Source: Weeksellaceae bacterium TAE3-ERU29 (GTDB lineage: Bacteria > Bacteroidota > Bacteroidia > Flavobacteriales > Weeksellaceae). From it: a stretch of DNA of 61,615 bases. Numbering within the stretch: position 1 is the stretch's first letter; every line of letters begins with the position of its first letter. The position numbers and the translations under genes were made by a program. This document shows, piece after piece, positions 1-61,615 of this stretch. The notes below the pieces were generated by a model, which saw nothing but the letters and a program-made list of their open reading frames with translations, searched no databases and had not been told where the DNA came from. The DNA lies in contig JAHUUM010000014.1 in assembly GCA_019218445.1 (NCBI GenBank), positions 1-61,615 on the forward strand, in the 5' to 3' direction.

Positions 1-2
1 TA

Positions 3-56
3 AAAGCTCTTAATGGAACAGAATATAAAATGCCACGCCCTGAAATTCCACGTTAA
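3..56 (+). CDS. C-terminal tail of an unidentified protein (partial)
   Basis: An open frame enters from the left edge and encodes 17 residues ending in EIPR before TAA at 54-56. It lies directly before a hairpin terminator, which is what the 3' end of a real gene looks like. Too little remains to name the product. It could also be a chance frame, since the window starts only two bases before it. Confidence 0.45.
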   Translation, partial: KALNGTEYKMPRPEIPR

Positions 57-58
57 AA

Positions 59-85
59 AAAAGCCTCACAAATTGTAAGGCTTTT
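59..85. terminator. Bidirectional hairpin terminator
   Basis: AAAAGCCT (59-66) pairs with AGGCTTTT (78-85), with A-runs on the left and T-runs on the right. It sits between the plus-strand tail ending at 56 and the minus-strand OmpA gene ending at 110, so it can serve both. Confidence 0.7.
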
Positions 86-109
86 CAATTGATTTAAATT
101 GTCTACTTA

Positions 110-937
110 TTACTTAGCAGGAGCTTGTCCTATCAATTCCATAAATTGGTCTAAGTTAGGAAGGATAATGATTTCTGTTCTACGGTTTTTAGATCTACCG
201 TTTGCGTTATCATTAGAAGCTACAGTATTGTATTCACCTCTACCTCCGGCAGTCATTCTCTTAGGGTCTACTCCAAATCTGTCTTGTAATACTTTTACAA
301 CAGAAGATGCTCTTAAAGCACTTAAATCCCAGTTATTTCTAATGTTTGTTTTAGAGATAGGCACGTTATCAGTGTTACCTTCTACTAATACATCATAATC
401 AGGATAATCTTTTATGATTTTCGCGATTTTAGATAAAACGTCATATGCTTGAGCATTTACTTCATAGCTTCCAGAAGTATATAACATATTATCTGATAAG
501 GAAATAAATACTACTCCTTTTTGTACTTGAACATCTATATCTCTTAATTCCTCACGAGAAAGTGAACGAGTTAAGTTATTAGTTAATACTACATTAAGAG
601 AGTCACTCTTAGTTTTAGAGTCAATCAATCTTCTAATATATTTATTAGAATTATCAATTTGCTCAATTAACTTGGTAACATTTACGTTACCGGATTTTTG
701 AGTGTTTAAACACTGTTCAAGAGCCGCTTGTAGAGAGTTTATGTTTCCGTCTTTACCTTGTAATTGAGATCTCAATGCATCATTATCACTATTACATTTT
801 ACGAGTTGATTTTGAGCTGACTGTTGAGCTGCATAAACTTTTTCAAACTCAGACTGTAGGTCTGTATATTTCTTTTTGCTAACGCATCCTGTCAACATTA
901 AGCCTGCTAATCCGGCTAATAAAAAAGTTTTTTTCAT
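110..937 (-). CDS. OmpA-family peptidoglycan-binding lipoprotein
   Basis: 275 residues. A lipoprotein signal peptide ends in LTG-C (Cys18), so the protein is probably lipidated and anchored to the outer membrane. Residues about 25-110 are a polar, heptad-like helical stretch; an OmpA C-terminal domain covers about 145-265. The peptidoglycan-contact motifs NWDLSALRASSV and NRRTEI are present, with the Asp and Arg used by this family to hold diaminopimelate. The residues after the lipid Cys are VSKKK, lacking the acidic surface-export tag, so it should face the periplasm. It is a single gene with a terminator downstream; a weak promoter-like CTAAGGTA (975-982, minus sense TACCTTAG) lies upstream. 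The family ties outer membrane to cell wall. Confidence 0.9.
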   Translation of the reverse strand: MKKTFLLAGLAGLMLTGCVSKKKYTDLQSEFEKVYAAQQSAQNQLVKCNSDNDALRSQLQGKDGNINSLQAALEQCLNTQKSGNVNVTKLIEQIDNSNKYIRRLIDSKTKSDSLNVVLTNNLTRSLSREELRDIDVQVQKGVVFISLSDNMLYTSGSYEVNAQAYDVLSKIAKIIKDYPDYDVLVEGNTDNVPISKTNIRNNWDLSALRASSVVKVLQDRFGVDPKRMTAGGRGEYNTVASNDNANGRSKNRRTEIIILPNLDQFMELIGQAPAK

Positions 938-1061
938 ATTACTTATATAAATTAATTACGATTTAATAACTGCACTAAGGTAAAAATAATTTTTTAATTG
1001 CACCTTTATTTCAACAAATTTAGATTATTTTTATGATATTTTGTAGTTTCGCATTTGATTT

Positions 1062-1925
1062 ATGAAAACTAAAGCAGGGAAAATAAAACAATTTTTTAAA
1101 ACTTTTTTTAGGAATTATAGCCTAAAAAGAAAAGTGCATGAGATTATTTTTGAGTCTCAGACATTTGGAGGGAAATTATTTGATGTGATTTTGTTGTTGC
1201 TTATTTTTATAAGTGTCATCATACTCATGTTAGAGTCGGTAGATTCTTATAATAATAAATATCATGAATTATTTTTCCGAATAGAATGGGGGCTGACAAT
1301 TCTTTTTACCATTGAATATTTATTAAGGATTTATTCAACAAAAAAACCAATTCATTATATATTTAGTTTTTACGGAGTAATAGATTTACTGTCCATTCTT
1401 CCTTTTTATTTAAATTTCCTTGTGGAAGGTTCTCATTATTTATTAATGCTAAGGACAATGCGTTTAATGCGTATTTTTAGAGTGTTTAAGCTTGTTCGGT
1501 TTATGGATGAACGGGATTTAATTACTTATTCTTTGCGAGCAAGTTGGCGGAAAATTTCTTATTTTCTGTTTTTTATAATATTAACGGTTTGCGTAATAGG
1601 AACTTTGATGTATTTGATAGAAGGTACTTATCCTGAATCAGGGTTTGATAATATTCCTATCAGTATTTATTGGTGTATTGTAACTTTAACAACGGTAGGG
1701 TATGGTGATATTTCGCCTGTAACTCCTTTGGGGCGTTTTTTGGCATCGGTAATTATGATTTTAGGATATTCTATAATAGCAGTGCCAACGGGAATTGTAA
1801 CAGCAGAACTCGCAAAACCCAAAGAACATAAAGATAAAATGAATGAAGAAGTATGCCAATATTGCTCAGAAGAGAACCATTTACCTCATGCAGAATTTTG
1901 TCACAGATGTGGGCATAAACTTTAG
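1062..1925 (+). CDS. Voltage-gated-type potassium channel with C-terminal zinc ribbon
   Basis: 287 residues. The layout is that of a six-helix Kv-type channel subunit: an Arg-rich S4-like helix (LRTMRLMRIFRVFKLVRF, about 130-147) and a pore loop with the K+ selectivity filter TVGYGD at 212-216. The last 23 residues carry two CxxC pairs (Cys265, 268, 280, 283), a zinc-ribbon-like knuckle after the last membrane helix. The family conducts K+ across the inner membrane as a tetramer. The gene is divergent from the OmpA lipoprotein and six bases before rlmH, so it probably heads a transcript running into rlmH. ATG start; a promoter-like TAGTTTCG is at 1044-1051. Whether it gates by voltage or ligand cannot be read from the sequence. 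Confidence 0.88.
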   Translation: MKTKAGKIKQFFKTFFRNYSLKRKVHEIIFESQTFGGKLFDVILLLLIFISVIILMLESVDSYNNKYHELFFRIEWGLTILFTIEYLLRIYSTKKPIHYIFSFYGVIDLLSILPFYLNFLVEGSHYLLMLRTMRLMRIFRVFKLVRFMDERDLITYSLRASWRKISYFLFFIILTVCVIGTLMYLIEGTYPESGFDNIPISIYWCIVTLTTVGYGDISPVTPLGRFLASVIMILGYSIIAVPTGIVTAELAKPKEHKDKMNEEVCQYCSEENHLPHAEFCHRCGHKL

Positions 1926-1931
1926 AAATAT

Positions 1932-2405
1932 ATGAAAATTACTTTACTTTGCATGGGCAAGACCGATGAAAAAGAGATAGAGAAGTTACTTAAAAAATAT
2001 GAAGTAAGATTACCAAAGCATTTTAATTATTCTCGCATAGAAATTCCGGATATTAAAAACAGAAAAAATTTGAGTGTTGAACAGCAAAAAACTGAAGAAG
2101 AGAAGATTTTCTTGTCTAAAATAGAAAATTCAGATTATGTAGTTCTTTTAGATGAAAAAGGAGAATCTTTAAGTTCTAAAAAGTTTGCACAATGGTTGAA
2201 TAATCAGTTTTTGTCCTTAACGCAACATATTATTTTTGTAATAGGAGGTCCTTACGGATTTTCAGAAGAAATGTATAAAAGGGCAAATAATAAAATATCT
2301 CTTTCTAAAATGACGTTTACTCACCAAATGGTGCGTCTTTTTATTACCGAACAAATTTACAGAGCATATACAATTTTACAAGGAAAAACATATCATCATG
2401 AATAA
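1932..2405 (+). CDS. rlmH: 23S rRNA (pseudouridine1915-N3)-methyltransferase RlmH
   Basis: 157 residues, the usual length of this SPOUT-class enzyme. It has the SAM-pocket motif VIGGPYGFS and the conserved C-terminal run HQMVRLFITEQIYRAY ending in YHHE. The family uses S-adenosylmethionine to methylate pseudouridine 1915 in helix 69 of 23S rRNA on assembled 70S ribosomes. The stop codon overlaps the start of the next gene by eight bases, which suggests translational coupling. Confidence 0.96.
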   Translation: MKITLLCMGKTDEKEIEKLLKKYEVRLPKHFNYSRIEIPDIKNRKNLSVEQQKTEEEKIFLSKIENSDYVVLLDEKGESLSSKKFAQWLNNQFLSLTQHIIFVIGGPYGFSEEMYKRANNKISLSKMTFTHQMVRLFITEQIYRAYTILQGKTYHHE

Positions 2406-3780
2406 CACAAAAATTAATAGTTATAAATTAAAGCCATTAGAAGCTGTAGGGCTTTTAATTATTGCCTTATTTGCAGGTCAAATAGTAGCAGCAGTTATAA
2501 GTTTAATAGGTTTTCTTTCTCCGGCACTTATGGGCTTTACTTTTGTTCTCTCGTTTGCAGTTAGTTTTGGAGTGTCAGCTTTAATAATTATGTTATTTAA
2601 AGGGCTAAGGTACAAAGATGTATTAGCTCTTTTAAAATCAAGTAAGAAAATTCAATTTTTTCTATTTGCTACATTATTATATTTTGTAAGTTTGCCTTTA
2701 GTTGATTTTCTTGCAGGGCTAATCCCTACTGATAAGCCGGGACTGAAGGAATTATATGAGTTTTATAAAACCTCGCTTGAAATTGTTTTTAAAAATCCAA
2801 TAGCAGCTTTTATAGCGGTTTCTATCCTTGCCCCATTCTTAGAAGAGTTTCTTTTTAGAGGATTGCTGTTAAAGGGGTTGTTAAACAATAAAGTAAATCC
2901 GTGGTTAGCAATTATACTTGTTGCTTTTCTTTTTGGGATAGCTCATTTAAATCCTTGGCAATTTGTGGGAGCCGGTTTTTTAGGAATAGTTTTAGGCTTT
3001 GTTTATTGGAGGACAAAGGATTTATGGATTTGTATTTATCTTCATTTTCTAAATAATACAATAAGTTTTATTGTAAGTATGATTAATGGTGATATAGAAG
3101 CGGAGAGTTTCGATTTAAACCCAACTTATATTGTGCTCAGTGTGATTTTATTAATAGGAGTAGGCTATTTATTTTATAAATATACCGAACGTAAAAAAAG
3201 TATTTCTAATAATTTAATTTTTGCTACACATAATAATCACAAATTGAGTGAGGTGCAGAAAATGTTGCCTAATATTAGTTTAAGTTCACTTTCAGATATA
3301 GATTTTAATGAAGACATTGAGGAGAACGGAAAATCTTTTGAAGAAAATGCAATCATAAAAGCAGAAACTATTTATAATAAAACAAAATTAGATGTGTTTT
3401 CTGATGATTCCGGTTTAGTAATTCCGGCATTAAATGGAGAGCCCGGTGTTTTTTCTGCTCGATATTCGGGAACAGGAAATGATAAAGAAAATATACAGAA
3501 AGTATTAGATAAACTAAAGGATAAAGACGATAGAAGAGCTTATTTTATAAGTGTAATCTGCCTTATAATCAATGGTGAAAAGCATTTATTTGAGGGAATA
3601 GTGAATGGAGAAATATTAACAGAGCCTCGAGGGAATAATGACTTTGGGTACGATCCTATTTTTAAACCTAATGATTCTGATTTAAGTTTTGCAGAAATGA
3701 GTCCTGATTTAAAAAATAAAATATCTCACAGAAGCATTGCAATAGAAAAAATGAGGGGTTATCTTGAAATACAGTCTTAA
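2398..3780 (+). CDS. Fusion: CPBP intramembrane protease + RdgB/HAM1-type XTP/dITP diphosphatase
   Basis: 460 residues in one uninterrupted frame. Residues 1 to about 262 are a multi-helix membrane protein of the CPBP (Abi/Rce1-like) family with EEFLFRG, FGIAHL and HFLNN, matching the family motifs EExxxR, FxxxH and HxxxN. From about residue 271 (NNLIFATHNNHKL) to the end is a complete RdgB-like domain with FATHN, FSDDSGL, FSARYSG, FGYDPIF and ISHRS. That family removes XTP, dITP and ITP from the nucleotide pool. Normally these are two separate genes. There is no ATG at the join, so the second domain seems to be made only as a fusion. The domain is expected on the cytoplasmic side. A run of seven A at the join (3193-3199) makes a sequencing indel the main alternative explanation. 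Confidence 0.85.
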   Translation: MNNTKINSYKLKPLEAVGLLIIALFAGQIVAAVISLIGFLSPALMGFTFVLSFAVSFGVSALIIMLFKGLRYKDVLALLKSSKKIQFFLFATLLYFVSLPLVDFLAGLIPTDKPGLKELYEFYKTSLEIVFKNPIAAFIAVSILAPFLEEFLFRGLLLKGLLNNKVNPWLAIILVAFLFGIAHLNPWQFVGAGFLGIVLGFVYWRTKDLWICIYLHFLNNTISFIVSMINGDIEAESFDLNPTYIVLSVILLIGVGYLFYKYTERKKSISNNLIFATHNNHKLSEVQKMLPNISLSSLSDIDFNEDIEENGKSFEENAIIKAETIYNKTKLDVFSDDSGLVIPALNGEPGVFSARYSGTGNDKENIQKVLDKLKDKDDRRAYFISVICLIINGEKHLFEGIVNGEILTEPRGNNDFGYDPIFKPNDSDLSFAEMSPDLKNKISHRSIAIEKMRGYLEIQS

Positions 3781-3796
3781 AGTGCAATTTTTTTTA

Positions 3797-3804
3797 TACC
3801 TTTG
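3797..3804 (+). promoter_or_regulatory. Bacteroidota -7 element (TACCTTTG)
   Basis: Exact match to TAnnTTTG, 23 bases before the ATG at 3828. It starts inside the longer reading frame that opens with GTG at 3807, which argues for the 3828 start. No clear TTTG element is seen 19-20 bases upstream. Confidence 0.6.
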
Positions 3805-3827
3805 CAGTGTTAATAAAAATTGATATA

Positions 3828-4481
3828 ATGAAAAAAATTATTTTAACTTTATCTGTTTTAGCAGTAGTAATTAGTTGTGATTCTAAAAAAAGTGGAAACA
3901 AAGATATTCTTCCTGCTAATGACAGTATTCAAACTGTTGTAGGAGAAGAAATTATTGAAGCTGATCCTGAAGCAACTATAGATGCTGACGGAAATTACAT
4001 TTATAATGTAGGACAAGCTACTGATGTTTCTTTACCGGATGGTCATGTGATAGCAGTAGGGGAAAACTCTACAGAAAATAAATTATTTAAGTTTTTATCT
4101 GATAATAACTTTAAAGTGAATGAGGATGAAACTAAAGATTGGGTAACGTTAGATAGAATTTATTTCAATACAGGGAGAGCACAGTTAACACCTAATTCTC
4201 AAACGCAAATAGATAATATTGCTACATTGTTAAAAGCTTATCCTAATGCGGAAATCAAAATAGGAGGTTATACAGATAATGTAGGTGGTGCAGATGTTAA
4301 TCAACCGTTGTCACAAGAGCGTGCAGATGCAGTAAAAGCAGCTTTAGTTGCAGATGGTATTGTAGCTAATAGACTTACAACTGAAGGGTACGGACAAGAA
4401 CACCCGATTTGTCCTGCAAATGATACAGATGAATGTAAAGCTCAAAACAGACGAGTAGATATTCGTGTAGTGAAAAAATAA
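3828..4481 (+). CDS. OmpA-family lipoprotein (small)
   Basis: 217 residues from the ATG at 3828, chosen because it gives a clean lipoprotein signal (MKK...VVIS-C) and lies just after a promoter; the in-frame GTG at 3807 overlaps that promoter. An acidic linker follows, then an OmpA domain (about 105-217) with FNTGRAQLTP, GGYTDNVG, PLSQERADAVKAAL and QNRRVDIRV. Two Cys in the last 30 residues (CPAN, ECKAQ) may form a disulfide loop, as is common in this family. No acidic export tag follows the lipid Cys (DSKKSG), so a periplasmic orientation is expected. Probably a peptidoglycan tether distinct from the longer OmpA lipoprotein at the window start. Confidence 0.88.
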   Translation: MKKIILTLSVLAVVISCDSKKSGNKDILPANDSIQTVVGEEIIEADPEATIDADGNYIYNVGQATDVSLPDGHVIAVGENSTENKLFKFLSDNNFKVNEDETKDWVTLDRIYFNTGRAQLTPNSQTQIDNIATLLKAYPNAEIKIGGYTDNVGGADVNQPLSQERADAVKAALVADGIVANRLTTEGYGQEHPICPANDTDECKAQNRRVDIRVVKK

Positions 4482-4500
4482 TTAATAATTAATTTATTAT

Positions 4501-4537
4501 TTATAAGACCATTCCGAGTAGGAATGGTCTTGTTTTT
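4501..4537 (+). terminator. Rho-independent terminator
   Basis: AAGACCATTCC and GGAATGGTCTT form an 11-bp perfect stem with a five-base loop, followed by a T-run. It ends the OmpA lipoprotein transcript. Confidence 0.85.
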
Positions 4538-4612
4538 TCAAGGTAATTATAGTACAGTTATAAGTTTATAAAAATATTAGATTTAATAGATATAAAGAGA
4601 GGAAATAAATAT

Positions 4613-4620
4613 TAAATTTG
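4613..4620 (+). promoter_or_regulatory. -7 element (TAAATTTG) for the ZIP gene
   Basis: Exact TAnnTTTG match ending ten bases before the ATG at 4631, which leaves a leader of only a few bases. Confidence 0.55.
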
Positions 4621-4630
4621 CAAAACTATA

Positions 4631-5305
4631 ATGGAAATAATATACTTAATACTTTCGGTTGTTGCAGGGATATTTCTTGGGAAGTTATTAAAGGATAAAG
4701 TAAAAATAAATAAATTATTACTTACCTTTAGTGGGGCTTATTTGTTGGCTGTAAATGTTTTAGAAATATTCCCATCTTTATATGCTTCTGAGATTACATC
4801 TAAAGTATTAGGCTTGTTTATATTATTAGGAATATTAATTCAAATAATTTTAGAGGGAGTAACAAAAGGGGCAGAACATGGGCATTTTCATAATGTTCAG
4901 AAAGATATTTTTCCTATCAGTATATTTATAGGGCTTTTTATTCATGCTTTTATAGAGGGGATTCCTATAAATGGTGAACACGGAGAGCATTTATTATGGG
5001 CAATAATGGTACATAAAGTCCCTATTGCTATGATTTTATATTTATTTTTATTAAAGCTTGATTTAAAAGCTTGGCAAGTTTATTTATTTATGTTGCTTTT
5101 TGCATTAGCATCGCCAATGGGTTATTTGTTAGGAAATTACCTGTCATCTTATTTTTATTACTTAGCATTAGCATTAACAGCAGGAGTTTTTTTACATATA
5201 TCAACAGTTATTATTTTTGAAAGTAGTGAAGGGCATAAATTGAAGTTTCAGAAATTATTTATGATAATATTAGGATTTTTAATAGCATTAATTTTTTTAC
5301 ATTAA
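4631..5305 (+). CDS. ZIP-family divalent metal transporter
   Basis: 224 residues, almost all membrane helices. A His-rich loop (EHGHFHN) lies between helices, followed by the two ZIP signature helices: HAFIEGIPI and VHKVPIAMILY, carrying the His/Glu and His/Pro metal-site residues of the family. ZIP proteins move Zn2+, Fe2+ or Mn2+ into the cytoplasm. Length is slightly short for the family (often 240-270) but both signature helices are intact. It is followed 14 bases later by kefF, so the three genes 4631-7808 may share a transcript. Substrate cannot be told from sequence. Confidence 0.85.
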   Translation: MEIIYLILSVVAGIFLGKLLKDKVKINKLLLTFSGAYLLAVNVLEIFPSLYASEITSKVLGLFILLGILIQIILEGVTKGAEHGHFHNVQKDIFPISIFIGLFIHAFIEGIPINGEHGEHLLWAIMVHKVPIAMILYLFLLKLDLKAWQVYLFMLLFALASPMGYLLGNYLSSYFYYLALALTAGVFLHISTVIIFESSEGHKLKFQKLFMIILGFLIALIFLH

Positions 5306-5319
5306 TAGTTTTAAATTGA

Positions 5320-5925
5320 ATGAAGAAGAATAAAATTTTAATACTTTTTGCACATCCTTTATACGAGAAATCAAAAGTAAATAGAGTACTTGTTGAGAGT
5401 ATTCCGCATACAGAAAATATAACTTTTCATGATTTATATGAAGAATATCCCAATTTTGAAATTGACATAAAGAGAGAACAAGAATTATTATTAAATCATG
5501 ACATAATTATTTGGCAACATCCGCTTTATTGGTATTCTTGTCCGGCATTATTAAAACAATGGATAGATATGGTTTTAGTATATGATTGGGCTTATGGAGG
5601 CAGAGGAGGAGCACTAACAGGAAAAACCTTAATGCAAGTGATTACCACAGGAGGAGCACGAGAGAATTATTGTCCTACGGGATTGGAAAAGCATACAATT
5701 CCTGATTTATTAGAGCCTTTTTCACAAACAGCTTTAATGTGCGGAATGCGATATTTGCCTCCGTTTGTTTTTCACGATGTAAATAATGTATCTCCTGAAG
5801 TTTTAAATATAAAAGGACAACGTTACGGAAATTTATTAGATTATCTTTTAAGATATCGTATTTTAGAAAAAGAGTTAGAAGGCTTTATTTATCTAAATGA
5901 TTGGTTTAAACATAAAACAGAATAA
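5320..5925 (+). CDS. kefF: KefF-like NAD(P)H quinone oxidoreductase, ancillary to K+ efflux
   Basis: 201 residues with a flavodoxin-like fold: the FMN-binding start ILILFAHP, then WQHPLYWYSCPALLKQW and the loop VITTGGARENYCPTG typical of the KefF/MdaB/NQO1 group. KefF binds FMN, reduces quinones and activates the KefC antiporter. The kefC-like gene begins two bases after this stop, which supports the assignment. Confidence 0.88.
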   Translation: MKKNKILILFAHPLYEKSKVNRVLVESIPHTENITFHDLYEEYPNFEIDIKREQELLLNHDIIIWQHPLYWYSCPALLKQWIDMVLVYDWAYGGRGGALTGKTLMQVITTGGARENYCPTGLEKHTIPDLLEPFSQTALMCGMRYLPPFVFHDVNNVSPEVLNIKGQRYGNLLDYLLRYRILEKELEGFIYLNDWFKHKTE

Positions 5926-5927
5926 TT

Positions 5928-7808
5928 TTGGATAGTTTTTTATTACAAGCAATTATATATTTAGGATCTGCTTTAATTTGTGTTCCATTAGCAAAAAAAG
6001 CGGGATTAAGTTCTGTATTGGGCTACATTTTTGCAGGTGTATTAATCGGTCCTTATGTTTTAGGATTGATAGGGCAGAAAGGAGAAGACTTAATGCATTT
6101 TGCAGAGTTTGGGGTGGTCATGATGCTTTTCCTTATCGGGTTAGAGTTAGAGCCTAAGAAATTCTGGAAAATGCGAAAGTTCATACTCGGAATGGGAAGT
6201 ATTCAACTTGCCTTTACAAGTGTGATATTAACCTTTTTAATGATTTATATAATTGGTTGGAATTGGCAGACATCGTTAGCAATTTCATTAGCATTAACAT
6301 TGTCTTCCACTGCGATAGTCCTTCAAACATTAAATGAGAAGAATTTAATTAATACTTCGGCAGGGCGATCTTCTTTTGCAGTCTTATTATTTCAAGATAT
6401 TGCAGTGATTCCTATTTTGGCATTAATTCCATTATTGGCAGTTTCGGGAGCAACTGTAGAAAAAGCCAATCACGATATAATAACAGAAGGGTTGCCCAGC
6501 TGGTTACAGACATTAATAGTGGTAGGTTCAATAGGAGTAATTGCTTTGTTGGGTAAGTATTTAATAAATCCTATCCTGCAAATAGTTGCAAAAACAAGAT
6601 TACAAGAGTTATTTACAGCAACAGCGTTACTTTTGGTAATGGGAGTTTCCTATTTAATGGAACTTGTAGGATTATCCCCTGCATTGGGAGCGTTTTTATC
6701 GGGGGTAGTTTTAGCCAATTCAGAATTTAGACATCAATTGGAAGGGGATATAGCTCCGTTTAAAGGGCTTTTATTAGGTTTATTTTTTATAGGTGTAGGA
6801 GCATCGGTGAATTTTCCTTTAATCATAGAAAAACCGGTATTTATTTTATTATTTGTTTTAGTATTAACGATAGTCAAATTTTTAGTCTTATTTATTTTAG
6901 GTAAGATTTATAAAAAATCTTGGGATCAGAATTTATTATTCTCTTTCGTTATGAGCCAGGCAGGAGAATTTGGTTTTGTTGTAATCAGTTTCTCTACACA
7001 ATTACAAATTGTAGATGCTGAGATTTCCAGTATTATTATGGCTGTAATTGCTATAAGTATGTTACTTACTCCTTTTTTACTTTTATTTAATGAAAGGGTT
7101 TTAGAGCCAAAAATAGGTACTAAATTTAAAGTGAAAAGAAAAAACAACGAAAAATTAGATTCCGAAAACCTCCATAGTGAGAGTGATGTTTTTATTGTAG
7201 GGTTTGGACATTTTGGAGGTACAATTGGGCGTATGTTGAAAGCCAATAATATAAAACCTATAATCTTAGATCATGATTCAGAAAGAGTAGATATGTTGAG
7301 AAAAATGGGGTATGAGGTATATTATGGAGATGCAACAAGAATAGAAGTATTGAAAGCGGCGGGGATAGAGAAGGCTAAATTGTTTATAGCTGCAGTAGAT
7401 AGTCCGAGCGTAAATATTGCTTTGGCGGGATTGGTGAAGAAAAACTTCCCACATATAAAAGTAATGGCTCGTGCCCGAGATAGGTACGATGCTTATGAAT
7501 TTATAGACTTGGGAGTGAATGCGTATTATAGAGATACACTTTATTCTGCAGTAACTTTAGGAGTGGACGCGTTGGTAGCTTTAGGATTGAGAAAATATAC
7601 CGCAACTCGGCAGGGTTATCGATTTATAAAGTACGATACAGATACTACTAAAAAGTTAGCTACTCAAAGACATGATAAAAAAGCGTATTTTACTACTTTA
7701 AAACAAGAAACTGAAATACAAGAAGCTTTATTGAAAAATGACTTATATATATTAGAAACAGCTGTAGATCATTCTTGGGAGAGAGATTATTTAGAGGGCG
7801 GGAATTAA
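5928..7808 (+). CDS. kefC: KefC-like monovalent cation:proton antiporter (CPA2)
   Basis: 626 residues. Residues 1 to about 390 are a Na+/H+-exchanger-type membrane domain (with VLIGPYVLGLIG, FLIGLELEPKKFW, SSTAIVLQTL, FLSGVVLANSEFRHQLEG); about 420-545 is a Rossmann TrkA-N/KTN domain (VFIVGFGHFGGTIG, then YYGDATR). The partner kefF gene ends two bases before. The start is a TTG at 5928; no ATG fits, and the N-terminus SFLLQAIIYLG aligns with the family. The family exports K+ in exchange for H+ under electrophile stress, gated by glutathione in proteobacteria. The gating ligand here is unknown. Confidence 0.9.
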   Translation: MDSFLLQAIIYLGSALICVPLAKKAGLSSVLGYIFAGVLIGPYVLGLIGQKGEDLMHFAEFGVVMMLFLIGLELEPKKFWKMRKFILGMGSIQLAFTSVILTFLMIYIIGWNWQTSLAISLALTLSSTAIVLQTLNEKNLINTSAGRSSFAVLLFQDIAVIPILALIPLLAVSGATVEKANHDIITEGLPSWLQTLIVVGSIGVIALLGKYLINPILQIVAKTRLQELFTATALLLVMGVSYLMELVGLSPALGAFLSGVVLANSEFRHQLEGDIAPFKGLLLGLFFIGVGASVNFPLIIEKPVFILLFVLVLTIVKFLVLFILGKIYKKSWDQNLLFSFVMSQAGEFGFVVISFSTQLQIVDAEISSIIMAVIAISMLLTPFLLLFNERVLEPKIGTKFKVKRKNNEKLDSENLHSESDVFIVGFGHFGGTIGRMLKANNIKPIILDHDSERVDMLRKMGYEVYYGDATRIEVLKAAGIEKAKLFIAAVDSPSVNIALAGLVKKNFPHIKVMARARDRYDAYEFIDLGVNAYYRDTLYSAVTLGVDALVALGLRKYTATRQGYRFIKYDTDTTKKLATQRHDKKAYFTTLKQETEIQEALLKNDLYILETAVDHSWERDYLEGGN

Positions 7809-7883
7809 ATTATCTAATTAGAATAAGGGAGATCTCAATACCTAAAACCTCTTTGAAATTTTAATACTATTCATGAAAAGAAT

Positions 7884-7923
7884 AAAAAAAGCCATCTCAA
7901 ACTCATTGAGACGGCTTTTTTTA
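7884..7923. terminator. Bidirectional terminator, GCCATCTCAA family
   Basis: A-run, GCCATCTCAA, loop, TTGAGACGGC, T-run: a stem of about ten base pairs with one A-C mismatch. It lies between kefC and the convergent tRNA gene. The core recurs after 41905. Confidence 0.85.
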
Positions 7924-7925
7924 TG

Positions 7926-8002
7926 TGGTGGTCCCACCTGGGCTCGAACCAGGGACCCCTTGATTATGAGTCAAGTGCTCTAACCAACTGAGCTATAGGA
8001 CC
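7926..8002 (-). tRNA. tRNA with CAU anticodon (elongator Met or lysidine-type Ile2)
   Basis: A 74-nt cloverleaf plus an encoded CCA, read on the minus strand. The acceptor stem is GGTCCTA/TGGGACC with one G-T pair, the D-arm contains AGCTCAGTTGGTTAGAGC, the anticodon stem CTTGA/TCAAG encloses loop CTCATAA, and the T-arm is CCTGG-TTCGAGC-CCAGG. The paired 1:72 end and the lack of three G-C pairs in the anticodon stem rule out the initiator. CAU serves elongator Met or, after lysidine modification of C34, Ile AUA; I cannot separate these by eye. Confidence 0.93.
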
Positions 8003-8199
8003 GCCTTTTTTATCAAAGGGACTGCAAATATAAAATCTTTATTTTATTTATCAAAATAAAAATAGAAAAATTAGATGAAGAAAATTTATTTTGTTCATAT
8101 GTGGTTCAATTGTAATTTAAAATTATGATTTATTTCATTTAGTAGGAATATAATATTCATAGAAATAAATGTTAAATTTACTTGAAAATATTTAACACT

Positions 8200-10947
8200 A
8201 TGTCAAAAATGAAAAAATACGTCTACTCCTTTGGTGGAGGAAAAGCCGATGGAAATGAGTCTATGAAGAACTTACTGGGTGGTAAAGGTGCTAACTTAGC
8301 TGAAATGGCAGGGAATGAAAAACTAAAATTGCCTGTCCCTCCGGGGTTTACAGTTACAACAGAAGTATGCACATACTACTACGATAACAACAAACAATAT
8401 CCGAAAGAATTACAACAGCAAATCTTAGATGCTTTAAAACAAGTAGAAGATTTGATGGGTAAAAAATACGGAGCTAAAGAAAATCCATTATTATTATCAG
8501 TTCGTTCAGGGGCAAGACAATCAATGCCGGGTATGATGGATACTGTACTTAACATTGGGTTGAGTAAAGACAATATTCAAGGATTGATAGAGGCATCAGG
8601 AGATGAGCGTTTTGCTTATGATGCTTACCGCCGCTTGATTATGATGTACGCTGACGTGGTTATGGAAAAAGCAGGCGGATTAGAGCCGGCAGAAGGCGTA
8701 GGTATCCGTAAATTAATGGATGAAGAATTAGAGCGAGTAAAAAAAGCTAACAATTATAAAAACGATACAGAACTTACTGTAGATCAACTTAAAGAATTAG
8801 CAGAAGTTTATAAAGAATTAATCAGAAAACACCATAATTTAGAATTCCCTGAAGATCCAATGGATCAATTAATGGGAGGTGTTGGTGCTGTATTCCAAAG
8901 CTGGAACGGAAAACGTGCGAAAGAATATCGTAAAATCGAAAGAATTCCTGATGAATGGGGAACTGCAGTTAACGTTCAAACAATGGTATTCGGAAACATG
9001 GGAGAAGGAAGCTGTACCGGTGTAGCTTTCACAAGAAATCCGGGTAACGGAGACAATCACTTCTATGGTGAATATTTAGTAAACGCTCAAGGTGAAGACG
9101 TGGTAGCAGGAATCAGAACTCCGTCTCCAATTAATGAGTTTTCTAAAAACGACCAAAGTAAAGATTTGGAAACTCTTGAATCTTTCATGCCTGAACAATA
9201 TAAACAGTTGTTCGAAATTCAGGGAAGATTAGAAAAGCATTATAAAGATATGCAAGACATAGAGTTTACCATAGAAAACGGAAAGCTTTATATGTTACAA
9301 TGTCGTGTTGGTAAAAGAAATGGTGTAGCAGCAGTGAAAATGGCTACCGATATGTATGAAGAAGGTCTAATTGATGATAAAACTGCAATTATGCGAGTAA
9401 AACCAAATCAATTAGTGGAACTTTTATTACCAATGATTGATCCTGACCAAGAAAAAACAACTAAACCAATTGCAAAAGGTTTGCCGGCAGGTCCCGGTGG
9501 AGCGGTAGGTCGTGTGGTATTTACATCAGACGATGCTGTAGCTTGGGCAGCTCGTGGAGAAAAAGTTATCTTGGTAAGAGAAGAAACTTCTCCTGAAGAT
9601 GTAGATGGAATGCACAAAGCAGAAGCTATTTTGACTTCTAAAGGTGGTATGACTTCCCACGCTGCATTAGTAGCCAGAGGTTGGGGTAAATGTTGTATTG
9701 TAGGTTGTGGTGATATCGAAATCAGAGAGAAAGATAAATACTTTATCGATAAAAACGGAAATAAAGTAAAAGAAGGAGATTTAATCAGTTTAAATGGAAC
9801 CAAAGGTTTAGTATATAACGGAGAATTAAATCTAAAAGACATTGATTTAAATGAAAATAAAGCTTATGCATCTTTAATGAAGTTAGTAGATGCTAACAAA
9901 ACAATGGGAGTGCGTACCAATGCAGAAACCTCTAAAGATGCGAAACAAGCAATGCTATTTGGAGCAGAAGGTATCGGGTTATTTCGTACAGAACATATGT
10001 TCTATGGAGAAGGTAGTGAAGAGCCGTTATTCTTGCTTCGTAAGATGATAATGAGCGAAACGAAAGAAGACCGTAAAAAAGCCTTAGACGAATTAGCTGT
10101 TTACGTGAAAAAAGACATCAAAGAAACACTTTCTGTCGTAAAAGGATTACCGGTGACTGTCCGTTTATTAGACCCGCCGTTACATGAATTCGTTCCTCAC
10201 GATAAGAAAAAATTAGAAGCTCTAAGTAAAGAGTTGAACGTGAGCATGGAAGATTTAGAACGCAGAATTTTAGGACTAAAAGAAAACAACCCAATGTTAG
10301 GACACAGAGGAGTTCGTTTAGGAATTAGTTTCCCTGAAATTACAGAAATGCAAATGCGTGCTATCTTAGAAGCCGCTCAGGAAATTATAAAAGAAGGAGG
10401 AGAAGCACATCCGGAGATTATGGTTCCCGTAACTTGTACATATAAGGAGTTAGAGCATCAGAAAGCAATCTTTGACAGAGTAAATAAAGAAGTATCCGAA
10501 AAACACGGAGTAGATAAAGTTTCTTGTCTATTCGGAACAATGATAGAAATACCAAGAGCAGCATTATTAGCTGATAAAATGGCACAAGTTGCAGATTTCT
10601 TCAGTTTTGGTACAAATGACTTAACTCAGATGTCATTCGGATTCAGTAGAGATGACATCGGAGCTTTCTTACCAAATTACTTAGACCAAAAAATATTAGC
10701 TGATGATCCATTCCAAACTATTGATAGAGATGGAGTTGGTCAGTTAATCAAAATGGGAACTGAGAACGGTAGAAAAACAAAATCAAACTTAAAAGTAGGT
10801 ATTTGTGGAGAACACGGAGGAGATCCGGACAGTGTTAACTTCTGTCAGGAAATAGGAATGAACTACGTAAGTTGTTCACCTTACCGTGTGCCAATCGCTA
10901 GATTAGCAGCGGCACAGGCAAGTATTTTGAGTGAGAAAGGAATTTAA
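8200..10947 (+). CDS. ppdK: Pyruvate, phosphate dikinase
   Basis: 915 residues from the ATG at 8200. An in-frame TTG at 8182 would be immediately next to the promoter-like TAAATTTA (8173-8180), so 8200 (or ATG 8209) is preferred. The N-terminal ATP-grasp domain starts YSFGGGKADG; the swivelling phospho-His domain has GGMTSHAALVARGWGK with the catalytic His; the C-terminal PEP/pyruvate TIM barrel has RTEHMF, GHRGVRLG, FGTNDLTQM and GICGEHGGD. The enzyme interconverts pyruvate + ATP + Pi and PEP + AMP + PPi in the cytoplasm, linking glycolysis and gluconeogenesis. Full family length, single-gene unit. Codon use seems more regular than its neighbours, as expected of a highly expressed gene. Confidence 0.97.
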   Translation: MSKMKKYVYSFGGGKADGNESMKNLLGGKGANLAEMAGNEKLKLPVPPGFTVTTEVCTYYYDNNKQYPKELQQQILDALKQVEDLMGKKYGAKENPLLLSVRSGARQSMPGMMDTVLNIGLSKDNIQGLIEASGDERFAYDAYRRLIMMYADVVMEKAGGLEPAEGVGIRKLMDEELERVKKANNYKNDTELTVDQLKELAEVYKELIRKHHNLEFPEDPMDQLMGGVGAVFQSWNGKRAKEYRKIERIPDEWGTAVNVQTMVFGNMGEGSCTGVAFTRNPGNGDNHFYGEYLVNAQGEDVVAGIRTPSPINEFSKNDQSKDLETLESFMPEQYKQLFEIQGRLEKHYKDMQDIEFTIENGKLYMLQCRVGKRNGVAAVKMATDMYEEGLIDDKTAIMRVKPNQLVELLLPMIDPDQEKTTKPIAKGLPAGPGGAVGRVVFTSDDAVAWAARGEKVILVREETSPEDVDGMHKAEAILTSKGGMTSHAALVARGWGKCCIVGCGDIEIREKDKYFIDKNGNKVKEGDLISLNGTKGLVYNGELNLKDIDLNENKAYASLMKLVDANKTMGVRTNAETSKDAKQAMLFGAEGIGLFRTEHMFYGEGSEEPLFLLRKMIMSETKEDRKKALDELAVYVKKDIKETLSVVKGLPVTVRLLDPPLHEFVPHDKKKLEALSKELNVSMEDLERRILGLKENNPMLGHRGVRLGISFPEITEMQMRAILEAAQEIIKEGGEAHPEIMVPVTCTYKELEHQKAIFDRVNKEVSEKHGVDKVSCLFGTMIEIPRAALLADKMAQVADFFSFGTNDLTQMSFGFSRDDIGAFLPNYLDQKILADDPFQTIDRDGVGQLIKMGTENGRKTKSNLKVGICGEHGGDPDSVNFCQEIGMNYVSCSPYRVPIARLAAAQASILSEKGI

Positions 10948-10990
10948 TAAACCCTGAAAATTTAATCTGTAGGCCTTTTTTGATAGATGT

Positions 10991-11042
10991 AAATTAGGGA
11001 AAAGTCGCTTCAATAAATTTCGAAGCGACTTTTCCCTAATTT
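10991..11042. terminator. 21-bp perfect inverted repeat, probable strong terminator
   Basis: The arm at 10991-11011 is the exact reverse complement of 11022-11042, with a ten-base loop. Arm ends contain AAATTAGGG and GTCGCTTC. It follows ppdK by 43 bases. The stem is about twice as long as the other terminators here and lacks a clean T-run directly after it, so an additional role is possible. Confidence 0.7.
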
Positions 11043-11266
11043 AATATTGTCTAATCTTAAAATATTGTTATACGAAAAAAGATATGAAATATTGTTAATT
11101 AATAAAATTAACACATTTTAAATATGACATTAATTATATGAAAAATGTTTAAACTTTAATGAATTGATTGTCAATGTATTTTTAATTCATGGAATTTTAC
11201 TTAGAATTATAATTAACAATAAAAGTTAAATAAGTATTAAAATATAATAAACTAAAAAAAAAATGA

Positions 11267-11274
11267 TATTTTTG
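11267..11274 (+). promoter_or_regulatory. -7 element (TATTTTTG)
   Basis: Exact TAnnTTTG match, 52 bases before the ATG at 11327. The resulting leader of about 45 bases is long for this genome and A-rich. Confidence 0.6.
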
Positions 11275-11326
11275 CAAAGCTTTATTTAGAATAAGAAAGA
11301 ATTAAATTAATTAAAAAAAAAATAAT

Positions 11327-12358
11327 ATGAAACAATTTAAAATAGGACTCTTTACTTTATTAGTAGGGTTATTTGGTTTGCTAACCGTAAACGCTCAGAA
11401 CCTTATACCGAATGGGAATTTTGAGGAAGGACAAGGGAATTGGAATTTGGGAAGAGATGTTCTGTTTAAGCAATCAGGAGGTAGGAATGATAGTAAATGT
11501 GTTGCAACAAAAGATTATTTAGGAGCATATAATTACCCAAGATTATCTCAAAAATTTGACATAGCATTAGAAGGAGGAAAAACTTATGTAGTGTCTATGT
11601 GGGTTTCAAATAAGACAGATTTATCATTATTAAAAGGTAGCTTTAGTATAAAAACAAATGAGGATGAAAGTCTTTATGGCTATAATACACTTGTTTTTGA
11701 AGAAGTAGAAACTGATGGTAATTGGAAAAAAGTTAAAATTGAACTAGCATTTCCTGAGAGTGCAGCTAAAATGACTCAGTTTGGACTTACTTTTAGTAAA
11801 ATGGAAGATATTTGGGTAGATGATATTAAAATGGTTAAAAAAGAAAATCCAGCTCCTAAAAACTTCAAAGTGGTGGATGATAAGTTATCTCAAAGAGGGG
11901 CATTGCTTTCTTGGGATGCGAAACAAGGAAAAGTTTACAAAGTAATGGTAAATAACAAAACTTATACTGTAAATGCAGGAAACATGTTAGCTGTTACTGA
12001 TTTATCTCCTAATACAGAATATACTGCAAGCATTTATGCGGATGGGACTCCTGATGCTAAATCAAGTGTAACTTTTAAAACTAAAAATTACATTAAAGAT
12101 AATGAAGAAGAGCGAGTGCCGTTTTTAGCTAATATTGTAGATGGTAAAATAGATGGGAAGTTCTTATATGCTATAGAGGATTTAACAGGTAATGAAATAG
12201 AGGATATTAAAGTTACTTTTAATGACTCACCGGCAACAGTTGAGGGTGGTTATGTAACTTTACCTAATAATGTTAACGAAGGTAAATTAGTAGTAGAAGT
12301 AACTCAAAAAGGAGGAGAGAAAACAGTTTTAACTTACAATTCAATAACTAAAAAATAA
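11327..12358 (+). CDS. Secreted carbohydrate-binding (CBM4/9-like) and fibronectin type III protein
   Basis: 343 residues. A Sec signal peptide ends near NAQN (about residue 24). Residues 25-172 look like a CBM4/9-type jelly-roll module: it opens LIPNGNFEEGQGNW, closes WVDDIKMV and has the typical internal TYVVSMWVSN strand. Residues about 178-255 fit a fibronectin type III domain (LLSWDA, LSPNTEYTASIYA). The last 85 residues are not recognised and do not look like a standard T9SS sorting domain. A lipoprotein gene follows 13 bases later, so the two are probably co-transcribed and may form a surface glycan- or matrix-binding pair. The binding modules are inferred from pattern only. Confidence 0.7.
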   Translation: MKQFKIGLFTLLVGLFGLLTVNAQNLIPNGNFEEGQGNWNLGRDVLFKQSGGRNDSKCVATKDYLGAYNYPRLSQKFDIALEGGKTYVVSMWVSNKTDLSLLKGSFSIKTNEDESLYGYNTLVFEEVETDGNWKKVKIELAFPESAAKMTQFGLTFSKMEDIWVDDIKMVKKENPAPKNFKVVDDKLSQRGALLSWDAKQGKVYKVMVNNKTYTVNAGNMLAVTDLSPNTEYTASIYADGTPDAKSSVTFKTKNYIKDNEEERVPFLANIVDGKIDGKFLYAIEDLTGNEIEDIKVTFNDSPATVEGGYVTLPNNVNEGKLVVEVTQKGGEKTVLTYNSITKK

Positions 12359-12371
12359 TAAAAAAGAAATA

Positions 12372-13232
12372 ATGAAAAATATATTAAAATACAGTAGTAT
12401 ACTAGGATTCCTATTTTTGTTCTTAACATCTTGTGGATCTGATGATACAAAACCATCCGTTCCTGAAATTCAAGGAATAGAGAATGCAGTGAAAATAGTA
12501 GCAGGTGAATCTAAAAGTTATAAATTAACCGGAGGAGACGGGAATTTTACTGCACAATCTCAAAATGAGAATATTGCTACTGCAACAGTAGATGGTAAAG
12601 ATTTAATCATTACAGGAGTAGCTGAAGGTAAAACAAATGTTACAATAAAAGCAGGATCTAAGATTAAAGTAGTAGAGGTTACTATTGAGAAAAAACCAGC
12701 TATAGATATTACAGGAGTACAAGAAATGTCTTATTTGTTGCAAGGGGATACTAAATCTTTCACTTTAATGGGAGGAGACGGAAAATTTGCAGCAACTTCA
12801 CAAAACACACAAGTAGCCACTGTTTCTGTCGATGGAGAAACATTAGTAATTACAGGAGTATCTGCAGGTAAAACACAAATTACAATTACTTCAGGAGATA
12901 AAACCAAGACAATGGATATCAGTATTGTAGGGAATACTGCAGGTGTTTATAATAATAACGGAGATTTAGATACTAAGTTCATGGCTTATGTAAAAAATAA
13001 TAAAGGTCTTTGGTTTTTGGAAAAAGTAGGAAATCCTTATAACGGAAAAAGATTATATGTATCAGCTTTACCAACAGATATGGAAGTAGGTAAAACTATA
13101 AATGTAGATGTTAGATCTTATGATATTAATGGAGTAAACACAGGAGCTCAAACGCCTACTGTAGAAGTAGCTTCAGATAAAGTTGTAGGATTGAAATTTG
13201 GAGAAGTAATAGTAGTGCTACCAAAAATGTAA
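12372..13232 (+). CDS. Surface-exposed lipoprotein with two Big2-like repeats
   Basis: 286 residues. Lipoprotein signal ends TS-C followed by GSDDTK, an acidic tag of the type that sends lipoproteins to the cell surface in Flavobacteria. Two homologous domains follow (about 35-108 and 115-187), each with GGDG, an SQN..VAT/IAT strand, GK/GE-LIITGV and AGKT-type turn, as in bacterial Ig-like (Big2) folds. Residues 190-286 form a separate unrecognised domain. It is the second gene of a pair with the secreted CBM-like protein. It probably presents that unknown C-terminal domain on a stalk; no enzyme motif is visible. Confidence 0.7.
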   Translation: MKNILKYSSILGFLFLFLTSCGSDDTKPSVPEIQGIENAVKIVAGESKSYKLTGGDGNFTAQSQNENIATATVDGKDLIITGVAEGKTNVTIKAGSKIKVVEVTIEKKPAIDITGVQEMSYLLQGDTKSFTLMGGDGKFAATSQNTQVATVSVDGETLVITGVSAGKTQITITSGDKTKTMDISIVGNTAGVYNNNGDLDTKFMAYVKNNKGLWFLEKVGNPYNGKRLYVSALPTDMEVGKTINVDVRSYDINGVNTGAQTPTVEVASDKVVGLKFGEVIVVLPKM

Positions 13233-13253
13233 TTCTATAATTTAAGAATTAAT

Positions 13254-13283
13254 AAAAACCATCTCATTGAGGTGGTTTTTATT
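13254..13283 (+). terminator. Rho-independent terminator
   Basis: AAAACCATCTCA and TTGAGGTGGTTTT form a stem followed by a T-rich run, ending the 11327-13232 transcript. The CATCTCA core resembles the terminators at 7884 and 41926. Confidence 0.7.
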
Positions 13284-13302
13284 TTATAAAGTATTAGTAA
13301 AT

Positions 13303-13495
13303 AACCCGTTGTGCATTTTGTTTGAAATAAGAATTAAAACCTTATTTTTTATAATAAAATACCCTCTCAAAGGGAAAATTAGAACGCAAGTGGAGGTTAA
13401 ATTACTTCCAAAATTATCTCTTGAGGAAAGTCCTTTGAAGACTTGGAAAAGGAGTATATGATATAGGGGTGTTTGCTCTCGAAAAACAACGGGTT
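13303..13495. mobile_element. 193-bp MITE-like non-autonomous element
   Basis: Terminal inverted repeats AACCCGTTGT (13303-13312) and ACAACGGGTT (13486-13495) are perfect over ten bases. The flanks carry AGTAAAT on both sides (13296-13302 and 13496-13502), the mark of a 7-bp target duplication; if AA/TT belong to the target, it is an 11-bp repeat TTAGTAAATAA with 8-bp termini. No transposase frame fits inside. Inside, CCCTCTCAAAGGG is a small imperfect palindrome. The parent IS family cannot be assigned from this copy. Confidence 0.7.
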
Positions 13496-13573
13496 AGTAA
13501 ATAAAAAAAACGTATCTCAATATCCACAAAATTTAGATATTGTTCTGTGGGATGATACGAATAAAAATCAATA

Positions 13574-13612
13574 AAAAAACCGCCTTGATGGGTATCAAGA
13601 CGGGTTCTTCAT
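13574..13612 (-). terminator. Terminator of the Lrp-type gene
   Basis: In minus sense, CCCGTCTTGAT and ATCAAGGCGG form a stem with a four-base loop, followed by seven T. It lies 20 bases past the stop of the minus-strand regulator. Confidence 0.75.
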
Positions 13613-13630
13613 TTTTTTAATATAATGTGC

Positions 13631-14104
13631 TTAAATGCTATTTTCTTGTAACATATGATGTTCTCCTTTAAAGAATCTAAGTGCAAAGTAACTTTTTACA
13701 TTAGAAATATAATCTAATTGAGATATTTTATGTAAAACAAACTCATGATAGGCATCCATATCTTCCAACATTATTTTTAGTAATACATCAAAATCTCCGG
13801 CAATAAAAGTACCTTCAATTACTTCATCCAAAGTACTTATATGATTAAAAAACTTTTCAAAAAGATCTTCCTGATGTTTTATAAAGCTAATATTCATATA
13901 AACAATCAATTTATAGCCTATCTTTTTTATATTAATTTTTGCGGTATAACCATCTATAATACCTAATTGTTCTAATTTTTTTATTCTGTCATGCACCGGT
14001 GAGATAGATAAATTCACTTTTTTCGCAAGATCTTTAACAGGTTGCTTACTGTCTTTAATTAACTCCCGGATAATCTTTTTATCAATTTGATCTATTGTAA
14101 TCAT
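13631..14104 (-). CDS. Lrp/AsnC-family transcriptional regulator
   Basis: 157 residues from the ATG at 14104, which aligns with the family start (MITIDQIDKKIIREL); a ten-codon upstream extension is discounted. An AsnC-type winged helix covers 1-65 (LAKKVNLSISPVHDRIKKLEQLGII) and an RAM ligand-binding domain 70-150 (FIAGDFDVLLKI). The family forms octameric discs that respond to amino acids. It is transcribed alone; the target genes cannot be read from the context. It may control the neighbouring peptidase or E1 dehydrogenase genes, but that is only a guess. Confidence 0.9.
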   Translation of the reverse strand: MITIDQIDKKIIRELIKDSKQPVKDLAKKVNLSISPVHDRIKKLEQLGIIDGYTAKINIKKIGYKLIVYMNISFIKHQEDLFEKFFNHISTLDEVIEGTFIAGDFDVLLKIMLEDMDAYHEFVLHKISQLDYISNVKSYFALRFFKGEHHMLQENSI

Positions 14105-14198
14105 AAAGTATCTTTTTTTGCTATTCGGGTTCAAATATAATGAAATTTATATATTTTTCTGAATAAGTATAAAAATAACGAATTATTTTCTAAAATGG

Positions 14199-14525
14199 CT
14201 AATTTTCATTAATATAAAAATCTCCTATATATTCCATTTCTGTTTCAAAAAAAAGTACTTTATTTTTGAAGATTGTGATGATTTCGTGCTTTATTTTTGG
14301 AGCATAATTATTTAAATAATTTTCTATACCATCATTTGTCTCTGTTAAAAACTGAACAGAAAAGTTCTCAGCTCCCGGTTCTTTGTGAGAGAGAACTTTT
14401 GTAAATCTTGCAGAACTGAAACAGCCTGTTTCCATTACAGTTTTTATATGAGTTTCTTTAAGCCATTTTAGCCATTCTTTTTGCACGGAATTTTCTACAA
14501 TAAAGGTGATATTATAAATTTTCAT
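14199..14525 (-). CDS. Small DUF4286-type protein
   Basis: 108 residues, cytoplasmic, no signal peptide. The start YNITFIVENSVQKEWLKWL and the middle SVQFL fit the DUF4286 pattern, a ferredoxin-like small fold found through Flavobacteriales with unknown function. It lies five bases after the peptidase E gene on the same strand and is probably translated from the same mRNA. Confidence 0.7.
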   Translation of the reverse strand: MKIYNITFIVENSVQKEWLKWLKETHIKTVMETGCFSSARFTKVLSHKEPGAENFSVQFLTETNDGIENYLNNYAPKIKHEIITIFKNKVLFFETEMEYIGDFYINEN

Positions 14526-14530
14526 AAATA

Positions 14531-15250
14531 TTAATATAAGTAATTAAAAAGTTGTTTTAAATCTGTGCCGCTGTCTACTTCATAAGGAGTTTTTCCATTT
14601 TCAAAAATTCGGGTAGAGTGAGGGCCTTCTATCGTAAGATTATCATTGATGCAATTTATATAATTTCCTTCTCGTAAACCTACAACAGGATTTGTATTTT
14701 GGGTGAGAAATTCTAAAATTCGGGTTTCTCTCGTTTCTCCTTTATGAGTCGAGTTTTTGTCAGGGTCTAAATAATGCGGATTTATACAAAAAGGAACGAT
14801 TCCCATAGCATCAAAACTTGGTGGATAAACAATTGGCATATCATTCGTAGTTTTTACATTTATTCCTGAGATATTAGATCCTGCACTTGTGCCCAAATAG
14901 GCACAGCCGTTTTCTATGGCAGTTTTTAAAGTCGGAAATAAATCATATTTATACATTTGTTTCATCAAAAGAAATGTGTTTCCACCACCTGTGAAAACTC
15001 CTTTAGCATTTTTTATAGCCTCTTTTTTATTTTCTATGGTATGTAATCCTGTAACTTTTATATTAATTGTATTAAAGAATTCTTTTGCTTTATGAGTATA
15101 TTCATCATGGGAAATTCCGCTTGGGCGAGCGAAAGGAATAAATAAAATTTCATTTGTATCCTTAAATAATTCTATTATTTGATTCTTTAAATACTCTAAA
15201 TAGTTGCTCCCGTAAACAGTAGAAGTGCTGGCTAGTATAAATTTTTTCAT
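14531..15250 (-). CDS. pepE: Peptidase E (alpha-aspartyl dipeptidase, family S51)
   Basis: 239 residues. The class I glutamine-amidotransferase-like fold shows the nucleophile elbow GTSAGSN with the catalytic Ser, preceded by GVFTGGGNTFLLM and followed by the active-site region CINPHYLDP. PepE hydrolyses Asp-X dipeptides in the cytoplasm. Length matches the family (about 230). It is divergent from pncB with a 61-base gap and precedes the DUF4286-type gene. Confidence 0.92.
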   Translation of the reverse strand: MKKFILASTSTVYGSNYLEYLKNQIIELFKDTNEILFIPFARPSGISHDEYTHKAKEFFNTINIKVTGLHTIENKKEAIKNAKGVFTGGGNTFLLMKQMYKYDLFPTLKTAIENGCAYLGTSAGSNISGINVKTTNDMPIVYPPSFDAMGIVPFCINPHYLDPDKNSTHKGETRETRILEFLTQNTNPVVGLREGNYINCINDNLTIEGPHSTRIFENGKTPYEVDSGTDLKQLFNYLY

Positions 15251-15311
15251 TTCTTTATGAAAATTAGTTGATTTGATAATAATTTAATAAATTGCATTAA
15301 AAATAAGATCA

Positions 15312-16493
15312 ATGGACATCAATCCAAATATATTTAATTCTATCTTAGATAACGATTTCTATAAATTTACCATGCAATGTGCCGTGGTTAAACTTTTTCC
15401 AAATATACGAGCAAAATATAAATTTATCAACCGTGGGCAACATAAGTTTCCGGAAGGGTTTAATCATTTAATGCGTGCCGCTGTTGATAGTATGGCGAAA
15501 TTAAAACTGACTAAAGATGAAAAAGATTTTTTAATAAGAACTTGTCCTTACTTAAATCCGGCATATATTGATTTTTTAGAAGGTTATAGATACGACCCTT
15601 CTGAAGTTCATATAGAGCAACACGGTACAGATTTGGAGGTTAGGGTAGAAGGGCTTTGGTACAGAACTATTTTATGGGAAGTGCCTTTACTTTCAATGAT
15701 TTCTGAACTTTATTATAAAGCTACTAATCAAAAGAGTTGGAGTGATGAAGAAATTATAGAGAAGACTTTAGAAAAAGTAAGATTATTTAATGAGTTAGAC
15801 GTTAAATTTGCAGAATTTGGAACACGTAGAAGACACAGTTATCATGTTCATCGTATTGTAGTGCATGCGTTAGAAACTTACAATGGACATAGTTTTACGG
15901 GATCATCTAATGTTCATATGGCGATGCTTTACAATACAAAACCGATAGGAACTCATGCACATGAATGGTTTATGTTCCATGCCGCAGAATACGGATTTAA
16001 AATGTCTAATGCCATGGCGTTAGAACATTGGGTAGATGTATTCCGAGGGGATTTAGGAGTTGCTCTTTCAGACACTTATACTACAGATGTATTTTTTAAA
16101 CAATTTGATACTAAGTTTGCAAAACTGTTTGATGGAGTACGTCATGATAGTGGAGATCCTATTGAATTTGCGAATAAAACAATAGAGCACTATAAAAATC
16201 ACGGAATTAATCCTAATTATAAATATATAATATTTTCCGATGGTTTAACACCGGAAAAAGTGGAATCTATAACAGAAGCAGCAAAAGGAAAAATAGGAAT
16301 TTCTTTTGGTATAGGAACTAATCTAACAAATGATGTAGGATTGCAACCTATGAATATTGTGATTAAACTGACAGATGTTTTAACAAGCGATAAAGAATGG
16401 GTGCCGACTGTGAAACTTTCTGATGAACCGGGGAAACATACCGGAAAATCAAGAATGATAAATTTGGCAAAAGAAATTTTAAGAATAAATTGA
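15312..16493 (+). CDS. pncB: Nicotinate phosphoribosyltransferase
   Basis: 393 residues, full length. It begins with the family pattern LDNDFYKFTMQ, and carries EFGTRRRHS and GSSNVHMA, then FDGVRHDSGDP and FGIGTNLTND, which line the nicotinate and PRPP sites. It converts nicotinate and PRPP (with ATP hydrolysis) into nicotinate mononucleotide in the NAD salvage pathway. Single gene convergent with the E1 dehydrogenase; a shared terminator lies between. Confidence 0.96.
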   Translation: MDINPNIFNSILDNDFYKFTMQCAVVKLFPNIRAKYKFINRGQHKFPEGFNHLMRAAVDSMAKLKLTKDEKDFLIRTCPYLNPAYIDFLEGYRYDPSEVHIEQHGTDLEVRVEGLWYRTILWEVPLLSMISELYYKATNQKSWSDEEIIEKTLEKVRLFNELDVKFAEFGTRRRHSYHVHRIVVHALETYNGHSFTGSSNVHMAMLYNTKPIGTHAHEWFMFHAAEYGFKMSNAMALEHWVDVFRGDLGVALSDTYTTDVFFKQFDTKFAKLFDGVRHDSGDPIEFANKTIEHYKNHGINPNYKYIIFSDGLTPEKVESITEAAKGKIGISFGIGTNLTNDVGLQPMNIVIKLTDVLTSDKEWVPTVKLSDEPGKHTGKSRMINLAKEILRIN

Positions 16494-16507
16494 ATGCTGA
16501 TTTTGAA

Positions 16508-16546
16508 TAAAAAGAGAGTGATTAAATTATTTTCACTCTCTTTTTT
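16508..16546. terminator. Bidirectional terminator between pncB and the E1 gene
   Basis: AAAAAGAGAGTGA pairs with TCACTCTCTTTTT around an AT loop, with A-runs before and T-runs after. It can end both convergent genes. Confidence 0.85.
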
Positions 16547-16548
16547 TA

Positions 16549-18987
16549 TTAAAATATTGCTGGGAATTCATTCGGTTTGGCTTCGTGCATAATACCGTAA
16601 ACCTTTTCTACAATATCATCTAATGAAGGCTTAGAGAAATAATCTCCATCAGTAGCATACGCAGGGCGATGTTCTTTAGCTGTAATAGTTACAGGTTTAC
16701 TGTCTAATTGATAATAACCATTATTTTGTTCTATTATTTGCTGTAATATATAGGCTGAAGCTCCGCCCGGAACATCTTCATCCACAATTACTAATCGGTT
16801 TGTTTTTTCTAAACTTTTATTGATTTGTTTAGAGATATCAAATGGGATTAAAGATTGAATATCTATTACTTCGGCATCAATTCCTAAAGAGTTAAGTTCT
16901 TTGGCTGCTTCATCCACAATTCTCCAAGTAGAGCCATAGGTTAGAATTGTTACATCTGCTCCCTCTTTTGTTATTTCAACTTCTCCTATTGGAGTTTTAA
17001 ATTCACCTAAATTAGTAGGCATATCCTCTTTTAGTCGATATCCATTAAGGCTTTCTACTACTAATGCCGGAGTTCTTACTTCCATTAAACTATTGTAAAA
17101 ACCGGCAGCTTTAGTTAAATTTCTAGGAACCAAGAAATACATTCCTTTAATAAGGTTTAATATTCCACCCATAGGAGAACCTGCGTGCCATATCCCTTCT
17201 AATCTGTGACCTCTGGTACGTACAATTACAGGAGCAATTTGTCGTGCTTTAGTACGATAACATAATGTAGCCAAATCATCGCTCATTCCTTGTAAACAAT
17301 AAAGAACATAATCTAAATATTGAATTTCCACTATAGGTCGTAAACCTCTCATTGCTAATCCAATACCTTGTCCTAAAATAGTTGCCTCTCTTATTCCTGT
17401 ATCGCTAACTCTATCAATCCCGAATTTTTCTTGTAAACCTTCTAATCCTTGGTTTACATCTCCTATGCTTCCACTGTCTTCTCCAAAGGTTAATACTTTA
17501 GGATTATTAGTGAATATTTTTTCAAAATTGTCTCTTAAAACAATTCTACCATCTACTTTTTTAGAAGTTGTATCGTAGGTGGCTTTTACTTCTTTTGGAA
17601 GATCTTTAAAATCTTCAAAGTAAAGATGAGAAGAATAAATCTCCTGTTGATTTGATGTGTTATTTAAATACCAATTGCTTAATTCTTTCCTTGCGGGGTA
17701 ATTTTCTTTTGCCGTGATTCTTAAAACCTTACGAACTGTATGGAATATATCTCTTTTGTAAGTTGTTAGTTTAGCATTTAAATCTTTTAATTCTTTCTTT
17801 ATAAATTCTTTGTTAATAGATGATTCTATATTTTTATTTATAAGATTAACAGCTTTGTTTTTCAATTCATTAATAGGAGCGGTATAATCTTCCCAAGCTT
17901 GTTTTTGAGCTTTTCTGGCATCAGATTTTGCTTTTTTATTAATGTTTTCTATTTCTTCTTCAGTTGCAATTTTTAAAGAATTTCCATTTTCTTCAATATG
18001 AAAAGAAATAATCCATTGCTTAAACTTTTCTATATTATCATTATCACTCTCCCATGTAAGTCTTTCTTCAGATTTATATCTTTCATGAGAGCCCGATGTT
18101 GAATGACCATGCGGTTGGGTACAATCTTTTACATGAACAATTACAGGAATATGTTTTTCTCTGGCAAACTTTTCTGCTTTCTGGTAACTTTCTACTAAAT
18201 GAACATAATCAGTTGCTGTAGTAGTAATGATTTCAATGCCTCTTTCATTTTCATTTTTTTGAAAACCGCTAAGCATTTCACTTAAGTTTTTTTTGGTACG
18301 CTGATATTTTGCACTAACGGAAATACCATATTCATCATCCCAAATAGATAGGATTACAGGTACTTGCAAAACACCTATCGTATTTACAGTCTCCCAAAAA
18401 TGCCCTTCTGAGGTACTTGCATCACCTATTGTTCCGAAAGCAACTTCGTTTCCATTAATAGAAAATTTTTGTTCTTTATCTGCCTCGGGAACATTTTTAT
18501 AATATTTAGAAGCCTGTGCTAAACCTATTAATCTTGGCATTTGTCCGGCTGTAGGAGAAATATCTGCACTGGAGTTTTTTTGTTGAGTTAAATTTTCCCA
18601 TTCACCTTGTTTATTTAGAAAGTGAGTAGCAAAATGAGAAGTCATTTGTCTTCCTGCTGAAGAAAGCTCTTTTGAATCATCTGTAGTTGCATATAATTGA
18701 GCGAATATTGCTTCTGGAGTAGTACCTCCAATAGCCAACATAAATGTTTGATCTCTATAATAACCTGACCGAAAATCTCCGTTTTTAAAAACTTTGGATA
18801 AAGCAATTTGAGGAACCTCTTTTCCTCCTCCAAAAATACCAAATTTTGCCTTGCCTGTAAGAACTTCTCGCCTTCCCAGAGAGCTTATCTCTCTACTTAA
18901 TTTAGCAAGGTAATAATCATTTAAAATTTCGTTTTTAAAAGTTTCAAATGAGATTTCTTGGCTTAGAATATTAGTTTCTTCCTGCAT
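16549..18987 (-). CDS. 2-oxoacid dehydrogenase E1, alpha and beta subunits fused (branched-chain type)
   Basis: 812 residues. Residues 1 to about 340 are an E1-alpha domain with the thiamine diphosphate motif GDASTSEGHFWE and DDEYGIS; about 345-470 is a charged helical linker; about 475-812 is an E1-beta transketolase-type domain (FGEDSGSIGDVNQG, IVEIQYLDY, ILTYGSTW, IVDEDVPGG). In most bacteria these are two genes; a one-piece E1 near 800 residues is common in Flavobacteriia. It decarboxylates a 2-oxoacid and transfers the acyl group to an E2 lipoyl protein. No E2 or E3 gene is nearby, and the exact substrate (branched-chain 2-oxoacids versus pyruvate) is not shown. Promoter at 19012-19019. 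Confidence 0.88.
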   Translation of the reverse strand: MQEETNILSQEISFETFKNEILNDYYLAKLSREISSLGRREVLTGKAKFGIFGGGKEVPQIALSKVFKNGDFRSGYYRDQTFMLAIGGTTPEAIFAQLYATTDDSKELSSAGRQMTSHFATHFLNKQGEWENLTQQKNSSADISPTAGQMPRLIGLAQASKYYKNVPEADKEQKFSINGNEVAFGTIGDASTSEGHFWETVNTIGVLQVPVILSIWDDEYGISVSAKYQRTKKNLSEMLSGFQKNENERGIEIITTTATDYVHLVESYQKAEKFAREKHIPVIVHVKDCTQPHGHSTSGSHERYKSEERLTWESDNDNIEKFKQWIISFHIEENGNSLKIATEEEIENINKKAKSDARKAQKQAWEDYTAPINELKNKAVNLINKNIESSINKEFIKKELKDLNAKLTTYKRDIFHTVRKVLRITAKENYPARKELSNWYLNNTSNQQEIYSSHLYFEDFKDLPKEVKATYDTTSKKVDGRIVLRDNFEKIFTNNPKVLTFGEDSGSIGDVNQGLEGLQEKFGIDRVSDTGIREATILGQGIGLAMRGLRPIVEIQYLDYVLYCLQGMSDDLATLCYRTKARQIAPVIVRTRGHRLEGIWHAGSPMGGILNLIKGMYFLVPRNLTKAAGFYNSLMEVRTPALVVESLNGYRLKEDMPTNLGEFKTPIGEVEITKEGADVTILTYGSTWRIVDEAAKELNSLGIDAEVIDIQSLIPFDISKQINKSLEKTNRLVIVDEDVPGGASAYILQQIIEQNNGYYQLDSKPVTITAKEHRPAYATDGDYFSKPSLDDIVEKVYGIMHEAKPNEFPAIF

Positions 18988-19011
18988 TAATTATAAAGTT
19001 TTTAATCTATA

Positions 19012-19019
19012 CAAACTTA
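19012..19019 (-). promoter_or_regulatory. -7 element for the E1 gene
   Basis: CAAACTTA on the plus strand reads TAAGTTTG on the minus strand, an exact TAnnTTTG match 24 bases before the E1 start codon. Confidence 0.6.
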
Positions 19020-19192
19020 CAAAACAAATTCATTAAATAAAAGTCTTTTAAGAATCTGTAAAATATAGATAATTTAATTATAAAAATATAGGATAAAAAA
19101 ATATAAAGTTTGCATTAATTAAAAAATGCAAACTTTGTATTGTTTAAATTGAAAAAGTTGCCTTTATAAAAGACAACTTTGTATAAATAAAA

Positions 19193-20557
19193 TTAATTAT
19201 TTTTCTTTTCCTCTACAAATGTAAGAGCTGTACCTTTTTTACCGGCTCTTCCTGTTCTTCCTATTCTATGAATATAAGTTTCATAATCTTGGGGAACTTG
19301 GTAGTTAATTACGTGTGTAACATCACTAATGTCTAATCCTCTTGCAGCAACATCCGTTCCTACTAAAACATTTATTTTACCGTCTTTAAAGTCTTTAAGA
19401 GCGAATTTTCTATAACTTTGAGTTTTGTCTCCATGAATCTCATCAACTTTAATTCTAGATTTTTTAAGTTTTTGAGCTAATTCACCTACACTTCTTTTAG
19501 TTTCGGCAAATACCATAACTTTCTCAAAATCTTCACTTTCTAACATAGACAATAAAACATCATACTTATTTTTTCTGTTATAATATACAACATCTTGGTC
19601 TATATGTTCTGCTGTAGAGTTACCGCTTGTTATTTTAATTTCAACCGGATTGTTCAAAATAGAACTAATGATTTCTTTTTGTGTTTTGTCTAAAGTTGCC
19701 GAGAAAAGTAAAGTTTGTTCTCTGCTTACCATTTTCTCTGTAATGAAGTTAACATCTTTACTGAATCCCATGTCTAACATTCTGTCAAACTCATCTAAGA
19801 TTAAAACTGAAAAATCTTCAAATCTAATTGCTTTTCTCTTGCTTAAATCGATTAGTCTTCCTGGTGTTCCTATTACGAAATCAAAAGAGCGTCTTAATTT
19901 TCTTAAGTCATTGCTTATACTTCTACCTCCAATAAATGAAGCTCCAAAAAGTTTAAGCCCTTTAGATAATTTTCTTAATTCATCTTCCACTTGTTCAGCT
20001 AATTCTCTGGTAGGTACCATGATTAACGTTTGGAATTTATCTTCTCCTAAAAGGATAGCATTTATAATAGGTATTAAATAAGCTGCTGTTTTCCCTGTTC
20101 CTGTGTTAGCGATTGCTAAAACATCTCTTACTTCACTAATTGGAGCGAAAGTTTTGTCTTGTACTCCTGTTGGAGAAGTGAATCCTAAATCTAAAATATT
20201 TTTTAATAATTTAGGGTGAATAGGCATTTCATTAAATTTGAATTCAGATTCATATTTAACTTCTTGTAAAGGCCTACCTTCGTGAATAAATTTCTCTACA
20301 GGGATAAATGTACCTTTTCTTTTGCCACTACCACCTCTTGATGATCTGCCTCTTGAGTTTCCTCCGTTTCTACTGCGACCTCCGCCATTTCGGCTTCCTC
20401 TAAATCCACCGTTTTCATTACTGCTTTCTCTTCTTTCTGAGCTTTTTCTGTCTCTTGAAAATTTAGGTCTTCCCGAGTTACCGTTTTTACCTTTTGACGT
20501 AGTTTTCCTCGTTCTGCTTCCTGAAGCAGAATTTCTTCTGTTGTTTTGTTCTTTCAT
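19193..20557 (-). CDS. DEAD-box-type RNA helicase with N-terminal Arg/Gly-rich tail
   Basis: 454 residues. The first ~90 residues are a low-complexity basic tail of Arg, Gly, Ser and Asn (RSRNGG, RGSGK-type units), then a Q-motif region and both RecA-like domains: ANTGTGKTAAY (motif I), PTRELAEQ, GTPGR, LDEFDR (motif II, DEFD instead of DEAD), SATLD, then VGTDVAARGLD and HRIGRTGRAG (motifs V and VI). The family unwinds short RNA duplexes in ribosome assembly and RNA decay, often in the cold. The RG-rich tail would bind RNA; here it is N-terminal, while most bacterial paralogs carry it at the C-terminus. Promoter about 135 bases upstream, giving a long leader. Confidence 0.93.
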   Translation of the reverse strand: MKEQNNRRNSASGSRTRKTTSKGKNGNSGRPKFSRDRKSSERRESSNENGGFRGSRNGGGRSRNGGNSRGRSSRGGSGKRKGTFIPVEKFIHEGRPLQEVKYESEFKFNEMPIHPKLLKNILDLGFTSPTGVQDKTFAPISEVRDVLAIANTGTGKTAAYLIPIINAILLGEDKFQTLIMVPTRELAEQVEDELRKLSKGLKLFGASFIGGRSISNDLRKLRRSFDFVIGTPGRLIDLSKRKAIRFEDFSVLILDEFDRMLDMGFSKDVNFITEKMVSREQTLLFSATLDKTQKEIISSILNNPVEIKITSGNSTAEHIDQDVVYYNRKNKYDVLLSMLESEDFEKVMVFAETKRSVGELAQKLKKSRIKVDEIHGDKTQSYRKFALKDFKDGKINVLVGTDVAARGLDISDVTHVINYQVPQDYETYIHRIGRTGRAGKKGTALTFVEEKKNN

Positions 20558-20692
20558 TTTCGAATGTTTTAGAAAAGAGTCCTGTTCTTTTAATAAAACT
20601 AAAACTTTAAATTCAATAAAATCATTCTGAAAAAATGAAGGAAGAAAATAATGTTTGACGCTTTTCTCTGTTTAATAAGTTGCAAATATATA

Positions 20693-20700
20693 ACTTTTTA
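20693..20700 (-). promoter_or_regulatory. -7 element for the RNA helicase
   Basis: CAAATATA reads TATATTTG on the minus strand, an exact match. It implies a 5' leader of roughly 130 bases, which is typical of cold-regulated helicase mRNAs in other bacteria; that parallel is inference. Confidence 0.5.
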
Positions 20701-20801
20701 TTGGACTTACCGCATTTTTATCGAAATACTTGGAGATTAATGCGAGTTAAGATTATTTATGGTTTTATTATAATCTAATTTTTCTATTTATTCAAAACTT
20801 A

Positions 20802-20809
20802 TATCTTTG
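20802..20809 (+). promoter_or_regulatory. -7 element for the terC-like gene
   Basis: TATCTTTG, exact TAnnTTTG match, 24 bases before the ATG at 20834. Confidence 0.6.
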
Positions 20810-20833
20810 CCGGCAAACTCATAATAATATTTT

Positions 20834-21682
20834 ATGTTTGAGATATTTTTAAACCCAAATGCTTGGATAGCATTATTTACTTTAACTTTTTTAGAAATAG
20901 TTTTGGGAATAGATAATATTGTTTTTATATCAATTGTTTCTAATAAGTTAGAGGAAAAAAATAAAGCAAAAGCAAGAAATATAGGTTTAGCTTTAGCAAT
21001 GATTTTTAGAGTTGTTTTATTGTTTGGAATTTCGTGGGTATTGAGTCTGCAGGATACTTTATTTCATTTTAATTATGATTGGGCAGAGGCTTCTATTACA
21101 GGGCAAAGTTTGATTATTTTTGGTGGTGGAATCTTTTTATTATACAAAAGTGTATCTGAGATACATCATAAATTAGATATGGAAGATGAGATAACTACAA
21201 AAGTGATGAAACATCCTTCTTTAGCAAATGCAATTACTCAGATTGCTCTTCTGAATGTGGTTTTTTCTTTTGATAGTATTTTAACCGCGATAGGATTGGT
21301 TAGTTTAAAGCCAATAGAACAGGGCGGTTTTGGATATGCAGGAGGAATGGAAATTATGATATTTTCTGTGATTATTTCAATTATTATTATGATGGTTTTT
21401 GCCGGTCCGGTGAGTAAATTTGTAAATGAACATCCTTCTATTCAAATATTGGGCCTTTCCTTTTTGATATTAATTGCTGTAATGTTATTAGCAGAGGCTT
21501 CTCATTTGGCTCATGTTTCTTTCTTTGGAAATTTTGTGCATAGTATTCCTAAAGGCTATTTATATTTTGCAATATTCTTTTCTTTAGGAGTAGAGTTTTT
21601 AAATATGAAATTAAGAAAAAGTAAACGAGATCCCGTTTCTTTAAGAAATTCAACTACAATTGAAAAAATAAAAAACGGTTAA
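20834..21682 (+). CDS. TerC-family integral membrane protein
   Basis: 282 residues with about seven or eight membrane helices. Family motifs are intact: LEIVLGIDNIVF near the N-terminus and VFSFDSILTAIGL in the second half, with the buried Asp residues thought to handle metal ions. TerC/Alx proteins are linked to Mn2+ export and to tellurite resistance, and some help metallate secreted enzymes. Transcribed alone from 20802-20809. Substrate is inferred from the family. Confidence 0.9.
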   Translation: MFEIFLNPNAWIALFTLTFLEIVLGIDNIVFISIVSNKLEEKNKAKARNIGLALAMIFRVVLLFGISWVLSLQDTLFHFNYDWAEASITGQSLIIFGGGIFLLYKSVSEIHHKLDMEDEITTKVMKHPSLANAITQIALLNVVFSFDSILTAIGLVSLKPIEQGGFGYAGGMEIMIFSVIISIIIMMVFAGPVSKFVNEHPSIQILGLSFLILIAVMLLAEASHLAHVSFFGNFVHSIPKGYLYFAIFFSLGVEFLNMKLRKSKRDPVSLRNSTTIEKIKNG

Positions 21683-21773
21683 ATCTTTAGTTTGTTATTG
21701 TTATTTTTTATAATATAAAGCTTCCCATAAATAGCTTTTATACGGAATGATTGATAAAGGTTTTTGTTCTCTA

Positions 21774-21781
21774 TACTTTTG
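21774..21781 (+). promoter_or_regulatory. Promoter of the 68-residue gene
   Basis: TACTTTTG, exact -7 match, with TTG at 21751-21753 twenty bases upstream as a -33 candidate. The element ends only four bases before the ATG at 21786, so the start codon is at or very near the transcript start. Confidence 0.65.
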
Positions 21782-21785
21782 CAGT

Positions 21786-21992
21786 ATGGAAATTCAAAGA
21801 CCAATAAAAGTAAAAAGATCTACCAAAACGGAAAATAGGTTTCATCCTAAAATGGGTTCATTAGTTACTAAAGTTACCAGGATCCAGAAGACTTTCTTAG
21901 GGATTCCGTTTACTACTTTGTATAAGTATAGGGAGACTTATTCAGGGAAAATTAAGGACTGTGACGACTGTGAGTTGTCTTTATTAAATTAA
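21786..21992 (+). CDS. Small basic cytoplasmic protein, function unknown
   Basis: 68 residues from the ATG at 21786; the longer frame from 21747 would begin upstream of the promoter and is rejected. The N-terminal half is strongly basic (RPIKVKRSTKTENRFHPK), followed by a more hydrophobic stretch and a C-terminal CDDCELS with two Cys three residues apart. No signal peptide or membrane helix. I do not recognise a family. The basic half suggests nucleic-acid or ribosome contact, and the Cys pair could bind metal only if it dimerises. The mRNA seems nearly leaderless. An alternative start at Met23 would give 46 residues. Confidence 0.6.
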   Translation: MEIQRPIKVKRSTKTENRFHPKMGSLVTKVTRIQKTFLGIPFTTLYKYRETYSGKIKDCDDCELSLLN

Positions 21993-21993
21993 A

Positions 21994-22890
21994 TTATTGA
22001 TTTAATTCATTTAATAATATTTCTTTTTTCTGCTTCTTTTTAATTGCTTTTATTAGTTCATAGCTGGCTATAACAAGTAACATAATTAAAGAAGCTATGT
22101 AAAAAGTGGGAGTCATCTGCTCTGATTTTCCAAAGATAAAATAGGCTAAAATAATACCATATACCGGTTCTAAATTTATTGCTAATAACATGGAGAATGG
22201 ACTGAGATACTTTAGTAATCTTGTAGATTCTACCATAGGGAAAGCTGTTAGCCCAAATCCTAAAACGCCAATCCAGAAGAAATCAATTGTAGTCACGTTA
22301 GTTAGTTCTGTAGTGTTCCCTGAAAATAATAAAACTAAGAAAACAAAAATAATTCCACCCATTAGTTCATAAAAAATCATTTTAGAGGGGATGAACTCCT
22401 TATGAACTTTTGCATTTAATACAGAAAATAATGCAGATAAAAAACTGCAAGATATTCCCATTATTATTCCTAAAATATAATTAGGACTGGCATTAAATAT
22501 AAAGTATAAACATATGATAACAATAGTTGCAGGAATGATTTCTGTGATGTTTATCCTCCGTTTAAAAAATAATGGCTCTAAAAAAGCAGTGAATAATGCT
22601 CCTGTTGATAGAGTACTCAAGGCTACAGATACGTTGGAAATTTTTATAGCCCAAAAGAAAAGAACCCAGTGTAACCCAATTACAGAACCTATGCCTAATA
22701 GTTTTAGAATATTTTTTCTGGTTTCTTTTAAGGGAACTTTCTTTAAATATAGAAAAAGTCCTACGCCTATAAATGCAAATAAAATACGGAAAAACACGAG
22801 AGGCAGAGCAGAGATTGTAATGAGCTTTCCCAAAACTCCTGTAAATCCCCACAATAAAACTAAAAAATGTAATCTAAACTGAGCTTTCAA
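21994..22890 (-). CDS. EamA/DMT-family transporter
   Basis: 298 residues with about ten membrane helices in two EamA repeats (1-135 and about 145-285). It begins QFRLHFLVLLWGFTGVLGK and has LGIGSVIGLHWVLFFWAIKIS, a typical RhaT/DMT pattern. Such proteins export metabolites or amino acids across the inner membrane; the substrate cannot be told. The C-terminus is a Lys-rich cytoplasmic tail. It follows citrate synthase on the same strand but is separated from it by a strong hairpin. Confidence 0.87.
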   Translation of the reverse strand: MKAQFRLHFLVLLWGFTGVLGKLITISALPLVFFRILFAFIGVGLFLYLKKVPLKETRKNILKLLGIGSVIGLHWVLFFWAIKISNVSVALSTLSTGALFTAFLEPLFFKRRINITEIIPATIVIICLYFIFNASPNYILGIIMGISCSFLSALFSVLNAKVHKEFIPSKMIFYELMGGIIFVFLVLLFSGNTTELTNVTTIDFFWIGVLGFGLTAFPMVESTRLLKYLSPFSMLLAINLEPVYGIILAYFIFGKSEQMTPTFYIASLIMLLVIASYELIKAIKKKQKKEILLNELNQ

Positions 22891-22938
22891 TGTATAAAAT
22901 TTAGTTTACGAATATAAGACAGAATCTATTTGTGGCAA

Positions 22939-22993
22939 ATTTTAAAATGAAAAAGTCTGAATTTTAAATATTCAGACTTTTTTCATTTTAAAA
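22939..22993. terminator. 24-bp perfect hairpin after citrate synthase
   Basis: The arm at 22939-22961 is an exact reverse complement of 22971-22993, and one further pair closes a seven-base loop. It includes AAAAAGTCTGAAT and ATTCAGACTTTTT. It lies 13 bases past the gltA stop in minus sense and should end that transcript; the symmetry would allow action in both directions. Confidence 0.8.
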
Positions 22994-23005
22994 TATAATT
23001 AAGAT

Positions 23006-24289
23006 TTATCTTTTGTTCATATCTATATAATCTCTTGTAGTTGCTCCTGTGTAAATCTGTCTTGGACGTCCTATCGGTTGATTTGTCTCTCTCATTTCTT
23101 TCCATTGAGAAATCCACCCCGGCAATCTACCCAAAGCAAACATTACAGTAAACATTTCTTTTGGAATACCTAATGCTCTATAAATAATTCCTGAATAGAA
23201 ATCAACATTCGGGTATAACTTTCTTTCGATAAAGTATTCATCATTTAAAGCTACTTCTTCTAAACCTCTTGCTAAATCGAGAATTTCATCTTGAATTCCC
23301 AATTTCTCTAAAACAGCATCAGCTGCTTTTTTAATTATTTTGGCACGAGGATCCATATTTTTGTATACTCTGTGTCCAAAGCCCATTAATCTGAAAGAAT
23401 CATTTTTATCTTTAGCTTTGTCAACCCATTTATTTAATCCTCCACCATCATTTTGAATTAACTCCAACATTTCGATTACTTTCTGATTAGCTCCACCGTG
23501 TCGAGGCCCCCAAAGAGCACTTATTCCGGCAGACATAGAAGTAAATAAACCTGCATGTGAAGAACCAACTAATCTTACCGTAGAAGCAGAACAGTTCTGT
23601 TCATGATCAGCATGTAAAATTAAGAGTTTGTCTAATGCGTCTATGACAATCGGATCTAAATCAAAGCTTTTTCTTTCTTTGTAGAACATCATTTTATAGA
23701 AGTTCTCTACATAGCTTAAATCATTATCAGGATCATTTAACTCTAAACCTTTAGATAATCTATAAGTCCAAGCAGCTAAAATAGGCATCTTAGCTAATAA
23801 TCTTGTAGATGCATGAAACATATCCACAGGACAGTTAACATCAACTACTTTAGGGTTGAATGCTGTCAATGATCCCGTTAGTGAAGATAAGACTCCCATT
23901 GGATGTGCTGTACTTGGAAATCCGTTTAATATTCTTCTTACTCTATCATTTACAAAATTATAGTCTTTTATAGAAGATGTGAATTTTTCTAATTCTTCTT
24001 CTTTAGGTAATTCTCCATATAACAATAAATACATACATTCCACAAAAGTAGATTTTTCTGCAAGTTGCTCGATAGGATAACCTCTGTACATTAATTTTCC
24101 TTCTTCTCCGTCTAAGAAGGTAATGTCACTTAGTGTGGAACCTGTGTTTTTATACCCGGGATCTAATGTTACCAATCCTGAGTCTGAGCGTAGTGTAGAG
24201 ATATCTATCCCTTTATCTCCCATTGTTCCTTCTATAACAGGATACTCGTATTCTTTTCCTTGATAAATAATTTTTACTGTTTCTGCCAT
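23006..24289 (-). CDS. gltA: Citrate synthase
   Basis: 427 residues, the length of type II (hexameric) citrate synthases. Active-site segments are present: LHADHEQNCSAS with the first His, the GSSHAG loop, GPRHGGANQ and GFGHRVYKNMDPR with the substrate-binding His and Arg. It condenses oxaloacetate and acetyl-CoA to citrate in the TCA cycle. Single-gene unit ending in the 24-bp hairpin. No good -7 match was found upstream; the start at 24289 fits the family N-terminus (KIIYQGKEYEYPVIEGT). Confidence 0.97.
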   Translation of the reverse strand: MAETVKIIYQGKEYEYPVIEGTMGDKGIDISTLRSDSGLVTLDPGYKNTGSTLSDITFLDGEEGKLMYRGYPIEQLAEKSTFVECMYLLLYGELPKEEELEKFTSSIKDYNFVNDRVRRILNGFPSTAHPMGVLSSLTGSLTAFNPKVVDVNCPVDMFHASTRLLAKMPILAAWTYRLSKGLELNDPDNDLSYVENFYKMMFYKERKSFDLDPIVIDALDKLLILHADHEQNCSASTVRLVGSSHAGLFTSMSAGISALWGPRHGGANQKVIEMLELIQNDGGGLNKWVDKAKDKNDSFRLMGFGHRVYKNMDPRAKIIKKAADAVLEKLGIQDEILDLARGLEEVALNDEYFIERKLYPNVDFYSGIIYRALGIPKEMFTVMFALGRLPGWISQWKEMRETNQPIGRPRQIYTGATTRDYIDMNKR

Positions 24290-24479
24290 TTATTTTCTAA
24301 TGATTTGGATTAAATGTAAGAAATTTTATCATATAAAGGAAATATAACCTCTATATTGTAAAAATTAGCTGCTTATTTATTATCATTCTAATTAACTATA
24401 AATGATATTTATATGTTATATACAAGGTTTTTATTAATTAAAAATTTTATAAGGAACTATTGTTTAGTTAAGATGCTTT

Positions 24480-25589
24480 TTACTCTGCTAAATAATATTT
24501 AATTCTATTTAATGAGTATTTCTCTCCTTCAGGAGTAACAGAAATAATATTCTGTTTGGTATTAATCAGATTTCTGTCTTCTGCCATTTGTAGCATGCGT
24601 CTTGCTTTTTCTTTTTTCCAATTAATGTGTTCCTCTAAATGCTGAACACTTCTTTCATGTTCATTTTTATGGCTTTGGATATGAATCAATAAAGTAACCA
24701 AAGAAATTTCATCAATTTGTTGTTTACGGTTTATTTTATGGGTGATGATTCCGTCTGAAGGAGAAAATAAATAAGTGATTAAAAATAGAATTCCCATAAC
24801 AGCCATTATACTTCCTGAAATAGAGGCATCTAAAGCATGGGCCAACCAATAGCCTGAAACTGCTGAAACTGCTGAAATAATGACTGAATAGAATAACATT
24901 TTTGTTAAATCTTGGGTAAGTAAATAAGCAATAGCCGCAGGAACAATTATAAAACCGACAACTAATATCGCACCAACGGCATCAAACGCACCCACGATTG
25001 TAACCGATGATAAAAACATTATTCCGTAATGTATTGCGATAGGGGCAAAGCCCATAGTAGAAGCCAGTCCGGCATCAAATGTACTTACCTTTAATTCTTT
25101 AAAGAATAAGAAAAGAGAAGCGACTATAATTAATAAAATTCCACCCATAATCCAAATGGCTTTTGGTCCGTAATCTACTCCGTTAATAAAATATCTGTCA
25201 AACGGAGCAAAGGCTAATTCTCCTAAAAGAACGGCGTCTGTATCTAAGTGAACATCTCCCGCATTTCTTACAATCAGTATAATTCCTAAACTGAATAACG
25301 CCGGAAAAACTATCCCGATAGAAGTATCTTCTCCCACTAATTTTGTATTCTGAATCCATTCAATTAATAAAACTGTGAGCATTCCGGTTAGGGCTGCCAT
25401 TAATATTAAGAGAGGAGAATTTAAGTCTTCTGTAATGAAAAAACCGATAACAATCCCCGGTAAAATAGAATGGCTGATTGCATCAGAAATTAATGCAGTT
25501 TTTCGTAATACTAAGAATACACCTAATAAAGAACAAGCAATGGCTACTAAAGCGGCTATAATCTGGATTTCTATTTGTGGGCTACTCAT
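24480..25589 (-). CDS. troD: Metal ABC transporter permease with fused winged-helix C-terminus (TroD-like)
   Basis: 369 residues. Residues 1 to about 275 are an ABC-3-type permease (about eight helices; LLGVFLVLRKTALISDAISHSILPG; VGAFDAVGAILVVGFIIVP). The remaining ~90 residues are soluble and look like a DtxR/MarR-type winged helix (HVEEHINWKKEKARRMLQMAEDRNLI-like region, then VTPEGEKYSLNR). This tail is seen in some TroD/MntD/SitD permeases. Last gene of the four-gene operon; overlaps the preceding troC by eight bases. The transporter would import Mn2+, Zn2+ or Fe2+. Confidence 0.88.
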   Translation of the reverse strand: MSSPQIEIQIIAALVAIACSLLGVFLVLRKTALISDAISHSILPGIVIGFFITEDLNSPLLILMAALTGMLTVLLIEWIQNTKLVGEDTSIGIVFPALFSLGIILIVRNAGDVHLDTDAVLLGELAFAPFDRYFINGVDYGPKAIWIMGGILLIIVASLFLFFKELKVSTFDAGLASTMGFAPIAIHYGIMFLSSVTIVGAFDAVGAILVVGFIIVPAAIAYLLTQDLTKMLFYSVIISAVSAVSGYWLAHALDASISGSIMAVMGILFLITYLFSPSDGIITHKINRKQQIDEISLVTLLIHIQSHKNEHERSVQHLEEHINWKKEKARRMLQMAEDRNLINTKQNIISVTPEGEKYSLNRIKYYLAE

Positions 25590-26475
25590 GAGTATATTTC
25601 TTTTTTTGCGATTTATTCTTTAAATACCTTGCAATAAGTCCTCGTTGAGGTGCGAAGAATAAAGAAATAAAAACAATCAATGATACAATTAAAACAATAA
25701 TAGGACCTGTGGGTAGTTTACTTTCTGATGCGCTTAAAAATGCCCCGCTTATTCCACTGAAAGCTCCTATAATTGCAGCAATCCAAAGCATTTTGCTCAA
25801 TGAATTTGTCCATTGTCTTGCTGCCGCTGCCGGTGCAAGTAATAGTGAACTCATTAAAACAACTCCTACGGTTTGTAGTCCCATAACGATAATAATCACA
25901 ATTAAAAGCGTGATTAATAAATCAATTTTCTTTGTCGGGATATTAAGTGTTTCAGCATATTCTCTATCGAACAGCATAATTTTAATTTCTTTCCAAAAAA
26001 TTAAAACCAATAATAATGAAGGAATCAGAAAACTTACCATAATAATGATGTCTTTTTCCATAAGCGTAGTGGCTTGTCCAAAAAGATATTTGTCTAATCC
26101 CGCTTGATTGGCGTTTGGTAATTTTTGAACATAGGTAAGCAACATCATTCCCACTCCAAAAAATACGGAAAGTAAAATTCCTAAAGCTGTATCAGTTTTA
26201 AGTTTTGAATTTTTTACGATATTATTCACCATGAAACTCCCTAAAATCCCGAAAACAATAGCTCCGCTCATTAGTATAAGCGGACTCTTTTGCCCTGTGA
26301 GTAAAAAAGCCAAAACAATTCCGGGTAAAGCGGCATGAGAAATGGCATCTCCTAAAAGGCTTTGTTTTTTTAGAACTGCAAAACTCCCTAAAACTCCGCT
26401 TAAAGTTCCTAAAAGTCCTGTCCCGATTGCAATTACCCAAAAGGCGTTTTCTTTTAAAATTTGGAATAGTTCCAT
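25582..26475 (-). CDS. troC: Metal ABC transporter permease (TroC-like)
   Basis: 297 residues, ABC-3 family permease with about eight helices. It shows LLGTLSGVLGSFAVLKKQSLLGDAISHAALPGI and MGLQTVGVVLMSSLLLAPAAAARQW, the typical EAA-like region of the family. It pairs with the TroD-like permease to form the membrane channel. The start codon shares its last base position with the end of troB (26475), and the end overlaps troD by eight bases, so translation is tightly coupled. Confidence 0.92.
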   Translation of the reverse strand: MELFQILKENAFWVIAIGTGLLGTLSGVLGSFAVLKKQSLLGDAISHAALPGIVLAFLLTGQKSPLILMSGAIVFGILGSFMVNNIVKNSKLKTDTALGILLSVFFGVGMMLLTYVQKLPNANQAGLDKYLFGQATTLMEKDIIIMVSFLIPSLLLVLIFWKEIKIMLFDREYAETLNIPTKKIDLLITLLIVIIIVMGLQTVGVVLMSSLLLAPAAAARQWTNSLSKMLWIAAIIGAFSGISGAFLSASESKLPTGPIIVLIVSLIVFISLFFAPQRGLIARYLKNKSQKKKYTHE

Positions 26476-27218
26476 TAGTTTTTATTTAAAATATATTCAA
26501 AAGAATGTTTAGTTCCGTAGCATTTTTTCAGGTTTTCTTGAGTAAAGTATTCTTCTACGTTTCCGGAAGCGATTACTTTTACATTTAATAATGTAACCCA
26601 ATTAAAATATTCGGGAACAGTATCTAAATCATGATGCACAACCACTACGGTTTTTCCTTGATTTTTTAATTCTTTAAGCAAAGAAATTATGGCACGTTCG
26701 GTAGTGGCATCTACTCCTTGAAAAGGCTCGTCCATAAAGTAAATTTCGGCATTTTGCACCAATGCACGAGCTAAGAAAACACGCTGTTGCTGTCCCCCTG
26801 AAAGCTGACTGATTTGTCGGTCTTTAAAATCTAACATTCCAACTTTTTCCAGTGCTTTTAAAGATTCTTCTTTTTCTTTTTTACCTGGGCGTTTAAACCA
26901 ACCTAAATTTCCGTAAGTTCCCATCATTACAACATCTAAAACTTGTGTAGGAAAATCCCAATCCACACTTCCACGTTGAGGAACGTAAGCAATTTTCTTT
27001 TTTTGGGTTTTGTATGGTTTGCCTTCAATGCTAACTGTTCCGGCTAATGGATTTATAATTCCTAAAATAGATTTAATCAAAGTTGATTTCCCCGCACCGT
27101 TAGGTCCTACAATCGCCATTAAGACACCTTTGGGAATTTCTAAATCAATGTCCCAAAGTACAGGTTTTTGATTATAGGAAACAGTAAGGTCGTCTATTTT
27201 TATAGCTATATTACTCAT
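26475..27218 (-). CDS. troB: Metal ABC transporter ATP-binding protein (TroB-like)
   Basis: 247 residues with all ABC ATPase motifs: Walker [11 protein letters not shown]-loop [13 protein letters not shown], signature LSGGQQQR, Walker [10 protein letters not shown], and the switch His in VVVHHDL. The DWDFP after the Q-loop is typical of the Zn/Mn importer group. It overlaps troA by eight bases on the 5' side and abuts troC on the 3' side. Confidence 0.95.
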
Positions 27219-28125
27219 TCTTTAAGGCATTTACGATAGTATTCATATTATATAAGTACATTCCAATATAATTTCCTTCGGGTGTGTCCGGCGAACCTAA
27301 AGCATCAGAGTAAAGTGTTCCTCCCACTTTTACCTCGTGTCCTTTAGATTTTACGGCTTCTTGTAATGCCAAAATTGTTTGTTTTGGGATAGAGCTTTCT
27401 ACAAAGATTGCCGGTATTTTATTTTCTACAATAAAGTTGGCTAAGTCTAATAAATCCTTAGTTCCTGCCTCTGATGCTGTTGAGATTCCTTGTAATCCCA
27501 TTACTTTAAAGTTATATTCTTTCCCAAAATAATTGAAGGCATCGTGAGCGGTAACTAATATTCTTTTATTTTCCGGTAATGTATTAGCGATTGAAGTTAA
27601 AGAATCTTTTAAACTTTTTAATTTCTCAATGTAAACTTTTTCGTTTTTCTCGAAATATTCTTTGCTATCCGGTTTAGCTTCTGAAAGTTGCTGTGTTATA
27701 TACTTTGCCGCATCTATCCAGTTTTCTACCGAAAACCAAATATGTGGGTCGTAATTAGACGCGAAAAGTTCTGAACTTATATATCTTTCTTTGGGAATAC
27801 CATTACTTAGGGCGTAGGCTTTTTTGCCTTTTTTCTCCATGTTTTCAAAAATATCTACCATTTTACCTTCTAAGTGTAATCCACTGTAAAATAAAATATC
27901 GGAAGAAGTTATTTTCTGAACGTCTCCCTCACTCGCTTTGTATAAGTGCGGGTCTACTCCTGCTCCCATCAATCCTACAACTTGAACAGAGTCACCTCCG
28001 ATATTTTTTGCCAAGTCCGAAATCATGGTAGTAGTAGTTACTACTTTAAATTTATTGCTTTCTTCTTTTTTCTGACAAGAAATTACAAATAAAGCTAAAA
28101 GAATAATCAAATAAAGTTTTTTCAT
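27211..28125 (-). CDS. troA: Metal-binding lipoprotein of a Mn/Zn/Fe ABC transporter (TroA-like)
   Basis: 304 residues from the ATG at 28125. A longer frame to 28149 is rejected because the -7 promoter element overlaps it. Lipoprotein signal ends VIS-C, followed by QKKEE. The cluster A-I metal ligands can be placed: His in DPHLY, His in DPHIW, His in TAHDAF, and Asp in LYSDALG. No His-rich loop of the ZnuA type is present, which leans towards Mn2+ or Fe2+ rather than Zn2+. First gene of the tro operon, divergent from a WYL regulator. Confidence 0.93.
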
Positions 28126-28377
28126 AATTAGAATAAATAATTTAAGCAAAGTTAAATAAAATGTTTGGTTAGGCTAATTTATTTTATTTAAATTAATTAT
28201 TTTAATTTATATAAATTCTATAAGTATAAAACATTTATCTTGCAACGACATATTTTGTCGCTGTAGTGTGTTATATTTGTGAAAAATGAGGAGAGTATGA
28301 AATTAATTATTGTGATTTGTAAAGAACAAAATACAGAATTCTGAAAAATAAAATTTAACATTGTAAATTAATATAGT
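28126..28377. promoter_or_regulatory. Divergent control region between troA and the WYL regulator
   Basis: Contains -7 CAAAGTTA at 28147-28154 (minus sense TAACTTTG) for troA, and TATATTTG at 28272-28279 for the WYL gene. Between them CGACA-tattt-TGTCG (28246-28260) is a 5-bp-arm dyad placed 11 bases upstream of the WYL -7 box, a good spot for a repressor. The WYL transcript would have a leader near 95 bases that contains a 15-codon ATG frame (28297-28344). Confidence 0.55.
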
Positions 28378-29277
28378 ATGTCTAAAATAGAATCAATAGC
28401 AAGGTATAATTTAATTATAAAAAAATTGCGAAAACATCCTGCAAGTTTTAACGAAATTTCAGATTATTTAGATTTAGAATCTGATTTGCATGATTATAAT
28501 TATCGTGTATCAAAAAGGACTTTTCAGAGAGATTTAAAGGATATTAGAACTTTATATGGCGTTGATGTACAATATAATAGAGCAAAGAAAGTTTATTATG
28601 TTAATCTTAATGAGCAAGAAGAAGTAAATGAACGTATATTAGAAGCTTTTGATATTTTTAATGCATTAAATATATCTGATAGATTATCTAATTATATTCA
28701 TTTTGAAAAAAGAAAACCAAAAGGGACAGAGAATTTACATGGTTTTCTCCATGCTATTAAAAATCAATTACAGATTAAGTTTGAATATCAGAAATTTTGG
28801 GAAGAGGAGCCCACTGAAAGGGTTGTAGAGCCTTATGCTTTAAAAGAATTTAAAAATAGATGGTATCTTTTAGCGAATGATCTAAAAGCTTGTAAAGTGA
28901 AAAGCTTTGCTTTAGATCGGTTGGCAGATTTAGATATAACTAAAAGGAAATTTGATAAGCCAAAAGATTTTGATGTAAATAAATATTATAAGTATTGCTT
29001 TGGAATTATTAGTCCTAATGATTATAAACCAAAAGAAATAATTCTTTCTTTTAAACCTTTTCAAGGAAAGTATATAAAAACTTTACCTCTTCATGAATCC
29101 CAAGAGATTTTAGTTGATAATGATAATGAGTTGAGAATAAAATTAAAATTATTTATTACTCATGATTTTCTTATGGAATTATTATCTTATGGAGATACGT
29201 TGAGGGTGTTGGAGCCTGAATGTTTAATAAAAGATTTAAGGGATAATTTAAAAAGGGCTTTAATGTCTTATGAATAG
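28378..29277 (+). CDS. WYL-domain transcriptional regulator
   Basis: 299 residues. The N-terminal 75 residues hold a helix-turn-helix (RTFQRDLKDIRTLYGVDVQYNRAKKVYYV); residues about 125-195 are the WYL ligand-binding domain (EPYALKEFKNRWYLLAND, SFALDRLADL), and the rest is the WCX-type C-terminal extension. WYL proteins usually sense nucleic acids or nucleotides and occur as regulators of defence or repair genes, but many are stand-alone. Here no defence gene is adjacent. It is divergent from the tro operon and may control itself, tro, or both through the dyad at 28246-28260. Confidence 0.88.
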   Translation: MSKIESIARYNLIIKKLRKHPASFNEISDYLDLESDLHDYNYRVSKRTFQRDLKDIRTLYGVDVQYNRAKKVYYVNLNEQEEVNERILEAFDIFNALNISDRLSNYIHFEKRKPKGTENLHGFLHAIKNQLQIKFEYQKFWEEEPTERVVEPYALKEFKNRWYLLANDLKACKVKSFALDRLADLDITKRKFDKPKDFDVNKYYKYCFGIISPNDYKPKEIILSFKPFQGKYIKTLPLHESQEILVDNDNELRIKLKLFITHDFLMELLSYGDTLRVLEPECLIKDLRDNLKRALMSYE

Positions 29278-29287
29278 ATATAATTAA

Positions 29288-29323
29288 TCCTAATCAAATT
29301 TTATTAATCAAATTTGATTAGGA
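29288..29323. terminator. Bidirectional terminator
   Basis: TCCTAATCAAATTT (29288-29301) is the exact reverse complement of 29310-29323, loop of eight bases. It lies between the convergent WYL and GNAT/hydrolase genes. Its T-run is short, so efficiency is uncertain. Confidence 0.65.
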
Positions 29324-29343
29324 TATTATTATGAAAGATAGTC

Positions 29344-30882
29344 TTAATGTCTTTTTTTAAGAGAGTATAAATCTGTTCTTCTGTCTTTTAAGTTTTTAAC
29401 ACTACCTTGCTCGTGTAATTCTAATAACAAATCAAGATTAACGTCTACAACCAGAATCATTTCTGTATTTGGAGTAGCGGCTGCTTTTACTCCGTCTGCC
29501 GGAAAGGCGAAATCACAAGGAGTAAATACCATTGACTGAGAATATTGAATATCCATGTTATGAACTTGTGGTAAATTTCCTACACTTCCCGCAATGGCTA
29601 CATAACACTCATTTTCTATAGCTCTGGCTTGTGCACAATGTCTTACACGGGAGAATCCATTTTGGGTATCTGTAAGGAAAGGTACAAATAGAATATCCAT
29701 TCCTTCATCAGCTAATAATCTGCTAAGTTCAGGAAATTCAGAATCATAACAAATTAAAATTCCGATTTTTCCACAATCAGTATCAAAGGCTTTTATTTGT
29801 GTTCCTCCTACTAATCCCCATGCTTTTTCTTCATCCGGAGTGGCGTGAATTTTTTCGTATCGTTCTACAGAGCCATCTCTTTTACATAGATATCCTATGT
29901 TGTAAAGTTCATCATTTATTACTTCGGGCATACTTCCCGTTATTATATTAATATTATAATTAACAGCTAACTCCGAAAAACGCTCTTTAACTTCCGGTGT
30001 ATATTGGGCTAATTTACGAATAGCTTCAGCCTCGCTTAAATGGTTATATTCTGCCATTAACGGAGCATTAAAATACTCGGGGAAAAGTGCGAAATCACTA
30101 CGATAACCGGAAAGTGTATTAATGAAGAATTCAGCTTGTTCCATTACTTGGTCAAAGTCTTTATAAGGTCTCATTTGCCATTGAACTAAGCCTAATCTAA
30201 CAACAGTTTTATTAGAAGTTGGTTTATGCTCTTCTTTGTTTTCTTCCTCGTAATAGATATTATCCCATTCCATTAAAATGGCATTCTGTTCAGATAATTT
30301 ATCGTCCGGCAAATAATTCCTAATGATTCTTGTAGGTCTGAAGTCATTTGCTAACTGAAAAGATAAAACGGGATCGTGAATTTCTTTGTGGCTTACTTTT
30401 TCTATATATTCTTTAGGGCTTAGTTCATTGGAGTATAAATGGTAGTTTGGCATTCTTCCGCCGAATGCAATTCCTTTTAAGTTTAGTTTTTCGCAAAGTT
30501 CTTGTCTGTATTCGTAGAGACGACGTCCTAATTTCATTCCTCTGAATTTAGGATGTACAAAAATTTCTATTCCGTAGAGTACATTTCCCTTAGGGTCGTG
30601 AGTAGAAAAAGTTTCGTTTCCGGTAATAGAGTTGAAGGTGTGGTGTTTATCAACTTTTTTTCCGGAAACAACAAGTGATAGTGCTACTCCTGCAATTTCG
30701 TTATCTACTTTTAGTGCAACTTGCCCTTCGGGGAAGATTTTAATAAGTTTTGCAATTTGACTTTTTTCCCAAACGAAATGAGGCATACTTTTGTAAGATT
30801 GCTTCATTGCATCTAACAGCTGAGGATAATCTTCTATTGTTAAATAAGTTAATTCTATATTTCCTATATTTTCGTTTTTCAT
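29344..30882 (-). CDS. GNAT acetyltransferase fused to carbon-nitrogen hydrolase
   Basis: 512 residues from the ATG at 30882, chosen because a -7 element at 30903-30910 lies inside the longer frame. Residues 1 to about 205 are a GNAT domain (EIFVHPKFRGMKLGRRLYEYRQELCEKL contains the acetyl-CoA pyrophosphate loop). Residues about 225-500 are a nitrilase-superfamily hydrolase with the catalytic triad Glu (LFPEYF), Lys (YEKIHATPDE) and Cys (LICYDSEFPE). This two-domain protein is known in several phyla with no firm reaction; it may acylate and de-amidate a small metabolite. Single-gene unit. Confidence 0.9.
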   Translation of the reverse strand: MKNENIGNIELTYLTIEDYPQLLDAMKQSYKSMPHFVWEKSQIAKLIKIFPEGQVALKVDNEIAGVALSLVVSGKKVDKHHTFNSITGNETFSTHDPKGNVLYGIEIFVHPKFRGMKLGRRLYEYRQELCEKLNLKGIAFGGRMPNYHLYSNELSPKEYIEKVSHKEIHDPVLSFQLANDFRPTRIIRNYLPDDKLSEQNAILMEWDNIYYEEENKEEHKPTSNKTVVRLGLVQWQMRPYKDFDQVMEQAEFFINTLSGYRSDFALFPEYFNAPLMAEYNHLSEAEAIRKLAQYTPEVKERFSELAVNYNINIITGSMPEVINDELYNIGYLCKRDGSVERYEKIHATPDEEKAWGLVGGTQIKAFDTDCGKIGILICYDSEFPELSRLLADEGMDILFVPFLTDTQNGFSRVRHCAQARAIENECYVAIAGSVGNLPQVHNMDIQYSQSMVFTPCDFAFPADGVKAAATPNTEMILVVDVNLDLLLELHEQGSVKNLKDRRTDLYSLKKRH

Positions 30883-30902
30883 ATTATTTTGTGAAATTCG
30901 TG

Positions 30903-30910
30903 CAAATATA
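30903..30910 (-). promoter_or_regulatory. -7 element for the GNAT/hydrolase gene
   Basis: CAAATATA reads TATATTTG in minus sense, 20 bases before the ATG at 30882. It decides the start codon. Confidence 0.65.
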
Positions 30911-30936
30911 CACGATAATGATGTTAAACAAAAAAA

Positions 30937-30966
30937 TACTCGAACTTTCATTTGAAAATTCGAGTA
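30937..30966 (-). terminator. Terminator of the TonB-dependent receptor
   Basis: In minus sense TACTCGAATTTTC and GAAAGTTCGAGTA form a stem with one mismatch, followed by a T-run. It ends the receptor transcript just before the promoter of the next gene. Confidence 0.75.
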
Positions 30967-31012
30967 CTTTCAGTTTAATTAAGATAAATATTACATGATT
31001 GTGTTACTTTTA

Positions 31013-33097
31013 TTATTTAATTGTATATCTAATTCCTAAGAATCCTCTAATTCCTTGGTTTGTAGAGTATACATATTCAGGGCTAAACTCTAAACCATTT
31101 GGGTTATCAGATGTAGCTTTAATAATATCTCCATCTTTTACAACGTGTTCATCAAATGGGTCATGAGCTCTTGCTATTAATTTATCTCCTATATTTTTGT
31201 ATTTGTATGGAGTAAAGTCTAACAAGTTTTTAACACCTCCATAAATCTCCAATCCATTGTTGAACTTCTTAGTAAGTTGAATATTTTGTATTGAATACCA
31301 AGGAGATTTGTCAGGTCTTGTATCATTAGATTCCGGGCCTTCTATAAGAGGTAATCTCATAGGACTTCTTAAGTTTCCTGTGTAATCAAATTTAAGTCCG
31401 ATGTTTCTAAATTCATATCCTATAGACCATACTCCTGAGAAGTTTTCTGTGAATAATTGTTGTTCTTTTTCTCCATCTTCTACTGAGTAAACATCCATAT
31501 ATGTTCCTCCTAAGTTAAATGAAAGCCCATTTTTTAAATGTCCGTTAACACTTAATGAAATTCCTTTTGAAATAGCATAATCATCATCACCTAAGTTATC
31601 ATAAATGATTTGAGTAGCACTTGATTCTATATCTCCTATGATTTTATTTTCAAAATAAGTATAGAAAGCATTTAAGTTCAAGTTAAAGTAATGTCCACCA
31701 TCTGTATAGATATTTTTTACATAATCAAAGTTACCATTCCAAGAAACCTCAGGTTTTAAGTCGCCTTTGAATACAACTTCTCTTGAACTTGTAAGTGACT
31801 GATGGTCTTCTGTAAATACGTTTGCTACACGATAACCGTTACCAAGGCTTAAACGAATAATATCACTTTTATCCTCTGTATTCCACTTATAGTTTAATCT
31901 TGGAGAGAAAATATTTCCATGGATAGAGTTGTGGTCATAACGTAATCCTACTAATAACTTATTTTGTCTGTTAAATTCCATTTCGTCTTGAACAAACACT
32001 CCCGGTAAGTGAGTAACTTGTTCTGCTACAGTAGAAACATGAGCGTTTGCATCATGATATTTAGTATATCTATAAGCTGCCCCAAATAATAGGTTGTGGA
32101 TGTCTAAATTTTTATGCCATGTTAATTGACCAAAGTAGATTTCCTGATCAGCCAAATACTTAGCATCTCCATAATAACTATCCTGATGGTGTCCGTTTAA
32201 ACTGAAATCAAAGAAGATTTTTTCATCAGTTGGCAATTGGTATTTACCAAATGTTTCCCAACGACTTGTGTAAATACTTTCACCGTATTTTATATCCGTT
32301 CCTCGGTATTTTTTCTCCCAGTCCATTTCTCCTCCCCAACGGTCTTCATACAAATATCTACCTGCTAAAGAGAATACTCTGTTATTCTCTCTTTGAAAAT
32401 CCCATTTGTTAAATACAGAGATTCTATTTTGTAAAGTTAAATCTGTAAAGTTATCGCCGTTTTTATCAATAGGGTTATTATAGTTAAAGTAGTTAACACC
32501 TAACAATGAAGACGCTTTGTCTCCTGCGTTAAATTTACCTGTAACATCTACATTGTATTCTTGCCAAGAAGATGCAAATGAGTTTACAGAGAAAAGTGGA
32601 GCAGTAAGAGCATTTTTAGTAATAATGTTGATTAATCCTCCTATGGCCTCAGAACCGTATAATGTAGATGCAGGTCCTTTTACAATTTCTACTCTTTCAA
32701 TTAAATCTTCAGGAATACCACTGAACCCGTAAACAGTAGATAGTCCACTAACGATAGGCATACCATCTATCAATACCATAGTGTTCGCTCCTTCTAATCC
32801 ATTAATATGAATATCTCCGGTATTACAAACATTACAGTTTACTTGCGGTCTGATACCATTAACGTTGTCTAAAGTTTCAAAGAAACTTGGAGTAGGGTTT
32901 TGTTTAAAGAAAGCTTTAGTATATACTTCTACAGGAACGGCACTTTCTGTTTTACTTACAGGGCGTAAAGTTCCCGAAACAACAATCGGATCAAACTGAT
33001 AAGTATTATTATCATCTTTGTCCTTATCTTTTTCTTGTGCATACGCTTGCCCAATAAGTGCAAAGGCTAATGCCGAAAAAAGTAATCTTCTTTTCAT
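31013..33097 (-). CDS. TonB-dependent outer-membrane receptor
   Basis: 694 residues. Signal peptide (MKRRLLFSALAFALIGQAYAQ), a TonB-box-like FDPIVVSGT, plug domain about 35-170 with GLEGANTMVLIDGMPI and ERVEIVKGPASTLYGSEAIGGLINIIT, then a 22-strand barrel; the final residues GIRYTIK end in Lys rather than the usual aromatic. The plug contains a Cys pair, NCNVCNTGDIHI, which is unusual for the siderophore class. The smaller size (under 700) and the missing carboxypeptidase-like N-terminal domain set it apart from SusC types; metal chelate, haem or cobalamin uptake is likely. No partner SusD or HmuY gene is next to it. Confidence 0.92.
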   Translation of the reverse strand: MKRRLLFSALAFALIGQAYAQEKDKDKDDNNTYQFDPIVVSGTLRPVSKTESAVPVEVYTKAFFKQNPTPSFFETLDNVNGIRPQVNCNVCNTGDIHINGLEGANTMVLIDGMPIVSGLSTVYGFSGIPEDLIERVEIVKGPASTLYGSEAIGGLINIITKNALTAPLFSVNSFASSWQEYNVDVTGKFNAGDKASSLLGVNYFNYNNPIDKNGDNFTDLTLQNRISVFNKWDFQRENNRVFSLAGRYLYEDRWGGEMDWEKKYRGTDIKYGESIYTSRWETFGKYQLPTDEKIFFDFSLNGHHQDSYYGDAKYLADQEIYFGQLTWHKNLDIHNLLFGAAYRYTKYHDANAHVSTVAEQVTHLPGVFVQDEMEFNRQNKLLVGLRYDHNSIHGNIFSPRLNYKWNTEDKSDIIRLSLGNGYRVANVFTEDHQSLTSSREVVFKGDLKPEVSWNGNFDYVKNIYTDGGHYFNLNLNAFYTYFENKIIGDIESSATQIIYDNLGDDDYAISKGISLSVNGHLKNGLSFNLGGTYMDVYSVEDGEKEQQLFTENFSGVWSIGYEFRNIGLKFDYTGNLRSPMRLPLIEGPESNDTRPDKSPWYSIQNIQLTKKFNNGLEIYGGVKNLLDFTPYKYKNIGDKLIARAHDPFDEHVVKDGDIIKATSDNPNGLEFSPEYVYSTNQGIRGFLGIRYTIK

Positions 33098-33138
33098 ATT
33101 TATATATTTTATAGTTTCCTAACCTTTAAATTAGTTAG

Positions 33139-33146
33139 CAAAATTA
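33139..33146 (-). promoter_or_regulatory. -7 element for the TonB-dependent receptor
   Basis: CAAAATTA reads TAATTTTG in minus sense, an exact match 41 bases before the ATG at 33097. Confidence 0.55.
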
Positions 33147-33279
33147 TAAAAGTTAGTTGAGACGAACAAATTAATTGAAAATCTTTTTTATTTAGTCTAA
33201 AAAGAAAGCTTAGAAATTAATAATACTGTGAAAGAAAATTATTAAAAATAAAAATATACAAATTAGTGTAGATAAGGAT

Positions 33280-34590
33280 TTATTCATCAGTCCAACTGAG
33301 CCTGTCGGAGTTATTGAATTGCCAGGGGGCTCCGTTATTTTCTATGTTTTGCATCATTAAATTTAATTCCATAGAGGCGGCAGATTTTTCCATTACTAAA
33401 TAACGTCTGAGGTCTATAATAATAGAAAGAGGATCTATATTTATAGGGCAAGCCTCTGTACAAGCGTTACAAGAGGTACAAGCCCAAATCTCTTCCGGAG
33501 AAATATAATCATTAATTAAATTTTTTCCGTCATCTTCGAATTTTCCTTTTTTATTAATGATTTTGCCTATATCTTCTAATCGGTCACGGGTATCCATCAT
33601 TATTTTTCTTGGAGAAAGTTTTTTGCCTGTAATATTTGCCGGACATACCGAAGTGCATCTTCCGCATTCGGTGCAACTGTAAGCATTAAGGAGTTGTACT
33701 TTGTTTAAATCAAAAATATCTTTTGCACCAAAGGTTTCTATCGGAGTATTTTCATCAGGTGGAGGAGTAGCGTATGGATCAGCGTTAGGATCCATCATGA
33801 GTTCTACCTCTTTTTTCACACTTTCTAAATTATCAAGTTCTCCTGCCGGTTCTAACTTTGAAAACCAAACATTTGGGAATGCAGATAAAATATGTAAATG
33901 TTTGGAGTAGTATAAATAATTAAGAAAGAATAAAATTCCTAAAAAATGAAACCACCACGCACTTCTTTCTATAATTAATAGCGTGGAGGTTTGGAGGTTG
34001 CTGAATGAGGAAAAAATATATTTAGAAATGGGGAATGCTCCGGCTAATATTTCTCCTGAGTTTAGATGTGCGTAATAATCAGCAGCGTTCATTATTAGAA
34101 ACGCGTTCATTAATAAAAATTCAATTATAAGAATTAGGTTTCCATCTTCTTTAGGCCAACCTTTCATTTCGGAATTCCAAAAACGTTTGAGTTTTATAAC
34201 ATTTCTACGAATCCAGAAAATGGTAACTGAAAGAATAACTAATAATGCCAAAATCTCAAATGAACCAATTAGAAAACTATAAGTTTTTCCTAAAAAAGAG
34301 AATATCCGATGTGTGCCAAAAAGCCCATCAATTATAATTTCTAAAACTTCTATATTTATAATAATAAAGCCTGCATACACCAAAATATGCAAAATTCCGG
34401 CAACAGGACGCACAACCATTTTGGATTGTCCTAAAGCTACGCGAGCCATTTTTATCCACCGAGCTTTTTTATTATCAGACCGATTGATTTTTTTCCCAAG
34501 ATTGATGTTGCGTATAATCTTTTTTAGGTTAAAGACGAAAAGTCCTATCCCTAAAATTAGCGATATGGCAAATACAATTTGAGCAAGCAT
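33280..34590 (-). CDS. Membrane-bound (Fe-S)-binding oxidoreductase, HdrD/GlpC-like
   Basis: 436 residues. Residues 1 to about 250 hold several membrane helices with His residues, of the NarI-like cytochrome b type; about 305-400 hold two [4Fe-4S] motifs, CTECGRCTSVCP and CTSCNACTEACP. In Flavobacteriia this gene is normally followed by a second (Fe-S) protein with CCG domains that resembles HdrB. Here the downstream gene is the TonB receptor and no such partner is present. It follows mlaD by six bases and so shares the amidase-mlaD transcript. The electron donor and acceptor are unknown; a quinone-linked role is inferred. Confidence 0.87.
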   Translation of the reverse strand: MLAQIVFAISLILGIGLFVFNLKKIIRNINLGKKINRSDNKKARWIKMARVALGQSKMVVRPVAGILHILVYAGFIIINIEVLEIIIDGLFGTHRIFSFLGKTYSFLIGSFEILALLVILSVTIFWIRRNVIKLKRFWNSEMKGWPKEDGNLILIIEFLLMNAFLIMNAADYYAHLNSGEILAGAFPISKYIFSSFSNLQTSTLLIIERSAWWFHFLGILFFLNYLYYSKHLHILSAFPNVWFSKLEPAGELDNLESVKKEVELMMDPNADPYATPPPDENTPIETFGAKDIFDLNKVQLLNAYSCTECGRCTSVCPANITGKKLSPRKIMMDTRDRLEDIGKIINKKGKFEDDGKNLINDYISPEEIWACTSCNACTEACPINIDPLSIIIDLRRYLVMEKSAASMELNLMMQNIENNGAPWQFNNSDRLSWTDE

Positions 34591-34596
34591 TTAGAT

Positions 34597-35580
34597 TTAT
34601 TTTCTAATCGAATCTTGTTTGTAAACAACTTTTTTTCCGAATACTGAGAAGTTGAAATATTTCCCCGGACTTTCCTTAACGTCTTTTATTAATAAGTTTA
34701 AGTTCTCTGCTGTTTTATTTAAGTTATTATATAGCTCTTGGTCGTTTATCACTTTATTTAAGGAACCGTCAGAGTTTTCTATTTTATTAATAAACTTTTT
34801 AAGTTCTGTAGAGCTCTCCTCTAAATTAGCCAAAGTTTTTTCTAACTTTCCGTCGTTTAAATTATCAGCTAATTCTCCATATTTTTTTAAAGTAGCATTA
34901 CTGGTAACAAGTGCAGTGTTTGTATTATCAGAAATCACATCAATTTTAGAATCAAGCCTATCAGACAATTTATTAGAAGATATAGCAAAGTTTCGTATGG
35001 AATTAGAGGTTGATTCAAGAGATTGAATAGTTCTATTTAAGCTTTCTAAAACCTGTTTTAAACTTTTATTTGTATCTTCGCTGGCTAAGTTTCCGTAGCG
35101 GTCTAATGTGTAGTTTAAAGTTGTTAATACACTATCTACTTTGTTTTGAGTGGGTTTCAATTTGTTAGACAACATTGTCATGAGAGACTGTGTGTTCGCT
35201 GCTATAAGAGTATCTCCACTTTTAGCGGGTGTTCCTTTGTAACTCAAATTAAGTTTTATTTGTTTACCTGCCATTAATCCCGGTTCATAGATTTCTGCTA
35301 CGGTATTTTTAGTAAAATAGATTTCTCTGTCTAAAATCATTTTAACTACAAAATATAGACTGTCTTTGCCTTCTATTATTTTTATATCATCTATAGCTCC
35401 TACTTTTAATCCATTTACGTTTACGGGTCTGGTAGGTAATAGTCCGTCTACATCGGTATAGGTAACATAATATACTTGTCCGGATGTAAATACATCTTTT
35501 CCGTTTAAGAAAGTAAACACCCAATAAAATATGGCAATACTAACTACGGAGATTAATCCTATTTTTATTTCTTTACTCAT
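34597..35580 (-). CDS. mlaD: MlaD/MCE-domain lipid transport protein
   Basis: 327 residues from the ATG at 35580; the frame could begin two codons earlier at a TTG. One N-terminal membrane helix (LISVVSIAIFYWVF), then an MCE domain about 35-120 (YYVTYTDVDGLLPTRPVNVNGLKVGAI) and a long alpha-helical coiled-coil tail rich in Asn, Ser and Leu (150-300). MCE proteins form rings and tubes carrying phospholipid between the inner and outer membrane. It follows the amidase by six bases, a pairing conserved in this group. Confidence 0.9.
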   Translation of the reverse strand: MSKEIKIGLISVVSIAIFYWVFTFLNGKDVFTSGQVYYVTYTDVDGLLPTRPVNVNGLKVGAIDDIKIIEGKDSLYFVVKMILDREIYFTKNTVAEIYEPGLMAGKQIKLNLSYKGTPAKSGDTLIAANTQSLMTMLSNKLKPTQNKVDSVLTTLNYTLDRYGNLASEDTNKSLKQVLESLNRTIQSLESTSNSIRNFAISSNKLSDRLDSKIDVISDNTNTALVTSNATLKKYGELADNLNDGKLEKTLANLEESSTELKKFINKIENSDGSLNKVINDQELYNNLNKTAENLNLLIKDVKESPGKYFNFSVFGKKVVYKQDSIRK

Positions 35581-35586
35581 TATCAA

Positions 35587-36957
35587 TTATTGTATTATAA
35601 TTTTATTTCCATTTTTAAAAAGAACAACAAAAGCATCAGGAAATTTAGCTTTTCTTATTTTTTCTAATTCATTTTTAGCATTTTCTTCATTATCAAAATT
35701 TCCATATAAATATTTAAAGAGATTTCCTTCTTTTACTTTGGAAATATTGTTTAATCCTTTAAAGAGCGGAGAGTTTTCATTAAGATTACTCTGCGAACTT
35801 AGTATTTGAATTCTGTAAATATCGGTTTTATTTTTATCATTATCAAAATATATATTATTTTGATTATCTCCGGTAGGAAATTCAGCAATTATAGCATCAG
35901 GAAACCCACGTGCTTTTACTTTTCTTAAATTGGCATCTCTCTTAGATTCGAAAGAGGTACTCCCATAGAAATATTTATAAAGATCTCCGGTTTTTACTAC
36001 TTCTACATTATCTAATCCTTTTAATTGCGGAGCTCCTTTTCTAAAACTTCGTTTAGATACTAAAAATTGAATTTTAAATACTTTTCCGGCAACAGGTTTT
36101 TCCGGCTCGGCTAACTCTTTCACTTCGTTTTTTTGTGGCTCATAATTATTATTATATCCTCTTATTAAATCCCAACGCTTTTTATAATATTTAATTGCAT
36201 TAAAAATAGATTCTGCAGTTTTGTTTTTTCCTTCTTCAGAGGCTAAATATCTTCCTTCTTCCGGATTTGTTACAAAACCAATTTCCGTAAGAACAGAGGG
36301 CATTGCAGTACGCCATAAAACTAAAAATCCTGCTTGTTTTACACCTCTGCTTAATCTTTTATCTTTATTTATATAATTATCTTCTATAGCTTTTGCCATA
36401 ATTAAGCTATTCTCTAAATGAGTATTCTGCATTAAAGTCAGACCTATTAAAGATTCGGGAGAACTTGGATCAAAGTCTTCGTATTTTTCTTTGTGATCAT
36501 CCTCTAAAAGAATTACGCTATTTTCTTTTTTAACGATACTTAAATTAGAGTTAGCCCTTTTAGGGTCTGAGCCTAAAGCAAAAGTTTCAGTTCCGTAAGC
36601 TCCCGGCCTGGCAGAGTTGCAGTGTATAGAAAGGAAAAAATCTGCATGATTTCTATTTGCGATATTTGCTCTCTCATGTAACGGGATAAAAGTATCATCT
36701 TTACGGGTATATATGATTTTAATATCATCTTTAAAATAGTCTTTCACTAATTTTCCTACTTTTAAAGTAACATCAAGAGCAATGTTTTTTTCAAGGTCAA
36801 CTACGCCTCTCGCACCGGAATCATGACCACCATGCCCGGCATCTAAAACCAATATAAACGTGCTATTCCTTTTTTGTGCATTAACATTTATAGAAAATAA
36901 TAATGATAAAAGGATGAATGTTAATAATTTAAAATTTATTTTTTTAATAAAATTCAT
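35587..36957 (-). CDS. N-acetylmuramoyl-L-alanine amidase with two SPOR-like repeats
   Basis: 456 residues from the ATG at 36957, which starts a signal peptide (MNFIKKINF...VNAQ). Residues about 25-265 are an Amidase_3 zinc enzyme: LDAGHGGHDSGARG, HERANIANRN, SIHCNS, and the C-terminal catalytic Glu in TEIGFVTN. It cuts the amide bond between muramic acid and the stem peptide during cell separation. The last ~165 residues contain two homologous units (KGLDNVEVVKTGDLYKYFYG and KGLNNISKVKEGNLFKYLYG), each SPOR-like, which would bind denuded glycan at the septum. First gene of a run with mlaD and the Fe-S protein. Confidence 0.92.
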   Translation of the reverse strand: MNFIKKINFKLLTFILLSLLFSINVNAQKRNSTFILVLDAGHGGHDSGARGVVDLEKNIALDVTLKVGKLVKDYFKDDIKIIYTRKDDTFIPLHERANIANRNHADFFLSIHCNSARPGAYGTETFALGSDPKRANSNLSIVKKENSVILLEDDHKEKYEDFDPSSPESLIGLTLMQNTHLENSLIMAKAIEDNYINKDKRLSRGVKQAGFLVLWRTAMPSVLTEIGFVTNPEEGRYLASEEGKNKTAESIFNAIKYYKKRWDLIRGYNNNYEPQKNEVKELAEPEKPVAGKVFKIQFLVSKRSFRKGAPQLKGLDNVEVVKTGDLYKYFYGSTSFESKRDANLRKVKARGFPDAIIAEFPTGDNQNNIYFDNDKNKTDIYRIQILSSQSNLNENSPLFKGLNNISKVKEGNLFKYLYGNFDNEENAKNELEKIRKAKFPDAFVVLFKNGNKIIIQ

Positions 36958-36976
36958 ATTAGCTTGTTTTTTTACG

Positions 36977-37006
36977 TATTTTTGAACCAAATTTGCGACA
37001 AAAATA
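36977..37006. promoter_or_regulatory. Face-to-face promoters of lptD and the amidase gene
   Basis: TATTTTTG (36977-36984) is the plus -7 box of lptD and CAAAAATA (36999-37006) is its exact reverse complement, the minus -7 box of the amidase gene. The two boxes are 14 bases apart and point toward each other, so each polymerase would transcribe through the other's box. This could couple peptidoglycan and lipopolysaccharide assembly. Confidence 0.6.
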
Positions 37007-37016
37007 ATAATAACGC

Positions 37017-39665
37017 TTGGATTATAACGTATTTAATAGAGTCATTAGTATAATTTTTATATCTATTTTAGGTGTAGGGTATTCTCAAACTGTGCAGGAT
37101 ACTGTGATTGCTGTACAAAATAGTGATACTTTAACAGTGCGAAATTTTAATGTTAATGATTCGATTCGGACAGATTCTATACCTCAGAAGAAGAGAGGAG
37201 GAATGTTACAGGCAACTGTAGATTACAGTTCAGAGAACGTTTTTCATGATGTTAAAAATAAAAAATCTTTTTTAGAAAGGGATGCTAAAGTTCATTATTT
37301 AGACATAGATATAGAAGCGGATTTTATAGAAGTAGATTGGGAAACAGGGATTTTATATGCTGAAGGAAAAAAAGATTCTATTGGGAAATTAATAGAGCCG
37401 AGTAAATTTACACAAGGTGGAAATACATTGGAATACGATAATTTTACGTATAATATAAAGACTAAAAAAGGAACAGCGTCTAATATTAGAACTCAACAAA
37501 ATTTAGGAGGAGATGAAGGAGTGCTTGTAGCAAAATTGGTAAAAAGATATAATGATACAATTTCCGGATTAAGGAAAATTGCCTTTACGACGGATCAGTA
37601 TTTTATGTCTAAAAAAGATACAGTTGCAGATTATAGTTTACAGGCAGAGGTAGCTAAGTTTATTCAAGGAAAAGATAGACGAGTAGTTACCGGTCCTGTG
37701 TTTATGAAGATGTATGATGTTACAACACCTTTATTCTTACCATTTTCTTTTATCCCGATGGGAACGGATAGAAGTACAGGGTTGCTTTTACCATCTTTTG
37801 GAGAAAGAGAAAGCGTTGGTTTTTATATAGAAGGTGCGGGAATTTATATTCCTATTGGCGATTATTTGGATTTAGCATTTACGGGAGATATTTATACCAA
37901 AGGAAGTTATGGACTTCATGCACGTTCTCAGTATATAAAAAGGTATAAATTCAGTGGAAATTTCAGTTTAGACTGGGAAAGGCGAGTGTCAGGAATAAAA
38001 GGTTTAAATAATTATTCTAACTCTAAATTATACAGAATATATTGGTCTCACAGGCAGGATTCAAAAGCAAATCCTAATTTAATTTTCTCTGCGAATGTAA
38101 ACTTTACGAGTAGTACTTATTATCAAAACGGAATCAATAATTATAATTTACTTACAGGAGATGTTTTAAGAAATAGTGCACAATCCTCTATTTCGCTTAG
38201 TAAAACATTTCCGGATACACCATTTAGTGCAAACTTAAACTTATCTCACAGTCAAAATTTTGGAAGTGGAGAGCGAGATAATTCAATAACTTTTACGGCT
38301 CCTACATTGGTAGTAAACATGAGTAGAATTTACCCATTTGCTCCTAAAGTGGGCTCCAAGAAAGGATTGTTGCAAAACATAGGTATGACTTATAATATGA
38401 ATTTACAGAATATTATAAGAACGAATGATGAAAATGTTTTTACAAAGAGAATGTTTGATGATGCTAAAAATGGAGTGAAACATAATTTAAATTTAAGTAC
38501 AGGAACAACAATATTCAATTATTTTCCGGTTAATTTTTCTGCAAATTATGAAGATGTTTGGTATTTAAAAACCATCAGAAAAGATTATGATCCAATAGAG
38601 AAAAAAGTTGTAACTACCGATGTAAATGGTTTTTCTACGTTTAGAACATTTGGATTGAGTACAGGAGTGCAAACTACTTTATATGGAATTAAAGTTTTTG
38701 GGTCAGCAGATGACAATAAGTGGATAAAAGCAATAAGGCACGTAATGTCTCCAAGTATAGGATTTAGTTATACACCTGATTTTTCTACAAAAACATGGGA
38801 TTATTATGATTCTTATATTAATGAGAAAGGAGAACAAGTTCTTTATTCTAAATTTGAAGGCGGAATATACGGGAGTCCTTCTCGTGGATTAAGTGAAAGT
38901 TTAAATTTTAGCCTTTCTAATAACTTAGAAATGAAAGTACGCTCTATAGAAGACTCAACGGGAGTTAAGAAAATCAAGTTATTAGATTACTTAAATCTTT
39001 CTACCGGTTATAACTTTGCAGCAGAAGAATTTAAATTAAGTCCTATAAGTATAAATGGAGCTACAAGTATTTTAGACAGTAAAATGAGAATTAATTTCAG
39101 TGCTACTGTAAACCCTTATCAAGTAGTTTTAGATGATAATAATCCAAATGGTAGACGGGTTGATAAGTTAGGCTTTGAATACCTAAGTATTACAAATTAC
39201 AATATAGGTTTAAATTATTCTTTAAATGATAAAACCTTTGGAGAAAGAAAAATTGATTATCCACGACGAGGAGCAATAAGGGATGAAGTCTATTATTTTG
39301 ATGATGAGGGGTATGCTCAGTATTTAACACCTTGGAATTTATCAATAGGACTTAATCACAGTGTGAATAAAAACCTAAAAGGAGAAGCGAATAAAACTAC
39401 TTCTATGAACTTAAACGGGCGATTAGCTTTAACGCCTTATTGGGATATCTCAGGAAGCACCAATATTGATTTAGAAACAGGAGAGATAAGTTATACACGA
39501 ATATCGTTCAATAGAGATTTACGTAGTTTTAGAATGAACTTTAGTATGGTGCCATTTGGGCAATATAAAACATGGAATTTCTTTATCGGAATAAAAGCAA
39601 GCTTCTTAAGCGATACCCTAAAACATGAAGAAAGAAGTTTTAATGTAAGAACAGAAGAATTTTAA
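37017..39665 (+). CDS. lptD: LptD-like outer-membrane lipopolysaccharide assembly protein
   Basis: 882 residues. Signal peptide at the N-terminus (start TTG at 37017, no ATG before the mature region). An OstA/LptA-like beta-jellyroll domain occupies about 85-200 (IDIEADFIEVDWETGILYAEG), then a long LptD beta-barrel (about 230-870) with FIPMGTDRSTGLLLPSFGE and alternating aromatic strands. LptD with LptE inserts LPS into the outer leaflet. The Cys residues of proteobacterial LptD are absent. Promoter at 36977-36984. It begins a plus-strand run with ridA and two further genes at gaps of 20, 4 and 6 bases. Confidence 0.88.
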   Translation: MDYNVFNRVISIIFISILGVGYSQTVQDTVIAVQNSDTLTVRNFNVNDSIRTDSIPQKKRGGMLQATVDYSSENVFHDVKNKKSFLERDAKVHYLDIDIEADFIEVDWETGILYAEGKKDSIGKLIEPSKFTQGGNTLEYDNFTYNIKTKKGTASNIRTQQNLGGDEGVLVAKLVKRYNDTISGLRKIAFTTDQYFMSKKDTVADYSLQAEVAKFIQGKDRRVVTGPVFMKMYDVTTPLFLPFSFIPMGTDRSTGLLLPSFGERESVGFYIEGAGIYIPIGDYLDLAFTGDIYTKGSYGLHARSQYIKRYKFSGNFSLDWERRVSGIKGLNNYSNSKLYRIYWSHRQDSKANPNLIFSANVNFTSSTYYQNGINNYNLLTGDVLRNSAQSSISLSKTFPDTPFSANLNLSHSQNFGSGERDNSITFTAPTLVVNMSRIYPFAPKVGSKKGLLQNIGMTYNMNLQNIIRTNDENVFTKRMFDDAKNGVKHNLNLSTGTTIFNYFPVNFSANYEDVWYLKTIRKDYDPIEKKVVTTDVNGFSTFRTFGLSTGVQTTLYGIKVFGSADDNKWIKAIRHVMSPSIGFSYTPDFSTKTWDYYDSYINEKGEQVLYSKFEGGIYGSPSRGLSESLNFSLSNNLEMKVRSIEDSTGVKKIKLLDYLNLSTGYNFAAEEFKLSPISINGATSILDSKMRINFSATVNPYQVVLDDNNPNGRRVDKLGFEYLSITNYNIGLNYSLNDKTFGERKIDYPRRGAIRDEVYYFDDEGYAQYLTPWNLSIGLNHSVNKNLKGEANKTTSMNLNGRLALTPYWDISGSTNIDLETGEISYTRISFNRDLRSFRMNFSMVPFGQYKTWNFFIGIKASFLSDTLKHEERSFNVRTEEF

Positions 39666-39685
39666 TCAATAAATAATATAAAAAA

Positions 39686-40063
39686 ATGAAAAGAGTAAAT
39701 ACAGAAAAAGCACCGGCAGCAATAGGGCCTTACTCACAAGCAGTAGAACACAATGGAGTATTATATGTTTCAGGGCAAATCCCGATTAATCCGGAAAACG
39801 GAGAATTATTAAACGGAATAGAAGAAGAAACGCATCAAGTAATGAAAAACTTAAAAGCAATTTTGGAAAACAAAAATTTAGGTTTTGATGAGGTAATAAA
39901 AACAACAATCTTTTTAAAAGATATGGCTGACTTTGCAGTAGTGAATGAGATTTACGGATCCTATTTTACAGAAGGAAACTACCCGGCAAGAGAAACTGTG
40001 CAAGTAGCAAAACTACCTAAAGACGTAAGTGTAGAGATTTCACTTATAGCAGCTTTAAAATAA
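39686..40063 (+). CDS. ridA: RidA-family enamine/imine deaminase
   Basis: 125 residues, full length. The signature VEISLIAAL and the start APAAIGPYSQAVEHNGVLYVSGQIPINPENGEL are both present; the Arg that holds the substrate carboxylate (ARETVQVAKLP) is conserved. RidA hydrolyses reactive enamines made by PLP enzymes such as threonine dehydratase. Gap of 20 bases from lptD and 4 to the next gene, so co-transcribed with both. Confidence 0.95.
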   Translation: MKRVNTEKAPAAIGPYSQAVEHNGVLYVSGQIPINPENGELLNGIEEETHQVMKNLKAILENKNLGFDEVIKTTIFLKDMADFAVVNEIYGSYFTEGNYPARETVQVAKLPKDVSVEISLIAALK

Positions 40064-40067
40064 AGGT

Positions 40068-40493
40068 ATGTTTTTTAGAAACACACTATCAGTAATAGCA
40101 GGACTTAGTGTTGCCATAGGTTTAATTTTGCTGGCAATAACAACAAACAAAACTTGGTTTGATGAGCTTTCCGGTATTCAACTTCATCAAAAAGGAGAGA
40201 TAATCTTATACTGGCAAAGTGTAGTGCGACAAGCACCCGACAACTTCTTTTTAACGCTATTAATTTCTTATGGAGTAGGGAGTACTATAGGAGGGGTTAT
40301 AACAGCATTATTAGTAAAAACAGCACAAGAGGCATATGCAATGCTTATAGGTTTTATTCTATTTGCAATTGCCATTGCGGATATTGTTTTTGTGGAAGGA
40401 CATCCTACATGGTATTGCATATGTATCTTTTTTGTATTCTTTCCATTTTCGTGGTTAGGAGGGAAAATTGTAAATATTTTAAATGAAAAATAA
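40068..40493 (+). CDS. Small four-helix membrane protein, unknown function
   Basis: 141 residues, with four predicted membrane helices at about 5-25, 60-80, 90-110 and 115-132. Helix-helix motifs such as GVGSTIGGVITALL suggest tight packing. I recognise no domain; similar small membrane proteins lie beside ridA in related genomes, but that is a weak memory. It starts four bases after ridA and ends six bases before the YD-repeat lipoprotein gene. Confidence 0.65.
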   Translation: MFFRNTLSVIAGLSVAIGLILLAITTNKTWFDELSGIQLHQKGEIILYWQSVVRQAPDNFFLTLLISYGVGSTIGGVITALLVKTAQEAYAMLIGFILFAIAIADIVFVEGHPTWYCICIFFVFFPFSWLGGKIVNILNEK

Positions 40494-40499
40494 TTAAAA

Positions 40500-41462
40500 A
40501 TGAAAAAAGTAATTGTTTTAACTTTAGGGTTATTTGTAGCGGTATCATGTAATAATGATGACGATGATATCTTAAATGAAAATAAGACAGAAGTTAAATT
40601 AAATGAAAAGTCTGATTTAGAAAAAGAGAGCTTAAAAGGAGAAATATCATCTGTAAGGCAAATTGTATATGATGCTGAATTAGTAGATGGGAAAATAGAA
40701 AAAAAATATGTAAGAGATGCAGGTTTAGATAACTATAAAAGAGTTTACAATGCAAACGGAAACAAAACCGAAGAAACTATTTTTACCGAAAACGAAGAGG
40801 TGCAAGAGAGAAATACTTATGTGTATAACACCTTTAATAAAATAACTGAAACTACAAAATATGCTTTTAATGGAGCTTTAGTGTCAAAAGTATCTTTTGG
40901 CTATAACGGCAATCAAAAATTAATTAAAAGATATGAAGTAGGTTCTGACGGGAATCAAAACAACGCTACCATTTTTAAATATAACAATAACGGAGAGCAA
41001 ATAGAAAAATCTGTCTATAACTATGCTGATCAGTTAGACCATAAAATATTATATATCTATAAAAACGATAAAAAAGCAGAAGAAGCAAGATATAACTATA
41101 ATAATAAGTTAGAAGAAAAATCAATTTATACTTATGATAGCAAAGGGAATGTAATAGAAGAGAAAAAGTATGAAGGTGAAGAGTTGTTGTTAGACAGATA
41201 TGTATATGCTTACGATAACAATGGAAATAAAGTTTTATATGAAAGGTATGAAGCTGATGGAACCTTAGGCTTTAAATCAACCTACGAGTATGATGAAAAA
41301 GGAAACGTTGTAAAAGAGCAATATTACACAACACCTGAAACTCCTGATTTTGCAACCGGCTATAAATATACTTATGACCAAAAAGGAAACTGGATAACAA
41401 AAATAGAGTTTGAAGATGATGAGCCTATATCTATAACTGAAAGAAAAATAACATATTATTAA
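40500..41462 (+). CDS. YD-repeat-like surface lipoprotein
   Basis: 320 residues. Lipoprotein signal ends AVS-C, followed by NNDDDD, a strong acidic surface-export tag. From about residue 100 to the end the sequence is built of about nine to ten tandem units of roughly 20-25 residues, each with a central Y-x-Y-N/D-x-x-G/N-x pattern (YVYNTFNKITE, YTYDSKGNVIE, YAYDNNGNKVL, YEYDEKGNVVK). This resembles the YD/RHS-type beta-hairpin repeats that wrap toxins or bind glycans, but no toxin domain or autoprotease site follows. It may bind carbohydrate or act as a surface scaffold. Confidence 0.72.
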   Translation: MKKVIVLTLGLFVAVSCNNDDDDILNENKTEVKLNEKSDLEKESLKGEISSVRQIVYDAELVDGKIEKKYVRDAGLDNYKRVYNANGNKTEETIFTENEEVQERNTYVYNTFNKITETTKYAFNGALVSKVSFGYNGNQKLIKRYEVGSDGNQNNATIFKYNNNGEQIEKSVYNYADQLDHKILYIYKNDKKAEEARYNYNNKLEEKSIYTYDSKGNVIEEKKYEGEELLLDRYVYAYDNNGNKVLYERYEADGTLGFKSTYEYDEKGNVVKEQYYTTPETPDFATGYKYTYDQKGNWITKIEFEDDEPISITERKITYY

Positions 41463-41527
41463 GAATTTATTTATTTTACGGCATGAAATTTGGCTTATAT
41501 AAGTTATACAACACAAAAAATATAGTT

Positions 41528-41905
41528 ATGAAAAAAACATTGAAAATTTTTGGGATTTTATCTTTAATCCTAGTAGCATTTGCTTTTACATCTTGTAGTA
41601 GTGATGATGATCCGGCAGACAACGATTTATTTATAGGTAAATATAAGGGTAAAGTAACTTATACTAATGGAGATGAGAATAAATCTAATGATGATGGTTC
41701 TGTAACAGTTACAAAAGTAGGAAATACTTATAGCTTTACTTTCTCTGATGGAATACCTGCTATTACAGGAGTAGAAATGGATAAAAACCAGCACATAGCA
41801 ATTTCTTTAGGAGATGAGAATAGTTATATCCGTATTAACGAAGACGTGTTGAAGTTATTATACAATAAAGACGGAGCTACTTGGACAGCTGATGTGAAAA
41901 GATAA
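41528..41905 (+). CDS. Small surface lipoprotein, unknown fold
   Basis: 125 residues from the ATG at 41528; a longer frame would add a non-signal-like extension. Lipoprotein signal ends FTS-C, followed by SSDDDP, the acidic export tag. The mature part (about 100 residues) is beta-rich (YKGKVTYTNGDENKS, GSVTVTKVGNTYSFTFSDG), lipocalin-like in pattern but too short and too diverged to name. It is the third acidic-tagged lipoprotein in the window. Confidence 0.65.
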   Translation: MKKTLKIFGILSLILVAFAFTSCSSDDDPADNDLFIGKYKGKVTYTNGDENKSNDDGSVTVTKVGNTYSFTFSDGIPAITGVEMDKNQHIAISLGDENSYIRINEDVLKLLYNKDGATWTADVKR

Positions 41906-41925
41906 TTTCATCAAAAATAATTGAT

Positions 41926-41964
41926 AAAAAGCCATCTCAATAAGTTTTGAGATGGCTTTTTTAT
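41926..41964. terminator. Bidirectional terminator, GCCATCTCAA family
   Basis: AAAAAGCCATCTCAA and TTGAGATGGCTTTTTT form a 15-bp perfect stem with a six-base loop. It shares GCCATCTCAA with the terminator at 7884-7923. It lies between two convergent lipoprotein genes. Confidence 0.85.
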
Positions 41965-41977
41965 TGGAACAAATTAA

Positions 41978-42796
41978 TTATTTTTTAATCTTTTTTCTTC
42001 TCAACCATTTTATAAAGAAGTAAATAAAAGGAATAATTAATAAGAATGGCCATAAGTAAACCAATCCAATCATAAAGCTGACAAAACCTTCCCATCCGTT
42101 TAAAAAGGCTTTTATAAATCGGTTTTGAGGCTTAGTGTTTTCGGTAGTATATTTTACTAAAGTAATATTTAAAGTAGAAAAAGAAACTTGATTTTGTAAA
42201 TACTTCATTCTACCTTCCGCAGATTCGATTTCTCCGCGTAAATCTCCGATTTCCCTTTCTATTTCTAAAATTTCTTTTATGTTTTTTGCTTTAGAAAGAA
42301 GAGCAATATAACGCTCTTCTACTTGTTTTTTAGTTTTTAATCTGGCTTTTAAATCTATAAATTCATCAGTAACATCAGAAGTAGTAATTGTTTTATTTTC
42401 TACTTTTTCAAAATGATTATCAATGTTATTGACAAAAGCATCAAAGTTTTGAGACGGGATTCTAAAAGAAAAAGAACTCTCTAAATCATTGTAATTAGTC
42501 GTTCTTTCTTCAGAATTTATATAACCTCTATATTGAGTCAAGAGATTTTTAAGGAAAGTAGAGCTCTCTTTTATATTGTCAGTTTCAATTCGAATGTCCC
42601 CTGTTTTTATTAACATTCTTTCTTGTTGCTGATTAGTTGAATTTTCTATTTTTTCAGGAGAATTCGGTTCAGGAATATCAATTGCCATAGCCTCTGTTGT
42701 GGCATTTTCATAACTTGCGACTTCAGTATTTTCACCTTGTTTACTACATGAAGTAATAAATAAAATAAAAGCCGATAAAATTATATAGAATTTCAT
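41978..42796 (-). CDS. DUF4349 lipoprotein
   Basis: 272 residues. Lipoprotein signal ends FITS-C, followed by SKQGEN (no acidic run, so likely inner face of the outer membrane or inner membrane). Residues about 60-235 are the DUF4349 domain: RMLIKTGDIRIETDNI, then LLTQYRGYINSEE, a long helical hairpin (about 150-205), and VSFSTLNITL. A membrane helix and a Lys/Arg tail close the protein (WPFLLIIPFIYFFIKWLRRKK). Function of the domain is unknown; the layout suggests an envelope protein crossing the inner membrane. Confidence 0.85.
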   Translation of the reverse strand: MKFYIILSAFILFITSCSKQGENTEVASYENATTEAMAIDIPEPNSPEKIENSTNQQQERMLIKTGDIRIETDNIKESSTFLKNLLTQYRGYINSEERTTNYNDLESSFSFRIPSQNFDAFVNNIDNHFEKVENKTITTSDVTDEFIDLKARLKTKKQVEERYIALLSKAKNIKEILEIEREIGDLRGEIESAEGRMKYLQNQVSFSTLNITLVKYTTENTKPQNRFIKAFLNGWEGFVSFMIGLVYLWPFLLIIPFIYFFIKWLRRKKIKK

Positions 42797-42914
42797 GTTG
42801 TTAATGATTAGTTTTTAATAAATTGATTATAAGTGGTTTGTATTTTCTAAAAGAATGTTTTATAAAACAAATCATAAATAGAAAGTTTGTGGAGATATTA
42901 GTGATAGGCTATAG

Positions 42915-43634
42915 TTAATAAAATATTAATGGAACTAATATATATGACCATAAGTTGTTTAATGCATGAAACAATAAACTCGGATAAATATTATCAAATC
43001 GCTTATAAAGATAAGCAGAGACTAAACCGAAAAAGAAAACCCATATTGTTAATCCAGGTCCAAAAAAGCTGATATGTATTACAGCAAATAATAATGCTGA
43101 AACAACCATAGCTATCCATTTATTTGTTCTTTCGGAAAACATTTGAAATACATATCCTCTAAAAATAGTATCTTCCGTGAGTGGAGCAAGTATTACAGTA
43201 GTTAATATCCCTAATATTAAATCTTGTACTGAATTTTGTTTTATAGCTGTATCTCCTATTGATTTCCAAAACATGGGAATGTCTAAAGCCCCTAAAATGG
43301 AAGTTAGTAAGGGATATAATATAAAAGATGTTATTAATAATGCTAATAAAGCACCATAAACTCCATTTTTTGTTAACTTCCCTCTATACCCAGCTTTTTT
43401 TAATGATAATTTTTTACTTTTTAAAAGTAACCAATATATAAATACAGCGAATCCGGTAGATAAAGTGTAAATTAATAAGGAAAAAATTCTTGATTGACTT
43501 ATTCCTAAAATTTTTTGAATTTCATAAGAGTTACCTCCTGATAATTTATAAAATAAGGTGGTTATTCCGAAACCTAAAGGAGCTAAAATAATTAACCACC
43601 AAACAGGTAATTTTTTCGTATTCTTAATCTCCAT
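42915..43634 (-). CDS. CPBP-family intramembrane metalloprotease
   Basis: 239 residues with about eight membrane helices. Family motifs: TEDTIFRG (EExxxR with Asp at the second position), FAVIHI (FxxxH) and FHALNN (HxxxN). The ED variant may change metal binding but occurs in some members. The family cuts prenylated or other membrane substrates and includes bacteriocin self-immunity proteins; no bacteriocin gene is adjacent here. A -7 box CAAATGTA (43681-43688) lies 46 bases upstream. Confidence 0.87.
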   Translation of the reverse strand: MEIKNTKKLPVWWLIILAPLGFGITTLFYKLSGGNSYEIQKILGISQSRIFSLLIYTLSTGFAVFIYWLLLKSKKLSLKKAGYRGKLTKNGVYGALLALLITSFILYPLLTSILGALDIPMFWKSIGDTAIKQNSVQDLILGILTTVILAPLTEDTIFRGYVFQMFSERTNKWIAMVVSALLFAVIHISFFGPGLTIWVFFFGLVSAYLYKRFDNIYPSLLFHALNNLWSYILVPLIFY

Positions 43635-43680
43635 ATGATTTTTTTATGAGTTGATAAGTTTATGTTTATTGATAATAAGC

Positions 43681-43688
43681 CAAATGTA
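43681..43688 (-). promoter_or_regulatory. -7 element for the CPBP protease gene
   Basis: CAAATGTA reads TACATTTG in minus sense, an exact TAnnTTTG match. Confidence 0.5.
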
Positions 43689-43760
43689 CGTAATTATTTC
43701 ACTTATCTGAATGAAATTATAAAAAATAGTAAAGAGTTCATTATATGTGTTTGGGTTAAA

Positions 43761-43790
43761 CAAAAAAATGGAATCACAAATGCGATCCCA
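43761..43790 (-). terminator. Terminator of fumC
   Basis: In minus sense TGGGATCGC-attt-GTGATTCCA is a nine-pair stem with two G-T pairs, followed by seven T. It lies about 30 bases past the fumC stop. Confidence 0.7.
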
Positions 43791-43818
43791 CTTTTAATAT
43801 TTAGTAGTTTAGCTAAAT

Positions 43819-45216
43819 TTATTTCATGCTACCCACCATATCTTTAGGGTCAACCCACTTGTCAAAATCTTCAGGGGAAACATAACCTAATCTTACGGCT
43901 TCTTCTTTAAGCGTAGTTCCGTTTGCATGAGCTGTCTGAGCTATTTCTGCCGCTTTATAATATCCAATGTGAGTATTTAATGCAGTCACCAACATTAAAG
44001 AATTATCTACCAACTCTTTAATTCTTTTCTCATTAGCCTCAATTCCTACTACACAATTATCTGTGAAAGAAACACAAGCATCACCAATTAATTCAGCACT
44101 TTGCAACGCATTTGCCGCCATTACAGGTTTAAATACGTTTAGCTCATAATGTCCTTGAGTTCCACCTACGGAAATAGCCACATCGTTACCCATCACCTGA
44201 GCAGCAACCATAGTTACAGCTTCGCACTGAGTAGGGTTTACTTTTCCCGGCATGATAGAAGACCCCGGCTCATTAGATGGAATAATAATTTCCCCGATTC
44301 CTGAACGTGGACCTGACGCCATTAATCTGATGTCATTCGCAATTTTATTAAGAGAAATAGCTATTTGTTTTAAAGCTCCGTGAGTTTCCACGATTGCATC
44401 GTGAGCTGCCAAAGCCTCAAATTTATTTTCTGCTGTTTTGAAAGGAAGACCTGTAAATTTAGCAATATATTCTGCCACTTTCACATCGTAACCTTTTGGA
44501 GTGTTAAGCCCTGTTCCTACTGCAGTTCCACCCAAAGCCAACTCAGATAAGTGGTCTAATGTATTTTTTAAAGCCTTTAATCCGTGTGTTAATTGGGAAG
44601 CATAACCGGAAAATTCCTGACCTAAAGTTAATGGGGTTGCATCCATTAAGTGAGTTCGTCCGATTTTTACAACTTCTTTAAACTCTTCTGATTTAGCTTT
44701 TAAAGCATCTCTTAATTTTTCAACTCCCGGAATAGTATTTTCTGCAATTTTTTTATAAACTGCAATGTGCATTCCTGTTGGGAAAGTATCGTTAGAAGAC
44801 TGAGATTTATTTACATCATCATTTGGTTGAAGAGTTTTTTCTCCTTCTCCTATTTTTTTACCCGCAATCTCGTGAGCTCTATTTGCGATAACCTCGTTCA
44901 CGTTCATGTTAGATTGAGTTCCCGAACCTGTTTGCCAAATCACTAAAGGAAATTGGTCATCTAATTTTTTATCTAAAATTTCATCACAAACCTGAGCAAT
45001 TAAATCTCTTTTTTTCTCAGGTAAAACACCTAATTCCGCATTAGCATAAGCCGCTGCTTTTTTAAGATAAGCAAAACCGTAAACAATGTCTAACGGCATA
45101 GATGCTGCCGGTCCAATTTTAAAATTGTTACGAGAACGCTCAGTTTGAGCACCCCATTTTTTATCCGCAGGAACTTTTACTTGTCCTAAAGTGTCTTTTT
45201 CGATTCTATATTCCAT
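43819..45216 (-). CDS. fumC: Class II fumarate hydratase
   Basis: 465 residues, full length. The superfamily signature [11 protein letters not shown] is present, along with the substrate residues in [11 protein letters not shown], the TFPTGMH region, and the catalytic [13 protein letters not shown]. It hydrates fumarate to (S)-malate in the TCA cycle without an iron-sulfur centre. Single-gene unit, divergent from the PL8 lyase, with a near -7 match TAACTTTA (minus sense, 45238-45245). Confidence 0.97.
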
Positions 45217-45337
45217 AATTTGTAATTTTTCAAGCCTTAAAGTTACGGATTTTTTGATTTGTAATAAATGATTTATGTTGGATATTTTAATAAGAAATAA
45301 TAAGATGAATCAGATGAAAATATTTAAAATAAAAAAC

Positions 45338-45345
45338 TATATTTG
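45338..45345 (+). promoter_or_regulatory. -7 element for the PL8 lyase
   Basis: TATATTTG, exact match, 40 bases before the ATG at 45386. Confidence 0.6.
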
Positions 45346-45385
45346 TTAGCTATAGATTATTTAAGTAAATATAAAATTCATTGAG

Positions 45386-48300
45386 ATGAGGAAAGCAATA
45401 ATTGTTAATTTTTTAATTTTATTTTTAATCCCGGTGGTTACTTTTAGTCAGACTTTTGAGAAATCGGGAGATTTATCTACTATTAAAAAAGACGGTAGTT
45501 CGGAGGTTTCAATAAGTCCTAAATATTATAAAGATGGACAAAAGTCTTTATTATGGGAATGGAATCAAAATCAATCTAAAATTATTTTTTCGGATCAGAA
45601 GATAGCAAGTAGTGCAAAAAGGTTTGATAAAAGAGCAGGGATTAAAGTTTGGATTTTTAATGAAAAGAAAAACTCATCCCCTCTTGTATTTAATTTTTTA
45701 GATAAATCGGGAAAAGTACAATACACGTTTGATTTTAATATGAATTTCACAGGTTGGCGTGCTGCTTGGGTTGCGTACTCCGATATGTGGACACCAAACG
45801 GAGGAAAAACTTCTTCTAAAGCAATTGAAAATTTAGAAATTGTTTCTCCTAAAAACACAAAAAACGGAGAAATTTGGATTGATAGATTAGAGTTTTCTGA
45901 TAGTGTAGATAAACAAGCAACTCCGGATGCTCAAATTCCTGAGAATAATAGACACTTAACTCGAGACCAATGGCATTGGGGATTATTATATATTTGGGAG
46001 TTATATAAATATGATATTGCTATTCCTACAAGTATAACAAGTCAACAAAAAGAGGATTTAAAGAAAATAGCGACTAAATTAGATGAGTCTTTCCAAATGG
46101 GGAAACTATCTGCTTCTGATGAGAGCAAGCTTTCGGTGCTTGAGAATAAACTTAGTATAAATTCTGATGGAACTCAGGGTGCTCCTTTAATGCAAAAAGA
46201 TAATATGATAAAGGGAGATGCGGATTATGCGGATCTTAATCAATATTTATATCTAAATGCAAGAAAATGGTTAGGCAATAAAGATAACAAAGGGAAAAAT
46301 GATTTTATAAAAGGAGTCCGTTATATGCTGAATCAAGGCTTTGCTTACGGAAGTGGAATGGGGACAAATCACCATTATGGTTATCAGACAAGAAATATTT
46401 TTTGGTCTATCTATAAAATGAAAGATGTTTTAAAAGCAGTAGGACTGTGGGAAGAGGCTAAAGATGCTGCAACTTATTGGAGTGGGTTGCAAGAAACTCG
46501 TAAACCGTATTCTAAGGAAAGAGATGAAATTACAGATTCTTGGAATACGTTGTTAACCGCTCGTCTTATATGTGCTTTGATGCCGGATTCTGAACAAGAA
46601 CAGTATAGAAATATGGAGGCATTGGCTCGCTGGACTAATGGTTCTGTTTCCTTTACTCCGGGAACACTTGGTGGGATAAAAGTAGACGGGACAGGGTTTC
46701 ACCACGGAGGACATTATCCGGCATATGCAGCTCCGGGCTATGGTGCTATTGGGGAATATCTTAAATTTGTAAATGATACACCTTTCTCATTAAAAGGAGA
46801 GGCTCGAGATGTTTTTAAATTTGCTTTACTTTCATTGGCTCGTCAAACCAATAAAAAAGATTGGGGACTTGGAGTAAGTGGTCGTAATCCTTTTACCGGA
46901 GAAATGGGCTTTAATGTAATAACAGCTTTTGGGTATGCAGCTAAAAGCTACGATTCTACAGATAAAGAATTAGCAGAACAATATTTGAGATTGATACATA
47001 ATAACGATAGAAGATATACCGAAGCTTTACGTTTAGAAAAAGAATTTACGTCTCAAGGATTTACAAGAGGTAGGGCTCCACAGGGTTTTTATGTGTATAA
47101 TCACGCGAATTTAGGAGTTTATAGATATAATGACATAATGATTTCTTTAAAAGGATTTAGTAGAAATTTATGGGGGGCAGAAATTTATTATTCCAGCAAT
47201 AGATTTGGTAGATACCAAAGTTATGGTTCGGCACAAATTATAGGAACTCCGGATAAAAAAGGTAACGTAACAGAAGAAGCCAGCGGTTATAATGAAAATG
47301 GTTGGGATTGGAATAGAAATCCGGGGACAACAACTATTCATTTACCTTTAGAGAATTTAAATTCTCCTTTTGCTATTAGTACGTTAAGACAACCATATAG
47401 CTTTTCAGGAGCAAATGATTTGGATAATGGAAAATACGGAATGTTTGCAACAAAACAGGGAGAGTTTAATTTCCGAAAATTTACTCCGTCGTTTAATGCT
47501 CATAAATCTGTATTTTGTTTTGGAGATAAAATCATCTTTTTAGGAAGTGAAATTAGTAATGATAATAGTGCTAACCCAACAGAAACTACATTATTTCAGC
47601 AGTTTTTAAATTCAGAGAATGAAGAAATAATTGTAAACGGAACAAGTGTAAAGCAATTCCCTTATAGTAAATCAACCGATGAGGTTACTGTTATAAAAGA
47701 TGCAAAAGGATATTATTATTATATTCCTAAAGGGCAAAAACTGGAAATAAGAAAACAAGCTCAGGAATCTGTGGATAACAGAATTACTATAGATAATAGA
47801 ACTGTTAAATATACCAATGGTAATTTTGCAGTTGCTTATTTAGACCATGGAAAGGCACCAAAGAAACAAGCATATGAATACATGATTTTATTGACTCCTC
47901 CAACAGATGCACAAATAGAAAACCTAAAAAATAGAAAAACAGGATATAGAATAAAAAGAAAGGACAATTCTGTACATATTGTAGAAGATGTTTCCAGCAA
48001 TGCTAGAGGTTATGCTGTTTTTGAGGCGTACGATTCTCAGGATGATGATTATATTTTAAAAAGTGATGATGAAATAATGATAATGCTTCTTCCTAAAGAT
48101 GAATCATTAAGTTTTAGTGTTTGTAGTCCGGATTTAAATATAGGAGAACCATCTTATACTACTGCAAATGAAAGTCAGCCTGTACAAAAAAGAATTACTT
48201 TAAAAGGTAAATATAAACTTTCAAAGAGTGATAGCAGAGTAGTTTTAAAATATGATAATGATGGAAATACAATGCTTACAGTAACTTGTAAAGACGGAAT

Positions 48301-49297
48301 TCCTGTGGAATTTAACTTAGTGAAAGTGAGTCCGGAATTTAAAATAAGCCCGACAACTGTAAAAGTAGGAGAATTTATAAATATAGAAGTAAAAGATATT
48401 AAAGGTAAAAAAACTTTAAAACTTTTCGATTCTAAAGGAGCTTTAGCAAAAGAATTTGAAATTAAAGATGGAAGCTCAAAAATCTCTACAGAAGGATTAT
48501 CTGTGGGTGTTTATACTTATAAATTCATATCAGACGAATTAAATAAAGATGGAGAAATTACAATAAAACTTGCTCCGGAACTTAAAGTAAATCCGACAAC
48601 TTTAAGAGTAGGAGAATTTATAAATGTAGAAATAAAAGGAGTTGAAGGTAAAAAGACTTTTAAACTTTTCAATGCTAAAGGAACGTTGGTAAAAGAAGTT
48701 GAGCTTAAAAAAGAAAGTTCAAAAATTTCAACCGAAGGATTATCAGCAGGAGTTTATCGTTATGAGTTTATATCAGATGAGTTAAACGAAAACGGAAAAA
48801 TAACTTTAAATCCGGCTCCGGAAGTTAAAGTAACTAAATCAGGAGAATTTATAAATATAGAAGCAAGAGAAGTTGTAGGTAAAAAAATCTTTAAACTTTT
48901 CAATTCTAACGGTACATTAGTAAAAGAGGAAGAAATTAAAGAGAATGTTTCAAAAATCTCTACTCAAGGACTTCCTTCCGGTGTTTATCGTTATGAATTC
49001 ACAGCAGGTGAATTAAATAAAAGTGGAGAGATTATAATAGAAGTTCAAAACGAAGTAAGAGTTTATCCTACATTATTAAAATCGGGAGAACCTTTAATTT
49101 TAGAAATGAATGGACTTTCAGGAGAAAAGCAATTTATAATTTATGATACTAAAGGAGCTTTAATAAAAGGTGCTAAAATAAAAAGCAATGAAGAAATCAT
49201 ACAATTTCCAACACATGGATTAGTAAAAGGAGTTTATTTTTATCAGTTAAGCACCCCTGATTCCATAAAACAACAAGGTAAGTTTATAATTAAATAA
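45386..49297 (+). CDS. Secreted PL8 chondroitin-ABC-lyase-like enzyme with four tandem T9SS-type sorting domains
   Basis: 1303 residues. Signal peptide (about 1-21), then a Lyase_N-type beta-sandwich (25-175), the helical Lyase_catalyt domain (about 190-560) and beta-sandwich domains to about 980. Landmarks shared with Proteus chondroitinase ABC: FHHGGHYPAY, whose His440 and Tyr447 match catalytic His501/Tyr508; NRFGRYQS (Arg606, 609); TETTLFQQ (Glu733, matching Glu653); GWDWNR and TIHLPLENL. The enzyme should cleave chondroitin/dermatan sulfate by beta-elimination. Residues 986-1065, 1066-1145, 1146-1222 and 1223-1303 are four homologous ~80-residue units with GEFINIE, KLF..KGTLVKE, KISTEGLS.GVYRYEF; the last (GVYFYQLS...GKFIIK) is a typical type A sorting domain. 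Function of the first three copies is unknown. Confidence 0.9.
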   Translation: MRKAIIVNFLILFLIPVVTFSQTFEKSGDLSTIKKDGSSEVSISPKYYKDGQKSLLWEWNQNQSKIIFSDQKIASSAKRFDKRAGIKVWIFNEKKNSSPLVFNFLDKSGKVQYTFDFNMNFTGWRAAWVAYSDMWTPNGGKTSSKAIENLEIVSPKNTKNGEIWIDRLEFSDSVDKQATPDAQIPENNRHLTRDQWHWGLLYIWELYKYDIAIPTSITSQQKEDLKKIATKLDESFQMGKLSASDESKLSVLENKLSINSDGTQGAPLMQKDNMIKGDADYADLNQYLYLNARKWLGNKDNKGKNDFIKGVRYMLNQGFAYGSGMGTNHHYGYQTRNIFWSIYKMKDVLKAVGLWEEAKDAATYWSGLQETRKPYSKERDEITDSWNTLLTARLICALMPDSEQEQYRNMEALARWTNGSVSFTPGTLGGIKVDGTGFHHGGHYPAYAAPGYGAIGEYLKFVNDTPFSLKGEARDVFKFALLSLARQTNKKDWGLGVSGRNPFTGEMGFNVITAFGYAAKSYDSTDKELAEQYLRLIHNNDRRYTEALRLEKEFTSQGFTRGRAPQGFYVYNHANLGVYRYNDIMISLKGFSRNLWGAEIYYSSNRFGRYQSYGSAQIIGTPDKKGNVTEEASGYNENGWDWNRNPGTTTIHLPLENLNSPFAISTLRQPYSFSGANDLDNGKYGMFATKQGEFNFRKFTPSFNAHKSVFCFGDKIIFLGSEISNDNSANPTETTLFQQFLNSENEEIIVNGTSVKQFPYSKSTDEVTVIKDAKGYYYYIPKGQKLEIRKQAQESVDNRITIDNRTVKYTNGNFAVAYLDHGKAPKKQAYEYMILLTPPTDAQIENLKNRKTGYRIKRKDNSVHIVEDVSSNARGYAVFEAYDSQDDDYILKSDDEIMIMLLPKDESLSFSVCSPDLNIGEPSYTTANESQPVQKRITLKGKYKLSKSDSRVVLKYDNDGNTMLTVTCKDGIPVEFNLVKVSPEFKISPTTVKVGEFINIEVKDIKGKKTLKLFDSKGALAKEFEIKDGSSKISTEGLSVGVYTYKFISDELNKDGEITIKLAPELKVNPTTLRVGEFINVEIKGVEGKKTFKLFNAKGTLVKEVELKKESSKISTEGLSAGVYRYEFISDELNENGKITLNPAPEVKVTKSGEFINIEAREVVGKKIFKLFNSNGTLVKEEEIKENVSKISTQGLPSGVYRYEFTAGELNKSGEIIIEVQNEVRVYPTLLKSGEPLILEMNGLSGEKQFIIYDTKGALIKGAKIKSNEEIIQFPTHGLVKGVYFYQLSTPDSIKQQGKFIIK
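48341..49294 (+). repeat. Four tandem copies of a ~240-bp sorting-domain coding unit
   Basis: The units start at about 48341, 48581, 48821 and 49052. Copies 1-3 are close to one another at DNA level (for example GGAGAATTTATAAAT appears in all three), copy 4 is the most divergent. This fits recent duplication of an ancestral C-terminal domain toward the N-terminal side. Confidence 0.8.
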
Positions 49298-49314
49298 ATA
49301 ACATAACCATAACC

Positions 49315-49347
49315 AAAGAAAGCCACTTGAAAAGGTGGCTTTCTTTA
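49315..49347 (+). terminator. Terminator of the PL8 lyase gene
   Basis: AAAGAAAGCCACTT and AGGTGGCTTTCTTT form a long stem with a short GAAA-type loop and a T-rich end, 18 bases past the stop codon. Confidence 0.85.
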
Positions 49348-49648
49348 TGAAAAATATAAGCTATAGTAAGAGCATTATCAATACAAAATGACTTTATAGT
49401 ACATAAGTATCCACAGAAGATAACATTAAGATTTCCCAAAAGACAAAAAAACAAAAAATTTCATATGAATTCGGAGCAACTTCATATAACAGAATCACTT
49501 TTTATATTGAAATTTTTAAGTTTTAATAAGAAATTTACGGCTGATTGGGTAATTATGAAATTAGAATATTTAATCTTAAATAGAGGTTGTTAAGAAAGTA
49601 CCAATTGCTGGTTAGAATTCTCGGGGAAGTGTCTTATGTTAAAAAAAT

Positions 49649-49681
49649 AAGGCTCAGATTATAAAAATCTAAGCCTTGCTT
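49649..49681 (-). terminator. Terminator of mdh
   Basis: In minus sense AAGGCTTAGATT and AATCTGAGCCTT form a 12-bp stem with one mismatch, followed by a T-run. Confidence 0.8.
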
Positions 49682-49722
49682 TTTACTTATACTCTTTATG
49701 AGAGTATGGAAGAAAATAAATA

Positions 49723-50649
49723 TTAAGCGTCTAAAGCTTTATTCACTTCTCTTACTTTCTCTACGGCATCATCAAACTTAATTCTTTCTTCTTCGTTTAG
49801 TTCGATTTCTACGATTTCTTCTACTCCGTTAGCTCCAATAATTGCAGGAACTCCCACGCAGATGTCTTTTAATCCGTATTCACCTTCTAATAATAAAGAA
49901 CAAGGGAACATTTTTTTGGAATCCTGTGCAATAGCTCTTACTAATTCAGAAACCGCAGCACCTGGTGCGTACCAAGCAGAAGTTCCTAATAGTTTGGTTA
50001 AAGTAGCTCCGCCCACTCTTGTTTCTTGCTCTACATTTGCTAATTGTTCTTTGTCTAAGAATTTTGAAGCAGGAACACCGTTTCTTGTAGCTAAGCGAGT
50101 TAAAGGCAACATACCGGTATCACTGTGAGCTCCGATTACCATTCCATCTACATCAGAAATTGGGCAATCTAAAGCCTCAGCTAATCTGTATTTGAAACGA
50201 GCACTGTCTAAAGCACCTCCCATTCCAATAACTCTATTTTTAGGTAATCCTGTAGCTTTATGTACTAAATAAGCCATTGTATCCATTGGGTTAGAAACCA
50301 CGATAATGATTACATTAGGAGAATATTTTACTAATTGTTCTACAACAGATTTTACTATGTTAGCATTTGTCCCGATAAGTTCTTCTCTTGTCATTCCCGG
50401 TTTACGAGGAATTCCGGAAGTAATTACTGCTACATCACTACCTTCTGTTTTAGAATAGTCATTTGTAGAGCCGGTAATTTTAGTATCAAACAGGTTTAAA
50501 GAGGCGGTTTGCATTAAATCCATTGCTTTCCCTTCAGCATAGCCTTCTTTAATGTCAACTAAAACAACTTCAGAAGCAAAATTTTTAATTGCAATATACT
50601 CTGCACAACTTGCACCTACGGCACCTGCACCTACTACTGTAACTTTCAT
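49723..50649 (-). CDS. mdh: Malate dehydrogenase (LDH-like type)
   Basis: 308 residues. NAD-binding start VTVVGAGAVGASCAEY; active-site loop SGIPRKPGMTREELIGTN with the substrate-binding Arg residues; SNPMDTMAYLVHKATG; catalytic His in VIGAHSDTGMLP. The PRKPGMTR loop marks malate rather than lactate specificity. It oxidises malate to oxaloacetate with NAD in the TCA cycle. It lies 94 bases after the symporter gene on the same strand, with no clear promoter between the two. Confidence 0.96.
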   Translation of the reverse strand: MKVTVVGAGAVGASCAEYIAIKNFASEVVLVDIKEGYAEGKAMDLMQTASLNLFDTKITGSTNDYSKTEGSDVAVITSGIPRKPGMTREELIGTNANIVKSVVEQLVKYSPNVIIIVVSNPMDTMAYLVHKATGLPKNRVIGMGGALDSARFKYRLAEALDCPISDVDGMVIGAHSDTGMLPLTRLATRNGVPASKFLDKEQLANVEQETRVGGATLTKLLGTSAWYAPGAAVSELVRAIAQDSKKMFPCSLLLEGEYGLKDICVGVPAIIGANGVEEIVEIELNEEERIKFDDAVEKVREVNKALDA

Positions 50650-50743
50650 ATAATTTATTTTTTAATGTTTAAATGAGTTGTAAAGGTACTGATTTTGTTA
50701 AAAAATTAAAAGTTAAACACAAGTTAATCTTAACTGATTTTTC

Positions 50744-51910
50744 TTAGCATTTTTTCGGGCTAAATATTTTATCTACAATCAAGGAAATTGCACCGTCTCC
50801 CGTAACGTTACAAGCTGTTCCAAAGCTATCCATTGCTATATAGAGAGCAATCATTAAAGCAATAGATTCATTATTAAATCCCATCATAGATTCCAAAAGC
50901 CCTACGGATGCCATAATCGCTCCGCCCGGAACTCCCGGAGCCGCAATCATTACAATGCCCAACATTAAAATAAAACCTGCAAAAAGTTCAAAATTATAAG
51001 GAATTCCTTGCATTAGCATAAGTGCTATAGTACATGCCACAATTTTCATCGTACTTCCCGAAAGGTGTATAGTGGCACAAAATGGAACTGTAAATCTACT
51101 AATATCTTTAGAAACTCCGTTTTTCTCTACTTGTTGTAAAGTTATGGGGATTGTTGCCGCAGAAGATTGTGTTCCTAATGCAGTAAAATAGGCAGGAAGC
51201 ATATTTCTTAATGCTTTTATAGGATTCTTTTTCGCTATAGTTCCCGCAATTATATATTGAATTAATATTAAAGCTATATGCATAATAAAAATTATAGCTA
51301 TAATTTTTATAAATACATTGAGGACAGAGAACACTTTTCCGCTGAATGCCATATTCACAAAAATACTGAAAATATAAATCGGTAAAAGCGGAATAATTGC
51401 TTTTTTAATTAATTGAATTATAATTAATTCGAAATCTTTTATTGCTCCAAATAATATGGATTCCGTTTTTATAGATAAACCTAATCCAATTGTAAAAGCA
51501 AGAGCTAAAGCAGTCATTATATCAAATGGAGGAGGTACGCTTATCGTAAAGTAAGGTAGTAATTCTTTAGAGGTTTCTGCTACAGAATTATAGTCAGAGG
51601 TATTTATAAATTTAGGAAATAGAGAGTCTGATACAAAATAAGTCATAAAGCCTGAGAAAAAAGTTGAGGCATAGGCTATACTAATTGTAACTAATAATAA
51701 TTTTTTTGCATTTTTTCCTAAATCAGCAATGGCAGGCATAATTAGCCCCATGATAATTAATGGAATAGAAAAACTTAAAAACTCACTGAAAATATTATTG
51801 AAAGTTGTAAAAATACGATTAAACCATTCGGGTAAGTATAATCCGGATAGTATACCTAAAAATATAGCTATAATTATTATAACTAAAAGGTTGGAGAGTA
51901 TTTTTTTCAT
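50744..51910 (-). CDS. Dicarboxylate/amino acid:cation symporter
   Basis: 388 residues from the ATG at 51910; a longer frame to 51934 would begin inside the -7 promoter box. About eight membrane helices plus two re-entrant hairpins: the GTQSSAATIPIT hairpin 1 and APGVPGGAIMAS hairpin 2, with HLSGSTMKIV where GltPh has NMDGT. This is the DAACS family, which imports glutamate, aspartate, C4-dicarboxylates or serine with Na+ or H+. The C-terminal GDGAISLIVDKIF is typical. Its position before mdh would suit a C4-dicarboxylate substrate, but this is inference. Confidence 0.88.
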   Translation of the reverse strand: MKKILSNLLVIIIIAIFLGILSGLYLPEWFNRIFTTFNNIFSEFLSFSIPLIIMGLIMPAIADLGKNAKKLLLVTISIAYASTFFSGFMTYFVSDSLFPKFINTSDYNSVAETSKELLPYFTISVPPPFDIMTALALAFTIGLGLSIKTESILFGAIKDFELIIIQLIKKAIIPLLPIYIFSIFVNMAFSGKVFSVLNVFIKIIAIIFIMHIALILIQYIIAGTIAKKNPIKALRNMLPAYFTALGTQSSAATIPITLQQVEKNGVSKDISRFTVPFCATIHLSGSTMKIVACTIALMLMQGIPYNFELFAGFILMLGIVMIAAPGVPGGAIMASVGLLESMMGFNNESIALMIALYIAMDSFGTACNVTGDGAISLIVDKIFSPKKC

Positions 51911-51931
51911 AATATTATAATTATTTAGCAA

Positions 51932-51939
51932 CAAATATA
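51932..51939 (-). promoter_or_regulatory. -7 element for the symporter gene
   Basis: CAAATATA reads TATATTTG in minus sense, 21 bases before the ATG at 51910. It decides the start. Confidence 0.6.
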
Positions 51940-52085
51940 TAAAATAATGGTAAATTTAAAGCTTGTTTTTGAGCCTAAAAGATAAATGCCAAATATAAAC
52001 TGAAAAAAAAGTGTTTTTCTATATAATAAAAACGTGAATAATAAAGAATTGCACAATAATTATTATAAAATTTGAAAATAAAATG

Positions 52086-52093
52086 TATATTTG
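52086..52093 (+). promoter_or_regulatory. -7 element for the HU gene
   Basis: TATATTTG, exact match, 34 bases before the ATG at 52128. Confidence 0.6.
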
Positions 52094-52127
52094 CAATCCG
52101 TTATAAACAAATATAAATACATATAAA

Positions 52128-52421
52128 ATGACTAAGGCAGAAATCGTAACTAACATTTCTAATAAGTTAGGGTTAGAGAAGACTGATACACAAAATGTTA
52201 TTGAAGCATTTATGGAAGAGGTAAAGTCAGCTATGACAGGAGGAGATAATGTATACTTGAGAGGTTTCGGATCTTTTATTATTAAGAAAAGAGCTCAGAA
52301 AACAGGTAGAAATATCTCTAAAAATAAGTCCATTATAATCCCGGCACATAATATTCCGGCATTTAAACCTTCTAAAACTTTTGTGGAGGAGGTAAAGGAT
52401 AAAGTAAAAGTAGAAGACTAA
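52128..52421 (+). CDS. HU-family DNA-binding protein
   Basis: 97 residues, typical of HU/IHF. The first helices MTKAEIVTNISNKLGLEKTD, then the GDNVYLRGFGSFIIKKRAQKTGRN signature and the arm with PAHNIPAFKPSKTF are all present. HU bends and compacts DNA as a dimer. It is followed 41 bases later by a 30-residue basic protein; both are probably on the same mRNA, ended by the hairpin at 52569-52602. Confidence 0.95.
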   Translation: MTKAEIVTNISNKLGLEKTDTQNVIEAFMEEVKSAMTGGDNVYLRGFGSFIIKKRAQKTGRNISKNKSIIIPAHNIPAFKPSKTFVEEVKDKVKVED

Positions 52422-52462
52422 TTAGCAATTTAAAATAATTATTAATCTAAAAAATTTGTAAT

Positions 52463-52555
52463 ATGCCAAGTGGTAAAAAAAGAAAAAGACATAAGGTTTC
52501 AACGCACAAGAGAAAGAAAAGAAGAAGATTAAACAGACACAAAAAGAAAAAATAA
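52463..52555 (+). CDS. 30-residue highly basic protein, likely ribosome-associated
   Basis: The frame ATG 52463 to TAA 52553-52555 encodes MPSGKKRKRHKVSTHKR followed by an Arg/Lys-rich tail ending HKKKK. About two thirds of the residues are Lys, Arg or His and there are no acidic ones. Tiny proteins of this composition between HU and RNase G occur across Bacteroidota and some have been described as ribosomal proteins particular to the phylum; I cannot confirm the exact name. A random frame of this composition is very unlikely. RNA binding is the obvious role. Confidence 0.8.
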   Translation: MPSGKKRKRHKVSTHKRKKRRRLNRHKKKK

Positions 52556-52568
52556 TCTTTGTTAAAGA

Positions 52569-52602
52569 CAAATGCACCGCCTTACAAAGGTTTGGTGCAT
52601 TT
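52569..52602 (+). terminator. Terminator after HU and the basic protein
   Basis: AAATGCACC and GGTGCATTT form a nine-base perfect stem around a 15-base inner region that can partly pair, followed by T residues. Confidence 0.75.
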
Positions 52603-52666
52603 TTAAATTGTTTTTGAGTGTTAATAATTTTATTAATACTGTAAATACCAAGTTATTAGTAATTGA

Positions 52667-54229
52667 ATGGATAAAGAACTGATTATAAGTTCCTCTGAAG
52701 AAGTGGTGAAAATTGCCATGTTAGAAGATGGTAGGTTAATGGAGTTTCATCAAGAGCAGGTGGATCAGAAATATAATGTAGGAGATATATACCTTGCTAA
52801 AATCAAAAAATTGGCACCGGGTATGAATGCTGCTTTTGTTTCTGTGGGATCTGAGAAAGATGCTTTTTTGCATTATCATGATTTAGGACCAAACATTCAA
52901 TCTTTGCTTAACTATATAAAACTGGTACGTTCCGGAAAATTTAAATCTTATTTACTTAAAGACTTCCGAACAGAGGAGGGAATAATAGATAAAAACGGAA
53001 AAATAGAAGACGTTATTCAGCCTGGGCAAAATATTTTAGTTCAGATAGCAAAAGAACCTATCTCTACTAAAGGGCCGAGAGTAACTTCAGAAATCTCTAT
53101 TGCAGGGCGATATTTAGTTTTAGTTCCTTTCTTTGATAAAGTTTCTATTTCTCAGAAAATCAAAGAAAAAGTTGAACGAGATAGGCTTACTATGCTCGTA
53201 GAAAGTATAAAACCGGAAGGTTTTGGTGTGATTATAAGAACCGTTGCAGAGTACAAAAAAGTAGCGGAGTTGCATCAAGATTTAGAAGATTTAGTAAAGA
53301 AATGGGAAGGAATATATAAAAATTTAAGAGCTAAAAAATTACCAAAACGTGTTCATAACGAATTAAGCAGAGCTTCCGGAATACTAAGAGATAAGTTTTC
53401 TGAAGATTTTGTGAAATTACATTGTGATGATGAAGAACTTTATGGGGAAATGACTGATTTTCTTAAAATTATAGCTCCCGGTAAAGAAAATATCTTAGAG
53501 TTTTATAATAAGCAAATGCCTATTATGGAGCACTACAATGTAGAGAAACAAATAAAAACTTCTTTCGGAACACACGTAAATATCCCTAAATCTAAAGGGG
53601 CTTATTTAGTAATAGAACACACTGAGGCATTGCATGTAATAGATGTGAACTCAGGGAATATAAAAGCGGTAAAAGAAACACAGGAACAGAATGCTTTAAA
53701 TGTAAATTTACAAGCAGCAACAGAGATTGCCAGACAACTTAGGCTAAGAGATATGGGTGGTATAATTGTCATAGATTTTATAGATATGCGAGAAGCAAAA
53801 AATCGACGAAAGCTTTATGACCATTTCAATGAGGAAATGAGGAGAGATAATGCAAAGCACAAAGTTTTGCCCCCAAGTAAATTTGGGCTTGTGCAAGTTA
53901 CAAGACAGCGTGTACGCCCTGAATTAAATATAAAAACATACGAAGAAAACCCAAATAAAGAGGGACAAGAGGTAGAAGCACCTATTGCTATTTTAGAAAG
54001 AATAGAGGCTAAGATAAAAGAGATTTCAGAATCTAAAATAAAAAAAATTACCATACATTTACATCCTTTTGTCGCGGCTTATTTAAAACAAGGGATTCCC
54101 TCTATTCGTAAAAAATGGGCTTGGAAATATAAATTGCCTATAAAAATTATAGCTCGAGATTCTTTTAAATATTTAGAAATTCATATTATGGATGAAGATA
54201 ATCACGAGATATATAAAGAAACTAATTAA
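52667..54229 (+). CDS. rng: Ribonuclease E/G family endoribonuclease
   Basis: 520 residues. The N-terminal S1 domain (40-130) reads VGDIYLAKIKKLAPGMNAAFVSVG; the catalytic DNase I-like region contains VIDVNSGN and VIDFIDM with the two metal-binding Asp residues; then LVQVTRQRVRP. The region after that, where E. coli RNase G/E has the CPxCxG zinc link, reads NIKTYEENPN and has no Cys, as I recall for the Bacteroidota forms. The enzyme cuts single-stranded AU-rich RNA in rRNA processing and mRNA decay. The codons after the stop lead to a terminator shared with comF. Confidence 0.93.
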   Translation: MDKELIISSSEEVVKIAMLEDGRLMEFHQEQVDQKYNVGDIYLAKIKKLAPGMNAAFVSVGSEKDAFLHYHDLGPNIQSLLNYIKLVRSGKFKSYLLKDFRTEEGIIDKNGKIEDVIQPGQNILVQIAKEPISTKGPRVTSEISIAGRYLVLVPFFDKVSISQKIKEKVERDRLTMLVESIKPEGFGVIIRTVAEYKKVAELHQDLEDLVKKWEGIYKNLRAKKLPKRVHNELSRASGILRDKFSEDFVKLHCDDEELYGEMTDFLKIIAPGKENILEFYNKQMPIMEHYNVEKQIKTSFGTHVNIPKSKGAYLVIEHTEALHVIDVNSGNIKAVKETQEQNALNVNLQAATEIARQLRLRDMGGIIVIDFIDMREAKNRRKLYDHFNEEMRRDNAKHKVLPPSKFGLVQVTRQRVRPELNIKTYEENPNKEGQEVEAPIAILERIEAKIKEISESKIKKITIHLHPFVAAYLKQGIPSIRKKWAWKYKLPIKIIARDSFKYLEIHIMDEDNHEIYKETN

Positions 54230-54231
54230 TA

Positions 54232-54268
54232 AAGAACCGAATTTCATATATGAGATTCGGTTTTTTAA
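54232..54268. terminator. Bidirectional terminator between rng and comF
   Basis: AACCGAATTTCATA and TATGAGATTCGGTT form a near-perfect stem (one T-G pair), with T-runs to the right and A-runs to the left. Confidence 0.8.
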
Positions 54269-54948
54269 CTTCTTGCCACAGCCATTGTAAAAACACTTAT
54301 TTCCGCATTTTTCATTTCACTTTTAATCGTTTCTGCACAATGAATTAATGTTGAGCCTGTCGTAGCTAAATCATCTATTAAAAGAATTTTCGCATTATCT
54401 TTTAGCTTGTGTTTCGGATTAAATCCAAAAGAATTATCTAACTGAAAAAAACGCTGTTTTCGGTTTCTTTTGGTCTGAGATGATTTTCTTTTTTGTCTTA
54501 TTAATAAATCTTCTATAAATAATGTTTCGGTTTTATTGGCGAAATTTTCCGCAAAAATCCTTACTTGATTATAGCCTCTTTCTCTTAAAGTTCTTTTATG
54601 AGAAGGAATAATTACCACATAATCTATATTTTTCTTATAAAAATCAATGATATTTTGAGGAATTAAATCAGAAATAAATTTTCCGATTTTTGGTTGATTA
54701 AAATATTTATTTGAATGCAATAAATCCTGCACAATTCCACCTTTGTCATAATAGAAAACAGAGTATGCAGAATTAAATAAATCCGGTCTGGAAAGCTCGG
54801 AATAAAGCAAATTTTCCGTAAAAGAAGTCCAATGCGTAAAAGTTAATTTAGTTAAACATTTTACACATAAAAAATCTTGTTTTTTTGGCAAAATTCTTTC
54901 GCATCCAATACATCTATAAGGAAAAATTAAGCTAAAAATAGAATACAT
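54265..54948 (-). CDS. comF: ComF-family phosphoribosyltransferase-like protein
   Basis: 227 residues. N-terminal zinc knuckle with four Cys (CIGCERILPKKQ...CVKC), then a type I PRTase domain with the PRPP loop ILLIDDLATTGSTL near residue 190 and the region IPSHKRTLRERGYNQ. ComF is needed for natural DNA uptake in some bacteria, where it acts in the cytoplasm on incoming single-stranded DNA. Single gene, divergent from queD. Confidence 0.92.
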   Translation of the reverse strand: MYSIFSLIFPYRCIGCERILPKKQDFLCVKCLTKLTFTHWTSFTENLLYSELSRPDLFNSAYSVFYYDKGGIVQDLLHSNKYFNQPKIGKFISDLIPQNIIDFYKKNIDYVVIIPSHKRTLRERGYNQVRIFAENFANKTETLFIEDLLIRQKRKSSQTKRNRKQRFFQLDNSFGFNPKHKLKDNAKILLIDDLATTGSTLIHCAETIKSEMKNAEISVFTMAVARS

Positions 54949-54962
54949 TGTTCATATTCCTT

Positions 54963-54970
54963 TAAATTTG
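54963..54970 (+). promoter_or_regulatory. -7 element for queD
   Basis: TAAATTTG, exact match, 20 bases before the ATG at 54991. Confidence 0.6.
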
Positions 54971-54990
54971 CAATAATATAAGGATTTATT

Positions 54991-55446
54991 ATGAGTCATC
55001 AAAAAATAAGAATTACTAAAATATTTACATTTGAAACCGCTCACGCTCTTTTTGGATACGACGGAAAGTGCAAAAACGTGCATGGGCATTCTTATAAATT
55101 ATATGTAACATTAAGAGGTACACCTATTTGCGATAAAAATTCCGAGAAATTAGGTATGGTAATAGACTTTGGTGATTTAAAAGAAATCGTGAAAAGAGAA
55201 ATTGTAGACCCGCTTGACCATGCGGTTTTACTTAATAAAAATTCGGGACACATTTCTTTGGGAGAAACTTTAATAAAAGAAGGACATAAAGTTGTATTCA
55301 CTGAATATCAGCCAACTTGCGAAAATATGTTAATTGATTTTGCTACTAAAATTAAATCTCAATTACCTGAAAAGGTGGAGTTGGTACATCTTAAATTATA
55401 CGAAACGGAAAATTCTTACGGAGAATGGCTGGCAGAGGAGAATTAA
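54991..55446 (+). CDS. queD: 6-carboxytetrahydropterin synthase
   Basis: 151 residues. Zinc ligands are seen as His in FETAHALFGY and the pair in NVHGHSY, the nearby catalytic Cys is in GKCKNVHGH, and the substrate-binding Glu in LYETENSYGEW. QueD turns dihydroneopterin triphosphate into 6-carboxytetrahydropterin, the second step to queuosine and preQ1. Full length. The 3' end overlaps the next gene by 22 bases. No queC, queE or queF is nearby. Confidence 0.94.
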   Translation: MSHQKIRITKIFTFETAHALFGYDGKCKNVHGHSYKLYVTLRGTPICDKNSEKLGMVIDFGDLKEIVKREIVDPLDHAVLLNKNSGHISLGETLIKEGHKVVFTEYQPTCENMLIDFATKIKSQLPEKVELVHLKLYETENSYGEWLAEEN

Positions 55447-56207
55447 TAACAATCAATATTCCTGAGGGAAAGAAAATCTATTTTGCTTCTGACCAGCATT
55501 TTGGAGCTCCAAATGAGGATAAAAGCAGAGAGCGGGAGAAATTATTCATTAATTGGTTAAATCAAATAAAATCTGATTGCCATTGTCTTTTTCTTTTGGG
55601 TGATTTATTTGATTTTTGGTTTGAATACAGACAAGTTGTTCCACGAGGTTACATAAGAGTTTTAGGAAAATTAGCCGAGTTTACCGATGCCGGAATTCCG
55701 ATTTATTTCTTTATTGGTAATCATGATTTATGGATGCGAGATTATTTAGAAAAAGAACTTAATGCGATTGTTTTTAAAGAGCCTCGTATTTTTAAACTAA
55801 ACGATAAAAAATGTTTTATTGGACATGGCGACGGGCTTGGTCCGGGTGATAAAGGTTACAAAATGCTTAAAAAACTTTTTACAAATCCTATTGCAAAAGG
55901 TTTATATTATTTATTACACCCTGATTTTGCGATTTGGTTGGGTAAATACGCCTCTAATAAAAATAAATATTTATCGGGTGATGAGGATAAGAATTTTTAC
56001 GGAAAAGACGAGTGGCTTGTTCAGTATGCTTTAAGGAAATTAGAGAGTAATCATTATGACTATTTTGTGTTTGGGCATAGGCATTTACCGCTCGAAATGG
56101 AAATAACCGATAAATCAACTTATATAAATACCGGAGATTGGATAGAGCATTTTTCTTACGCTGTTTTTGATGGAGCAAAGTTTAGTTTGAAAAAGTTAGT
56201 TTTATAA
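55425..56207 (+). CDS. LpxH-type UDP-2,3-diacylglucosamine hydrolase
   Basis: 260 residues, metallophosphoesterase fold with all blocks: SDQHFGAPN, LLGDLFDFWFEY, FIGNHDLWM, IGHGDGLGPGDKGYK and FGHRHLP. The DFWFEY and GDGLGPGD segments fit the Bacteroidota LpxH-type enzyme that removes UMP from UDP-2,3-diacylglucosamine at the inner face of the inner membrane in lipid A synthesis. The ATG lies inside the end of queD (22-base overlap), so translation is coupled. Confidence 0.88.
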   Translation: MAGRGELITINIPEGKKIYFASDQHFGAPNEDKSREREKLFINWLNQIKSDCHCLFLLGDLFDFWFEYRQVVPRGYIRVLGKLAEFTDAGIPIYFFIGNHDLWMRDYLEKELNAIVFKEPRIFKLNDKKCFIGHGDGLGPGDKGYKMLKKLFTNPIAKGLYYLLHPDFAIWLGKYASNKNKYLSGDEDKNFYGKDEWLVQYALRKLESNHYDYFVFGHRHLPLEMEITDKSTYINTGDWIEHFSYAVFDGAKFSLKKLVL

Positions 56208-56217
56208 ATTAAAGAAT

Positions 56218-56538
56218 ATGTTAGGTTTAATATTTTTATACTTCGTTGGTAAGCAGTTTTATAAATTAGCAGAACAATTTAATAAAAGTAAATGGGGTTT
56301 CGCAATATTAGGAGTTGTAAGTTATTATGGAGGAACTGTTTTATTAGGGATTATTATAGGAATTATGATGGAAATTTTATCACCCGGATTTATGGATACT
56401 GTAAATGAGAGATTGTTTGGTATTTGTATGATTCCTTTTGGACTTTTAACTTGTTTTTTATTATATAAATGGTTGCAGAGAAAATGGAGAAAAGAAAAAC
56501 AAATAATAGACAACGAAATAGAAGAAATTGGTCAATAA
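56218..56538 (+). CDS. Small membrane protein, unknown
   Basis: 106 residues with two or three membrane helices (about 2-15, 25-55 and 68-86) and a charged C-terminal tail (KWRKEKQIIDNEIEEIGQ). It begins ten bases after the LpxH-type gene and so is probably co-transcribed with it. I recognise no domain. Confidence 0.6.
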   Translation: MLGLIFLYFVGKQFYKLAEQFNKSKWGFAILGVVSYYGGTVLLGIIIGIMMEILSPGFMDTVNERLFGICMIPFGLLTCFLLYKWLQRKWRKEKQIIDNEIEEIGQ

Positions 56539-56594
56539 GTAAATTTTTATTGTAATTTATTGAATTAAATGGTGTTGTTTGGTGTTTTTATCAT

Positions 56595-56602
56595 TACTTT
56601 TG
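56595..56602 (+). promoter_or_regulatory. -7 element for the 191-residue secreted protein
   Basis: TACTTTTG, exact match, 26 bases before the ATG at 56629; TTG at 56575-56577, seventeen bases upstream, may be the -33 box. Confidence 0.6.
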
Positions 56603-56628
56603 GTAATTAATTATAAAAACAATTTAAC

Positions 56629-57204
56629 ATGAGAAAATTATTAATACTTTTATTCGCAACTTTTATTTTGTTACCAATGTATGGTAAAGAGATTGTTGTA
56701 AATGTGATCTTTGAAAATACTGAAAATATCAAAGATTTTAAAGGAGAGTTATACATTAAAGAGTTAAATAAAACTTATCCAATTAATGGAACAGAAGATT
56801 TTGAAATTACATTCCCTGAAGAAGGAAATTTTACTATTTTATTAAAAGAGAAAAACATTTCAAGGACAGCTATTTACCCTGCTAAAATAACCGAAAAGAA
56901 TACTATACTGATTATTAGTTTAAAAAAGCAAACAGAAGTACAAGGAAATATAGCTGAATTGAGATTAGAAGATAATGAATCAAATTTTATAGTTTTTGGA
57001 ATAGTTGATGAAACAAATTCTGACGAATATTTGAACTTTAAGAAAGAGTTTGATGTAGGATTTATTTCAAAAACTGATGCAATTGATCCGGTATCCTATA
57101 AAGAGGCAGTTGAGAATAATAGGAGATTAGCAAATTTATTAAATCAAAAATTTGGAGAAAGCTGGAAATCAAAATTACCAATAAAGTTATTTGGAGTAGA
57201 GTAA
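56629..57204 (+). CDS. Secreted or periplasmic protein, unknown
   Basis: 191 residues. Sec signal peptide (MRKLLILLFATFILLPMYG). Residues 22-100 look like a beta-sandwich with alternating hydrophobic strands, the sort of fold seen in carboxypeptidase-regulatory-like modules. The C-terminal 70 residues (FGIVDETNSDEYLNFKKEFDVGF ... NNRRLANLLNQKFGESWK) are alpha/beta. I do not recognise the family. It has its own promoter. Confidence 0.6.
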   Translation: MRKLLILLFATFILLPMYGKEIVVNVIFENTENIKDFKGELYIKELNKTYPINGTEDFEITFPEEGNFTILLKEKNISRTAIYPAKITEKNTILIISLKKQTEVQGNIAELRLEDNESNFIVFGIVDETNSDEYLNFKKEFDVGFISKTDAIDPVSYKEAVENNRRLANLLNQKFGESWKSKLPIKLFGVE

Positions 57205-57286
57205 CTTATCCCCACTCTAAAAAGAATTGACAGATAATAAAATAGATTAACTTAAGACAATCAACATTCAATTATATATATCGGAA

Positions 57287-58009
57287 ATGAAAAAAAACTT
57301 AAAAGTTATTCTCAGTACAGTTGTTATAACTTTGTCTTCTCTGATTTCTGCTCTTGGGTCATCTATTCTTATGTTTATAGGAGCTAAATTTATTAATAAA
57401 AAACAATCTTTTTTTGACAGCACAGGATTAAACCGAAATATAATCGTTGGATTTTTGTTTGCACTCATTTGCTCATTACCATTCGTAGTATATACATTTT
57501 TATGTTCTTCCGGTGAGACAACCTTATATTCTTGGAATTGGCAAATGATGATGTTTATAATAATAACCTCTTTTATAAGTACATTTTCATGTATTGCTTT
57601 TCCATTTAGCCAAATATATCGAAACACCAAAATAGGCTTTACCCTTTCTGCTATTATTGTAATCTCATTAAATATCCTTATAATCTTGTTAAATGCTAAT
57701 ATTACATTTATTCATGCACAATATATTACAACAGAATGCAGTAACGAGTTTTTAATTATATTATCATTTGAAATCGCTTTTTTAATTTGGTTATATTTCG
57801 AATGGAAGTTTAATGTATGGGTTATATACTTCCTTGACTTCTTTTCATCGTTTTATATATTTTTTCTGTCACCAAATCTCAACCCGATAGAACGCAATAT
57901 TAATGTTTTATCAATTATTATTTTGGCAATAGGAATAACAATCTTTTACAAAAAAGTAAAAGGATTAAAATTAGAAGTTAATAAACGTACTATCGGCATA
58001 ATAAAATAA
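57287..58009 (+). CDS. Multi-helix membrane protein, unknown
   Basis: 240 residues with six or seven predicted membrane helices and short loops, a positively charged N-terminus (MKKNLK) and C-terminus. No transporter or enzyme motif seen. It may be lineage-specific. It is convergent with the DUF6427-like gene, separated by 41 bases with no strong terminator. Confidence 0.55.
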   Translation: MKKNLKVILSTVVITLSSLISALGSSILMFIGAKFINKKQSFFDSTGLNRNIIVGFLFALICSLPFVVYTFLCSSGETTLYSWNWQMMMFIIITSFISTFSCIAFPFSQIYRNTKIGFTLSAIIVISLNILIILLNANITFIHAQYITTECSNEFLIILSFEIAFLIWLYFEWKFNVWVIYFLDFFSSFYIFFLSPNLNPIERNINVLSIIILAIGITIFYKKVKGLKLEVNKRTIGIIK

Positions 58010-58050
58010 TCATCCAATAGTTTCTTTTAAATTAAAAGATATTAAAATCT

Positions 58051-58986
58051 CTAAAAAGAAATATTACTTAAAACTTCCGGTAATTCTATTAGATAAGAAT
58101 ACTTAAATAATAAAACACTTGCGATGAAAGTCCACAAGATAATTTCTTTATAAATTAACTTAGTGTAAAGTATATAATTTGTTAGAATCAAGGCGATTGG
58201 GATTGAAAATAGTAGTAAAGAATTTTCAGTTTTTCCGCCATAAATTATATAAAATATTATAGCAAATACAAGAAACATAAGTCCGTTAAAATAAGTAATT
58301 TTCTTTTCTACCGAATGCCTGTTAATATTAGAAACATAATCAATTAAGCTGATAATTAAAAATAGCCCAATAGGAGTTAACCATAAATAATAAGGTTTAA
58401 TATTAGGTATTGAAATATTTTGAACTTCAGTTATAAAATGGTTGTAAATACCTTTAAAGTCAAATAAAAAGCTAAGTTCTCCAATTAATAAAGCAATAGT
58501 TAATACGCCCAGAATAGATAAAATTAGACCTTGTATTTGTAGTCTGCCGAGAATTGTATAATGCAAAAGTAAGAACACCAAAAAAATCCAAAAAGGAGGA
58601 TACATAAATACGGCAATCATCATAAAAAAGCCAATGTCAAACGGAGATAGAATTTTATCGGTCATGTCACGTTCATCCAATAATTGAAGTATTACGATGT
58701 TTAAAAATAAAAATCCCGAGAAAAAAGCTAAATTATTAAAATTGGTACTTAATAAAATGATAATACTTATAAAAAATAATTCAAAATAATGAGTTCCCTT
58801 AAAAAAAGATGCAAAATTGGAGTAAACCAAGACTAATGCTATGTTTATAAACAAAAGAACCAAAGAAATCCAATCGCTAAAATCCTCTCCTAAGTAAGAA
58901 AATCTAACAAAGATTAGTATTGCTGAAAGAAAATACAGCAAAAAAGAAACAAAATTTTGGTTTATATTTAGAATTTTTGAAAGCAT
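58051..58986 (-). CDS. DUF6427-like membrane protein
   Basis: 311 residues with about ten predicted helices, dominated by Phe, Ile and Leu. The layout and the divergent position next to a small one- or two-helix protein match a pair I remember in Flavobacteriia (DUF6427 with DUF6341). The core signatures are weak, so the family name is tentative. Its -7 box at 59003-59010 faces that of the neighbouring gene. Confidence 0.55.
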   Translation of the reverse strand: MLSKILNINQNFVSFLLYFLSAILIFVRFSYLGEDFSDWISLVLLFINIALVLVYSNFASFFKGTHYFELFFISIIILLSTNFNNLAFFSGFLFLNIVILQLLDERDMTDKILSPFDIGFFMMIAVFMYPPFWIFLVFLLLHYTILGRLQIQGLILSILGVLTIALLIGELSFLFDFKGIYNHFITEVQNISIPNIKPYYLWLTPIGLFLIISLIDYVSNINRHSVEKKITYFNGLMFLVFAIIFYIIYGGKTENSLLLFSIPIALILTNYILYTKLIYKEIILWTFIASVLLFKYSYLIELPEVLSNISF

Positions 58987-58991
58987 TTTTA

Positions 58992-59010
58992 TAACTTTGG
59001 TGCAAAATTA
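58992..59010. promoter_or_regulatory. Face-to-face promoters of the DUF6427-like gene and its neighbour
   Basis: TAACTTTG (58992-58999) is the plus -7 box for the gene at 59019 and CAAAATTA (59003-59010) is the minus -7 box for the gene ending at 58986 (TAATTTTG). Together with the three-base spacer they form an almost perfect palindrome. The two boxes point at each other, so only one polymerase at a time could use the site. Confidence 0.6.
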
Positions 59011-59018
59011 ATAGAATA

Positions 59019-59237
59019 ATGGTACACTTTGCGTTCTTTACAGAGATTTTTTTTGGAATAGGTAACTTTTTTCGATGGACATTTGGCGTATTGCCTCATA
59101 TTGGGATAGTTATGGGATGGGTTTTATCAGCAATAATCTTAGGACTTTTAATTTGGTGGTGTATCCAGATTGTAGGTTTTGGTAAAAATGACAAAAGAAT
59201 TGTGGATTATAGAGAACCTCACAATTTTATAGACTAA
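59019..59237 (+). CDS. Small membrane protein (DUF6341-like)
   Basis: 72 residues with a hydrophobic N-terminal stretch (FFTEIFFGIGNFFRWTFG), a central membrane helix (IVMGWVLSAIILGLLIWWCIQIV) and a polar tail ending NFID. The pattern and its divergent placement beside the 311-residue membrane protein suggest the small partner family found there in Flavobacteriia. Function unknown. Confidence 0.6.
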   Translation: MVHFAFFTEIFFGIGNFFRWTFGVLPHIGIVMGWVLSAIILGLLIWWCIQIVGFGKNDKRIVDYREPHNFID

Positions 59238-59256
59238 AATAGAATTTAAACTTTAA

Positions 59257-59300
59257 ATAAAGCACCCTGCTAAATAAGTTAGCGGGGATTTTGTTTTATT
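59257..59300 (+). terminator. Terminator of the 72-residue gene
   Basis: GCTAA and TTAGC form the stem core with a further CCC/GGG pairing and mismatches below, followed by a T-rich run. Confidence 0.6.
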
Positions 59301-59338
59301 GATATAAATTAAAAAACCGTTTATATCAATGATTTTTT

Positions 59339-59346
59339 TAACTTTG
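59339..59346 (+). promoter_or_regulatory. -7 element deciding the start of the Ig-like lipoprotein
   Basis: TAACTTTG, exact match. It lies inside the longer frame that starts at 59329, and so favours the TTG start codon at 59362, 15 bases downstream. Confidence 0.55.
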
Positions 59347-59361
59347 GAAAAATTATTAAAA

Positions 59362-60960
59362 TTGAATAAAGTTTTCATTATACTTATCGCATTAACCACA
59401 TTGTTTAGTTGTGCAAGAAGAGGAAACCCCACAGGAGGCCCGAAAGACATAACACCACCTAAGCTATTGAGAGCTACACCGGATACACTAAGCACAAATG
59501 TACCCGTAGATTTAAAAGAAATCAGATTAACTTTTGATGAGTTAGTTCAGTTAAGAGATTATACCAAAAATGTTTTAATTTCTCCACCTGTTGAGCCTTC
59601 GCCTACGTTTTCTCCGATAGGAACACCATCAAGAGAGGTGAAGGTTAAGTTCAATGAACATCTTAAGAAGAATACTACTTATACTATAAACTTCGGGAAA
59701 TCAATTGTAGATAATAATGAGTCTAATCCATTTTCATATTTTACGTATGTGTTTTCTACCGGGCCGCGTATAGATTCATTACAACTTGTAGGGGCCGTAC
59801 AAGATTTAACAAGTAAAAAGCCGGAGCAAGGATTAATAGCGGCATTATATGAGATAGACAGTGCTTATACCGATAGTCTTGTCTTTAAAGAGAAACCTTA
59901 TTATATTGCAAAATTGGATTCAACGCAAACGTATCATTTTAAGTATTTAAAGCCCGGGAAATTTAGATTAGTAGCTTTTAATGATAAAATTCCCAACTCA
60001 AAAATAGACCTGAAACAAGAGAAAATGGCTTTTGCCGATACAATTATTGATACGCGAAAAATTTCAACCGCTCCAATGCTTTATTTATTTGAGCCACCAC
60101 AAGATTTTAGATATTTAGATGCAAAACAAAATGGATACGGACGAATAGATTTTTATGTAACAGGAAAACCAAAAGATTTAAAAGTAATTCCTACAGATGA
60201 AAGATTCTCCGAGACATTAACCATTCATAAGCCTTATTCAGATACATTACAGTTTTATTTCAACCCAAAAAAAGTAGAATTAGAAAGGCGAACTCGTCTT
60301 CGTTTTTTATTGGCTCACGATGGAGTATCAGATTCCATACCTACGATTTTATATGATAATTCTGCTAAAGCCGGGCTGAAAATAACAGAAAGGAAGTTAA
60401 ATTATGTTCCCGGTAAAAATTATATATTAGATGCTGATTACCCGATAGATACTATAAATAAAGACTCTATAAGTGTAAAGATAGACACTATGAAATTAGC
60501 TTTTGATGTAGAAAGAGTAAACGAGAAAAGATTTAAATTAAAATTCCCTATAAAATTTGAGAAAAATTATAAAATAGAACTTCTGCCCGGAGCATTTACC
60601 GATTGGACGGGGAATAAAAACGATAGTACTTCGTTCTCTTTTTCTACACAGAAAGAGCGTGATTACGGAAACCTGAAACTTACAATACAAAATAAGCCTA
60701 CTCATAAGTTTTGGCTTAAATTATATGATGCAAATGATAAAGAAATAGAATCTATATATTCTGATAATAGTGTGTTTGAGTTCAAATATCTTCTGCCACA
60801 AAAATATTATTTTAAGTTGATGGTAGATGAAAATGAGAACAGAAGATATGACAGTGGAAATATTTTCTTACTAAGACAGCCCGAGAAAGTCTATGTTTAT
60901 TCTCAGGAAATAGATGTTAAACCATTCTGGGATATAAATGAAACTTGGGTTTTACCTTAA
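59362..60960 (+). CDS. Ig-like domain lipoprotein
   Basis: 532 residues if read from the TTG at 59362 (a longer reading from ATG 59329 would place the promoter inside the gene). Lipoprotein signal ends LFS-C, followed by ARRGNPTGG, with no acidic tag. An SbsA-type Ig-like (Big5) domain sits at about 30-130 (PPKLLRATPDTLSTNV, IRLTFDELVQL). The rest is beta-rich without enzyme motifs. The family is widespread in Bacteroidota envelopes and of unknown role. It is followed by a haem-binding-domain protein after nine bases. Confidence 0.82.
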   Translation: MNKVFIILIALTTLFSCARRGNPTGGPKDITPPKLLRATPDTLSTNVPVDLKEIRLTFDELVQLRDYTKNVLISPPVEPSPTFSPIGTPSREVKVKFNEHLKKNTTYTINFGKSIVDNNESNPFSYFTYVFSTGPRIDSLQLVGAVQDLTSKKPEQGLIAALYEIDSAYTDSLVFKEKPYYIAKLDSTQTYHFKYLKPGKFRLVAFNDKIPNSKIDLKQEKMAFADTIIDTRKISTAPMLYLFEPPQDFRYLDAKQNGYGRIDFYVTGKPKDLKVIPTDERFSETLTIHKPYSDTLQFYFNPKKVELERRTRLRFLLAHDGVSDSIPTILYDNSAKAGLKITERKLNYVPGKNYILDADYPIDTINKDSISVKIDTMKLAFDVERVNEKRFKLKFPIKFEKNYKIELLPGAFTDWTGNKNDSTSFSFSTQKERDYGNLKLTIQNKPTHKFWLKLYDANDKEIESIYSDNSVFEFKYLLPQKYYFKLMVDENENRRYDSGNIFLLRQPEKVYVYSQEIDVKPFWDINETWVLP

Positions 60961-60969
60961 AAAAGTTAT

Positions 60970-61419
60970 ATGAAAAAGAAAAAAATTATTCTTATTGTTA
61001 TATTAATTGCGATAGCCATTCAATTTGTGCCTGTAAAATTTGAAAATCCGGCAGTGTTAGAAGAGCAGAGTTTTTTCTCCTTAAACGAAGCTACTCCGGA
61101 AGTTAAAAGTTTAATTTATTCAGCTTGTTATGATTGTCATTCCAACGAGGTAAACTTCCCTTCATATACCAAAATTGCACCCGTTAATTTTTGGATAAAA
61201 CGCCATATAGACAGAGGAAGAGAAGATTTAAACTTCAGCGAATGGGGGAAATACGTACTCAATGGGAAAGCCAATCATAAATTAGAAGAGTGCGTAGAAA
61301 AGATAGAAAAAGGTAAAATGCCTTTAAAAAGTTACACTTGGATGCACGAAGATGCTAAACTTACTGAACAACAAAAACAATTATTAATTGATTATTTTAA
61401 TAGTTTGATTAATAGATAG
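60970..61419 (+). CDS. Haem-binding-domain (c-type, CxxCH) protein
   Basis: 149 residues. One N-terminal membrane anchor or signal (MKKKKIILIVILIAIAIQF). The motif CYDCHSNE near residue 55 is a canonical CxxCH covalent haem site, followed by a region with a distal Met in KMPLKSYTWMH. This corresponds to the Haem_bd domain, a small periplasmic cytochrome-like unit. It probably shares the transcript of the Ig-like lipoprotein. Confidence 0.85.
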   Translation: MKKKKIILIVILIAIAIQFVPVKFENPAVLEEQSFFSLNEATPEVKSLIYSACYDCHSNEVNFPSYTKIAPVNFWIKRHIDRGREDLNFSEWGKYVLNGKANHKLEECVEKIEKGKMPLKSYTWMHEDAKLTEQQKQLLIDYFNSLINR

Positions 61420-61615
61420 TTTTATTTATTACCCTCCAAGGGTACTGTCATGCTAAACTGGTTTCAGCATCTCATCATTAAGTAACGGTATTTCAAGTCA
61501 TTGCGAGGCACGAAGCAATCTCAATTCTTATGCGACCCTGAAATAAATTCAGGGTGACAAGCAGACGTTTATATCGGTACTGTCATCCTATGTTTGCAAA
61601 AGATATTATTTTAGA
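61420..61615. repeat. Mosaic of dispersed intergenic repeat modules
   Basis: 196 bases to the window end. Modules: a direct repeat GGTACTGTCAT at 61441-61451 and 61576-61586; a hairpin ATGCTAAAC/GTTTCAGCAT (61450-61470); TCATTGCGAGGCACGAAGCA around 61498-61517 with TTGC/GCAA arms; and CCCTGAA/TTCAGGG (61536-61554). Such modules recur as intergenic repeats in many unrelated genomes. No gene is seen in this part. Confidence 0.75.

Follow-up and report, generated by a model that had tools for sequence, protein, structure and literature searches.

Tandem type A sorting domains at the tail of a PL8 lyase in a Weeksellaceae genome

The type A sorting domain of the T9SS normally occurs in one copy at the very end of a protein and is usually cut off, with PorU being the sortase that removes T9SS sorting domains. 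We analysed a stretch of 61,615 nucleotides from Weeksellaceae bacterium TAE3-ERU29 (hereafter the window), in which a PL8 lyase carries four tail units that all match this family (TIGR04183 / PF18962, Por_Secre_tail), the fourth of which, with motifs B, D and E, ends the protein; the lyase differs from the usual arrangement in that its four copies stand in tandem and three of them are internal, with worn motifs. The CTDs of Prevotella intermedia also vary in architecture while retaining motifs B, D and E; they come in a short and a long form, so that what differs is how long the one CTD is, and the available part of that report mentions no tandem or duplicated CTDs (PMC11969387). Fibrillar-adhesin stalks, for example DUF11 arrays, likewise combine tandem Ig-like beads with a sorting domain; according to the accessible portions of two reports, stalk and sorting domain there come from separate families, whereas the PL8 stalk would be the sorting domain itself (PMC12617251, PMC8286594). 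On the side of the enzyme, the solved structures 1hn0 and 2q1f have all three PL8 domains of the window protein (and 1hn0 the aligned His, Tyr, Arg and Glu), but the chains of 1hn0 (1017 of 1021) and 2q1f (1015 of 1022) end near where window residues 978-981 align, and therefore leave no room for an array. Finally, the Vps10/BNR T9SS cargo family (G466, G479, G450, G489, G016, G001-G003, G042, G055) has the same or a related terminal unit and is the probable source of the units; its relatives whose tails were examined have one sorting domain, whereas the member in the window's genome has three. No tandem sorting domains were described in the literature searched, which covered few subscription papers. 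The explanation that we favour, with a probability of roughly 0.56 and from sequence comparison, is that a tandem-duplicated type A sorting domain has been reused as a stalk, with the last copy acting as the export signal and the tail probably left uncut.

The PL8 lyase, its tail units and a second array

We found that the Pfam domains of the PL8 ORF follow one another in the order Lyase_N, catalytic domain and Lyase_8 across residues 23-835 (Table 1), and that the closest solved structures are 1hn0 (E = 6.5e-111), 7eip (chondroitin ABC lyase I) and 2q1f (chondroitinase). His440, Tyr447, Arg500 and Glu599 of the ORF align with His501, Tyr508, Arg560 and Glu653 of 1hn0, which we take to be the catalytic residues of chondroitin ABC lyase I, and since all of these are kept the enzyme is predicted to be active, probably as a glycosaminoglycan lyase. 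The gene is flanked by a fumarase-like ORF and a malate dehydrogenase-like ORF, both on the opposite strand (names by eye), and within the stretches compared with three genomes of the same genus (G001-G003), PL8 alone matched in the gene order. The hairpin 3' of the gene carries little weight, with 3 such sites observed in the region scan against 2.1 expected. Elsewhere in the same genome (G000, contig C20; L036 2325-6516), a second PL8 lyase without a sorting domain is followed by an unsaturated glucuronyl hydrolase-like ORF (by eye), a pair that is perhaps a periplasmic glycosaminoglycan locus.

Table 1. Positions of the features in the window and of the second array gene on contig C27 of the same genome
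Feature	Position	Strand	Details
Polysaccharide lyase of family PL8 (chondroitinase ABC type), four T9SS sorting-domain units in its tail	45386..49297	+	1303 aa
Sec-type signal peptide, residues 1-21	45386..45448	+	by eye
Lyase_N domain, residues 23-186	45452..45943	+	PF09092, 146.2 bits
Lyase catalytic domain, residues 217-541	46034..47008	+	PF09093, 236.4 bits
Lyase_8 super-sandwich domain, residues 571-835	47096..47890	+	PF02278, 86.1 bits
Tail unit 1 (sorting domain), internal type, Glu at motif E	48341..48580	+	TIGR04183, 21.0 bits
Tail unit 2 (sorting domain), internal type, Lys at motif E	48581..48820	+	TIGR04183, 23.2 bits
Tail unit 3 (sorting domain), internal type, shorter first strand, Glu at motif E	48821..49051	+	TIGR04183, 26.9 bits
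Tail unit 4 (sorting domain), terminal type, complete set of motifs	49052..49294	+	TIGR04183, 36.4 bits
Terminator-like hairpin 3' of the PL8 gene	49314..49347	. (minus in listing)	13 pairs, 5 G-C
Vps10/BNR cargo with three sorting-domain units	C27:496-4044 (L035 493-4044)	minus	1183 aa

The initial annotation had recognised four tandem T9SS-type sorting domains on a chondroitin-lyase-like enzyme, and its coordinates proved exact, with residues 986-1303 corresponding in frame to positions 48341-49294 and comprising units of 80, 80, 77 and 81 aa. Across the whole protein, TIGR04183 (68.9 bits) and PF18962 (61.0 bits) each match in four separate stretches. When units 1-4 are scored singly, PF18962 gives 21.9, 25.4, 29.2 and 25.1 bits, respectively; unit 1 then reaches neither curated cut-off, and units 2 and 4 miss only that of Pfam, the cut-offs (TIGR04183 = 23, PF18962 = 27) being set for whole proteins and not for single units. 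The possibility that units 1-3 belong to a different Ig-like family, raised together with the original claim, was examined and rejected, as the T9SS type A sorting domain is the top family for every unit in both Pfam and NCBIfam; the Pfam runners-up are weak (DUF2141 with E = 0.067 for unit 1 and 0.01 for unit 2, CHU_C with 0.036 for unit 3, and none for unit 4). The DNA of the PL8 tail has a period of 243 bases according to Tandem Repeats Finder, with 3.0 copies and a score of 739, far above chance. From the membership of the units in the sorting-domain family we infer their fold and their arrangement as beads, and because the linkers of the array are very short, it need not be an extended rod.

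Only unit 4 sits at the extreme C-terminus, units 1-3 being internal, and it is distinguished by YP near its start and GKFIIK at its end. The GKFIIK ending had been pointed out before and is borne out, whereas GVY, which had been assigned to the last unit only, is present in all four. At the protein level, units 1-3 share 57-66% identity with each other, and unit 4 shares 32-35% with them. We consider it likely that unit 4 is the predicted export signal.

Searching the window's own genome with the PL8 protein retrieved a second gene on contig C27, whose tail matched the array. Its front part consists of a Sortilin-Vps10/BNR region and a weak PKD match and is unrelated to PL8, and its three units comprise two of internal type, 85% identical to each other, and one of terminal type; a sorting-domain array is not confined to one gene of this genome. 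An assembly artefact, which had been named as a possible source of the PL8 copies, is unlikely because the units differ at 34-68% of residues, the gene lies deep in a 61.6-kb contig and the C27 array is on another contig.

Sorting motifs in internal and terminal units

Next, we compared the motifs of the array units with those of reference domains. The loci retrieved contained 97 sorting-domain matches, namely 7 array units and 90 others. Of these others, 78, each from a different ORF, finish no more than 5 residues before the C-terminus and were retained, while 12 were discarded; thinning at 70% identity left 59. We observe that the GxY of motif D is universal, with both its Gly and its Tyr present in 59/59 references, in all five internal units and in 7/7 array units. 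The motif B Gly is found in 58/59 references, whereas only three of the five internal units have it, with Gly in PL8 units 1, 2 and 3 and Asn in C27 units 1 and 2; counting the terminal unit, it is present in 4/4 PL8 units. Motif E and the aromatic residue before the first Pro differ as well. A basic residue occupies motif E in 56/59 references but in 1/5 internal units (Fisher p = 0.0003), the residues being Glu, Lys and Glu in PL8 units 1, 2 and 3 and Glu and Gln in C27 units 1 and 2, so that within PL8 it is units 2 and 4 that are basic. The aromatic residue is present in 55/59 references and in 0/4 internal units (Fisher p = 0.0001), with Ser and Asn in PL8 units 1 and 2, Ser in both C27 units and a gap in PL8 unit 3. 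Since the five internal units share ancestry, these p values are to be read as description and not as probabilities. Both terminal units, those of PL8 and of the C27 protein, carry the residues of motifs B, D and E as well as the aromatic. A single sorting domain elsewhere in the window's genome (L019) also has Glu at motif E.

The initial annotation had reserved the full signal form for the last unit, and this agrees with the comparison, in which the internal units are without some of the conserved motif residues and unit 4 is complete. The internal units look like folded but worn signals, with the exception of PL8 unit 2, which, because motifs B, D and E are all kept, could bind PorV. According to the available parts of two reports, motifs B, D and E touch PorV in models (PMC11969387, PMC10202324), and one of them describes Gly at motif B and a basic residue at motif E as absolutely conserved in P. 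intermedia (PMC11969387). Nevertheless, motif loss may count for less than these models suggest, because among 16 point mutants of the RgpB domain no side chain was indispensable, one Tannerella domain is without motif B, and P. gingivalis domains tolerate an extended C-terminus, as stated in the accessible portion of one report, in which a Gly-to-Arg change in motif B of RgpB blocked secretion (PMC11285876). Repeated docking, one of the meanings first proposed for the array, is less well supported, given that 4/5 internal units are without the basic residue of motif E and 2/5 without the motif B Gly. This motif loss lowers the likelihood that every copy docks, although unit 2, with all three of motifs B, D and E, speaks in favour of it.

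Relatives of the array and the origin of the copies

We found that the internal units of the PL8 and C27 proteins share 49-65% identity and their terminal units 61%, whereas internal and terminal units, in both proteins, share 32-43%. A tree built from 29 domains groups the five internal units in a single clade (support 98/97). It is nested in a weaker clade (85/80), whose further members are both terminal units, the sorting domains that the Vps10 relatives have in genus g2 and in G016, and a single additional domain. This fits best with a single origin of the units from a Vps10-family sorting domain, with subsequent spread and further duplication, as far as the sequences can tell; we also infer the direction of the spread between the PL8 and Vps10/BNR cargoes.

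Upon examining substitution rates, Nei-Gojobori dN/dS among the PL8 units was 0.31 (units 1-2), 0.35 (units 2-3) and 1.06 (units 1-3, with a dS of just 0.31), and it was 0.12 for the C27 internal pair and 0.53-0.97 for internal-terminal pairs. Three of the four within-protein internal pairs are constrained, as their ratios of 0.31, 0.35 and 0.12 indicate, while the 1.06 of units 1-3 and the 0.53-0.97 of the internal-terminal pairs speak against the stalk reading. The dS of the internal units, 0.3-0.9, indicates that the duplications are not very recent; of the recent slippage duplication that had been suggested, the tandem copying therefore stands and the recency does not. These rates bear directly on neutral or nearly neutral duplication, in which unequal crossing-over would have copied the end of the gene and only the last copy would count. 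We regard this as unlikely. The head-to-tail copies with their regular period, the 85% identity of the C27 internal pair, the dN/dS of about 1 for PL8 units 1 and 3 and the values of 0.8-0.97 in several internal-terminal pairs are what it would predict, but all units have stayed open with their core residues despite the synonymous divergence, neighbouring internal pairs have ratios of 0.12-0.35, the arrays are maintained in two unrelated genes, and relatives carry other modules in the corresponding slot.

Arrays of this kind appear to be rare. With a one-unit profile, 254 of the 395 genomes searched in the class had matches, and adjacent units within one ORF occurred, among the matches listed, in the window's genome only; a two-unit profile search of 296 genomes of the family matched 218, and among the matches listed in other genomes none ran across two units, all of them starting at or beyond position 55 of 161. 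Both searches scored at most 12-14 candidates per genome and would pass over arrays unlike the present ones. Similarly, adjacent full units were found in none of the 101 retrieved loci outside the PL8 and C27 ORFs, the ORF of L058 having a second, overlapping stretch of 6.9 bits. The copy number is known from one genome of the species. Among the PL8 homologues examined, none has a sorting-domain array, and a sorting-domain match is absent from the C20 and C23 PL8 paralogues of the same genome, from the closest homologues in G001-G003, from the second PL8 proteins of G002 and G003 and from two Bacteroides PL8 homologues. A distant PL8 protein of Prolixibacteraceae (L041 2-2917) has one weak domain after an extra region (TIGR04183 15.1 bits, below the cut-off).

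Two further ORFs were considered as sorting-domain arrays and rejected. In G002 (1088 aa, L136) and G003 (1089 aa, L137), a terminal sorting domain is accompanied by two weak partial matches approximately 1.5 kb upstream (19.4 and 12.9 bits in G002; 19.1 and 13.7 bits in G003), which correspond to longer Ig-like repeats, with the match confined to the GxY strand and one terminal domain in each ORF. The repeats of G003 each score at most 10.6 bits with the sorting-domain profile built here, and the repeats of both ORFs are, we presume, of SprB type in appearance. Because these repeats match around the GxY strand, the GxY core is not exclusive to sorting domains.

When the Vps10/BNR relatives of the C27 protein are compared at the slot that lies between the PKD-like part and the last sorting domain, different occupants emerge. 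In genus g2 and G016 the slot contains a short linker and nothing else; G001-G003 have a linker rich in Pro together with an Fn3-like module (by eye), G042 and G055 carry a discoidin-like module (by eye), and in the member from the window's genome the slot is occupied by the sorting-domain copies. That relatives have this slot either empty or filled with other modules is the best argument that the copies are a spacer or an accessory module, and it supports the suggestion of the initial annotation that the array provides extra length, as a stalk. The discoidin-like module, a common binding fold, also raises the idea that the internal units have turned into carbohydrate- or protein-binding modules, CBM-like, which would help the lyase hold its substrate. 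We consider this very improbable, since neither Pfam nor NCBIfam gives a significant match between the units and a binding family, and one unit type is found on two proteins with unrelated front parts.

Absence of PorU and the fate of the tail

We examined which T9SS parts accompany the arrays. The window's genome contains SprA (2053 bits) and PorV (485 bits, C12:51514-52587), but PorU was represented by neither an NF033707 match nor a C25 peptidase domain. The same two are absent from 4/4 genomes of the genus (G000-G003), three of which are in one or two contigs, and sorting-domain matches are present in 4/4. By comparison, NF033707 is present in 281/296 family genomes (>=90% completeness), the other family genomes without it being 11, spread over five other genera, and the C25 domain was found in 20/31 genomes of the relatives search; in control genomes, a sub-cut-off NF033707 signal appeared in 2/14 and C25 in 0/14. 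The gene order tells the same: in the relative G004 (L131) it is porV-porU-gldJ-murF (gldJ and murF by eye), whereas contig C12 of the window's genome (L128) has porV, a YceI-like ORF, gldJ and murF, with no porU (by eye; tblastn against G004). A natural T9SS without PorU was not described in the literature searched, with few subscription papers covered.

Because the genus is without PorU, the tail may remain on the mature lyase, and our analysis suggests that it probably does unless another peptidase took over. The link between missing PorU and the array is suggestive only, because three relatives of the same genus are also without PorU, yet showed no arrays.

The missing sortase is one ground for reading the tail as a multivalent anchor, in which each sorting domain would hold a PorV-like barrel and the lyase would be retained at the surface by avidity and not by a covalent bond. 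Such an anchor would fit the absence of PorU from all four genomes of the genus, against its presence in most of the family, and from the porV-gldJ site of the window's genome, and it would fit P. gingivalis, where, in the available part of one report, uncut cargo accumulates without PorU and stays PorV-bound at the surface (PMC5562754). The GxY of 7/7 units, the motif B Gly of all four PL8 units and the tolerance of P. gingivalis domains for a C-terminal extension, again from the portion of the report that was accessible (PMC11285876), point in the same direction, and docking by every copy retains some plausibility because of the motifs of unit 2 and the missing PorU. We nonetheless hold such an anchor to be distinctly unlikely, as four of the five internal units are without the basic residue of motif E, both C27 internal units are without the motif B Gly, and the three PorU-less relatives showed no such arrays.

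The stalk reading, which we favour, would proceed as follows. A type A sorting domain would have been duplicated in tandem at the tail of the lyase, and unit 4 would be read by the T9SS, with SprA as the translocon and PorV as the shuttle, resulting in export. Units 1-3 would keep the fold and the GxY core, mostly without the residues thought to contact PorV, and would form a small chain of Ig-like beads, that is, a stalk distancing the lyase from its attachment point at the outer membrane, with which the lyase would reach glycosaminoglycan. The internal units would have arisen once, probably from a Vps10/BNR-type sorting domain, and would now be found on two unrelated cargoes, and with PorU missing in the genus the tail would probably stay uncut. 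A more specific version, which we put forward tentatively and consider somewhat unlikely, is that in this PorU-less genus the last copy both exports the protein and stays bound to PorV as a non-covalent anchor, the other copies having multiplied into the stalk. If this is true, the sorting signal would be an address label and a building block at once, and T9SS surface display would take place without covalent attachment.

Overall, tandem copies of which only the last has all motifs may constitute a natural experiment, separating what a sorting domain needs for folding (the GxY core) from what it needs for recognition (motifs B and E). Furthermore, the occurrence of the array in a PorU-less genus allows one to ask how T9SS cargo is retained or released by a cell unable to cut the tag in the known way.
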